A program made the position numbers and the translations under genes. 34,744 bases of DNA, taken from positions 1-34,744 of the IMG/VR virus record IMGVR_UViG_3300020233_000026; one strand, 5' to 3'. Shown piece after piece: positions 1-34,744 of this stretch. The number at the start of each line of letters is the position of its first letter. The first letter of the stretch is position 1. Below the pieces are notes generated by a model. That model was not told the DNA's origin. It saw nothing but the letters and a program-made list of their open reading frames with translations, and searched no databases. Origin of the DNA: a virus.

Positions 1-91
1 GCTTTGTTCTTGCTGGCCGATCGCTTCCACGAGCTCTTTTTTGTTCTGAAGCGTTGATGCCTCAACAAGAATCGTTGTAGGTACTGGAATA
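1..91. repeat. Terminal direct repeat, left copy (circularisation overlap)
   Basis: These 91 bases are identical to 34654-34744. Joining the copies keeps the portal reading frame open across the join, so the sequence is a closed circle or a circularly permuted molecule. The repeat lies inside the portal gene. It is therefore more likely an assembly overlap than a true packaging end. Confidence 0.95.
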
Positions 92-1698
92 CCAAGCTCA
101 CGAAGAGCTAGTAACTGTTTAAACTGCATCTGCTTTTGAGATGTAGTATTTAATCCTTCTTCAACAGCTGCATCATATTTGCCAAATGCTTTGTTGTAAA
201 ACTGTTGAGATGGTTGCTCTGCAATGATACGTTGGATCTTTCCTGGTGAAAAGTTCGCTTGAATCAGATCAATAAAAAGTCGTCCAAGTATCTTCTGAGA
301 AAAGTCTAACTGATCAAAGAGAACTTGAAGAGTTGTAAGTCCCGCTCCTTGACGTAACATTGCAAGAACACCTGCCTTATCATCGTCAGCAGATCCAAGT
401 AATTCTTCGTTAACACCTGATATTTGCTGTATTTCTTCTCCAAGGAGCTTTGATAGTTCGATCATTGATTGAGGGACTGCAGGGGGCTGTATGCGCTCTA
501 CATCGGTCATCTGGGCTTCTTCTTTAAGAGCAAGTCCTCTTCCCTGACCAGATAGGAATACATCCTTAGGATTAACTAACGCATTCTCTTTATATTTCCA
601 TCCAGAATTAATTTGTGATTCTAGAATGTCGAGCTCAATCACCTTGCGGCGGTTGTATAAATATTGACTGTCTCTTAGTCCTCTAACAATCCCTTGGATT
701 CTCCACGGAAAGTAAGGGATTTGGGGTTCATAATATCCAAGTACCGGAACAAAAGGATATACATCCACTCCCATTGGATTGGGTCCATGATACATTACCT
801 CACCTTGAACAACGATGCCTAAACGACAAGTTTGTATTTGATTTTCTACTACTGTTAACTCTGGGAACTTCGCCATGAAAGGGTCTAAGTCTTCATCAGA
901 TCCTTTCCACTCCATTGTCTCACCTGTCTTGATATCCACTATCAGCTTCTGTGATCTATAGTCCCTATACCAATACTCATCATAGGTTAGAAGGTCTTCC
1001 ATCCCATAGTTGTAGGACTCTGGCATAAACTGGAACTTTCCATCCCTTGTCCCTCTTGCAGATAACTTATCAATATCCTCGCGTCTATCAGGAAGTAAAG
1101 CCTTTATCTGAGCTTTTGTTAGCCATTTTCTTGTCCAAATGAAGTTACAGTCAGAGAGATCATGCTTCTTAAAGAAAGGATCGATTAGATATCCATTGTA
1201 TGAAACATTATCAACTTTAATATCACCATTTATAGGATCAGATCTATAGTCCATCCATACAGATAAGAGATTCATTCCAGTAGTAACTGCTCCATCAAAC
1301 GCTTCTGAAATGGTATTTAAAGTGTTGTCTTGCTCCATTGACCAAAGTAGCACTTTGGAAAACTGATCGGCTGTAGCTTCATCAGAATTCTCTACGGGAA
1401 TGGTAATAGTGGACTTTCTGTTTCTGCGCTGAAACCCAGTTACCATATTGCACACTCTACGTATCCTATTGAAGTTAAATACTCTACGTCTAAATGCTGG
1501 AAGGTTACCATAGATGTCATTCCAAAGAGTTTGATCTCCCGCTTTGAACCGTGTATCTATATCAGCCTCGGACCAAAAACTCTGATTAATCGTGATACTT
1601 TGCGCATAGGTATCATTCATTCTCTGTTTCAAACCTTTATCATCATCAGTCTGAGATGTATAAAAACTATTTGAGCCTGGCATTGGAAACAATGTCAT
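1..1698 (-). CDS. Portal protein, P22-like (N-terminal 566 codons; continues at 34653-34279)
   Basis: The portal is the dodecameric ring at the head vertex through which DNA is packaged and ejected. Translation starts at ATG 1698, the first ATG after an in-frame TAG at 1708-1710, with only a weak upstream AGG. The frame is open to base 1 and continues at 34653, giving about 690 residues, close to the size of P22 gp1. Visible features are an N-terminal stem region, a Trp/Tyr-rich middle (DEYWYRDYRS) and the stretch MLRQGAGLTTLQVLFDQLD, typical of P22-like portals. The C-terminus is a Gln-rich, charged helix. It follows terL by 34 bases, the usual order terS-terL-portal. Confidence 0.9.
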   Translation of the reverse strand, partial: MTLFPMPGSNSFYTSQTDDDKGLKQRMNDTYAQSITINQSFWSEADIDTRFKAGDQTLWNDIYGNLPAFRRRVFNFNRIRRVCNMVTGFQRRNRKSTITIPVENSDEATADQFSKVLLWSMEQDNTLNTISEAFDGAVTTGMNLLSVWMDYRSDPINGDIKVDNVSYNGYLIDPFFKKHDLSDCNFIWTRKWLTKAQIKALLPDRREDIDKLSARGTRDGKFQFMPESYNYGMEDLLTYDEYWYRDYRSQKLIVDIKTGETMEWKGSDEDLDPFMAKFPELTVVENQIQTCRLGIVVQGEVMYHGPNPMGVDVYPFVPVLGYYEPQIPYFPWRIQGIVRGLRDSQYLYNRRKVIELDILESQINSGWKYKENALVNPKDVFLSGQGRGLALKEEAQMTDVERIQPPAVPQSMIELSKLLGEEIQQISGVNEELLGSADDDKAGVLAMLRQGAGLTTLQVLFDQLDFSQKILGRLFIDLIQANFSPGKIQRIIAEQPSQQFYNKAFGKYDAAVEEGLNTTSQKQMQFKQLLALRELGIPVPTTILVEASTLQNKKELVEAIGQQEQS

Positions 1699-1732
1699 AT
1701 ACCTAACCTACTTATCCCGTACACATAATTCA

Positions 1733-3139
1733 TTAATAAACTCCTTGCTGCCGTTGGTCTCTAAAGATGGGAGGTAAATCAGTCTCCCCTCCGTACATCG
1801 CCTGGTTGTAGCGAGCATCTAGCTCTTCGGGAGAAAGTCCATCGCGAGTTTTTGGGAGGGAGACCGCTAAATAACGAAAACTATCTGCGAAATGTGAGGA
1901 CCAATCGTGAAGAGGATGCGGCTTGTAAACTTTTCTTTTTACATCATACTCTTGTCTATAGTTTTCAAGCGCCTTTATAAGGGGTTCGCATTTCTCACTG
2001 TCTATCCAAATCTTGCTAAATAAACTACGGGCAGCTTCTATACCGTCAGGAATCTCAATGTTATCTGCGATAGTAAACTTAATACCAAGCTGCCTCGCCT
2101 TCTCTATCCTTGTAATCCCTGATCCCCATTCTCTTACTCGAATGTCATGAGGAGCAATGTGGGTCCCGTAAAGGTATGGTTTACTCGCTAGGATGTCTGC
2201 ATAATGCTCCAGTCCCTCCTTGGAGTTTTCATACACATCAATGATATGAACATTAACCCCAATCGTCTGGAAGAAAATAATAGTTGTAGAATCCCTTACT
2301 CCTATGTCCCATACCGTATGAACTTTGAATCCATTCTCCCATGGAACAGCCGCCACCCTTCCTTCACGCTTTGCTTTATCGATGTACTTTGAGTAGTATG
2401 ACCCTTCTATTCCCATCTCAAATGATGTGTAATATTCTTGCTGGATCATATCTTCAGACATGAGCCCTTCTCGTCTTTCTTTTTCTATCTCAGTCAGCGG
2501 TATATGCTTAGTATCTTCAACAGAGAGTTTAGTATAGAACCAGTCGGGCGAGTTCAACGCGATCTGAGCAAGTTGCCATAGATGGTTCTTTCCTCTTGGA
2601 GTAGAAATAAATAAAGCCCAGCCTTCGTTTGCTGTGAGTATAGGTCTAATGTATTGATAGGCTCTTGGATCTTGGAGCGCGTATTCTGAAAAGACGACGC
2701 CCCGGGGATTCGTTCCCATAAGAGAATCATAGTTATCACTACCAACAAGCTGAAAGAGAGACTCTCCTCCATCTCGGGACTTCATTCTAATCTTCATCTC
2801 TTGAGAGTTTTTTTGTGTGACAAGCTCTTCAGGGAAGTAGTCGAGTATCCGTTTTCCCTCGTTCGTCATTGAGTCCCAGATAACCTTCTTCGCTTGTGAA
2901 TAGGTAGGGAAGATATAGTAGTATACTCCCGTATGTTCATACATCTGACGGATAACATAGTTGAGAGCGGTGATATCCTTACCAGCTCTTCGTGGAAGGA
3001 CAGCTAGGACTCGTTTAAAGCCTGAATCTAGGGCTTTAAGAATTGGTACCTGATAGGGGCGTGGTTTAAATTGATTAAGACTTCTCTCGACCTCTACGCT
3101 TGTCGTCGTTTTGTTGGTAGATGTGTTGATACTCTCCAT
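1733..3139 (-). CDS. terL: Terminase large subunit (ATPase and nuclease)
   Basis: This is the packaging motor that translocates DNA through the portal and cuts it. Numbering from the upstream TTG at 3172, the Walker A-like motif is LPRRAGKD (59-66). The Walker B region is GVVFSE (158-163), with E163 the likely catalytic residue, and the coupling motif is STPRG (190-194). The C-terminal RNase H-like nuclease shows VWDIG with D289, PHD (341-343) and a late HFADSFRY with the third acidic residue. At about 470 residues it has the family's length. ATG 3139 is preferred because GAGAAAAG precedes it; ATG 3157 and TTG 3172 lack a ribosome-binding site. It overlaps terS by 65 bases. Confidence 0.93.
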   Translation of the reverse strand: MESINTSTNKTTTSVEVERSLNQFKPRPYQVPILKALDSGFKRVLAVLPRRAGKDITALNYVIRQMYEHTGVYYYIFPTYSQAKKVIWDSMTNEGKRILDYFPEELVTQKNSQEMKIRMKSRDGGESLFQLVGSDNYDSLMGTNPRGVVFSEYALQDPRAYQYIRPILTANEGWALFISTPRGKNHLWQLAQIALNSPDWFYTKLSVEDTKHIPLTEIEKERREGLMSEDMIQQEYYTSFEMGIEGSYYSKYIDKAKREGRVAAVPWENGFKVHTVWDIGVRDSTTIIFFQTIGVNVHIIDVYENSKEGLEHYADILASKPYLYGTHIAPHDIRVREWGSGITRIEKARQLGIKFTIADNIEIPDGIEAARSLFSKIWIDSEKCEPLIKALENYRQEYDVKRKVYKPHPLHDWSSHFADSFRYLAVSLPKTRDGLSPEELDARYNQAMYGGETDLPPIFRDQRQQGVY

Positions 3140-3536
3140 CAAGCTTTTCTCTAGCATAATTGTCTGCTGCAAATTGTAAGTCTACTTTGCGCTCTACGGC
3201 CACGCGTTCTTCTCGCGCTATCTGTTCTATATCTAGCCCATGAGAGTCATAGAGACGAAGGTATCGAAATAGTATTTTTGCTCTCTGAGGAGATAGGTCT
3301 TCCGTATACATCGCCTTATGAAACCATCTGTTACAAAGAATGGACTTCATTACCTCGAATGTATTCATGACCTTAGAAGATCTGTAAACAAAGTATTTGA
3401 AAAATGGATACCCTATTCCCTTCCACTGAAGAAATTGTGGAACAGTAAGGGAATCATCCTTCTGTACCCACTCCATCATCCATTCACAAACAGAATCTAA
3501 GTATTCATCAGAGACAGATATCTCCATCATTTTCAT
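3075..3536 (-). CDS. terS: Probable terminase small subunit
   Basis: A 153-residue, mostly helical, charged protein directly upstream of and overlapping terL, the standard place for the DNA-recognition subunit of the packaging enzyme. The segment LTVPQFLQWKGIGYPFFKYF could be a helix-turn-helix. It is followed by a long charged helix region (DIEQIAREERVAVERKVDLQ) that could oligomerise. ATG 3536 is chosen because AAGGAAG lies just upstream; ATG 3587 has none. The assignment rests on position, size and composition rather than a diagnostic motif. Confidence 0.65.
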   Translation of the reverse strand: MKMMEISVSDEYLDSVCEWMMEWVQKDDSLTVPQFLQWKGIGYPFFKYFVYRSSKVMNTFEVMKSILCNRWFHKAMYTEDLSPQRAKILFRYLRLYDSHGLDIEQIAREERVAVERKVDLQFAADNYAREKLDGEYQHIYQQNDDKRRGREKS

Positions 3537-3602
3537 AGCGCTTCCTTTTGAGGGTAAGGTAGTAAATAAAATATTTAAATGCAGCAATTATTATTTTAGA
3601 AA

Positions 3603-3803
3603 TTAATCAATGATGAAATAGTCCCATGTACGGAAGCACGCAATCGTCTTTTCCTCTCCCGAAGATGAGTCCCGAGAGTAAACGATGAGATTAGAGTCCG
3701 AAATCTCATAGAGGTGATCAACGAAGAGATTGTAGTATTTGTAGTGAGAGTCGTTCACGTAGACGATTAGAGTCCTAGCATCAATGTAGTTATCCATAGT
3801 CAT
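3603..3803 (-). CDS. Hypothetical protein, 66 residues
   Basis: A small acidic, aromatic-rich protein with no recognised domain. It is the last gene of the tandem block of small genes before terS and starts directly after the stop of the preceding gene (TAA then ATG 3803; a second ATG lies at 3797). No strong ribosome-binding site is visible, so it may depend on translational coupling. Its size and place suggest kinship with the four upstream paralogues, but I cannot align it to them convincingly. Confidence 0.6.
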   Translation of the reverse strand: MTMDNYIDARTLIVYVNDSHYKYYNLFVDHLYEISDSNLIVYSRDSSSGEEKTIACFRTWDYFIID

Positions 3804-4043
3804 TTACTCACTGAGTGAATAAGACAGAACTTTTGATGGAGAAGAGGATAAATACTCCACGATACTATCGTAGAAAGTTCCCAGATCATATTCCGAAGAA
3901 GCCTGAATATAATGGGATCTACCATCTACCAAAGTAAACATAATACCAATATAGTCTTTCTCTATTTTACAATATCGTAGCTTTATATCTACAATATTAA
4001 TGCAATTTATGAGTCTATTATCATCTAGTTCAATCCAACACAT
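3804..4043 (-). CDS. Tandem-family small protein B (about 80 aa)
   Basis: 79 residues, one of four adjacent genes with the same pattern: an N-terminal (M)xWIELDDNRLIN-type strand, an Ile/Leu-rich middle, a central Y-x-(I/L)-x-F strand, an acidic/Ser turn before an EY, and a C-terminal helix with a YL. ATG 4043 is chosen for GGAAG six bases upstream; an earlier start at 4073 would overlap the upstream gene for no gain. The fold looks mixed alpha/beta with no catalytic signature. Function is unknown; the tandem duplication suggests a dose-dependent or rapidly diverging host-interaction role (inference). Confidence 0.75.
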   Translation of the reverse strand: MCWIELDDNRLINCINIVDIKLRYCKIEKDYIGIMFTLVDGRSHYIQASSEYDLGTFYDSIVEYLSSSPSKVLSYSLSE

Positions 4044-4045
4044 AA

Positions 4046-4297
4046 TTAGCTTCCATATATATTGTCTTTGCACTTAACTTTAAAGTAGCGCGGATTATCA
4101 GTGATTAAGTTATAACACACTCTCTCAAATAAATTGTTTATATAGTACTCATCGTTTGAAGAAATAGTATGGGACTCTCTACCCTTTAGGTTAAAAACCA
4201 GTTGATACTTTGACCCTTCTTTCCCATACTCATCTACACTAATATCTACTAAATTCAATACATTAACCCACGAAGTGTCTTCTATTTTAATCCACAT
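4046..4297 (-). CDS. Tandem-family small protein A (about 83 aa)
   Basis: 83 residues starting MWIKIEDTSWVNVLNLVDI, the same layout as its neighbours, with a central KYQLVFNLKG strand and a C-terminal helix. ATG 4297 is supported by AAGGAG seven bases upstream; the longer open frame to 4453 is not needed. It overlaps the end of the upstream paralogue by 11 bases and ends 2 bases before the next one starts, as in a tightly coupled operon. No enzymatic motif or membrane segment is seen. Confidence 0.78.
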   Translation of the reverse strand: MWIKIEDTSWVNVLNLVDISVDEYGKEGSKYQLVFNLKGRESHTISSNDEYYINNLFERVCYNLITDNPRYFKVKCKDNIYGS

Positions 4298-4535
4298 TTT
4301 TCTTCTCCTTCTTGAGGATAAGTAATTTTTTATTCTCCCACGCAATATAATCAGATATTTCTTTAAAAACTGAATCGATATACTTGCTGTCTGATGACTC
4401 AATCCAATGATCATATTCCTCAAGCATACTAAAAACAATCCTGTAATTTTCATTATAAATATCAGGTTTATGCAGACAAATATTTATTAGGGTGTCCATA
4501 GGAATTAATTCATTATCAGGTAACTCAATATACAT
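4287..4535 (-). CDS. Tandem-family small protein C (about 82 aa)
   Basis: 82 residues beginning MYIELPDNELIPMDTLINI, with the family's Y-R-I-V-F central strand and a helix ending in SDYI. ATG 4535 overlaps the upstream stop (TGATG) and follows an AAGGGGG run. The C-terminus is very Lys-rich (LILKKEKKN), unlike its paralogues, and carries the ribosome-binding site for the next gene. Function is unknown. Confidence 0.76.
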   Translation of the reverse strand: MYIELPDNELIPMDTLINICLHKPDIYNENYRIVFSMLEEYDHWIESSDSKYIDSVFKEISDYIAWENKKLLILKKEKKNVD

Positions 4536-4789
4536 CAATTATCCCCCTTAGGTTTATATGGAATAACGAGCACCCTAGAGTGATCCCCCAGTAGAAATTC
4601 TAGGAGTACCTTATATAAATGATCTATCTCTTCATAAGATTCAGAACCAACCTCATATTCATCCCCGTCTTCTCCCCAAGATATGACAATCCTATATTTA
4701 TTCGTGTATTCGTTTGGGGCACGTCGCCATATTTTGTTAATGGCACTTTGGTTGAGTAAGCGCTTGTTACCTATTTTAATCCAATTCAT
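4535..4789 (-). CDS. Tandem-family small protein D (about 84 aa)
   Basis: 84 residues beginning MNWIKIGNKRLLNQSAINKI, with central YRIVISWGED, a conserved acidic/Ser turn, and a C-terminal LYKVLLEFLL helix. It has a strong AAGGAGG site five bases before ATG 4789 and shares ATGA with the end of the RNA ligase gene, so the two are probably co-translated. It is the first and least truncated-looking of the four paralogues. No known domain is recognised. Confidence 0.78.
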   Translation of the reverse strand: MNWIKIGNKRLLNQSAINKIWRRAPNEYTNKYRIVISWGEDGDEYEVGSESYEEIDHLYKVLLEFLLGDHSRVLVIPYKPKGDN

Positions 4790-5412
4790 TTCCCCTCCTT
4801 ATACCAATCAAACATATCTCTTCTGAGCTTCGCCATTCTCTTTCCGTCAGGGTGATAGAAGACAAGTCCTTCTGCTTTAGAATCATATTCACCAAACCTC
4901 TGTGCAAACAACGATGGTAACTCTTTAAACCACATACTTACTGACTCAAACGTTTTGGGATATGTATTATATAGATAGCTTCTCCAATAACAAGACTTCT
5001 TAAGATAGGAGAAGGGAACAAAGTAATTTTTTGAAACCCCATGGATGTTGCTATTGAACTTAGGACCTATGAGCTCACCATATACTCTTCCACTATAGTT
5101 GGGTTCGATCCATCCCTTTTCAATAGCAGTAATAACTCCTTCAATCATACGAGTCTTGGAAAAGCCCCAGTCAGTCGTGATAACAGGGGAGCTAACAACT
5201 CGTGTTTTTCTATTATCGATATGAATCAGAGTTCCGGAATCAAAAATACAGCAAAGGTTCGTTCCATGAAGCTTATCAATAGCTTTTACGCCAGGAGTAG
5301 TGAATACCCACTCGAATCCTTCAGCAATTTCATCCGTTACAATAGAGATATTGTCTTTCATCACTCGAACAAAAGGAGATTTAATTTTTGGGAAGTCAAT
5401 TATTTCGTGCAT
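4786..5412 (-). CDS. RNA ligase family protein (Rnl2/DRB0094-like nucleotidyltransferase)
   Basis: 208 residues with the full set of covalent nucleotidyltransferase motifs. Motif I is DKLHGTN (46-52) with adenylated Lys47; VYGELIGPKF (110-119) fills the motif III/IIIa place; motif IV is EGLVFY (181-186); motif V is MAKLRRDMF (193-201). This class joins or repairs broken RNA ends using ATP or NAD. In phages it commonly counters host tRNA- or RNA-cleaving defences (established for T4 Rnl1; inference here). ATG 5412 has AAGGA seven bases upstream and overlaps the HTH gene by 13 bases. No end-healing kinase/phosphatase partner is recognisable nearby. Confidence 0.82.
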   Translation of the reverse strand: MHEIIDFPKIKSPFVRVMKDNISIVTDEIAEGFEWVFTTPGVKAIDKLHGTNLCCIFDSGTLIHIDNRKTRVVSSPVITTDWGFSKTRMIEGVITAIEKGWIEPNYSGRVYGELIGPKFNSNIHGVSKNYFVPFSYLKKSCYWRSYLYNTYPKTFESVSMWFKELPSLFAQRFGEYDSKAEGLVFYHPDGKRMAKLRRDMFDWYKEGK

Positions 5413-5888
5413 GATTCATCCTTAATTATCTCATCTTCGTCAGGAATATCAGGAAAGGTAGGAAGCTCCATCCAATATCTAATATCCCAAGATTCCCCGT
5501 AACGCAGCGATGGGAGACCCTCTCCTACCCAATCCTTACCCTCCCTATAGGAAACGACTGGATTATACCCATCTGGGGGAAACGGAGGAAAAGAAGGAAC
5601 GAAAAGTGACTCTTTTCTCACCAGTACTAAAACTAAAACTAACGTACCTTCAGGAGGTATTTCGTCTTTTACTCTTATCCAGTTCTTTTTAATAGCCCTT
5701 CCGCACTTACAAATGCTTAATAACAGAGCTTCTAAATCTGTTTTCCTATAAAGACGATAGTTGTTCTGAGGATGGCGATAAGAGACTAGCTTCCCAGACT
5801 TCTCCCAGTTTTTTAATGTAGTGGGATGGACTCCAATAAACTGAGCAGCCTTCTTAATAGTTAAGTAGTCAGATATCTTATTCATCAT
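5400..5888 (-). CDS. MerR/excisionase-type HTH fused to a DUF551-like domain
   Basis: About 162 residues. Residues 5-60 form a MerR-like helix-turn-helix (LTIKKAAQFIGVHPTTLKNW, then a YRLYRKTDLEALL wing). A CxC pair follows, then a DUF551-like half that opens WIRVKDEIPPEGT and closes YWMELPTFPDIP. The start of that domain holds an expanded LVLVLVLV run encoded by a six-base tandem repeat. The HTH may bind phage DNA; DUF551 has no known function. ATG 5888 or 5885 starts inside the upstream gene's end, with no strong ribosome-binding site, so coupling is likely. Confidence 0.72.
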   Translation of the reverse strand: MMNKISDYLTIKKAAQFIGVHPTTLKNWEKSGKLVSYRHPQNNYRLYRKTDLEALLLSICKCGRAIKKNWIRVKDEIPPEGTLVLVLVLVRKESLFVPSFPPFPPDGYNPVVSYREGKDWVGEGLPSLRYGESWDIRYWMELPTFPDIPDEDEIIKDESCTK

Positions 5889-6138
5889 CAATAACCCGAA
5901 GTTCTGGAGGATTCGGAAGATACATCCAGTGAGTTACCTGAATAGTACCTCGTCGACCCCACATCTCCACAGAGTTAAATAAAACATCGTCTTCTCCTAT
6001 CCATCTGTAATTCATTCGTGCAGCTATGGTAGTAATCTGCATTTCTACCCCTCTGGAACCCCTTTTTCGGAACTCTTTGATGATGAGAACAAACTCATCA
6101 TCGGGAGGCTTTCTATCATCTAAATGAATCCACTCCAT
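5878..6138 (-). CDS. DUF551-like small protein
   Basis: 86 residues that open MEWIHLDDRKPPDDEFVLII and close THWMYLPNPPE, the beginning and end signatures of DUF551 proteins common in phage genomes. The middle is a variable, basic stretch. Its ATG shares bases with the upstream TAA (TAATG) and an AAGGAG lies 12 bases before it. It is one of at least four DUF551-like genes here (also 5400-5888, 32655-32879, 32876-33175). Function is unknown. Confidence 0.7.
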   Translation of the reverse strand: MEWIHLDDRKPPDDEFVLIIKEFRKRGSRGVEMQITTIAARMNYRWIGEDDVLFNSVEMWGRRGTIQVTHWMYLPNPPELRVIDDE

Positions 6139-6494
6139 TAACTACCATTCTCCTTTTCATAGCATTCATTACAGCGAATCATGACAACATCGTTAAGAGT
6201 TTTAATAGCTCCCTCTTCACCACATATCTCACAAGTATCAGCGCAGAGCTCACTTGATTCCTGTATATAATTATCTATAGCATAATCTGTATTTAACATG
6301 GAAAATATTAGTTCTCCTGACTTCTCTTCTACCCCAAGAGCAAAGTGAGTATCTAGACTGTGCTCAATGAGATGTTCTTCAAGTGATTCCGTTAGATCGA
6401 AGAGGATATCATGCCATCCGTCTAAGCAGTCCCAGTAACAGCAGTACTGATAGAGCATAGGATATGCGATATGAAGGTTATAGTTTTTGTACAT
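6138..6494 (-). CDS. Zinc-ribbon small protein, copy 2
   Basis: 118 residues ending in a four-Cys zinc ribbon (CEIC ... CNEC). It is a diverged paralogue of the next gene upstream: both share a central W-(D/H)-x-L-x-x-x-L helix, a C-x-x-C-E-x-C-G-x-x-A block and a C-terminal C-x-x-C-x-x-K-E. ATG 6494 is chosen for AAAAGGA seven bases upstream; it overlaps the preceding gene by 17 bases. It may bind DNA, RNA or a host protein, but nothing in the sequence decides which. Confidence 0.72.
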   Translation of the reverse strand: MYKNYNLHIAYPMLYQYCCYWDCLDGWHDILFDLTESLEEHLIEHSLDTHFALGVEEKSGELIFSMLNTDYAIDNYIQESSELCADTCEICGEEGAIKTLNDVVMIRCNECYEKENGS

Positions 6495-6903
6495 GGAATT
6501 CCTTTTTAAAACATTTCTTACAGAGAGCTTTCTTATTGAAATTATCCCCAACGATAGTAGCCTTCTTTCCACACGTCTCGCAGATAGAGGAACACTTGTA
6601 ACTACATTCTTTAATAAGAATTAATAGGTAGGGATCAGCACGCGATAGACAGAGATCAAGGCTCCCTCCGTTACTTCGCACATAAGAAGCGTAACAGTTA
6701 GAGATGTTCCGTCTTGATAGGAACCTTTCAATCTTGCAAGAGAGCTCGTGAAGAAGAGTATCCCAGCGTTTAGACGTTTCCCAAAGCAGGACTTTTCTAT
6801 AAAGTCGAGTGTAACAGTATTGGATAGTTGTAACTCTTTTCGTTCCAATGAATACTCTTTTATTTCCATTGAGTGTTTTAGTCTGAATATCTATTACTAG
6901 CAT
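6478..6903 (-). CDS. Zinc-ribbon small protein, copy 1
   Basis: 141 residues with a basic N-terminal half and a C-terminal zinc ribbon (CETCGKKA ... CKKC). ATG 6903 follows AAGGAG at seven bases, the strongest initiation site in this stretch, and may begin an operon reading to 3603. The 136 bases upstream (6904-7039) hold no gene; a TATATTATA tract there could be a -10 box, but no good -35 is visible. It forms a tandem duplicate pair with the gene at 6138-6494. Confidence 0.72.
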   Translation of the reverse strand: MLVIDIQTKTLNGNKRVFIGTKRVTTIQYCYTRLYRKVLLWETSKRWDTLLHELSCKIERFLSRRNISNCYASYVRSNGGSLDLCLSRADPYLLILIKECSYKCSSICETCGKKATIVGDNFNKKALCKKCFKKEFHVQKL

Positions 6904-7039
6904 GGCAGCTCCTTAAAACTTGTTTTAAACCCTATAATATACCCTGATTCATCTACAGAGTGTGATTCCCTGTCTTCTGTCTTATACTTCATAAATAGAT
7001 GCATAAAACAGCAGCAGCACCTATTCTACTTCTCGGCTA

Positions 7040-7468
7040 TTACCCTATTTCATTAATCAGTGGGTCTAACCTCTTGCCTCCTGTCGGATCAATCGTGATC
7101 AATGTCCTGGGACGATCAGAGTAGAACTTCCTCATGACCATCTCGTAGATGATCGCATCGTCTATCCACAGCACATCGTTCAAGCTGTCGTTTACAAACT
7201 TGATGAGATTATCAACATCTGGCCTCGATACGTGGGGCTTGTGAAGAGCCGCTAACCTCTTAGGTCTTGACCAGCTCTTCGGTATCGGCATATGGAACTC
7301 AACCGTTACCTTGATCCCGTCCACATAGCTGTAGAGCCCCATCATCTGAGCCTTGATGATCTTCTGCACCTTGGCTTTCGCGTTCATCTGAATATCGTAG
7401 TACTTGTTGCCCCTGCGTCCCGCTCTCATCCACGGCACTGGCTTTCCTGGTATCTCGTATACTATCAT
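7040..7468 (-). CDS. rusA: RusA-type Holliday junction resolvase
   Basis: 142 residues, the normal size of RusA, a dimeric endonuclease that resolves four-way junctions. The catalytic acidic residues are visible in RPDVDN (D84, D86) and WIDD (D103, D104), and the N-terminal GKPVPWMRAG strand is typical. ATG 7468 has AGGAG eight bases upstream. Its first 57 codons lie out of frame inside the end of the replication gene. With ERF, SSB and the YqaJ nuclease it completes a recombination set; it probably resolves branched concatemers before packaging. Confidence 0.9.
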   Translation of the reverse strand: MIVYEIPGKPVPWMRAGRRGNKYYDIQMNAKAKVQKIIKAQMMGLYSYVDGIKVTVEFHMPIPKSWSRPKRLAALHKPHVSRPDVDNLIKFVNDSLNDVLWIDDAIIYEMVMRKFYSDRPRTLITIDPTGGKRLDPLINEIG

Positions 7469-8570
7469 TGATTGTTCTCCTGATGGTTAGTAGTTTTTGT
7501 TTAAAGTCTTTATCTCTCCAGCCAAGAGGGATGAACATGTTTCCCATCCCAAGCATCTTGAAGCTTATCGAGTAGTTGTCGATCTTGAGAGTAAAGTGTT
7601 GCTGTTGCTGTTTAAATTCGTTGTATAGTTCTTTAGCCTGCTTTTGATTGGAGTCTTCTCTCGTCTGGTTCTTCTTACTCTCCGCCTGCTTCTTCATAGG
7701 CTTCTCCATCTCATCAGCTGCGTAGCCATTGCGGATAGAGTGAATGAGCAGGCCCATGGGATTACGAGCGCTATCGATCTTCTGCTTGTGAGCTCTGTAG
7801 TAGCTAATACCAATCAGAGCCTGCTCTCCCCCTATCCCAAGCTCTTCTAGCCGAGAAGCAATCTCCTCTTCAAAAGCATTCTTCTCTTCACAAGCAATCT
7901 TAATCTCCGCCGCCGCCTCTTTTACTTGTCTCTGATCAGACTTGGTTGCGAGTGGCTTTACTCTACGAGTATCGGTACCCGATATGGTTGCGGTTGTGTT
8001 TGTGTCTTCAGGTAAGGTTTTTAAAGTAAGAAAGAATGGATTCGTAACATTTGACGGTTGCAGTAGATCCGTAACATTTGATGGCTGTAGGGAATCGTTA
8101 AGAATTGAAGGAACAGGAGGAGAGTGAAAGGGAGGGGGAATATTTAAGAAGGTCTCCATAAATCTATCTTTAGCTTTTTGAGGAATATGAGATTTATTGA
8201 GAACCGAGTTCCAGTAATAGAGAGCCTTATCCTTTGTGATGATGTGGCGTTTTTTCCCCTGACCGAAACGACTGAAAGTATTTCGATAGATATAATTATG
8301 ATCTGCGAGTCTCTTCAAAGACTTTTCAATGGTAGCAAGAGAAACCTCTAGTTCGTTCGCGAAAGAAGAATCAGTGGAGAAGCAGTACCCTTCTTTAGAA
8401 CTGAGACCAATTATCTTGGCGTAAAGGAAGCCGCAGAAGTAACCCACTTCTTTTACCCAAGAGGTATGGACGGTGTAAGAGAAGTCAATTTGGTGAGGGG
8501 GTTCGTCTGAAGTAATTAAAGAATTGTCTGTAGTTGTAGTAAAAGTTGAGTTAGATATATTATGTGTCAT
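7299..8570 (-). CDS. Winged-helix replication initiator / replisome-organiser-like protein
   Basis: 423 residues. Residues 40-118 look like a winged-helix DNA-binding domain (FSTDSSFANELEVSLATIEK, then SLKRLADHNYIYR). Two tandem copies of LQPSNVT lie at 161-176, then a charged linker, a NPMGLLIHSIRNGY block seen in phage and plasmid replication proteins, and a conserved-looking end at about 365. The last 56 residues are polar and overlap rusA out of frame. It is the only replication initiator candidate here, so it probably recruits host helicase. No strong ribosome-binding site precedes ATG 8570. Confidence 0.7.
   Translation of the reverse strand: MTHNISNSTFTTTTDNSLITSDEPPHQIDFSYTVHTSWVKEVGYFCGFLYAKIIGLSSKEGYCFSTDSSFANELEVSLATIEKSLKRLADHNYIYRNTFSRFGQGKKRHIITKDKALYYWNSVLNKSHIPQKAKDRFMETFLNIPPPFHSPPVPSILNDSLQPSNVTDLLQPSNVTNPFFLTLKTLPEDTNTTATISGTDTRRVKPLATKSDQRQVKEAAAEIKIACEEKNAFEEEIASRLEELGIGGEQALIGISYYRAHKQKIDSARNPMGLLIHSIRNGYAADEMEKPMKKQAESKKNQTREDSNQKQAKELYNEFKQQQQHFTLKIDNYSISFKMLGMGNMFIPLGWRDKDFKQKLLTIRRTINDSIRDTRKASAVDESGTQGQQVLRYSDERESQGAEDHQGSDDGALQLCGRDQGNG
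8043..8096. repeat. Tandem 27-bp repeat inside the replication gene (possible iterons)
   Basis: Two adjacent 27-bp units both begin CGTAACATTTGA and match at 21 of 27 positions. They encode D(S/L)LQPSNVT twice. In lambda-type phages the origin repeats lie inside the initiator gene, so this is a candidate origin. Two copies are few for an iteron array, and the repeat may be only a protein feature. Confidence 0.45.
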
Positions 8571-8582
8571 ATGAATTTACTC

Positions 8583-8610
8583 TTAATATTGGTTTAATAT
8601 TCAATGTTAA
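8583..8610 (-). promoter_or_regulatory. Possible promoter for the replication gene
   Basis: Read leftward, TTAACA (8610-8605) and TATTAA (8588-8583) are separated by 16 bases and lie just upstream of ATG 8570. The transcript would have a very short leader. An inverted repeat, CTACCT (8614-8619) with AGGTAG (8626-8631), sits next to it and could be an operator. The evidence is pattern only. Confidence 0.3.
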
Positions 8611-8655
8611 GATCTACCTGTACTGAGGTAGAAATACTATTTGTTCTAAAAATAC

Positions 8656-8691
8656 CTCCGTATTGGTTTGATTGCTGATACGGAGTTTTTT
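8656..8691. terminator. Bidirectional intrinsic terminator
   Basis: An eight-base stem, CTCCGTAT (8656-8663) with ATACGGAG (8678-8685), is followed rightward by six T. It is preceded by an A-run that reads as TATTTTT leftward. It lies after the leftward gene ending at 8779, so it would end the short transcript of 9414-8779 before the replication gene. Confidence 0.75.
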
Positions 8692-8778
8692 ATGTTATGG
8701 TATTATTTTAAACAAGAAAGAAATTCTTTGAGAAAGATAAGTGTTTTGATCCTAGAGTGTTGGATATGAATATTTATT

Positions 8779-9075
8779 TTATTCCGATATGAGCTTATGC
8801 AAGCAAGATATCCCGATACACATATAGGCAGTTATTCCCTCTACGTTTACGAGTATGCCAAGAGTGCCGTGGCAGTGGACGCAGGTGTTTTTAGAAGTGC
8901 ATTTATATAGGGGGATGGAGTGATAGAAACCTGCAAGTGTGATAAGAATGCTGTGTTTAAACATCTTGTCGTTGCGGATAATATAATCTGTCAATATAGT
9001 CTTAGAAATATTTTCATTCTTCAATGGAAAGATATCTTTAAGAGTTAATGGGTCTCCTTTAGGTATAGTTTTCAT
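8779..9075 (-). CDS. Small Cys-rich protein, possible zinc-binding
   Basis: 98 residues with a C-terminal cluster C59, C65, C68 (CVHC), C86, C91 and H93 that could hold a metal. The N-terminal half is an ordinary charged region. No known family is recognised. ATG 9075 has GGAGG upstream. It is paired with the HTH gene 57 bases upstream and followed by a strong terminator, so the two genes look like a short immediate-early leftward transcript. Confidence 0.62.
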   Translation of the reverse strand: MKTIPKGDPLTLKDIFPLKNENISKTILTDYIIRNDKMFKHSILITLAGFYHSIPLYKCTSKNTCVHCHGTLGILVNVEGITAYMCIGISCLHKLISE

Positions 9076-9088
9076 TGTCCTCCAGTAG

Positions 9089-9117
9089 TAGCTACGCTCT
9101 TTGCCCGGGTGTAGCTA
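9089..9117. repeat. Inverted repeat between the HTH gene and the Cys-rich gene
   Basis: TAGCTAC (9089-9095) and GTAGCTA (9111-9117) form a seven-base stem around a 15-base loop containing CCCGGG. No T-run follows leftward, so it is not a standard terminator. It lies just before the ribosome-binding site of the Cys-rich gene and could act as an operator or attenuator. Confidence 0.35.
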
Positions 9118-9132
9118 TTATTCATTAAAGTG

Positions 9133-9414
9133 TTAAAGGGATTCTATATATCCAGCAATATTACGAAGTCTAACTCTATTTACATTATCATAGGGAACAA
9201 GCGTGCCCCACTCCACAGTGAAAGGAAGTTTTTTTTCAAGAGCGAGATGCATGAGCTTAAGGAATTGAAAGGAGGGTAAGACATGATAGTTAAGAACTCG
9301 CGATATATGACACTTGGTATATCCTGTCTGATGAATTAAATAAGCGTAAGGAATCCTATTTTCTTTGATGATGGCCCTCATATTAACTATAGGTTCATCT
9401 CTAATCGTTTGCAT
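9133..9414 (-). CDS. Cro/CI-like HTH regulator (candidate)
   Basis: 93 residues. Residues 11-62 resemble a Cro/CI-type five-helix domain: a first helix MRAIIKENRI, a helix pair YAYLIHQTGY-TKCHISRVLN, and a following helix FLKLMHLALEKK. There is no cleavage or oligomerisation domain, so it is nearer to Cro than to full-length CI. ATG 9414 has AGGAG seven bases upstream. It is divergent from the rightward early operon, with a quasi-palindrome between them, the classical place for an early switch regulator. Confidence 0.6.
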   Translation of the reverse strand: MQTIRDEPIVNMRAIIKENRIPYAYLIHQTGYTKCHISRVLNYHVLPSFQFLKLMHLALEKKLPFTVEWGTLVPYDNVNRVRLRNIAGYIESL

Positions 9415-9509
9415 ATTTATCTCCTACTTGAATTATTATGTTGTGCTAAAGTAAACCCTATGGTAACATGGGATCAATTATAACGCAATAGACTAGATAG
9501 GAGAGGACG
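9415..9509. promoter_or_regulatory. Divergent early control region with quasi-palindromic operator candidate
   Basis: The 95 bases between the leftward HTH gene and the rightward early operon must hold both early promoters. CCCTATGGTAACATGGGA (9456-9473) is a near-palindrome around ATGgtaaCAT. A weak rightward pair is TTGTGC (9441-9446) with TAACAT (9464-9469), spacing 17; TATAAC at 9479-9484 is another -10-like site. A leftward TTGCGT with TACCAT, spacing 17, overlaps the same palindrome. All promoter calls are by eye. Confidence 0.5.
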
Positions 9510-9803
9510 ATGAAAAGATATGATAAATCAAATGAAAATAGAGCATACGATGAGTTTTGTACTGAAATTTATAGAGCGATCGATGATGCAGATCTTTATG
9601 GAGATGACATTGTAGAGATACTATTTGACAATATTTCTTCTCTTGTCCAACCAGCGCTTAAGAGCACCGATCCTTCAACGAGAACAAATACATTCGTACA
9701 GATCCTGAGTATCATCGAGAAGCTAGAAAAACTTATTAAGAAAGGATGTAATGAGGATGAAGTTGGAAAAAAGATACATTACCCTACTGAGTATTATAAA
9801 TGA
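9510..9803 (+). CDS. Early small protein 1 (97 aa), first gene of the rightward operon
   Basis: An acidic, helical 97-residue protein with no known domain. AGGAGAGG precedes ATG 9510. It begins a run of seven small genes with overlapping or nearly touching ends. Its FCTEIYRAIDDADL segment resembles the helix that recurs in later genes of the run (for example FVKEVYQAMCKAQ). As the first early product it is a plausible host-takeover or regulatory protein, but this is inferred from position only. Confidence 0.72.
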   Translation: MKRYDKSNENRAYDEFCTEIYRAIDDADLYGDDIVEILFDNISSLVQPALKSTDPSTRTNTFVQILSIIEKLEKLIKKGCNEDEVGKKIHYPTEYYK

Positions 9804-10021
9804 GGAAGAGAAAAGTGATTGAAAGCGTTAAAGATTCTGAACTTTGCGAATCGGAATTTGTTAAAGAGGTTTATCAAGCTATGTGTAAAGCGCAAGAAGC
9901 ACCTGATAATCTAACCACAATAGACATTGTATTTTCTCTCATAGGGTGTGCCCAGGCACTCAATAAAGGCGTATTTTACATGGCTATTAAAGTAATCAAT
10001 GGAGACGAGAACGATGAATAA
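9800..10021 (+). CDS. Early small protein 2 (73 aa), tandem helical family
   Basis: 73 residues, starting inside the previous stop (ATGA). It shares a pattern with the genes at 10610 and 10884: a helix with K-x-(V/I)-x-x-A, a polar turn, (D/N)-(L/V)-(S/T), then a hydrophobic helix with I-x-x-L-(I/L)-x-x-A. The others have KDITKALMKESQ and KDISKAVAKACE in the first helix. A small helical-bundle fold is likely. Function is unknown. Confidence 0.68.
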   Translation: MRKRKVIESVKDSELCESEFVKEVYQAMCKAQEAPDNLTTIDIVFSLIGCAQALNKGVFYMAIKVINGDENDE

Positions 10022-10322
10022 ATCTTATTATGAGCAAGACGATCTTATAGACAAGTTAGATAGTGAGCTAAGTCTATCTAATAAAGATTTTGATAGAGCT
10101 GCTGACTGGCTTAGAGAAGTAGTGAAGCAAGTATATATAGACGGAGACGTTGACGCTCTAGAAAGCGCCTTAGAAGAGCTCTGCCACCTACTAGAGGTTA
10201 CAGTTCCTAATAACTTACCGGTGATTACCTCCAAAGTAAGTGAGAGATCAGCGTTGTTCAATATGGCAGCTGAGATGATTAGGTTTCATGGTAGTAAGAT
10301 TACAGAAAATATTAACTCTTAG
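10014..10322 (+). CDS. Early small protein 3 (102 aa)
   Basis: An acidic helical protein starting MNKSYYEQDDLIDKLDSELS. ATG 10014 overlaps the previous gene by eight bases and follows GGAG; ATG 9999 is an in-frame alternative. It contains LESALEELCHLLE, similar in character to the IALEKLCDELKE helix of the next gene, so these two may also be related. No domain is recognised. Confidence 0.68.
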   Translation: MNKSYYEQDDLIDKLDSELSLSNKDFDRAADWLREVVKQVYIDGDVDALESALEELCHLLEVTVPNNLPVITSKVSERSALFNMAAEMIRFHGSKITENINS

Positions 10323-10332
10323 GAGAATAACT

Positions 10333-10608
10333 ATGAAAGATTTTGAAGTAGATTATAGCTCAAGCGTACCGTCATCTGATCAACTCTACAAATTCTTATC
10401 CGAATGTTGGATGAGTCTCTTTGAGTTAGGGATTTGGTACGAGATAGAGGGAGGACCTGGAATTCCAAATTATCGCCTTTTATTGATTATAGCCTTAGAA
10501 AAACTATGTGACGAATTAAAAGAACATGACCCTACATGGGCAAAGTTAGATAAAGATAATTGGCTCACTAATAAGTTAGAAGAATGTTTAAACCACAGGG
10601 GAGAATGA
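10333..10608 (+). CDS. Early small protein 4 (91 aa)
   Basis: 91 residues from ATG 10333, chosen for AGGAG eight bases upstream; the frame is open further back but has no initiation site there. It is acidic with several Trp, ends WLTNKLEECLNHRGE, and resembles the next gene's end (WIRNQLQGCLEILKGE). The GGAGAA near its stop is the next gene's ribosome-binding site. Function is unknown. Confidence 0.68.
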   Translation: MKDFEVDYSSSVPSSDQLYKFLSECWMSLFELGIWYEIEGGPGIPNYRLLLIIALEKLCDELKEHDPTWAKLDKDNWLTNKLEECLNHRGE

Positions 10609-10609
10609 A

Positions 10610-10882
10610 ATGGTTGGGGAAAATAAAGGGGGAAAAGATTTTCCGAAACAGATACTCGATTTAATGGACAGTAACTTGGGAAAAGATATTACTAAAGCGC
10701 TAATGAAAGAATCCCAGACGAATAGGGATCTATCTCTTAAATCCGTCATTACAATTTTACTATTAAACGCTGCCTTACTAGGAACTTCTTTTGATGACAT
10801 CACGCTGGACGCAGAAAGGAGTGCTGCGGAATGGATTAGAAATCAATTACAAGGATGCTTAGAAATTTTAAAAGGAGAATGA
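10610..10882 (+). CDS. Early small protein 5 (90 aa), tandem helical family
   Basis: 90 residues with KDITKALMKESQTNRDLSL followed by a hydrophobic ITILLLNAALLG helix. It aligns with the next gene: KDI-KA, a Thr/Asn turn, D-x-S, I-x-x-LL-x-x-A-x-x-L, then a Trp helix. The start follows GGGGAGAATGAA, the same spacer seen before the next two genes, so the whole unit including its initiation region looks duplicated. Confidence 0.7.
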   Translation: MVGENKGGKDFPKQILDLMDSNLGKDITKALMKESQTNRDLSLKSVITILLLNAALLGTSFDDITLDAERSAAEWIRNQLQGCLEILKGE

Positions 10883-10883
10883 A

Positions 10884-11162
10884 ATGGAAATAATCGACCC
10901 AACCGTAGAAGTTGCGAGTAAGTTTCAAAAGGATATTTCAAAGGCGGTAGCTAAAGCTTGTGAGACTAAAACAGATGTATCCCCTCAGGAAGCAATAAAC
11001 CTTTTACTTTCGGCGGCTTGTGTGCTCACTCTAGATAATTTCTCCCACCAAGGAAATTCCCTAACTTCTAAAAATTGGTTTCTAGACCAATTCGAAGAGG
11101 TATGGACAGCTACTCTATATGTAACTACGAAGAGAAAACATACAAATACAAAAGGAGAATGA
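10884..11162 (+). CDS. Early small protein 6 (92 aa), tandem helical family
   Basis: 92 residues, the closest paralogue of the gene before it (KDISKAVAKACETKTDVSP, then INLLLSAACVLT and a NWFLDQFEEVW helix). GGAGAATGAA precedes ATG 10884 in the same arrangement as its neighbours. The C-terminus is basic (TTKRKHTNTKGE) and differs from the paralogue. No catalytic or membrane features are seen. Confidence 0.7.
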   Translation: MEIIDPTVEVASKFQKDISKAVAKACETKTDVSPQEAINLLLSAACVLTLDNFSHQGNSLTSKNWFLDQFEEVWTATLYVTTKRKHTNTKGE

Positions 11163-11163
11163 A

Positions 11164-11337
11164 ATGAATAGAAAATCAATGAATAGAAAATTATCGAACC
11201 TTCTTTCATTGCTAGAAACAAAGACAAAAGAAGTTCCATCGAAGGAGCTACTAGAAGAAATATGGAAGACAGAAAAAATATTAGAGGAAGAGAAAAGGAG
11301 ATTAACAAGATTATTACCACATACAAAAAGAAAGTAA
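11164..11337 (+). CDS. Small coiled-coil-like protein (57 aa)
   Basis: A 57-residue, strongly charged helical protein (ELLEEIWKTEKILEEEKRRL). AAAGGAGAATGAA lies just before ATG 11164, the repeated initiation unit of this operon, which makes a real gene likely despite the small size. A second in-frame ATGAATAGAAAA five codons later repeats the start sequence. It sits directly before the ERF gene and could be a partner of it, but this is only positional. Confidence 0.6.
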   Translation: MNRKSMNRKLSNLLSLLETKTKEVPSKELLEEIWKTEKILEEEKRRLTRLLPHTKRK

Positions 11338-11370
11338 TCCCAAGATTAAAACCCAAAATGGAGATAACAA

Positions 11371-12081
11371 ATGAATATCCCTACAGATACTGAATATAAA
11401 GATAATCAAGATAAGTTAATAAACAGCCTAACCGCACGACTTATAGAACTTTCTTCAGAGGTAAGTAATCCATTCGAGTCTGTCGAAGTTAATGAACTAT
11501 ATTCAGCTCTTGCTAAAGCTCAGCTTGAGATGGAAGTAGCTAAGACAGGAAGTACTAATCCGTTCTTTAAATCTAAGTACGCCGATCTTGCGGCTGTTGT
11601 TAAAGCTTCGCGTCCGTCGCTTGCTAAGAATGGATTGTCCGTTATTCAAAGAGTACTCCCTAATGAAGCAGGAGCTCTCTCCCTATATACTAGACTATGT
11701 CACAGCTCAGGCCAGTGGATGGAATCTCGGATGCCTATAAACCCTCCTAAGCAGGACATACAGACTCTAGGGTCTTATATTACCTATCTCAGAAGATACA
11801 GCTATGCGTCTGTTGTAGGTGTTGTTGCGGCTGATGAAGATGATGATGGAGAAGCAGGAATGCAAGAGCCTAGAAAGACAGGCGTAGCCTCAGCCGTTAG
11901 AGTAGAGTTTATCACAAAGCCTCAGTTGCAAGTAATAAGTCAGGAGCTAGAGGGGTATGAAGATATTCTAGAAAGCTTACTTACAGGATTTAAGATAGGG
12001 AAACTGTCTGAGCTACCATCCAAGAGATACACTACGTGTCTTACGAGAATCAGAGAGATTAAACACGCTAAAGAATCTTGA
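11371..12081 (+). CDS. erf: ERF-family single-strand annealing recombinase
   Basis: 236 residues. The ERF core spans about 40-160: ALAKAQLEMEVAKTGSTNPF, then KYADLAAVVKASRPSLAKNG, an LGSYITYLRRYS strand-helix and an acidic DEDDDGE. ERF proteins form rings that anneal complementary single strands, used by P22-type phages to circularise or recombine genomes. The C-terminal tail (about 175-236) is a separate helical part. ATG 11371 has GGAG eight bases upstream. SSB and an alkaline-exonuclease-type gene follow. Confidence 0.9.
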   Translation: MNIPTDTEYKDNQDKLINSLTARLIELSSEVSNPFESVEVNELYSALAKAQLEMEVAKTGSTNPFFKSKYADLAAVVKASRPSLAKNGLSVIQRVLPNEAGALSLYTRLCHSSGQWMESRMPINPPKQDIQTLGSYITYLRRYSYASVVGVVAADEDDDGEAGMQEPRKTGVASAVRVEFITKPQLQVISQELEGYEDILESLLTGFKIGKLSELPSKRYTTCLTRIREIKHAKES

Positions 12082-12086
12082 TCATT

Positions 12087-12120
12087 TACCAATTGTCTCC
12101 CAGTTTTATACCAATTGGTA
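12087..12120. promoter_or_regulatory. Inverted repeat / perfect 12-bp palindrome upstream of ssb
   Basis: TACCAATTG (12087-12095) pairs with CAATTGGTA (12112-12120). The right arm is itself part of the perfect palindrome TACCAATTGGTA (12109-12120). No T-run follows, so an operator or RNA hairpin before ssb is more likely than a terminator. It fills most of the 64-base gap between erf and ssb. Confidence 0.5.
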
Positions 12121-12145
12121 GACTTAATCACATAGAAGGGACCAT

Positions 12146-12547
12146 ATGCAAAAGCTAACGATCATTGGGAATCTTGGAAGAGACCCAGAAGAGAGATTCA
12201 CGAATACAGGAAAGAAAGTAATAGGATTTCCTGTTGCTGTTCGTGTTACAAAAGAAAAGACCCAGTGGTATGAGATTGCTATCTGGGAAGAGAGGATTCA
12301 GGTGTTCTCTAAGATTCTCCCTTACTTTAAAAAGGGATCGAGGATATGCATACTAGGAGATCTGAATGTTGCTGATCCCTATAAGGGAAAGGATGGGAAT
12401 GTGAAGATTAAGTTACGAATCATTCCTGACTCTCTTAACTTTGTGGGCTCCTCGCAAGATAAGACTCTACAAGAACAAAAGTCTCAAGAGAAAGCGTGTG
12501 ATCCTTATTCAGAGACTGAATTCCCGAGTAATGAAATACCATTTTAA
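12146..12547 (+). CDS. ssb: Single-stranded DNA-binding protein
   Basis: 133 residues. An OB-fold occupies about 1-108 (MQKLTIIGNLGRDPEERFT; QWYEIAIWEER; GSRICILGDLNV), followed by a Gln/Ser-rich linker and the tip NEIPF, the SSB C-terminal peptide that binds partner proteins. It coats single-stranded DNA made during replication and recombination. AGAAGGGA precedes ATG 12146. Its place between erf and the exonuclease gene fits joint use in strand annealing. Confidence 0.93.
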   Translation: MQKLTIIGNLGRDPEERFTNTGKKVIGFPVAVRVTKEKTQWYEIAIWEERIQVFSKILPYFKKGSRICILGDLNVADPYKGKDGNVKIKLRIIPDSLNFVGSSQDKTLQEQKSQEKACDPYSETEFPSNEIPF

Positions 12548-12561
12548 ATAGGAGATACGAA

Positions 12562-12834
12562 ATGAGAGATAACTGCGATAAATGTGGCTCACCCATAGAG
12601 AAAGGAACCTGTTCCTGTGGACGATGGTTTGAACGAGGAGAGACCCCTCCTCTGGTCACGTGTATTGAGGAAGCGATTTTAGCTTATAATGAACTAAGAA
12701 TGAAAGACGACAACTGGGATCTATTATCCGGATGTCATCATAGTGGGAGTTCGTTTGTATTTTTTAGAGGAGGTGAAAAAAGGACTGAGTTAGTAAGAGA
12801 ATATATAAAAGATTTAGACAAGGAAAAAGAATGA
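12562..12834 (+). CDS. Small zinc-ribbon protein (90 aa)
   Basis: 90 residues with an N-terminal metal site CDKC-x8-CSC (Cys 5, 8, 17, 19), then an acidic helical part ending REYIKDLDKEKE. AGGAG lies eight bases before ATG 12562. The stop overlaps the next start (ATGA), so it is coupled to the YqaJ gene. It could be an accessory protein of the nuclease or of SSB; no domain beyond the Cys motif is recognised. Confidence 0.7.
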   Translation: MRDNCDKCGSPIEKGTCSCGRWFERGETPPLVTCIEEAILAYNELRMKDDNWDLLSGCHHSGSSFVFFRGGEKRTELVREYIKDLDKEKE

Positions 12835-13715
12835 AAATAATAAGTTTTACTGATGGGCAGCATGGAGAAGAGTGGCTGGCTTGGAGAAAAAATGGAATAG
12901 GTGCTAGTGATATTAGTGTTATTACACGCTCTAACCCATACAAGACGCGGCTTCAGCTGTGGGAGATTAAGTGTGGCTTTCGTGAAGAAGACCCTATTAA
13001 TCCTGCTATGCAACATGGCATAGACAATGAGGCTATTGCAAGAGGATGGATGAATGAGCATTTTCAACTAAATCTTCAGCCTATCTGCATCGAAGATCCT
13101 GATAATCCCGAGTTCAGAGCTTCTCTTGATGGATTTGATTTCGATACTCAGACCCTTGTAGAGATAAAATGTCCGATAAGCGAAGGCACTTTGGATAAAG
13201 CAAGACTTACTCAGTCCATCCATAAGTATTGGTTTGATCAGGTACAGTGGCAGATCATGCTGTGTCAACCCAAAAGAGCCATCGTCGCTTTATGGGACTA
13301 CAAAAACAACTGCTGCATAACAGTTGAGATGTTTGGCATTAAGGAAAACATTCAGAAGATGAGAAAGCTTGCTACTTCATTCTGGCATGATGTTCAAATA
13401 GGAAAACCCCCGGAGCCTGAGAAGGATGATTACATTCGCATAGAGGATGATAAGCTGCATGAATATCTCTTAGAATACAAAGACACCTGTGAGAGAGAAA
13501 AAGCATTTACTGGCCGTAAGAATGAGCTTAAAGAGCTTATCACTTCATATGGAGACGGTGGTAACTTCTATTCCTATGGGTTCAAAGTGCAGAAGCTAGC
13601 TGTTGCGGCAAGATACGATATAGCGCAGATGAAACTTGATGGCGTTGATATTGACAAGTACATTAAGAAATCAGACTCACAAGGGTATTATAGAATCTAT
13701 GTACCAAAAAAATAG
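12831..13715 (+). CDS. YqaJ-type viral exonuclease (lambda-exonuclease fold)
   Basis: 294 residues with the PD-(D/E)xK nuclease pattern of YqaJ proteins: E14-W15 and WRKNGIGASD (18-27), HGIDNE with E67, SLDG with D100, EIKC with E111/K113, and Q137/Q141 after the core. The enzyme resects double-stranded DNA to leave a single strand for the ERF annealing protein. The C-terminal 90 residues form a helical extension ending in a YRIYVPKK strand. It is translationally coupled to the zinc-ribbon gene. Confidence 0.92.
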   Translation: MKIISFTDGQHGEEWLAWRKNGIGASDISVITRSNPYKTRLQLWEIKCGFREEDPINPAMQHGIDNEAIARGWMNEHFQLNLQPICIEDPDNPEFRASLDGFDFDTQTLVEIKCPISEGTLDKARLTQSIHKYWFDQVQWQIMLCQPKRAIVALWDYKNNCCITVEMFGIKENIQKMRKLATSFWHDVQIGKPPEPEKDDYIRIEDDKLHEYLLEYKDTCEREKAFTGRKNELKELITSYGDGGNFYSYGFKVQKLAVAARYDIAQMKLDGVDIDKYIKKSDSQGYYRIYVPKK

Positions 13716-13884
13716 CCAGTATCATCTATTTAATATTTATATTTGCTCTCTCTCTTTACTTCTATGTATAGGAGCTAAAGTTTTTTTTACTAAACATGAT
13801 AGACATAGTGGAAATCTTACCTATCTATTAGAAGAGCATAAGAGACATCTTAAACAAGAATTAAATTCATTTGGAGAACTATGA
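13699..13884 (+). CDS. Small membrane protein (61 aa), N-terminal TM helix
   Basis: 61 residues with one hydrophobic segment (about 9-30: HLFNIYICSLSLLLCIGAKV) and a charged helix after it (YLLEEHKRHLKQEL). One TM helix plus a polar coil is the layout of an inner-membrane spanin, but it is short and lies at the end of the recombination operon, so the role is open. ATG 13699 overlaps the nuclease gene and has no clear ribosome-binding site. Confidence 0.5.
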   Translation: MYQKNSQYHLFNIYICSLSLLLCIGAKVFFTKHDRHSGNLTYLLEEHKRHLKQELNSFGEL

Positions 13885-14060
13885 AAAACTGTGATTTAAC
13901 CCTATGGCTACTTGTAACTCTTCTTTTTTGTATGGGAGGATTACTTGGGTTTGCCTGCTACGCATGCGGTAAACAAGAAGGAATGCTTCAGTATCTTGAA
14001 GAAGAACATGCCCTACGATACGAAGATAATAGAATAAGAAAGACATTTGAGATGGAATGA
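13881..14060 (+). CDS. Small membrane protein (59 aa)
   Basis: 59 residues. A TM helix spans about 7-27 (LWLLVTLLFCMGGLLGFACY), ending at a CYACG motif, then a charged helix rich in Glu and Arg. The start shares ATGA with the previous stop and has GGAG close by. It is the last gene of the rightward unit and ends one base before the stop of the converging leftward gene. With its neighbour it could form a two-component membrane complex (holin/antiholin or spanin-like). Confidence 0.5.
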   Translation: MKNCDLTLWLLVTLLFCMGGLLGFACYACGKQEGMLQYLEEEHALRYEDNRIRKTFEME

Positions 14061-14306
14061 CTACTTTTCCAAAGACGATGGGGTAAGATCAATGTCGAGC
14101 CCCGTTTGTTTCTTTATTACTTCTTCGACAATCTCTTCTAAAATACTGTCATGTGGAATGTTCTTAAAGGTAATGCAGGAAAAGAAAAATAGGGCGATTC
14201 CCACGATAAGTACGACAAATGCGACCTTTAATAACATGATGACTCCAAAGGCAATCTTAAATTGTATAGGGATTACAGCTAATAGTGATCTGATATGTTT
14301 TATCAT
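14061..14306 (-). CDS. Small membrane protein, possible holin
   Basis: 81 residues. A long hydrophobic stretch (about 8-47, with VAFVVLIVGIALFFFSCITF) could form one long or two short TM helices. An amphipathic tail follows, ending KKQTGLDIDLTPSSLEK, a tail type seen in small phage membrane proteins. It is the last gene of the late leftward unit, next to the fibre genes, where lysis genes commonly sit. There is no ribosome-binding site; the start overlaps the stop of a 34-codon frame (ATGA). Confidence 0.6.
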   Translation of the reverse strand: MIKHIRSLLAVIPIQFKIAFGVIMLLKVAFVVLIVGIALFFFSCITFKNIPHDSILEEIVEEVIKKQTGLDIDLTPSSLEK

Positions 14307-14407
14307 TGAGGTTTTATCTCAGTGTATTCTATGTAAACGTTTTTCGTTCCATCTAAGTTCATAGATTCTTCCATAAATGTCATTTCGACAAGAAGTTCTT
14401 TTTTCAT
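14303..14407 (-). CDS. Short ORF (34 aa) coupled to the membrane-protein gene
   Basis: Codes for a polar, acidic 34-residue peptide starting MKKELLVEMTFMEES. Its start overlaps the stop of the 22-codon frame before it (ATGA) and its own stop overlaps the start of the membrane gene (ATGA). This three-step chain is the main evidence that it is translated. The same frame is open about 18 codons further upstream without an ATG. No homology is recognised. Confidence 0.4.
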   Translation of the reverse strand: MKKELLVEMTFMEESMNLDGTKNVYIEYTEIKPQ

Positions 14408-14472
14408 GTAAGATTGATATTGGCTACATCCAATGTGGTAGACGAGTTGTTTAGAGAGTTAGTGATTACCAT
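14404..14472 (-). pseudogene. Remnant of a fibre-gene start (22 codons)
   Basis: The frame reads MVITNSLNNSSTTLDVANIN and nearly repeats the start of the fibre gene just upstream (MTVTTNSLNNSATIWDVDNI). The DNA is also similar over this stretch. It stops at TGA after 22 codons, and everything further is unrelated. A GGGG run lies six bases before ATG 14472. It looks like the stump left when another fibre gene copy was lost or recombined, and it may now serve as a translated leader. Confidence 0.6.
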
Positions 14473-14474
14473 GA

Positions 14475-15122
14475 TTACCCCGCCATATAGGCACCGCTAT
14501 AGTTAATTTGAGTGCTATTGGAGAAGTTAGTGTCAGTCATTACAGTAGCTGCCGCTCCGCTAACAGTTCCTATTAACTGAACGGTAGAATTGAGTACAGC
14601 AGGAATTACTTCCTTTTCTGCTCCGAAGGTAAGGAATGCATAGTATCCTCCAATCATTTGTTGATCAGTATTTCCAGCTACCGGAACAGTTAAGAGAGCA
14701 GTACCAGTGGATGTGCCTTTGCTCGTGAGATTTATTCGTCCAAATACAATCACTACATCCCCTATGCGCATATAACTTCCATGTCGAGAGGCATAGGTAA
14801 TTCCAGTACTTCCTCCACCAAAAGTTAGAGCCGGGGTGAAATCTGTATGTAAAATATAAGACGATAAGGTAGTGGTACCATCATCAAAACTTAGTCCATT
14901 CGCAAATATATTATTGAAAGAATTAGTTGTTGAACCAATATTCTGAACTCTATCTCCAGTAGGGACAATGTTATTACTTGGTTCAATATTTCCTGTTCCA
15001 TTTGGAGCAAGAACAAGATTACCGTTAGTGTTAGTAGTTGAAATTGTATTAGCATCCAGATTGATATTATCAACATCCCATATTGTCGCTGAGTTGTTGA
15101 GGGAGTTAGTTGTAACAGTCAT
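14475..15122 (-). CDS. Tail-fibre-like protein with C-terminal knob domain (215 aa)
   Basis: Residues 1-95 are a Ser/Thr/Asn-rich repeat region (ANTISTTNTNGNLVLAPNGT) like the shaft of other fibre genes here. Residues from about 95 form a C-terminal domain, FTPALTFGGGSTGITYASRH then GSYMRIGDVVIVFGRI, common at the tips of phage fibres and probably receptor-facing. AAGGA precedes ATG 15122. It lacks the anchor module seen at 17720 and 19181, so it may trimerise with or attach to another fibre. Confidence 0.75.
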   Translation of the reverse strand: MTVTTNSLNNSATIWDVDNINLDANTISTTNTNGNLVLAPNGTGNIEPSNNIVPTGDRVQNIGSTTNSFNNIFANGLSFDDGTTTLSSYILHTDFTPALTFGGGSTGITYASRHGSYMRIGDVVIVFGRINLTSKGTSTGTALLTVPVAGNTDQQMIGGYYAFLTFGAEKEVIPAVLNSTVQLIGTVSGAAATVMTDTNFSNSTQINYSGAYMAG

Positions 15123-15131
15123 AGGTAATCC

Positions 15132-15803
15132 TTAGGTAATGTCAATATTTCCAAAAGACTGATTAATGATAAAGTCCGTATTGTCTATATAGCAAGTGAG
15201 GGTAATACTATCTCCTATCTTAGTAGAAAGAACGGTACCTGTTGTAATAGTCGTATTAGTCACCCCGTAGTGGATAGTTTGTCCAGCATTCATATCTATC
15301 TTCCAGCCGCCAGCATTAACTGATGCGACGATATAGGTATCTCCACCAGAAGCTGTTACTGGGAGGGTGAGAGTTACAAGTCCTGCGTTATTTGTGAAGA
15401 CCCCAGTATCTTTAACAAGAGTTGCTGTTGCGGTGGTTATTACTGTCCATGTAATAGAAGTTCCAAGAGAGGTAACGGTTACACTATCTCCAATCCCTGT
15501 CATTGATATCCCATCACCATTGACAAAGTTAATATTTCCAACAGTCGGCAAAACAACAACAGCATCAGGAGTAGTGATAGATTTAACATCTTCATTAGAT
15601 CCGCCTACTCTTACCCAAAGAGCTACTATTCCAGTAATATCGGCGAGCTTATACCAATCATTAGAGGATTTATCCAGCCACTCATCGCCTTCTCGGAAGT
15701 TCTTAGAGTCGTTAGATGTGGGCGCTCTCATAAGAGCTACTCGTTTAACTGGAGGTTGAGATCCAGGAGGGTAATTAAGAGGTGAGCCGCCAGGTACTGT
15801 CAT
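15132..15803 (-). CDS. Fibre protein with anchor module and short beta C-domain (223 aa)
   Basis: The N-terminus (RAPTSNDSKNFREGDEWLDK, then WYKLADITGIVALW) is a diverged form of the anchor module found in the two 420-residue fibre proteins. The C-terminal 90 residues (LVTLTLPV ... NAGQTIHYG ... FGNIDIT) match the C-terminal domain of the next gene. It is thus a short fibre with no shaft, made of two modules. TAAGGA precedes ATG 15803. Confidence 0.75.
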   Translation of the reverse strand: MTVPGGSPLNYPPGSQPPVKRVALMRAPTSNDSKNFREGDEWLDKSSNDWYKLADITGIVALWVRVGGSNEDVKSITTPDAVVVLPTVGNINFVNGDGISMTGIGDSVTVTSLGTSITWTVITTATATLVKDTGVFTNNAGLVTLTLPVTASGGDTYIVASVNAGGWKIDMNAGQTIHYGVTNTTITTGTVLSTKIGDSITLTCYIDNTDFIINQSFGNIDIT

Positions 15804-15813
15804 ATTTTTTTCC

Positions 15814-17358
15814 TTACGTGACTGTAATATTTCCCACAGAATTCATCTGTTGCCATTCAGTATCAGCCGTTATACAAACCATTTCAATTCCGTCTCTTCT
15901 CTTTGTGGCTGTTAATGAGCCCCCTACACCTGTGGTAGTTGTAGAAGAGCCATAATAGATCGTCTGTCCCGCATTCAAAGCTATTTTCCATAATCCAGCA
16001 CCTTTGCCGACTACATGAATAATAGACCCTTGAATGGCTGTTGCAGGAAGGGTGAGGGTAACGAGAGCTGCATTGTTAGCAATATACCCTGTGTTTATAA
16101 CCATTGTAGCTGATGTTCCTACTATCTCTTGCCAATCATGTCCTCCGCCTGTTGAATCTATTGTGATAGATCCAGAACCATCGGTGATCGTTATACCAGT
16201 ACCTGCTGTTAGAGTAGAAAGAGTTGGATCAACACCAGTGCTTCCAATAAGAAGTTGTCCGTTTGTTGGCTGCGCAGTTGCGGTTAAAGTTCCCGTTCCT
16301 GAGCCTAAGAGTATGCCACCATCTGTTAGATTAGTAGCTCCTGTTCCACCATTTGGAACTGTTAAGGCATTCGCTAGAGTAACTACTTGTGAGCTATCAA
16401 GTCTAAAGCCTTCTAATGGTGTCTGACTACCTGAGGCTGATGTTAATAGGACAATCCTTCCTGGCATATCATCTATACCTGGAACTCCATCTACTTGAAC
16501 TGCAATCTCGGCTGACTGGGCATAATCTACACCATCATAACCAGCTGAGATGTTTCGTAAGAGAGAGTCATTATCCGATACAATGGTAGCAGTAGCTTCA
16601 GTCCCTCTTGATCTTAAAAATATAGTATGAGCACCAAAAACAGCTGTATCCGAATGTCTCTGAGTAACAAATCCTCCAAGATCGGTCACACCTTCTGTAT
16701 GAACGGCACATACTGCATTAATAGCTGACCCATTAATAGTAAATCCAACACTCTGCATGGGATCGCCTATGGTCAAGTCAGTCGGTATTACTACCCCCCC
16801 TGTTCCATTAGGAAGAAGAGTGATAGGGCCATTGGCATCCTGTGAGCTAATGGTATTGGTATCAATACGAATATTATCTACATCTAATTGAGTAAAGACA
16901 GCTGTTGAGGGAAGTGTTCCCCCAATCGCAGGAGGGGATGCGAATAAAGGATTTAGATTGCTCGGAACAACAGATATCGTGGCTGATGCAGCTGCAATGG
17001 CTTCTACATCTGTGGCTGTTTCTAGAACTCCCTTTTGTGTTGTTGTGGCATTACTATTAGTAATTGTAATCGTTGACCCCGCTCCACTTGTACTAGAGCC
17101 TTGAACACTATCACCTAGAACATTAAGAACAGTAGAGTTAGGGATAGCTGTCCCTGAATCTGTTACAAACGACTCTGCAAGGCCCCCATCATTAGCAATC
17201 GTTAGGGTAAATGTGCCAGGGTTACCTGTTACATTAAGGGGAGACGTTCCGATGACATTTATATCTCCAAGACCATCCGATGGCACAGGTCCTCCAACAT
17301 TACCTGTTAAGGTAATAAGAGCTGAAACAATATCTACTAGTCTTCCCTGCTGAGACAA
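15814..17358 (-). CDS. Large tail-fibre protein (514 aa), TTG start
   Basis: A long Gly/Thr/Ser-rich shaft with repeated beta-strand units, including VDNIRIDTNTISSQDANG, LLPNGTGG and a VPNGGTGATNLTDGGILLGS segment typical of phage fibres. The last 90 residues (LVTLTLPA ... NAGQTIYYG ... VGNITVT) equal the C-domain of the 15132 gene. The start is TTG 17358 with GGAGG eight bases upstream; no ATG is near. It probably forms a trimer on the tail. Confidence 0.78.
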   Translation of the reverse strand: MSQQGRLVDIVSALITLTGNVGGPVPSDGLGDINVIGTSPLNVTGNPGTFTLTIANDGGLAESFVTDSGTAIPNSTVLNVLGDSVQGSSTSGAGSTITITNSNATTTQKGVLETATDVEAIAAASATISVVPSNLNPLFASPPAIGGTLPSTAVFTQLDVDNIRIDTNTISSQDANGPITLLPNGTGGVVIPTDLTIGDPMQSVGFTINGSAINAVCAVHTEGVTDLGGFVTQRHSDTAVFGAHTIFLRSRGTEATATIVSDNDSLLRNISAGYDGVDYAQSAEIAVQVDGVPGIDDMPGRIVLLTSASGSQTPLEGFRLDSSQVVTLANALTVPNGGTGATNLTDGGILLGSGTGTLTATAQPTNGQLLIGSTGVDPTLSTLTAGTGITITDGSGSITIDSTGGGHDWQEIVGTSATMVINTGYIANNAALVTLTLPATAIQGSIIHVVGKGAGLWKIALNAGQTIYYGSSTTTTGVGGSLTATKRRDGIEMVCITADTEWQQMNSVGNITVT

Positions 17359-17359
17359 G

Positions 17360-17704
17360 TTATTTTCCTCCGTCTGCGAATAATGTATGCATCCAGAATG
17401 ACCCTGTCGTTACAGAGGCCGAAACTTCTTTAATATATAACTGCGTACCCACACTAAGAAATAGTCCATCTTCTCTTATCTTATTGGAAGAAAGATCAAA
17501 TAGTATAAAAGAATTGGCAGCCATTCGGAGATGATCCTTAACACCATCAAAACTTAAGTAAATGTCTTGATCCATTGCATTATTAAACCCTACTAATCTT
17601 ACATGTTCACTTGTGGGAGTTCCTACAGATACATAATTACCTGAAACAGATCCAAATGCAATTTCTCTTAACGGTTCAAATCTTACGCTTGTGCCAAATG
17701 CCAT
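17360..17704 (-). CDS. Conserved small virion protein (114 aa)
   Basis: A compact beta-rich protein (VRFEPLREIAFGSVSGNYVS; LVGFNNAMDQDIYLSFDG; NSFILFDLSSNKI; GTQLYIKEV). I recognise this as a type of small structural protein frequent in tail and baseplate regions of phages, with no proven function. It lies between two fibre genes, with AAGGA before ATG 17704, and ends just before the TTG start of the 514-residue fibre. It may cap or join fibres. Confidence 0.65.
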   Translation of the reverse strand: MAFGTSVRFEPLREIAFGSVSGNYVSVGTPTSEHVRLVGFNNAMDQDIYLSFDGVKDHLRMAANSFILFDLSSNKIREDGLFLSVGTQLYIKEVSASVTTGSFWMHTLFADGGK

Positions 17705-17719
17705 GAATTAATCCTTGTT

Positions 17720-18982
17720 CTAGGCTTGAAGACCTATTTTAAGTGTTTGGAGTCCAATCACACCTGATAAGTCAGGTCCTTGTATGGTACGTATAATTGG
17801 CATTACCAGATCACCATTATCAAAAACAAACGGGGAATTAACAGTAGGTGCTGCCCCATTGATCGTATATGTAACCACTCCACCAGAACTAACAAGAATT
17901 TTAAGGGTTAATGCACTCGCATCAGCCCAAGCATCCATAGTATTAGTAAAGACAGATCCTGTTCCATTCAGCTCTTGGTTGAGAGCGACATTCGTTGGGG
18001 TGACACTCGTTATGGCACCAATAGTCGCATAGTCTGTATATGTAGCAATGTCCGCTTGATTGGCCTCAATCTTTCTAAATCCAATCTGCATCCCATTACA
18101 CCCACTCACATCTTCAAGATAGATAGTAGCTTCCATAAAGAACGCAGGCGTTGATCCTATTAAGGCGACATGTTTTGAATTTGTAAGAGTTCCAAAATTG
18201 TATTCAGCTCCCTCTGTATTGGTTTGATCGAGACTAATATCCAGACCATTCGCCGTCATACGAGGAGCGATAATTGTCTGACCCCCTACAATAAACTGTT
18301 CCATTGTAACAATTGACTGTAGAGTCATTAAGTTAAGATCAGTATTACCGCCTGTAGGAACCCCTCCCGTTGTTGCTGCTGTCTGCATAATGGGGGACTC
18401 AGTAAGAATTATATCTGTACCTGTAGCTAAGATAAATTCAGTCTGTATATCTTTTGCTAAAATGGTTCCTGCCGAGTCAAGAGTAAGTTGTGGTGAGCCT
18501 GCCGAATCTGTGAAAAACACATTATTTGCTCCTCCAGTATTCCCCATCTTTATCGTAATGTCAGTTGCGGCTGCAGCACTTATCGCCATTGCGGCGGCTG
18601 ATGTGTATGTAGGAGATGTAATAGATGTGGCAAGTGTGATAGCAGGATCTAAGTTAGAGGTAATAGTACTTCCTGCTCCAACAGTAGTAATATTCGTTCC
18701 TCCAGCAAGTGTAATATTACTTCCTACAGGGGATATATTTCCTCCAGAGTCACCGGACAGAGTAGCAAGATCCGTAGTTCCAGCAGATGAAATAGACCAA
18801 ACAGCCGCACCTGCATTAACACTCGTTAATATCCAAGAAGTATTTGATGACTTGTTTACCCAAATAAATCCAAGCGGATAATTCTTATCGTTAGGAGTAG
18901 GTGCTCTTGAACTTATTACAGGTTGAGGAAATACATTCTGTAGGGGATTCTGAAGGCCTGCTGCTGAATTAATCTTTGCCAT
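17720..18982 (-). CDS. Tail/head fibre with anchor module and beta-sandwich C-domain (420 aa)
   Basis: Residues 1-65 are the anchor module (MAKINSAAGLQNPLQNVFPQ, then NDKNYPLGFIWVNKSSNTSW). A Gly/Ser/Thr-rich beta shaft follows (SGDSGGNISPVGSNITLAGG). From about residue 195 there is a larger domain with regular strands that could be a lectin/laminin-G-like sandwich. AGAGGAAG precedes ATG 18982, which overlaps the end of the previous gene by 14 bases. The anchor is nearly the same as in the 19181 gene, so both probably attach to one site. Confidence 0.75.
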   Translation of the reverse strand: MAKINSAAGLQNPLQNVFPQPVISSRAPTPNDKNYPLGFIWVNKSSNTSWILTSVNAGAAVWSISSAGTTDLATLSGDSGGNISPVGSNITLAGGTNITTVGAGSTITSNLDPAITLATSITSPTYTSAAAMAISAAAATDITIKMGNTGGANNVFFTDSAGSPQLTLDSAGTILAKDIQTEFILATGTDIILTESPIMQTAATTGGVPTGGNTDLNLMTLQSIVTMEQFIVGGQTIIAPRMTANGLDISLDQTNTEGAEYNFGTLTNSKHVALIGSTPAFFMEATIYLEDVSGCNGMQIGFRKIEANQADIATYTDYATIGAITSVTPTNVALNQELNGTGSVFTNTMDAWADASALTLKILVSSGGVVTYTINGAAPTVNSPFVFDNGDLVMPIIRTIQGPDLSGVIGLQTLKIGLQA

Positions 18983-19169
18983 TTTCTTCCTCTTTAGGTG
19001 GTTGGTTTTGAGCTTTTTCGCACTGTTTTTGTATTCCGGCAGAAAAATAATTAGCTAATTCTCTACTAAAGTCGTAGGCGACACCTAGCTGAGTACCATC
19101 TTCAAATGTGGCCGTCATTCTTTTTCCGTCTACTTCTTTTGTAAATTGTAATATCTGAGCATTTTTCAT
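18969..19169 (-). CDS. Hypothetical 66-aa protein between the two anchor-type fibres
   Basis: A 66-residue protein starting MKNAQILQFTKEVDGKRMTA with a beta-like N-terminal half, a short helix and a polar, acidic tail (PPKEEENGKD) that carries the next gene's ribosome-binding site. AGGAAT precedes ATG 19169. It could be a small fibre chaperone or adaptor because of its position, but no family is recognised. Confidence 0.6.
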   Translation of the reverse strand: MKNAQILQFTKEVDGKRMTATFEDGTQLGVAYDFSRELANYFSAGIQKQCEKAQNQPPKEEENGKD

Positions 19170-19180
19170 TGTAATTCCTA

Positions 19181-20431
19181 TTAGTTAATTAACATCCATC
19201 CAATCGTTGAAACATCTGTTGCTACAACTGAGGTCGCATCAGCTTCGGTTACAGAATTAATCACAAACGATACTCCAGCTGCAATAGTTCCCGCAGTAAT
19301 CATACCGATTGCCGCAGCTCCTGTTGCTCCAATATCCTGTCTCCATGTAACGATAAGAGATCCCGCAGTTACTGAAGTGGTAGAAACAGTAGCTGTTCCT
19401 GCCACAAGAACCACCGTACCGAAACTGTTTGCTCCGGCTGTTGTTGTCGTTGCTACATTTGCACTTAGTAATTTGTTTCCTGTAGAGACGAAGTTAAGAT
19501 TACTATCTATATTTGTGTGGGCACTCCCGGCCTTTAGTGTAATTCCACCAGCTGGATCGAAGGCTATAAGATTAATTGCCAGTGGATTAGAAAAGAAACT
19601 TGTAAGAGCTATTGAATCTACACTATCAATTCCTATGGGACCGGCATTACCAGAACCTATTGCTACGCTATGTGTAGTAGTTCCCGTAGCGATATTCACC
19701 TGACCAGGGCTCGTTCCTGTCATTAGGTTAAATGTTTGAGTACCAGCTGTAGAAGTTCCTGTTAAAATATTTACTATAGAATCTGCTGCTGGATTGCCTG
19801 AGTTAATATTAGTAGTGTTTACCCCAGTATTTATTCCGTTGTTAATACTTGTTACATTACTACCAACTCCTGGACCAATCTGTATCGTACTATTTCCTGT
19901 TGCATTCCCAAGCGTATGATTTAATCCACTTGCATTCATATCTCCAAGAGAGTTTACCGTCCAAACTGCTGTTGTCGCTGAATCTGTGATAGATATAGCT
20001 TCTACACCTGCAATATCGCCCAACTGAATAGCGATAGATCCTGGAGCTGAGCCAATAATAAGTGGGGTGGTGACAGATGTGGCAAGTGTAATTGCACCAT
20101 CCATAGCTACTGAAATGGTAGATCCAGCGCCACTTGTGGTGATATTAGTGGTTCCGGCAATTAGGATATTAGATCCTGAGGGAGTCGCAGTACCTGAATC
20201 ACCTGTGAGGCTGTTTAAGGTACTACTAGATCCGCCAAGATCTTCCCAGTCAGCAACACCAGCTAATACACGAGAGAGCCCGAAAAACGCTCCTGCTGCC
20301 TTGTTTACCCATATTTGTCCAATAGGATAATTCTTATCGTTACCAGTCGGGGATCGTGAACTTGTTATTGGTTGTGGAAATACAGGTTGGAGGGGAGTTT
20401 CGAGCCCTGCTGCTGAGTTAATTTTAGCCAT
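19181..20431 (-). CDS. Tail/head fibre with anchor module and conserved C-terminal domain (416 aa)
   Basis: It starts with the same anchor module as 17720-18982 (MAKINSAAGLETPLQPVFPQ, then IGQIWVNKAAGAFF). A beta-helix-like shaft has short repeats (NATGNSTIQIGPG; GINTGVNTTNINSG; TGTTTHSVAIGSGNAG). The end, ATVSTTSVTAGSLIVTWRQD through STIGWMLIN, is a C-domain widespread in phage and phage-like fibres. ATG 20431 is preferred over 20443 because GAGG lies just before it. Confidence 0.78.
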   Translation of the reverse strand: MAKINSAAGLETPLQPVFPQPITSSRSPTGNDKNYPIGQIWVNKAAGAFFGLSRVLAGVADWEDLGGSSSTLNSLTGDSGTATPSGSNILIAGTTNITTSGAGSTISVAMDGAITLATSVTTPLIIGSAPGSIAIQLGDIAGVEAISITDSATTAVWTVNSLGDMNASGLNHTLGNATGNSTIQIGPGVGSNVTSINNGINTGVNTTNINSGNPAADSIVNILTGTSTAGTQTFNLMTGTSPGQVNIATGTTTHSVAIGSGNAGPIGIDSVDSIALTSFFSNPLAINLIAFDPAGGITLKAGSAHTNIDSNLNFVSTGNKLLSANVATTTTAGANSFGTVVLVAGTATVSTTSVTAGSLIVTWRQDIGATGAAAIGMITAGTIAAGVSFVINSVTEADATSVVATDVSTIGWMLIN

Positions 20432-20443
20432 CTTACGCCTCAT

Positions 20444-20527
20444 GAAATATGTGATAATCTTTTCTTTTGTTATATATTAGATATTTTAAAGATGGAAGCT
20501 TAAACCTAAAACGTATATCATTGTGAT
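20444..20527. promoter_or_regulatory. Divergent intergenic region between fibre gene and RHH island
   Basis: Very AT-rich (TTGTTATATATTAGATATTT near the centre) and lying between a leftward fibre gene and a rightward RHH gene, so it probably holds promoters for one or both. I could not fix convincing -35/-10 pairs. The RHH protein may bind here. Confidence 0.35.
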
Positions 20528-20689
20528 ATGCGAAAAAAACCAAAACGTCTGGTAATTAATTTACCTGAGATAGTTTATGATGATCTTAAATCTCATTCTG
20601 AGGAGAGACATATGTCAATGAGTGCTTATATTTTAGCTGCTCTTGTCTTTAGGTTAGAGGCAGAGCCGGAAAGGATTAATGATGAATGA
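20528..20689 (+). CDS. Ribbon-helix-helix (Arc/CopG-like) protein, 53 aa
   Basis: Reads [20 protein letters not shown], with a basic N-terminus, an RLVINLP strand, a first helix ([12 protein letters not shown]), a turn with MSMSAY and a second helix ([12 protein letters not shown]). This is the Arc/CopG dimeric DNA-binding fold, at the usual length. No clear ribosome-binding site precedes ATG 20528. It overlaps the next gene by eight bases and starts a rightward island within leftward late genes, which it may autoregulate. Confidence 0.72.
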
Positions 20690-21083
20690 CTCTAAAGAAT
20701 ATCCTAAATTTGAAGACTTAAAAGGGAAAACTCTGATCTTAATTGAAGTGAATAAAGATGAGGATGAAATTACCTATAAAACTGATGATGATGAGCAATA
20801 TACTTCGTACCATGATCAAGACTGTTGTGAAATAGTGTGTATTGAGGATATTTGTGGTGATTTAGATAACCTACTCGACTCTCCTATTTTAATCGCTGAA
20901 GAACGGGTTAATCATGATGCAAACGAGAAGAAGGTTAAGGATTCATTACATTGGTCCAATTACAATTCATTTACTTGGACTTTTTATGAACTTGCTACCA
21001 TTAAAGGTTCAGTGACGATCCGTTGGTATGGGTCATCCAATGGATATTATTCAGAAAGTGTAGATTTTAAAAAGGAGAAGTAA
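20682..21083 (+). CDS. DUF7448-like protein (133 aa)
   Basis: An acidic protein with a Cys pair ([20 protein letters not shown]), a central [11 protein letters not shown], and the end [20 protein letters not shown] then YYSESVDF. I recognise this as the pattern of DUF7448, a phage and bacterial family without known function. ATG 20682 is six bases after AAAGGA; ATG 20679 is an alternative. It is co-translated with the RHH gene before it and followed by a micropeptide gene. Confidence 0.7.
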
Positions 21084-21084
21084 T

Positions 21085-21147
21085 ATGGGTCTAGCTTGGT
21101 TTGTTTTTGGTGTTGGACTCTTCATTGTTTGTATCTTCACCGATTAG
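21085..21147 (+). CDS. Membrane micropeptide (20 aa)
   Basis: The frame encodes MGLAWFVFGVGLFIVCIFTD, almost all one TM helix with an acidic end. AAAGGAG lies eight bases before ATG 21085, one base after the previous gene's stop, so initiation is likely. It overlaps the end of the converging ejection-protein gene by 57 bases. Such tiny membrane peptides can be holin-like, toxic or regulators of membrane proteins; nothing here decides. Confidence 0.5.
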   Translation: MGLAWFVFGVGLFIVCIFTD

Positions 21148-22623
21148 AAAATCCCAATTCTCTTGTGGGTACTTTTTAGAAAGAATATTATGGGCTCCTC
21201 TTTCTAACTGTAATGCACTTGCCCGTTTATTATTTTTTACAGCCATACCAATTTTACGCCAGATATTTTGCATTCTTGGATTAGTGGCTAGTTCTTTAGA
21301 GAGATGACTCAGAGCTACTTCACTTGCTACACCCTTAAGGAGAGCAGGATTTAGAGTGCCGATTGCTGCACCAGCAGCAACTATTCGTCCTGCAATCTTA
21401 AATCTATCTGCAATATGAGGCTTTAACACTTTTTCCGCAGTTTTATATCTTCTCCATAACTGATTTGTAAGATCAAACTCTTTAGCGAGTTGGGGATCTA
21501 CAGACTCTAATACTTCCATTACAGGTTTTTTTAGTCCTGCTAAGACCTTTTTTCCTCCTTTTATCTTATTCCAATCTACAGCTGCATTTATATCTCCCAC
21601 AAACCGAGTTAGCTCTTCAGGAGAAGATCCAGTATTTCTAATATTTGACATAGCATCTTCGATAAAACTGGTAGCTGCTTTCTTTTCAGGTGAAGCTTTA
21701 ATGGTGGTACGTAGTTTTTTATTTATCTTGCCAAAATCATCTAAAAGTTTTTCATCTTGTTCTAAACTTAACATGGGAAATTTTCCAGCTTTCTCATGAA
21801 TAGAGTCATATACATCACCAAGTTTACGCCCAATACTTTTAAAACTTTCTTTAAGTTTAGGTCCCTTACCAAACAGTTTGGATAAAACTGCTAGAGAAGA
21901 TTCCTTTTTCAATAACGGAGTTAGCTCTTTCTCGGTGAGTTTAGCGGCGCGTCCAAAGTTAACGAGTTCTTTAAGTTTCTTACCCGGAACTAACGCCTTT
22001 TTAAATCCTGGAGTTGCTAGAGAGGTTCCGATATCTATCCCAGTAGCTAATCCCTCAGGAGCTCCTAATTCTCTCGCAGTCTGCCCAGCTGCTGCTCCTC
22101 CCATCATCGCCAAAATTGCCAAGGGATTTGCTGCCAAGCTTGCTCCCGCGCCTCCAGCTTCAGCAATACTCTGGGCATATCTTTGTGGAGCTGTTTGGGG
22201 TTCTGTCTCTATTCCCAGCATTTGTGCTAACCGCTCTATATCCTGTCCTCCAGGAAGTCGGCCCACAGGAGGCGCGATTGGATCTTCCGTTAGAGTCATT
22301 ACCTCTGCAAGAGTAGGTTTATACCCTGGCTGCTGTAGTCTTTCTAGTATTTCAAACTCCTCTCCAAATTTAGCCTTTTCTTCTGGAGGCTGCTCTTCTG
22401 GTTGGATGCCTAGGAGTTGCAAAATATCCCCATATGCACCTAGACCACCCTTTGCAGCCCCGATAGCGGCGTGTTTTGCGACTTGTCTAGATTCACTTAG
22501 AGTTTTCTTTTGAAGAGCTTTAAAACGTGAGATTGGAGCTTCCTCATATTCAACTTGCTCAAATATATCTCCATAAGGGGAATACTCAACTTGATCGAAA
22601 ATATCTTTAGAGTTTGTAGCCAT
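21091..22623 (-). CDS. Candidate ejection (internal virion) protein, about 510 aa
   Basis: Starts MATNSKDIFDQVEY with a second DIFEQVEY copy within 20 residues. It has Gly/Ala-rich hydrophobic helices (IGAAKGGLGAYG; ANPLAILAMMGGAAAGQTAR; GRIVAAGAAIGTLNPALLKG) and long charged helices. This is the layout of internal proteins that podoviruses inject to build a channel for DNA. ATG 22623 has GAGG nearby. It follows two other candidate ejection genes, the place of the P22 gp7/gp20/gp16 set. No lytic transglycosylase motif is visible. Confidence 0.62.
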   Translation of the reverse strand: MATNSKDIFDQVEYSPYGDIFEQVEYEEAPISRFKALQKKTLSESRQVAKHAAIGAAKGGLGAYGDILQLLGIQPEEQPPEEKAKFGEEFEILERLQQPGYKPTLAEVMTLTEDPIAPPVGRLPGGQDIERLAQMLGIETEPQTAPQRYAQSIAEAGGAGASLAANPLAILAMMGGAAAGQTARELGAPEGLATGIDIGTSLATPGFKKALVPGKKLKELVNFGRAAKLTEKELTPLLKKESSLAVLSKLFGKGPKLKESFKSIGRKLGDVYDSIHEKAGKFPMLSLEQDEKLLDDFGKINKKLRTTIKASPEKKAATSFIEDAMSNIRNTGSSPEELTRFVGDINAAVDWNKIKGGKKVLAGLKKPVMEVLESVDPQLAKEFDLTNQLWRRYKTAEKVLKPHIADRFKIAGRIVAAGAAIGTLNPALLKGVASEVALSHLSKELATNPRMQNIWRKIGMAVKNNKRASALQLERGAHNILSKKYPQENWDFLIGEDTNNEESNTKNKPS

Positions 22624-23713
22624 GCTGCCTCGCGAGTTTCTTAGCCTTTTCTTTATCACCTTTAGCAAGATTGATAAACTGTTGAGCTAACTCTATATTG
22701 AGTTTTTCCCCCTGTTTAGCTTTAGCAATCTTTATCTGCTTTTCCTTTTTGGGAGAAAGCAATTTCCTAATGCTTTCAGCATAGGTTTTCTCGAACTCTC
22801 TTCCTTTCTTCTCTACTTTATCTCTCACAATCTTTTGGAAGTTTCTAGGAACCTCTCTTCCTTTTTTGGTATACTTCTCTTCGATTCTTGCAGCCTCTTG
22901 AGCTCCATACTCTTCTATATCAGCAATACCTTTTATCCCCTCTAAAATGAGCTTGTTTGCCTCGTCCTTATAAAGGGGACTAATAAGAGCTTTAGTAATA
23001 CTACGCTCAAGAAATTGGTTGGGTCTTCCTGTGATCCCGGCAAGAGAGCTTAGAAGGTATTGCTTGGAAGCTGCATTAACTAATTGTGCAGACCCTGTCT
23101 TTAAGAATTCCTGTCCAAACAATTCAGAAGCCGCATTACGCACAGAATTAAAATCACCAGCATTCATAGCTCCTTCCATTTGAGCAATAGACACCTTTTT
23201 CTTTGGCATATCTGTTAGAATATCTGATTGGCGTTCTAAGTATTTTTTATTTCTTTCAAACGATCGCTTATCAAACTGTTCTTGATGAGCTACTCGTTCT
23301 TTAGGAGTCCGACCCAATTGCTCTTCAAACACTAACTCCTCTTCTCCATCCGGAGAAACTTGGACTTCTTCCTCAGCAGCTAATGGTTGATCCCCGCCTT
23401 CTTCGCCTGACGGTTGTTCTATTCCAAGTCCCCTTTTTTCCAATCCCTTAGCTCTTTGCATGCGATCTACTATCTCTTTGGATAATTGAGTTTTTCCCCC
23501 TTCAGTAAACTGCATCCATAACGAGGCTTCATTTGGAGTAAATCCTCTAGCTATCAGATCTTCATAGTTTCCCATTGCAGCTTTCTTTTTTCGGGACTCG
23601 GTCATATCTTTAATCTTCTCTTTCATGAGCATTTCTAGACCTGAAGATACGCCTTTACCCGCTGCTTGACCAATAGAAGCCCAGGGATCTGATTGAGGAA
23701 TTACTTGTACCAT
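22607..23713 (-). CDS. Candidate internal virion/ejection protein (368 aa)
   Basis: A highly charged, Lys/Glu-rich, mostly helical protein. The N-terminal VIPQSDPWASIGQAAGKGV is an amphipathic start seen in injected proteins. A YEDLIARGFTPNEASLWMQF helix and an acidic Gly/Glu linker follow, then a long coiled-coil-like C-terminal half ending QHGYKL. GGAG precedes ATG 23713. Position between the glutamine-rich protein and the 510-residue protein supports an ejection role; no enzymatic motif is seen. Confidence 0.6.
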   Translation of the reverse strand: MVQVIPQSDPWASIGQAAGKGVSSGLEMLMKEKIKDMTESRKKKAAMGNYEDLIARGFTPNEASLWMQFTEGGKTQLSKEIVDRMQRAKGLEKRGLGIEQPSGEEGGDQPLAAEEEVQVSPDGEEELVFEEQLGRTPKERVAHQEQFDKRSFERNKKYLERQSDILTDMPKKKVSIAQMEGAMNAGDFNSVRNAASELFGQEFLKTGSAQLVNAASKQYLLSSLAGITGRPNQFLERSITKALISPLYKDEANKLILEGIKGIADIEEYGAQEAARIEEKYTKKGREVPRNFQKIVRDKVEKKGREFEKTYAESIRKLLSPKKEKQIKIAKAKQGEKLNIELAQQFINLAKGDKEKAKKLARQHGYKL

Positions 23714-24223
23714 TTAATTATCTCCATTTTTTCTGAATAAACTCATTCCAAGTCCTTGTCCTATTCCTGGTGCCATTGCTTGTAAAAATCCTTCCTGTCT
23801 AGGACGGAGAACATTCTCAAACTGTTGATGTAATCCCCCTCCCAGAATAGACATTAACTGTTGAATAGCTTGTTGTGCCATTCCACCTCTTTGCGCTGCT
23901 AAAGTCTCTTCAAGGCCTGCTCCAGCTTGTCCTAGTTGCTGACCAAATGCAGAGCTCTTCTGTGCCCCCATACCACTGAATCTCTCAGCTATCGATGGAA
24001 TAATCTGTTCTTCGAACTGACGCATAGCTGGGGCTTGAAACTGTTTCATCATCTCTGGATCTTGAGAAAGGATTTGCTGAAGGTACTGAAAGATCTGAGG
24101 AAGTTGCTGTCCTCCTCCACCAAGCATCTGTCCTAAAACATCTTGCTGCGGTTGCGTATATTTCTGGAACTGTTGTTCCTTTTCTGGGGTTCCCATAAGG
24201 AACTTCATAAAATTATTTGCCAT
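23714..24223 (-). CDS. Gln/Gly-rich conserved virion protein (169 aa), ejection-set candidate
   Basis: Rich in Gln and Gly (GQMLGGGGQQLPQIFQYLQQ) with a pattern FRxxIIPSIAERF-like (FEEQIIPSIAERFSGMGAQ, then KSSAFGQQLGQAGAGLE). I recognise this as a recurrent phage structural type with P22-like modules, lying before the large ejection proteins. It starts at ATG 24223 and ends directly before the next gene. It probably lies inside the virion; the mechanism is unknown. Confidence 0.6.
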   Translation of the reverse strand: MANNFMKFLMGTPEKEQQFQKYTQPQQDVLGQMLGGGGQQLPQIFQYLQQILSQDPEMMKQFQAPAMRQFEEQIIPSIAERFSGMGAQKSSAFGQQLGQAGAGLEETLAAQRGGMAQQAIQQLMSILGGGLHQQFENVLRPRQEGFLQAMAPGIGQGLGMSLFRKNGDN

Positions 24224-24232
24224 TTATATCTC

Positions 24233-24751
24233 CTAAATTGTTGTAATCCACTCTATCACGACGAAGCATCTTGTAAAAGCTGTTCTATTTATGCCAGTCG
24301 TTATTGTTACATTCGTTGCATCTACTGTAATCGCTATATTATTCGCAAGAATAGGGCTTGAGTGAGGAATCGGAATAGCTTGCGTCCATGTAGATGCTCC
24401 TGGCTGTGTAGCACCTCCATAAAGCTTAGTAAGACTAAAGGTAGATTCTGTTTTAATTTCATGAGCTACAGACTTTGCAGCAGCATTGGGAAGAGCTCCA
24501 AAATCCACTACCTTTCTAAATACTGATCTATAGGTAACATTGCTTTTAGTATCAGTTGAAAATGTGGGGATAAACCTATCCCCTGTGATTGTAATCGTTC
24601 CATCATAGATTCCAGATGTTTTTGTATTTGATGAGGTAGAAATCTTATTGAGATATTCCCTCAGACTGATATTCCTTTGCTCTTCATCTTCTGGGATGAT
24701 GAACGTTTCTGGAAGACTATCATTAGGATTTCCTGTAAAACTCGAACTCAT
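24233..24751 (-). CDS. Conserved virion protein (172 aa)
   Basis: A beta-rich, Ser/Thr-rich protein with EDEEQRNISLREYLNKIS near the start, an FRKVVDFGALPNAAAKSVAH strand-helix, and a C-terminal FTRCFVVIEWITT strand. It starts four bases before the stop-side of the tail hub gene and precedes the ejection genes. Similar small proteins occur beside hub proteins in podovirus-like genomes; I cannot assign a precise part. Confidence 0.58.
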   Translation of the reverse strand: MSSSFTGNPNDSLPETFIIPEDEEQRNISLREYLNKISTSSNTKTSGIYDGTITITGDRFIPTFSTDTKSNVTYRSVFRKVVDFGALPNAAAKSVAHEIKTESTFSLTKLYGGATQPGASTWTQAIPIPHSSPILANNIAITVDATNVTITTGINRTAFTRCFVVIEWITTI

Positions 24752-24754
24752 TTT

Positions 24755-26944
24755 CTATCCTATAATTCTACCTTGAGGCTCTATATAAATGATTATAGCA
24801 TTTATTTGAAAATCCGAGTGCTGAGAGATTTGAGTGTCCTTCATCTGATTGTCAGAAAAGAATATCTTTATCTTAAGGAACTGAGCTTGTGTTTGAGTAA
24901 AGTATCTATGCCATATTTTAGATTGAAACTGCTGAATATCAGTGAGGGTTTCGGGCTTAGTAAAGACTACATTTGTTCCCAAGATAGCCTGACCATTTCC
25001 TGGAAGTTCTGCTGCTGTATTATCAATAATATAGTTTAGTGAGATTTCTCCTCCGGATGTTTTATCTAGGAGAAGATCTATGTATGGAATATTAAACTGC
25101 ATTCCTTCAGGAGTTCCAGGATTCCACTGCTTGGAGACGATAGTAATATTTGCTATCTTGGTGAGCTTTCCTCCTCCTGTATAAACTCCAGAATATGTTA
25201 CTCCACTGAGTTTGAGTCCATTTGCTGACTCATTTGTTACCTGATAAACTGTATTATTTATGGGTGAGCTAATACCTTGAACATCTGTAACAAGAACATA
25301 ATCATCGGATTCAAGATTGTGATTAATTACGGTAAGAAGGTTTGTGGCTGTATTGATATCAGTAATGTAAAGAGACTTCTCAGCGGATGGATCATCAGCA
25401 TCAATGATAAACACTACTCCTTGCTGATTGCCTGCTAGGATATCGGGAAATTGGGACTGAGATTGGGCACCACCCCATGAAGCATTCCATCCAGCCCAGT
25501 TAATAAAGGAAGCTCCTACGGATGCCCAGTTTAGATCACTATCTTTATTAAGATATCCAAAGCAGGTAAACCCCTCATCAAAGAACGCCCAGGTATTATT
25601 CTGGTAGTTCCATACTAAAATCTTATCCGGGAAGGTAGGATTATCAGGAAAAGACGGGAAACACCAGTACACAAGTTCACGATAATAGTCTCTTATTCCA
25701 TATACCCTTTGAGGGCCATCATTATCATTATGGATTTTGAATACTTCGTCAGGAATTTTCTGATCTATACGAGAAACATTTACTCCATTGCATGAATGGA
25801 CTCCTACATTCCCCACTCCCACAACCTGAGAATCGAATCCAATAACTGAAAATCGCCCTTCTGCGCCTAGCTCATTATTAAGTTGCTGCCAGCGAAAAGG
25901 AAGAGTGGCTTCTCCTGTATATAGGAGTTCCCATGTAGATCTTTCGCAGTAAACAATTAGTCTATCTCTTATAAACTCTGCTGAAATAATAGCTTGTTCT
26001 GTAGGCATATCAATATACCCACCTTTACCTGCTTTATCATCAAGCCATGAAGTAGCAGCGACTGTGGGATCTCCATTCTGAGACCAGCGAGCTCTATTCT
26101 GATGGACTCTATCAGCACCGCCTTCATTTTCAATTGTGTTTAACAATAAGAGTCTGTCTTTAAATCCGAGTATGATGGCCGCTGATTCAAGAAATCTATT
26201 GTTAGCCAAATTCAACTGAGGTCTAAGCGTTGTCCATACTGAGGTTGTGGATGGGAGATATTTAATCTTATCTGCGGCTGTGTAGTTTACAACATAGAGA
26301 TAAGTCTCATAAAGAGAAACGCCACGATAATTAGTTGTCCAGTGGAATTTAGCATTAGATCCTGTCCAGAGAGCCGAATTTGCAGCTGGTGGAATAGGGC
26401 CAAGTATCTCCCAACCTCCTCCAGATCTTTGATAAGCAAACTGAGTATCAAATCCTATTGTTGATTCAAAATTAATATTTGCTGTTTCTCTTAATCGCAA
26501 TCCCATAACAGGTTCGGAGGGATAGAAGTAAACTGCTGTAGTAGGATTTTCATTATTTACTCCTATAATGATAAGAGCGCCATTCGTTGTACTATATGTG
26601 CCTGATGATTGGCCCGTTGTGAGTAAGAGTTGGGCGACTCCATTAAGAACCACCGTAAATACTACAGATCCTATAGAAAACATTTGTCCAATAGCAAATA
26701 TAGCTCCTGGCATAATAGTAGATGCTAGGCTTCCTGTTGCATCCGTAGTTCCTATCTTTATCCTAAGCCTTGCGTTAAGTTCGGATCCTCCAATATAGGC
26801 AGTCCCAAATCTCTTTCTTACTCTTCCTCTCCAAATATAAGCATTAGTGAGTTCTTCAAAAGCATCTTCAGGAATTAACCAAGGCTCTACATTATTCTGT
26901 AAACCTGATTCGAAAGGACCAATAAGAAAGCTTTTATGAACCAT
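24755..26944 (-). CDS. Tail hub / DNA-stabilisation protein (729 aa), gp10-like
   Basis: A large beta-rich protein starting SFLIGPFESGLQNNVEPWLI, then YIWRGRVRKRFG, the usual opening of such hub proteins. The middle has blade-like repeats around aromatic residues (FRWQQLNNELGAEGRFSVIG; VYWCFPSFPD). An inserted FCCH-like module (about 526-600: HNLESDDYVLVTDVQGI then YTGGGKLTKI) is common in virion proteins. It should plug the neck and carry the tail, as P22 gp10 does. The start overlaps the stop of the previous gene. Confidence 0.7.
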   Translation of the reverse strand: MVHKSFLIGPFESGLQNNVEPWLIPEDAFEELTNAYIWRGRVRKRFGTAYIGGSELNARLRIKIGTTDATGSLASTIMPGAIFAIGQMFSIGSVVFTVVLNGVAQLLLTTGQSSGTYSTTNGALIIIGVNNENPTTAVYFYPSEPVMGLRLRETANINFESTIGFDTQFAYQRSGGGWEILGPIPPAANSALWTGSNAKFHWTTNYRGVSLYETYLYVVNYTAADKIKYLPSTTSVWTTLRPQLNLANNRFLESAAIILGFKDRLLLLNTIENEGGADRVHQNRARWSQNGDPTVAATSWLDDKAGKGGYIDMPTEQAIISAEFIRDRLIVYCERSTWELLYTGEATLPFRWQQLNNELGAEGRFSVIGFDSQVVGVGNVGVHSCNGVNVSRIDQKIPDEVFKIHNDNDGPQRVYGIRDYYRELVYWCFPSFPDNPTFPDKILVWNYQNNTWAFFDEGFTCFGYLNKDSDLNWASVGASFINWAGWNASWGGAQSQSQFPDILAGNQQGVVFIIDADDPSAEKSLYITDINTATNLLTVINHNLESDDYVLVTDVQGISSPINNTVYQVTNESANGLKLSGVTYSGVYTGGGKLTKIANITIVSKQWNPGTPEGMQFNIPYIDLLLDKTSGGEISLNYIIDNTAAELPGNGQAILGTNVVFTKPETLTDIQQFQSKIWHRYFTQTQAQFLKIKIFFSDNQMKDTQISQHSDFQINAIIIYIEPQGRIIG

Positions 26945-27546
26945 TAGATACCTATTACTAAATACCAGTATTTTACATTAGCTAATCCTGTCGTAGTGCG
27001 AGATGAGCCGTATACTTTGATATCTAGTGGAGTAAATGCCATTAGGGTTGCGGAAACATCTGGAACTCCTGTGGCATTTTCTGCTGTAACATGCGCACTA
27101 AAAACCTGAGTAAAAGCAGGAGTATTAGCAATTACAGGAAACATTGTGGTTACCGCTCCACTAACAGTATTCGTGCCCCATTTAAGTAATATCCCAGATG
27201 GTAGCCTTGTCCAGCCGGTGGGGGAACCTAGGAGTCCTGTAAATTCTATCTTGGAACCATCACTTTCTCTTATGAATACCAGTTCTGCAACACTAGTTAA
27301 CGAACTTTGTCTAGAATATAACGCTACTTCATTAGCTGTTGTTACAGGAGAGGGAGGAACCGACTGCTCTGGCATATGAAGAAACTTATGCTTACCTTGG
27401 TCTGGTGACGGTGTTGCGGCTGTATTTATTGTTACATGGTTAATAGCAGTGTAGGATTCTAACTTAGTAAAGTTCTCTCTAAACTTTGGCTCTGTAACTG
27501 ATGGATCTTCTAATGCATCGGCAGGTGTTGATGGATCATATGTCAT
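26944..27546 (-). CDS. Tail-fibre-like protein with gp53-like C-domain (200 aa)
   Basis: The N-terminal part (FTKLESYTAINHVTINTA) resembles short fibre or needle proteins. The C-terminal 90 residues contain GWTRLPSGILLKWGTNTVSG followed by FPVIANTPAFTQVFS and a final WYLVIGI strand. This is the signature of the fibre tip domain written W-x-x-LP-x-G-(I/L)-xx-(Q/K)-WG. AAGGAAGG precedes ATG 27546. It sits between the adaptor and the hub, so it may be a central tail fibre or needle. Confidence 0.72.
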   Translation of the reverse strand: MTYDPSTPADALEDPSVTEPKFRENFTKLESYTAINHVTINTAATPSPDQGKHKFLHMPEQSVPPSPVTTANEVALYSRQSSLTSVAELVFIRESDGSKIEFTGLLGSPTGWTRLPSGILLKWGTNTVSGAVTTMFPVIANTPAFTQVFSAHVTAENATGVPDVSATLMAFTPLDIKVYGSSRTTTGLANVKYWYLVIGI

Positions 27547-27548
27547 AG

Positions 27549-28538
27549 TTAAAACCTTCCTTGATTATTATTATAAGTTCCCTGTGTCATTTCGGAGTAG
27601 ATAGTAGCTGTTCTATCGTTTGTTCTTTCTACTATTGTTCGTCTAAGAACGAGTCTTTCCTGTTCCTTAAATCCTTGCATAATACTTTGCTGTCCTAGGG
27701 GATCTTGTGAGTCCTCAAATATCTTTTTACTCGCTCCATAAGCAAGATACTGCCACCACTGCTTAAGTTCAGGACTCTCTCCAGAATCAATTATCATCGT
27801 AGGTCGCTTATAAGCGTTGACTCTCACAGAATAGCTCTTATCGGGCACAGGACGCAGTGTAATGATGTTATCATAGAATAGTATCCCTTGAGGTCTGTTA
27901 GCCACATACGGGACTGCTGTGAAGGTCACTTTGTTACCATTTGGTATTGGATTGGCAAATTGAACAGAAAGGGTTCCAGTCAAATAATTTATTGACCCTA
28001 TTACTGCGAGATTCGTATTAACCTGCTTCCAAGTACCAACACTTCTATCCGTAACAACATCAACACAGTTGATAGCAGTATTAGTATTATCAATAGCACC
28101 TACTGTAACCTTTGACTGTATGACTGGAGTGTTTGCAAGCGTGATGGTATAGGGTCCTGCTCGCTCATCACCAACTAATGAATCATTAATCTCAGATAGT
28201 TCAGGATAAGTTCTTAAAAACTGTTCCCTACTTTGTGTCCAAAAGCTTTGATATCCTGCAATATAGGCAGGAGGTTCTATTGTTATATAGACGTCGATCG
28301 CATTTTGATTTGATACACCTGTCCACACTTGCTGGGTACTCATATCGTAAGTATCAACATTTGCTATAGTCATAAACTCAAATACTGTTTCTTGAGAAAA
28401 AAGACGCAACGACTCTGGCATATCATAAAGGTAGAACGTGTTGATATAATCTTTTATCTGCTCATCTGTGATCTGTTGATCAGATGGTCGTCCTGTAAGT
28501 CGTCTAACTTTATTTATTATATCCTGAACCGTAGTCAT
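27549..28538 (-). CDS. Head-to-tail adaptor (329 aa), P22 gp4-like
   Basis: The N-terminal helices (VQDIINKVRRLTGRPSDQQI, then IKDYINTFYLYDMPE) and a C-terminal helix (QWWQYLAYGASKKIFEDSQD) frame a beta-rich insertion, as in head-tail adaptor proteins of podoviruses. It would bind below the portal ring and accept the hub. The start shares ATGA with the preceding gene's stop. The insertion (about 105-230) looks Ig-like. Confidence 0.7.
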   Translation of the reverse strand: MTTVQDIINKVRRLTGRPSDQQITDEQIKDYINTFYLYDMPESLRLFSQETVFEFMTIANVDTYDMSTQQVWTGVSNQNAIDVYITIEPPAYIAGYQSFWTQSREQFLRTYPELSEINDSLVGDERAGPYTITLANTPVIQSKVTVGAIDNTNTAINCVDVVTDRSVGTWKQVNTNLAVIGSINYLTGTLSVQFANPIPNGNKVTFTAVPYVANRPQGILFYDNIITLRPVPDKSYSVRVNAYKRPTMIIDSGESPELKQWWQYLAYGASKKIFEDSQDPLGQQSIMQGFKEQERLVLRRTIVERTNDRTATIYSEMTQGTYNNNQGRF

Positions 28539-28891
28539 TCATCATCCACCAAGAAGTCCAAGCTTTCGAAACTGCAGCGCTGAACCTTTTTTCCCTGATC
28601 AAGTGTAGGTCTTCCATCACTATCTAGTACGTGAGTATGACGTGGATACCAGCAGTTCTGATTTAGGTGTTTCGCAACCATTAAAGGTACATCGTATTTC
28701 TCACCATCTACCATTGTGTACTTTAGGATTTTATCCCCTTTATACTTCTTAAAGTTAAATGTGAAAGAACCTCCTCTTGGTTCGTAACATCTAAAGATGC
28801 CCTTAACCATCTTATGGTCTTTATCTCTATATTTACGCATCTCATCCGGAGTAATCTTTCTTGTATTTTGTGGCTTTGTAATTGTTGTCAT
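28535..28891 (-). CDS. Conserved phage protein between capsid and neck genes (118 aa)
   Basis: A basic, aromatic-rich protein with the motif YDVPLMVAKHLNQNCWYPRH and an end SFESLDFLVDDE. The pattern recurs in phages with N4-gp56-type capsids, placed between capsid and adaptor genes; no function is known to me. GGAG lies five bases before ATG 28891. A strong hairpin terminator lies directly upstream. Confidence 0.65.
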   Translation of the reverse strand: MTTITKPQNTRKITPDEMRKYRDKDHKMVKGIFRCYEPRGGSFTFNFKKYKGDKILKYTMVDGEKYDVPLMVAKHLNQNCWYPRHTHVLDSDGRPTLDQGKKVQRCSFESLDFLVDDE

Positions 28892-28900
28892 ATATTCTCC

Positions 28901-28924
28901 AAATAAAGGGGGATTTACTCCCCC
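28901..28924 (-). terminator. Intrinsic terminator after the capsid module
   Basis: Read leftward, GGGGG and CCCCC (28924-28920 and 28912-28908) form a stem with a seven-base loop, followed by TTTATTT. It lies between the stop of 28933-29892 and the ribosome-binding site of the next gene. It probably lowers expression of the neck and tail genes relative to the capsid genes. Confidence 0.75.
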
Positions 28925-28932
28925 TAAGTGTT

Positions 28933-29892
28933 TTAGCTATTTACAATGCTAGATTTACCGGCTCTCCAATAAATCACATCTGAACTAGACCCAGCAGGAC
29001 CATCGATTCCTGCATCCAGTTTCATTCCAATAAAGGAAACATTATCTGTGGCATCATCAAGGCTGTTAGCATAGGTGCTATTAGCTGTTTCACCAATTGG
29101 CACAACAAGAGCAGGAGTAAATGGTCCAGCTCCAGTAAGAGGCCATGCAAACGTTGTGAATGCAGTAGAGTTAATATCTACTGTGATAGTGCTTGCAGTG
29201 ATTGCTGTGATATTTCCAATGAGGTTGTTCATCTCGATCATTCCAAAAGATGCGGGAACAATAAGTCGAACTGCTTGTCCAGTTGTAAAACCATGGGCAA
29301 CTGACATGGTAATCACTGCATTTGCAGCTTTTGTCATTACCGTTGCAAAACGTCTTCGTGGATAAAACTGAGCCTCAAAGTTTATGCGTCTCCAGGACCC
29401 AGTGGTTCCAGCTACAATTGACGACATATAGTCTAGACTGAATGTTCCTCCAGTGAGAGTTCCATTACCAACCGTGAAGTCAAATCCACCTAGTTGCTGA
29501 GCACCCACAATATTTGTTAGACGCACAATGTCTCCGGCTGATAGTCCATTAGTTCCTGAATTAGAAACGACTGGAGGAGATGCATTAGATATAGCCGTAA
29601 CAGTTGGATTAAGTGTGGCAAGTGGACTTCCTGTAGTATCAAGAAGAGTGAATCCTCCTCCTGTCAAAACTTCACCTTGAAGAACATTTGCTCCATCAGA
29701 TTTAGTTGTTCCTACGGAAGTTGCTGGAGCGAGACCACGCTGCCAATTAAACTTTACTCCTCTTCCTGGCGTTTGAACTGCTCCCCATTGCGTGAAGTTG
29801 GTTACTTCCATCCAATCAATATCTGACCTTAACTGAAGTTCAACAGCAGCTCCTGTAGAGGTAAAAGTTCCTTGTTGTATTATAGTATTCAT
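28933..29892 (-). CDS. Virion protein with FCCH-like module, head decoration candidate (319 aa)
   Basis: A Gly/Thr/Ser-rich, beta-rich protein directly after the major capsid gene. It contains a QFYPRRRFATVMTKAANAVI segment, then AHGFTTGQAVRLIVPAS, an FCCH-like module also present in the tail hub. An internal VVSNSGTNGLSAGDIVRL repeats the same theme at about 109-126. The place beside the capsid gene and before the terminator suggests a high-copy head protein. AAGGGGG precedes ATG 29892. Confidence 0.6.
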   Translation of the reverse strand: MNTIIQQGTFTSTGAAVELQLRSDIDWMEVTNFTQWGAVQTPGRGVKFNWQRGLAPATSVGTTKSDGANVLQGEVLTGGGFTLLDTTGSPLATLNPTVTAISNASPPVVSNSGTNGLSAGDIVRLTNIVGAQQLGGFDFTVGNGTLTGGTFSLDYMSSIVAGTTGSWRRINFEAQFYPRRRFATVMTKAANAVITMSVAHGFTTGQAVRLIVPASFGMIEMNNLIGNITAITASTITVDINSTAFTTFAWPLTGAGPFTPALVVPIGETANSTYANSLDDATDNVSFIGMKLDAGIDGPAGSSSDVIYWRAGKSSIVNS

Positions 29893-29903
29893 ATTGTTCC
29901 CCC

Positions 29904-30851
29904 TTAAGAGCTTAGAGTTGTACGTTGGTTAAGGATCCAAGCATCATTTGTAATTCTTGGTACCTGAGCAAATTTGTATCCAACAGATGCGTTGAGTGCG
30001 AGCGGACCATCATAAATAGGTGGTCTATAGATAAATTGAGCGCTATATCCGTCTTGTTCGATGACGGCATAGGCTTCCATACCCACGTTGAATATATTGA
30101 AGACATCTGCTCCTAGATTTGAGGCTCCGACTGATACCGAACCAATTGATGAAAGTAGGTATCTTAAATTTGAAATCGATCCCCATTCTTCTCTCATCGC
30201 CTGCATTGGTGATGGATACTGAGCTTTCGGAATGAAGCCTTGTACGTTTTCTAGATCACCAATTAATTTAGTTGAAGCGAGCGCGAAGTAAGCATCTCTA
30301 ACGGGCGCTGTTCCAAATTTGTCTTCTCCCTCTATGTTTTCCGCAATGGTGTAAGCATTGTTATCTGCAAGAGTACGGATGATTTCATCCACATCACTAC
30401 GACTTAATTCTGTAGGATTATCTCCGTTCGTTCCCCCAGTTGCATTTATGAAACTCGCAGTGGAGGCCAACATATTCCTTGTTAACTCATCTTCTGTTTG
30501 TCTAAGTGAAACGCCTAACCGTTGAGAAGCCTCATTTAATACGGGATCCTGGTTCTGTAACGTAACCTGTTCGTTAAGAATAATATAGGTTCCATAGAAG
30601 TCGATAGTTGCATCAATGTTTATAGCTGTAAGTTGCTGCGGTGGTGGTGTTACTCCAGAATTACCAAGAGGTGCTGTTGCTGTTAGTAATGGATTGTATC
30701 TACGCATTCTTAGTGTAGTACCGCCATTACGTGGCATGTTCTTTAGCATTGCTGGAATGTTGTGGATCATATTCGGTACTGGTACTGACAATAGCTTATA
30801 ACTAAAGCTTTGCTGTACCGGAGCCGGTAGAATTCCTGTGGTAGTGGTCAT
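29904..30851 (-). CDS. Major capsid protein, N4-gp56 family
   Basis: 315 residues with many family signatures: TTLRMRRYNPLLTATAPLGN, the segment GTYIILNEQVTLQNQDPVLN, then RLGVSLRQTEDELTRNMLAS and GGTNGDNPTELSRSDVDEII. The fold is HK97-like and builds the icosahedral head. It lies after the scaffold gene, with GAGG before ATG 30851. That site is held in a short hairpin with the scaffold stop codon (30859-30873). Confidence 0.92.
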   Translation of the reverse strand: MTTTTGILPAPVQQSFSYKLLSVPVPNMIHNIPAMLKNMPRNGGTTLRMRRYNPLLTATAPLGNSGVTPPPQQLTAINIDATIDFYGTYIILNEQVTLQNQDPVLNEASQRLGVSLRQTEDELTRNMLASTASFINATGGTNGDNPTELSRSDVDEIIRTLADNNAYTIAENIEGEDKFGTAPVRDAYFALASTKLIGDLENVQGFIPKAQYPSPMQAMREEWGSISNLRYLLSSIGSVSVGASNLGADVFNIFNVGMEAYAVIEQDGYSAQFIYRPPIYDGPLALNASVGYKFAQVPRITNDAWILNQRTTLSS

Positions 30852-30858
30852 GAATTAC

Positions 30859-30873
30859 CTCGTTTTTAACGAG
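30859..30873 (-). promoter_or_regulatory. Hairpin joining scaffold stop codon and capsid ribosome-binding site
   Basis: CTCGTT and AACGAG form a six-base stem with a three-base loop. The scaffold stop codon lies in it, and the GAG of the capsid GAGG site lies in its 3' arm. Ribosomes finishing the scaffold would open the stem, so capsid translation may be coupled to scaffold translation (inference). Confidence 0.5.
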
Positions 30874-31576
30874 CCTTCACTGCTTCACTCATTTCTTTTT
30901 GGAGTTGCTTCTTAAGCTCAGGAGTTAATCCTTTAGCAAAGATATTGGCTTCTGAAAGAGCACCTTGACCTTTTATAGCCTGTGTAGAAAGAGGCTTAGT
31001 CTGGTTCTGCCTTACTTGCTCCTTCTCTGCATCGTAGTTAGTAGTATTCTTAACAATGCCGAGCGCCTTTAGCGTTTTATAAGCCGAAACACCTTTACCA
31101 TAGAGATCAGATCCAGAAGTTATCGAAGCATAAAGCTCGGGCTCTGAATGTTTTAATTTCTCTACGTTTTCTGGGCTTACAACTTGATCAAAATCTGAAA
31201 ACTTATTCCTTAATCTTTCGGGAACAGTTTTAAGCATATCCGTCTGATAAGTGCGCTCAAGATTCTGCAATCTGTGATACAGTTTCTTGACAACCTTACC
31301 CTCAACAATGTCGTCGTCATCAATTCCTATATCATCCATTTCTGGAGCTTTTGTAGGAGGCGATTTCTGACGTTGGATCGTAGCTCTTAAGCTCTCATTT
31401 TCTTTCTCAAGTTGCATGGTGGATTCTCTTAACCTAAGGAAGTTTCTTTCTTTATCTGAAACTTCTTGAGGAACGGGAGTTTCCTCCTGAGTCTGGCTTT
31501 GCTCTGCTATCTCCTGAGGTTGAATGACTTCCTCTTGCTGAATTTCTTCCGCTACATTCGCAGGTTCTTCTGCCAT
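30866..31576 (-). CDS. Scaffolding protein (236 aa)
   Basis: An acidic, Gln/Glu-rich N-terminus (EEIQQEEVIQPQEIAEQ), a coiled coil (about 43-70), a second helix (VEGKVVKKLYHRLQNLERTY), and a basic helical C-terminus (PELKKQLQKEMSEAVKAR) of the kind that contacts capsid subunits. Placed directly before the major capsid gene. GGAG precedes ATG 31576. It should guide procapsid assembly and leave before DNA entry. Confidence 0.82.
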   Translation of the reverse strand: MAEEPANVAEEIQQEEVIQPQEIAEQSQTQEETPVPQEVSDKERNFLRLRESTMQLEKENESLRATIQRQKSPPTKAPEMDDIGIDDDDIVEGKVVKKLYHRLQNLERTYQTDMLKTVPERLRNKFSDFDQVVSPENVEKLKHSEPELYASITSGSDLYGKGVSAYKTLKALGIVKNTTNYDAEKEQVRQNQTKPLSTQAIKGQGALSEANIFAKGLTPELKKQLQKEMSEAVKAR

Positions 31577-31657
31577 AAATCTCCGGTGCGTTCGACGAAA
31601 CGCTTGTTACGTCAGAGGAATTGGCGGCCAATAACGAGGCTAGGCGACGAGCCGTTT
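31577..31657 (-). promoter_or_regulatory. Structured 5' leader of the scaffold-capsid operon
   Basis: Read leftward, the RNA has three close hairpins: AAC-GGCT/AGCC-GTT (31656-31633), ATTGG/CCAAT with a three-base loop (31632-31620) and GCGTT/AACGC (31603-31588). GGAG and ATG follow. It is GC-richer than the AT tract behind it. A TATTAT box at 31666-31661 would start transcription near 31654, so the hairpins would make up the whole leader. Confidence 0.5.
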
Positions 31658-31762
31658 CCTATAATATTAAAATTTGAACTATGTTTAATAAAATATTTAA
31701 TAATATGCAATAAAATTTTAATTTGAACACTCAAGAGTGTAGATTAAACAGTGAGAATTCCG

Positions 31763-31831
31763 TTAGAGAGGTATTGTCCTCTATAGGAGATGGTTTTTAG
31801 AGAGGTATTAGAAAATAGTTAGAAGGGTATT
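31763..31831. repeat. Three direct 13-bp repeats (iteron-like array)
   Basis: TTAGAGAGGTATT occurs at 31763-31775 and 31797-31809, and TTAGAAGGGTATT at 31819-31831, spaced 34 and 22 bases. The first and third copies are followed by GTCCTC, so the first forms the stem AGAGG/CCTCT. The array may be a set of protein-binding sites for replication, packaging or late-gene control. Confidence 0.6.
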
Positions 31832-31850
31832 AGTCCTCATCAATTCGACT

Positions 31851-31877
31851 CCAAAATAGAAATAATTGAGATTTCTA
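31851..31877 (-). terminator. Weak leftward terminator
   Basis: TAGAAAT (31857-31863) and ATTTCTA (31871-31877) form a seven-base AT stem with a seven-base loop, followed leftward by TTTTGG. It lies after the stop at 31919 and before the repeats, and could separate the basic-protein operon from the capsid operon. Confidence 0.45.
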
Positions 31878-31918
31878 CCTAGGAAGTAAGTCAAACAATC
31901 TGTTACACCGATAATTAA

Positions 31919-32404
31919 TCAGAACAAAATCTCGTTGTTTAGAGTGGCAGCATAAGTATCCAATGCTCCGGTATTAAATGCCTTTACCATATAAATAAGC
32001 GGCTGCTGATCATCAGGAAGATCTGTTTCAATAGCTGATAGTAATTGACAAGTCTGTGTATCGGGAATAGTCCAAAGATATTCGACTCTATCTGGTTTTA
32101 GGTGATATTTATAAACTGTTTGATCGAACTGAGGAGTGGGACATGATCCACGATAATGAAAGAGATTGCGGACTACATTTTTCATGAGTCTTTCTTTTTT
32201 AAGAAGTACAACTACATAGAAGTCTCCAATAATTTTAGGATCTTTTTTCCCGAGCGATACTGTTTCCCACACTTCTTCTTCATATGATTTCTTAGAATTA
32301 TCACCTTTATGGAATGACTCTTCAATCTCCTTTGGAACTATCCGTTGATCGAGCTTCTTGCTCAATTCTATCGAGGATTCTCCTACTGTTTTCTGCGCAG
32401 TCAT
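31919..32404 (-). CDS. Conserved phage protein upstream of the scaffold (161 aa)
   Basis: Contains GDFYVVVLLKKERLMKNVVR, CPTPQFDQTVYKYH and a YLWTIPDTQTCQLL segment, which I recognise as a conserved protein lying between portal and capsid genes in many podovirus-like genomes. No function is established to my knowledge. ATG 32404 has GAAGG close by and is preferred to ATG 32416. It overlaps the gene before it by 83 bases in another frame. Confidence 0.68.
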   Translation of the reverse strand: MTAQKTVGESSIELSKKLDQRIVPKEIEESFHKGDNSKKSYEEEVWETVSLGKKDPKIIGDFYVVVLLKKERLMKNVVRNLFHYRGSCPTPQFDQTVYKYHLKPDRVEYLWTIPDTQTCQLLSAIETDLPDDQQPLIYMVKAFNTGALDTYAATLNNEILF

Positions 32405-32636
32405 ACAGGCCTTCATGTAAAGTTTTTATTTCGTTTTCAACATATCTAAAGAAATGTCTTAACACAATAATAAAATCTTTACTATCAATGGACTCAAGAT
32501 GATCCATTTGCCAATTTAATAACTCTTTTTGTGTGTGTGAGATAGAACAGAATATACATGTGGGTTGAGACAGTCTATCTAATGGTTTGAGACTATCTTC
32601 CCAGTTCATGTAACAAGAGGGACATTTATACTTCAT
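32322..32636 (-). CDS. Zinc-ribbon protein with coiled-coil tail (104 aa)
   Basis: Four Cys in CPSC (5-8) and CIFC (27-30) form an N-terminal zinc ribbon, followed by a helical region (LNWQMDHLESIDSKDFIIVL; RHFFRYVENEIKTLHEG) with the length of a coiled coil. ATG 32636 lacks a clear ribosome-binding site. The last 83 bases are shared out of frame with the following gene. Function is unknown. Confidence 0.65.
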   Translation of the reverse strand: MKYKCPSCYMNWEDSLKPLDRLSQPTCIFCSISHTQKELLNWQMDHLESIDSKDFIIVLRHFFRYVENEIKTLHEGLYDCAENSRRILDRIEQEARSTDSSKGD

Positions 32637-32654
32637 ATTCTAAAATATATTTAT

Positions 32655-32879
32655 TCATTCATACCATTTATCTGGTGTAGAAGGAAGATTCGACCAATAG
32701 GTAATATAAATACGATTTGGTAATTGAAAATCGCAGATATACCATCCAGTCATCATACTCCAGCTAGCAGTAAATATTTCTGGCCCATCAGTTCCCGATG
32801 CCCATAATACAAGTATTTTCTCATCTTCTTTAGGAATTTTATCTTTAACCGAATACCAATTAATGAAATTATCTCTCAA
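32655..32879 (-). CDS. DUF551-like protein (74 aa), TTG start
   Basis: It opens NWYSVKDKIPKEDEKILVLW and closes TYWSNLPSTPDKW, the two conserved ends of DUF551. The start is TTG 32879, which overlaps the preceding stop (TTGA) and follows an AGGGAG; no in-frame ATG is near. It is the shortest of the four DUF551-like genes and lies in the late region, far from the pair at 5400-6138. Confidence 0.68.
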   Translation of the reverse strand: MRDNFINWYSVKDKIPKEDEKILVLWASGTDGPEIFTASWSMMTGWYICDFQLPNRIYITYWSNLPSTPDKWYE

Positions 32880-33175
32880 TCTATTACTCTCCCTCTAGTA
32901 TGGACTCTTTTCCAGTACATATAGTGATGAGAATTATCAAGCTTATATCCATCCCAAGTATGACCATCAAACCATCCAGGACGAGTCTTTTTAAGATCAT
33001 CGTCTCTAATGTGAACAAGGTCAAATGCCTCAGGAAGATATTCAGAACTTTTAACCCAACCATCTTTAATATTATCTTCTGGAATTAGGGAGTATCGAAA
33101 GGTGATTTTTTCTTTAGGATTCTTTGGATTAGTAAGTTTGTACTTTCCTACGCGTATAGCTTTTTGTTCAAACAT
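32876..33175 (-). CDS. DUF551-like protein with N-terminal extension (99 aa)
   Basis: An N-terminal basic stretch (KAIRVGKYKLTNPKNPKEKI) comes before a DUF551-like part: DGWVKSSEYLPEAFDLVHIR, then GWFDGHTWDGYK and a HHYMYWKRV end. A weak AGGG precedes ATG 33175. It directly precedes and is coupled to the other late DUF551-like gene, so the two are probably tandem duplicates. Function is unknown. Confidence 0.64.
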   Translation of the reverse strand: MFEQKAIRVGKYKLTNPKNPKEKITFRYSLIPEDNIKDGWVKSSEYLPEAFDLVHIRDDDLKKTRPGWFDGHTWDGYKLDNSHHYMYWKRVHTRGRVID

Positions 33176-33184
33176 ATAAATGCC

Positions 33185-33508
33185 CTATTTTTTCTTACTA
33201 AACTTTTTTATAACACCTTTACACTTTCTTTTAACACACTCTTTTATACCAGAAGGGTTAGGAGCATTTTTAGCATAAGCGAGAGCTGCACGGCACCTCT
33301 TATCTGTATCAACAGGATAAGATCCTTTAGGGGAACCACCGCTTGGACCACAGAATTCTTTTTTAGCTACCTTCTTATATTCACCGACATTACTTCCTCC
33401 AGCCTTTTTTCTTGCTGCTGATACTTTTTTTCGGCTTTCTTTTAATCCCTTTGCAACGGAGACCTTTTTCGCACTCTTTGCAGCAGGCTTTCTTTTTTTT
33501 AGCACCAT
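33185..33508 (-). CDS. Lys-rich basic protein with C-terminal Cys/Pro domain (107 aa)
   Basis: Residues 1-50 are strongly basic (MVLKKRKPAAKSAKKVSVAK), histone-like in composition. The rest has EFCGPSGGSPKGSYPVDTDK and RCRAALAYAKNAPNPSGIKE, a small domain seen in other phage and bacterial proteins. AAGG lies nine bases before ATG 33508. Another frame from ATG 33533 runs into an A8 run and codes a second Lys-rich peptide, so the true N-terminus may differ by a frameshift. It may bind packaged DNA. Confidence 0.62.
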   Translation of the reverse strand: MVLKKRKPAAKSAKKVSVAKGLKESRKKVSAARKKAGGSNVGEYKKVAKKEFCGPSGGSPKGSYPVDTDKRCRAALAYAKNAPNPSGIKECVKRKCKGVIKKFSKKK

Positions 33509-33549
33509 TCTTTTTTACCTTAATCTTTTTCATAATTACTCTGAGGTAC

Positions 33550-33575
33550 TCTAGGAAGCCATTAGACCTCCTAGA
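33550..33575 (-). repeat. Stem-loop before the Lys-rich gene
   Basis: TCTAGGA (33550-33556) and TCCTAGA (33569-33575) form a perfect seven-base stem with a 12-base loop. On the leftward RNA the 5' arm carries AGGAGG followed by an ATG of a three-codon frame. No T-run follows. It could control translation of the next gene or only be a processing site. Confidence 0.4.
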
Positions 33576-33584
33576 ATATTAAAG

Positions 33585-33833
33585 TTATTTTTTATACATA
33601 GCTTTACGATGTTTGTCAGCCATATATTTGTGATGAGCATGAGCCATATGATGTTTATAGTTCTTGTCCATATTCTTATCCCCTGAATAAGCATGACCAC
33701 CTTCTTTCTTAGCCATACCTTTCGATTCGTCTCTACGAGCCTTCATTGACTGTTTAAAGTCTTTTTCTGGTCCTTTTCTCATTCCAAGGGACTCATCTAA
33801 ACGAGCGTTGTACCCTTCTTTTTCTCTTTTCAT
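33585..33833 (-). CDS. Basic His/Lys/Met-rich protein with RxDESxGM repeats (82 aa)
   Basis: Two copies of an R-x-D-E-S-x-G-M motif occur: RLDESLGM (11-18) and RRDESKGM (33-40). A third copy lies in the protein at 33999. The C-terminus is a His/Met/Lys-rich helix (HHMAHAHHKYMADKHRKAMY) that could bind metal or nucleic acid. AAAGGT precedes ATG 33833, which shares ATGA with the gene before it. Probably a small virion protein; function unknown. Confidence 0.62.
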   Translation of the reverse strand: MKREKEGYNARLDESLGMRKGPEKDFKQSMKARRDESKGMAKKEGGHAYSGDKNMDKNYKHHMAHAHHKYMADKHRKAMYKK

Positions 33834-33994
33834 AACTTACCTTTATCTATGTTGTTTGTTTGCATGATTTCTACTTCTGAAAGTTCACCCTTTTTCTGTC
33901 TTCGCTTTTTCTTCGAAGAATTCTTAGAGGAGAGCCCAGGGATAACCATTTCAGCTATCTCTTGGGCTCTTCCAGATGGTCTTGGCATGGCCAT
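33830..33994 (-). CDS. Basic small protein (54 aa)
   Basis: Starts MAMPRPSGRAQEIAEMVIPG, then a Lys/Arg cluster (SSKKKRRQKKGE) and a polar end. ATG 33994 lies five bases after the stop of the upstream gene, though its ribosome-binding site is weak. A longer frame reaches 34063 but overlaps that gene. The basic cluster suggests nucleic-acid or capsid contact. No family is recognised. Confidence 0.55.
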   Translation of the reverse strand: MAMPRPSGRAQEIAEMVIPGLSSKNSSKKKRRQKKGELSEVEIMQTNNIDKGKL

Positions 33995-33998
33995 AGGG

Positions 33999-34286
33999 CT
34001 ACCATCTTGAATCGGCAGGATTAGATTCCATTTTACGGATTTCATAATCTCTTGTTTCATCAAGTCCTTTCATAGTGTCATCAATTTCATATCTATCCAT
34101 GAACTTAGTGCGTGGATAGGTTTTGTGCACAACATCTTGTGGCATGTTAGCGGGAGCAGAACGATCTTCAGATAGCATACTGAAATAACCACTATCACCG
34201 CGATCTTTACGCTTCTCTTCATATCTTTCCATCCCTCGAGACTCATCTCGGCGATCTTTTCTTGTTTGACTATATTTTTTAGCCAT
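33999..34286 (-). CDS. Small charged virion-type protein (95 aa)
   Basis: The N-terminus has RRDESRGM (12-19), shared with the 33585 protein. It is followed by GYFSMLSEDRSAPANMPQDV and a TYPRTKFMDRYEIDDT part. The SEDRSAPANMPQ motif is one I associate with small phage structural proteins near portals. AAGGAG lies seven bases before ATG 34286, and the start overlaps the end of the portal gene by eight bases. Confidence 0.65.
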   Translation of the reverse strand: MAKKYSQTRKDRRDESRGMERYEEKRKDRGDSGYFSMLSEDRSAPANMPQDVVHKTYPRTKFMDRYEIDDTMKGLDETRDYEIRKMESNPADSRW

Positions 34287-34744
34287 TAGTTTCTCCTTTT
34301 GCCATTACGGCAAGTTCTTCTATATTTGGGGTCTTAACTGCTCGTTCTTCCTCTACATCTTTTTCTGACTCAATCCCTTTCATATACTCAGTAAGTTTGA
34401 GTAGATGATCGAGTTGTGAGAGATCCATAGATTCTAGCTCCTTCATAGCTTTTACCCTATCAAGTGTACCAAGCTCTTTGTCTTTCTCGGACTCTGAAAG
34501 ACGCTCTATGGCGAAAGCACGATTTTCCTGCACGCGAGATGCCCGCTCGAGTCCTAATCCCGCGTTTGCCTCAGCTCGTGACTCAAGGTCTTTTATTTTA
34601 GCCTCTTGCTCTTTCATAAGCAGTTGTAGTTGCTGCTGTTGCATTTGCGTTTGGCTTTGTTCTTGCTGGCCGATCGCTTCCACGAGCTCTTTTTTGTTCT
34701 GAAGCGTTGATGCCTCAACAAGAATCGTTGTAGGTACTGGAATA
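34279..34744 (-). CDS. Portal protein, C-terminal part (continues from base 1)
   Basis: The last 125 codons of the portal gene (34653-34279), plus the duplicated overlap 34654-34744. The protein here is Gln-rich (QQEQSQTQMQQQQLQLLMKE) and then a long charged helix (SRAEANAGLGLERASRVQEN), like the helical C-terminal barrel of P22-type portals. The frame matches exactly across the join. An internal Met at 34683 is not a likely start. Confidence 0.88.
   Translation of the reverse strand, partial: IPVPTTILVEASTLQNKKELVEAIGQQEQSQTQMQQQQLQLLMKEQEAKIKDLESRAEANAGLGLERASRVQENRAFAIERLSESEKDKELGTLDRVKAMKELESMDLSQLDHLLKLTEYMKGIESEKDVEEERAVKTPNIEELAVMAKGETNG
34654..34744. repeat. Terminal direct repeat, right copy
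   Basis: Identical to bases 1-91. Removing one copy gives a circle of about 34,653 bp. Confidence 0.95.

Follow-up and report, generated by a model that had tools for sequence, protein, structure and literature searches.

The closest described systems and the layout of the island

Small genes that lie between virion genes and vary among relatives are described as phage morons or accessory loci, such as lambda bor and lom and the genes of Pseudomonas transposable phages. Moron genes are independently transcribed, and in our comparison the cassette described here would be alike in this respect. In acr/aca operons, a conserved DNA-binding autoregulator lies beside fast-changing small early genes and promoter and operator overlap, an arrangement that the cassette appears to share. 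Anti-defence genes of archaeal viruses with Aca8-type regulators are early small genes with one regulator and inverted repeats near the promoter (PMC11065993). The Arc and Mnt proteins of phage P22 and CopG, which act in immunity and copy-number control, offer a likeness to the 53-aa stand-alone RHH core found here. Very short proteins with a single hydrophobic helix include the T4 exclusion proteins Imm and Sp and IbsC and TisB, which are tiny type I toxins.

Unlike phage morons, the cassette is headed in nearly all kin phages by a constant RHH repressor gene, always lies on the opposite strand and usually ends in an 18-70-aa membrane peptide, and no terminator was found for it. It combines a conserved DNA-binding regulator with variable small genes as acr/aca operons do, but its regulator is an RHH protein of the Arc/CopG type encoded by the first gene, and its cargo consists of membrane peptides and a DUF7448 protein. 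Searches with Pfam, phrog and PADLOC turned up neither a relative of any known defence or anti-defence protein nor a known Acr for the cassette. In contrast with Arc/Mnt and CopG, the RHH protein is tied to a membrane-peptide cassette among tail genes, and unlike IbsC/TisB and T4 Imm/Sp, to which they show no sequence relation, the micropeptides are headed by an RHH gene as a putative control. No paper on such cassettes was found in the literature.

The window, i.e. the whole stretch of 34,744 nt that we analysed, has a 91-bp terminal repeat and 40% G+C and is a complete and probably circular phage genome record. Its gene set is podovirus-like (terminase, portal, P22-like head protein and tail-fibre genes) and includes the recombination genes RecE/Erf/SSB/RusA. 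Its late genes are oriented leftward, from 34744 down to 14061, and the island at 20528-21147 is the only credible rightward block within 14061-34744, as the preliminary description had noticed. As the window yielded no lysogeny genes, a moron role of the prophage type is without support. Elsewhere in the window, several small proteins have similar W-I-rich openings (3804-4789, 5400-6138 and 32655-32879), and DUF551 and phrog_7704 are each matched by three proteins, which suggests a duplicated small-protein family. An RNA ligase domain (PF09414, E 1e-5) was also present among the window proteins, most likely in ORF 4786-5412, in a scan that did not assign matches to proteins.

The island is flanked on the left by a tail-fibre-like gene (19181-20443 (-)), which probably starts at 20428 (MAKIN...) and carries a K1-lyase C-terminal domain (Pfam, E 3e-10). 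This gene and its neighbour at 17720-18982 share a 67-residue N-terminal module that is 61% identical, with unrelated C-termini, and the module is seen again in several fibre genes of kin. On the right lies a convergent late gene for a 525-aa protein (21091-22668 (-)), probably an internal virion protein. All three ORFs of the island were found as first described, with their own divergent gap and tight packing. The gap at 20429-20527, between the leftward fibre gene and the rightward RHH gene, is a putative promoter/operator region. The RHH gene (20528-20689 (+)) overlaps the gene for the 134-aa DUF7448 protein (20679-21083 (+)) by 11 nt, and a 1-nt gap precedes the ORF of the 20-aa peptide MGLAWFVFGVGLFIVCIFTD (21085-21147 (+)). 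The ideal ribosome-binding site claimed for this peptide can be read directly as AAGGAG at 21072-21077 (+), inside the last DUF7448 codons and 7 nt ahead of the ATG. The preliminary description needs correcting on two points: a Shine-Dalgarno sequence is missing ahead of the RHH start in this genome, and the last 57 nt of the peptide ORF lie over the end of the 525-aa gene.

The RHH protein and its fixed site in kin phages

From its sequence alone, the 53-aa RHH protein is a subthreshold match to Pfam RHH_5/Arc. The iterated profile of the kin family recovers it at E 3e-17, joins the kin RHH proteins at E < 1e-11, and matches ParG (4e-6), ParD (1e-4) and Arc (0.016). The AF2 monomer model (pLDDT 90) contains helices at residues 14-26 and 31-45 and superposes on CopG over 44/44 residues (rmsd 1.1 Å, Z 7.0, TM 0.90 by target) and on Arc (TM 0.92); the RHH strand forms only in the dimer, and DSSP does not call it in the monomer model. 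Taken together, the kin profiles and the predicted structure establish an Arc/CopG-type RHH fold for the product of 20528-20689, in line with the identity first given to it. About 8 low-confidence residues follow the RHH core, and the RHH proteins of the site are in general bare repressor cores of about 45-62 aa with no toxin-binding tail.

Direct searches of viral contigs gave no relatives of either the RHH protein or the 525-aa protein, so kin phages were reached through the terminase instead. Sites in kin were anchored on the conserved tail-fibre N-terminus (alignment A2), which is independent of the cassette and was found in 37 of 50 kin records; conservation in this alignment was too low for a pattern scan. 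Homologues of the 525-aa protein occur in G004, G005, G007 and G008 (29-34% identical) and, more weakly, in G016, and their C-termini differ, so that the overlapped end is non-conserved. In each of these five kin, an opposite-strand RHH gene stands at exactly the same site. Twenty-nine non-redundant sites reach the next late gene without a break, and 28 of them carry the RHH gene in the same place and orientation; the exception, L229, has a 24-aa hydrophobic ORF. The RHH gene is separated from the divergent first fibre gene by 71-352 nt. The cassette sits between a probable internal virion protein gene and the first tail-fibre-like gene in an uncultured podovirus-like clade. Neither the RHH protein nor the fibre anchor matched anything in 50,697 deposited phages, and the late genes of MW202510 and ZP6, deposited phages whose terminases are related, contain no island of this kind.

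The number of small genes behind the RHH gene ranges from zero to several, and their kind changes. The middle genes of kin encode an HTH protein, Cys-rich or Zn-like proteins, or holin-like proteins, or are missing, and the minimal cassette, in G007, is the RHH gene followed by the 21-aa peptide MGVVFIVIIIGFLIDVWMELS. The sister phages G012 and G013 show the difference in pace directly. Their flanking late protein is 98.8% identical and their RHH proteins are identical at 53/53 residues (dN 0, dS 0.13), whereas the adjacent membrane proteins are identical at 64/95 residues (67%) with saturated dS, and G013 alone has one extra membrane gene. A constant regulator with fast-changing cargo is a usual sign of genes in conflict with the host or with rivals, and the cassette may be read in this way. 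As the RHH gene stays at the site in nearly all kin, the whole island cannot be regarded as a sporadic insert. The likeness to a moron that had been proposed therefore holds in part: DUF7448 and the other middle genes are absent from the same site in kin, as expected of a moron, but the RHH gene is not.

Some cassette and late-region genes of kin deserve separate mention. The cargo gene L169:3520-3861 (-) has a weak, below cut-off similarity to sigma70 region 4 (E 0.0016). In two kin, a gene for a serine resolvase/invertase (PF00239, E 3e-34) lies on the other strand from the late genes, at L096:16761-17318 (-) and L094:16718-17275 (-), which forms a second opposite-strand island between portal and head genes and hints at a plasmid-like or invertible state. 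One of 36 scanned proteins from L094, L096 and L172 matches PF03118 (RNA polymerase alpha-subunit C-terminal domain, E 2e-9) in a scan without protein assignment, and could be a phage-encoded transcription modifier. In L212 and L224, a homing-endonuclease-like HNH domain is fused ahead of the cassette RHH domain (147-149 aa). These last fusions would suit a selfish element, namely a homing endonuclease that re-invades the site and has left its DNA-binding part behind as the RHH gene. We consider this highly improbable, as such fusions occur at only 2 of about 33 sites and the other RHH genes have no nuclease and keep their cargo and ribosome-binding sites.

The RHH protein is likely to regulate its own gene. 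A palindrome of 9+9 nt (89%), CGTATATCA-TTG-TGATATGCG, covers the RHH start codon at 20512-20532 and is a candidate RHH operator; no second copy exists in the genome even when 3 mismatches are allowed, and taken alone its strength is within the range of shuffles (p 0.26). The divergent gap of the window holds a weak sigma70-like match at 20451-20478. Across 28 kin gaps, the signals are stronger as a set: palindrome strength is 198 compared with 152±15 in shuffles, and the sigma70 promoter score is 258 compared with 244±3.8. In several of these gaps the palindrome lies inside the promoter spacer, as in G013 (TTGACA-atgTGTACACAtggtg-TACAAT) and L209 (TTGACT...TTGCACAATTGTGCAA). Fold, unique palindrome and enrichment in kin gaps all point to the autoregulation that the preliminary description had suggested. 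As for an own promoter and terminator, the cassette in the window thus has a weak promoter match, with better promoters in the kin set, and no terminator-like site was found in 20300-21300, so that late transcripts bound for the fibre genes would run antisense through the cassette.

The same gap could be read differently, with the RHH protein regulating the divergent tail-fibre genes or an early-late switch and the genes behind it being passengers. The RHH gene is always divergent from the first fibre gene and more constant than the cargo, and a gap of this length could hold a bidirectional operator. However, the gap of the window shows no sigma70-like site pointing leftward, and genes that were only passengers would not be expected to end in a membrane peptide at 19 of 29 sites. 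Regulation of the fibre genes therefore seems improbable to us as the main role.

The hosts of these phages may be hinted at by bacterial genomes. Terminase homologues (E <= 1e-20) were present in 19 of the 232 Chlamydiales genomes searched, sometimes on long contigs, and the fibre anchor in 7 of 232, two of these with the RHH gene. This search, from which loci L246, L249-L257, L283 and L285 come, was centred on a Simkaniaceae MAG, and phage contigs were possibly binned into the MAGs. The anchor was found in 2 of 369 gammaproteobacterial genomes, one of which was the centre chosen for that search. To our knowledge, tailed phages of Chlamydiae are hardly known. In a Methylococcaceae MAG, the terminase homologue L245 (G052:C18:13890-15206) has one in-frame TAG, which may be an error, decay or recoding.

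The exchangeable DUF7448 gene and the terminal membrane micropeptides

The identity of the middle gene product is certain. It matches PF24240 along the full profile (1-104/104) with 87.5 bits against a cut-off of 27 (E 9e-25) and phrog_2650 at E 3e-44, and its BFVD fold matches named DUF7448. It covers the full length of the family and shares 44-60% identity with 61 relatives from phages, and the 62-sequence alignment contains an invariant CC motif and a further invariant motif. The model (pLDDT 87) is soluble and beta-rich, and Foldseek found nothing in the PDB at E <= 0.001. The immunity protein PIM7 (8owu_D), the best match of a second comparison, was considered and rejected, as its values (Z 7.4, rmsd 2.9, 89 residues) are in the range of common arrangements. 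No paper on DUF7448 was found.

The family is spread over 149 loci in IMG/VR and 104 deposited phage records, and its neighbours vary across the 80 loci that were compared. In these 80 loci, the kin RHH profile detected no RHH gene within 400 nt upstream, and by eye the upstream protein in the L008 and L009 loci looks RHH-like; only 5 of 79 other loci have a small membrane gene behind DUF7448. Among the kin reached through the terminase, DUF7448 was detected in 0 of 36, a count that rests on profile sensitivity because the control genomes of the search were also silent, and hmmscan did detect the protein in the window itself. Elsewhere DUF7448 has other neighbourhoods without an RHH partner, and in the window it is the cargo of a late-region cassette. 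The absence from kin makes the gene exchangeable cargo and, judged by these comparisons, a recent arrival at the cassette. The trio that had been put forward as a unit to look for in other phages is therefore not conserved, while the pair of RHH gene and membrane peptide is.

The peptide of the window is predicted to form a single membrane helix (residues 2-18, GRAVY 2.0). As its ORF largely overlies the end of the 525-aa gene and it has no close relative, this one peptide could still be a chance ORF. To evaluate the class, we defined a micropeptide by an ATG, a Shine-Dalgarno core, a length of 18-70 aa, a 17-residue Kyte-Doolittle mean of at least 1.9, and a stop codon between -40 and +70 nt relative to that of the convergent gene. 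Such ORFs are present at 19 of the 29 sites, compared with 0.03 expected from dinucleotide shuffles of the same stretches, and accompany 2 of the 732 further late-gene stops that served as controls in these phages. The rule was fixed after a first look at the sites, so the weight is carried by the shuffles and the control stops and not by the choice of rule. These controls rule out chance antisense ORFs as the source of the 20-aa ORF class, and the recurrence at the same place in kin indicates that the micropeptides are real as a class.

Besides the peptides of the window and of G007, examples are MSFILGVLGIGVGIYFWINS (L238), MMYFLLGAFAIILYGILETY (L239) and MTFIGIVITIFIIRWLLD (L215). Membrane genes just outside the strict rule were seen in L206, L210, L211, L213 and L227, and an RHH gene with no detected membrane peptide in L212, L217 and L222. 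The micropeptides form a class by position, size, hydropathy and Shine-Dalgarno sequence, being too short to show homology, and too few close pairs exist for dN/dS, with dS saturated in the informative pair. In most of the shorter ones the N-terminus is neutral and the C-terminus either neutral or acidic; under the positive-inside rule, an N-in/C-out orientation is suggested. Activity at the membrane is suggested by their hydropathy.

Peptides of 18-21 aa that are as hydrophobic as MTFIGIVITIFIIRWLLD are like type I toxins in size and composition, so the cassette could be an addiction or toxin-antitoxin-like unit in which a toxic micropeptide is held in check by the RHH protein or by the antisense late transcript. 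The antisense position of the cassette relative to the late genes is compatible with this, ParD is matched in Pfam by 9 of 27 kin RHH proteins, and the serine resolvase of kin would suit a plasmid-like state. On the other hand, the RHH protein is a bare repressor core without a toxin-neutralising tail. In L229 the peptide occurs with the RHH gene missing, in L217 and L222 the RHH gene is present and no peptide was detected, and variable genes stand between the RHH gene and the peptide, unlike in a tight toxin-antitoxin pair. As to a type II system, neither a C-terminal toxin-binding extension nor a constant adjacent toxin gene of a known family was found, and PADLOC gave no match for the cassette. 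With partners that change among phages and a DUF7448 protein that occurs elsewhere without an RHH partner, the toxin-antitoxin-like unit of the preliminary description appears weak, and we regard addiction as unlikely.

The micropeptides might instead be pinholin- or antiholin-like timers of lysis. No endolysin, holin or spanin family was among the Pfam matches of the window, nor an endolysin or holin family among those of two kin genomes, which keeps this reading alive, and holin-like cargo with a membrane helix and a coiled coil (MDWTQV...) is present in L171 and L238. However, the cassette is opposite to the late-gene strand and behind a repressor, and several kin have no membrane peptide in it. 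Moreover, another membrane protein, encoded at 14061-14306, closes the late operon at the usual position of lysis genes and has counterparts in kin. A role in lysis timing is thus rather improbable.

Proposed role of the cassette

With somewhat more confidence than doubt, we propose that the island is a fixed-site, RHH-autoregulated accessory cassette that delivers fast-changing membrane micropeptides, probably early in infection, to alter the host envelope. The location and strand of the cassette, the fold of the RHH protein, the turnover of the cargo and the recurrence of membrane peptides beyond chance are observed; that the RHH gene regulates itself, when the cassette is expressed, that antisense transcripts silence it and what it does are inferred. 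The host polymerase would probably transcribe the cassette soon after entry. The RHH repressor from the first gene would bind the palindrome over its own promoter or start, and output would be kept low or transient. The middle genes are exchangeable, with DUF7448 in the window and other kinds or none in kin, and the last gene usually encodes a predicted one-helix membrane micropeptide. The RHH protein and antisense late transcription may then switch the cassette off. The fast-changing peptides would most likely act on the host inner membrane, in superinfection exclusion or anti-defence. An early, self-limiting burst of a changing membrane peptide under a constant repressor would fit an envelope-level effect against competing phages or defences.

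A more far-reaching interpretation, which we offer tentatively and with some doubt, is that the micropeptides are a new class of 18-70-aa single-helix phage membrane effectors. They would be early, Arc/CopG-repressed and encoded at a fixed antisense site of the late operon, would diversify rapidly, would provide envelope-level exclusion or anti-defence, and would be shut off late by antisense transcription.

What is new here is a fixed-site, RHH-headed accessory cassette with membrane micropeptides as its hallmark, for which morons and acr-aca operons are the nearest concepts. One-helix membrane peptides of 18-70 aa at this site were undescribed so far. Gene callers skip peptides of 18-30 residues, and a layer of phage-host membrane interactions may therefore lack annotation. 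Such peptides can here be predicted from sequence by combining their position, a constant repressor and a statistical control, and this one site yields a panel of about 20 different peptides for work on exclusion, anti-defence or toxicity. The constant RHH gene would further provide a handle for finding anti-host genes by association, just as aca genes led to anti-CRISPRs.
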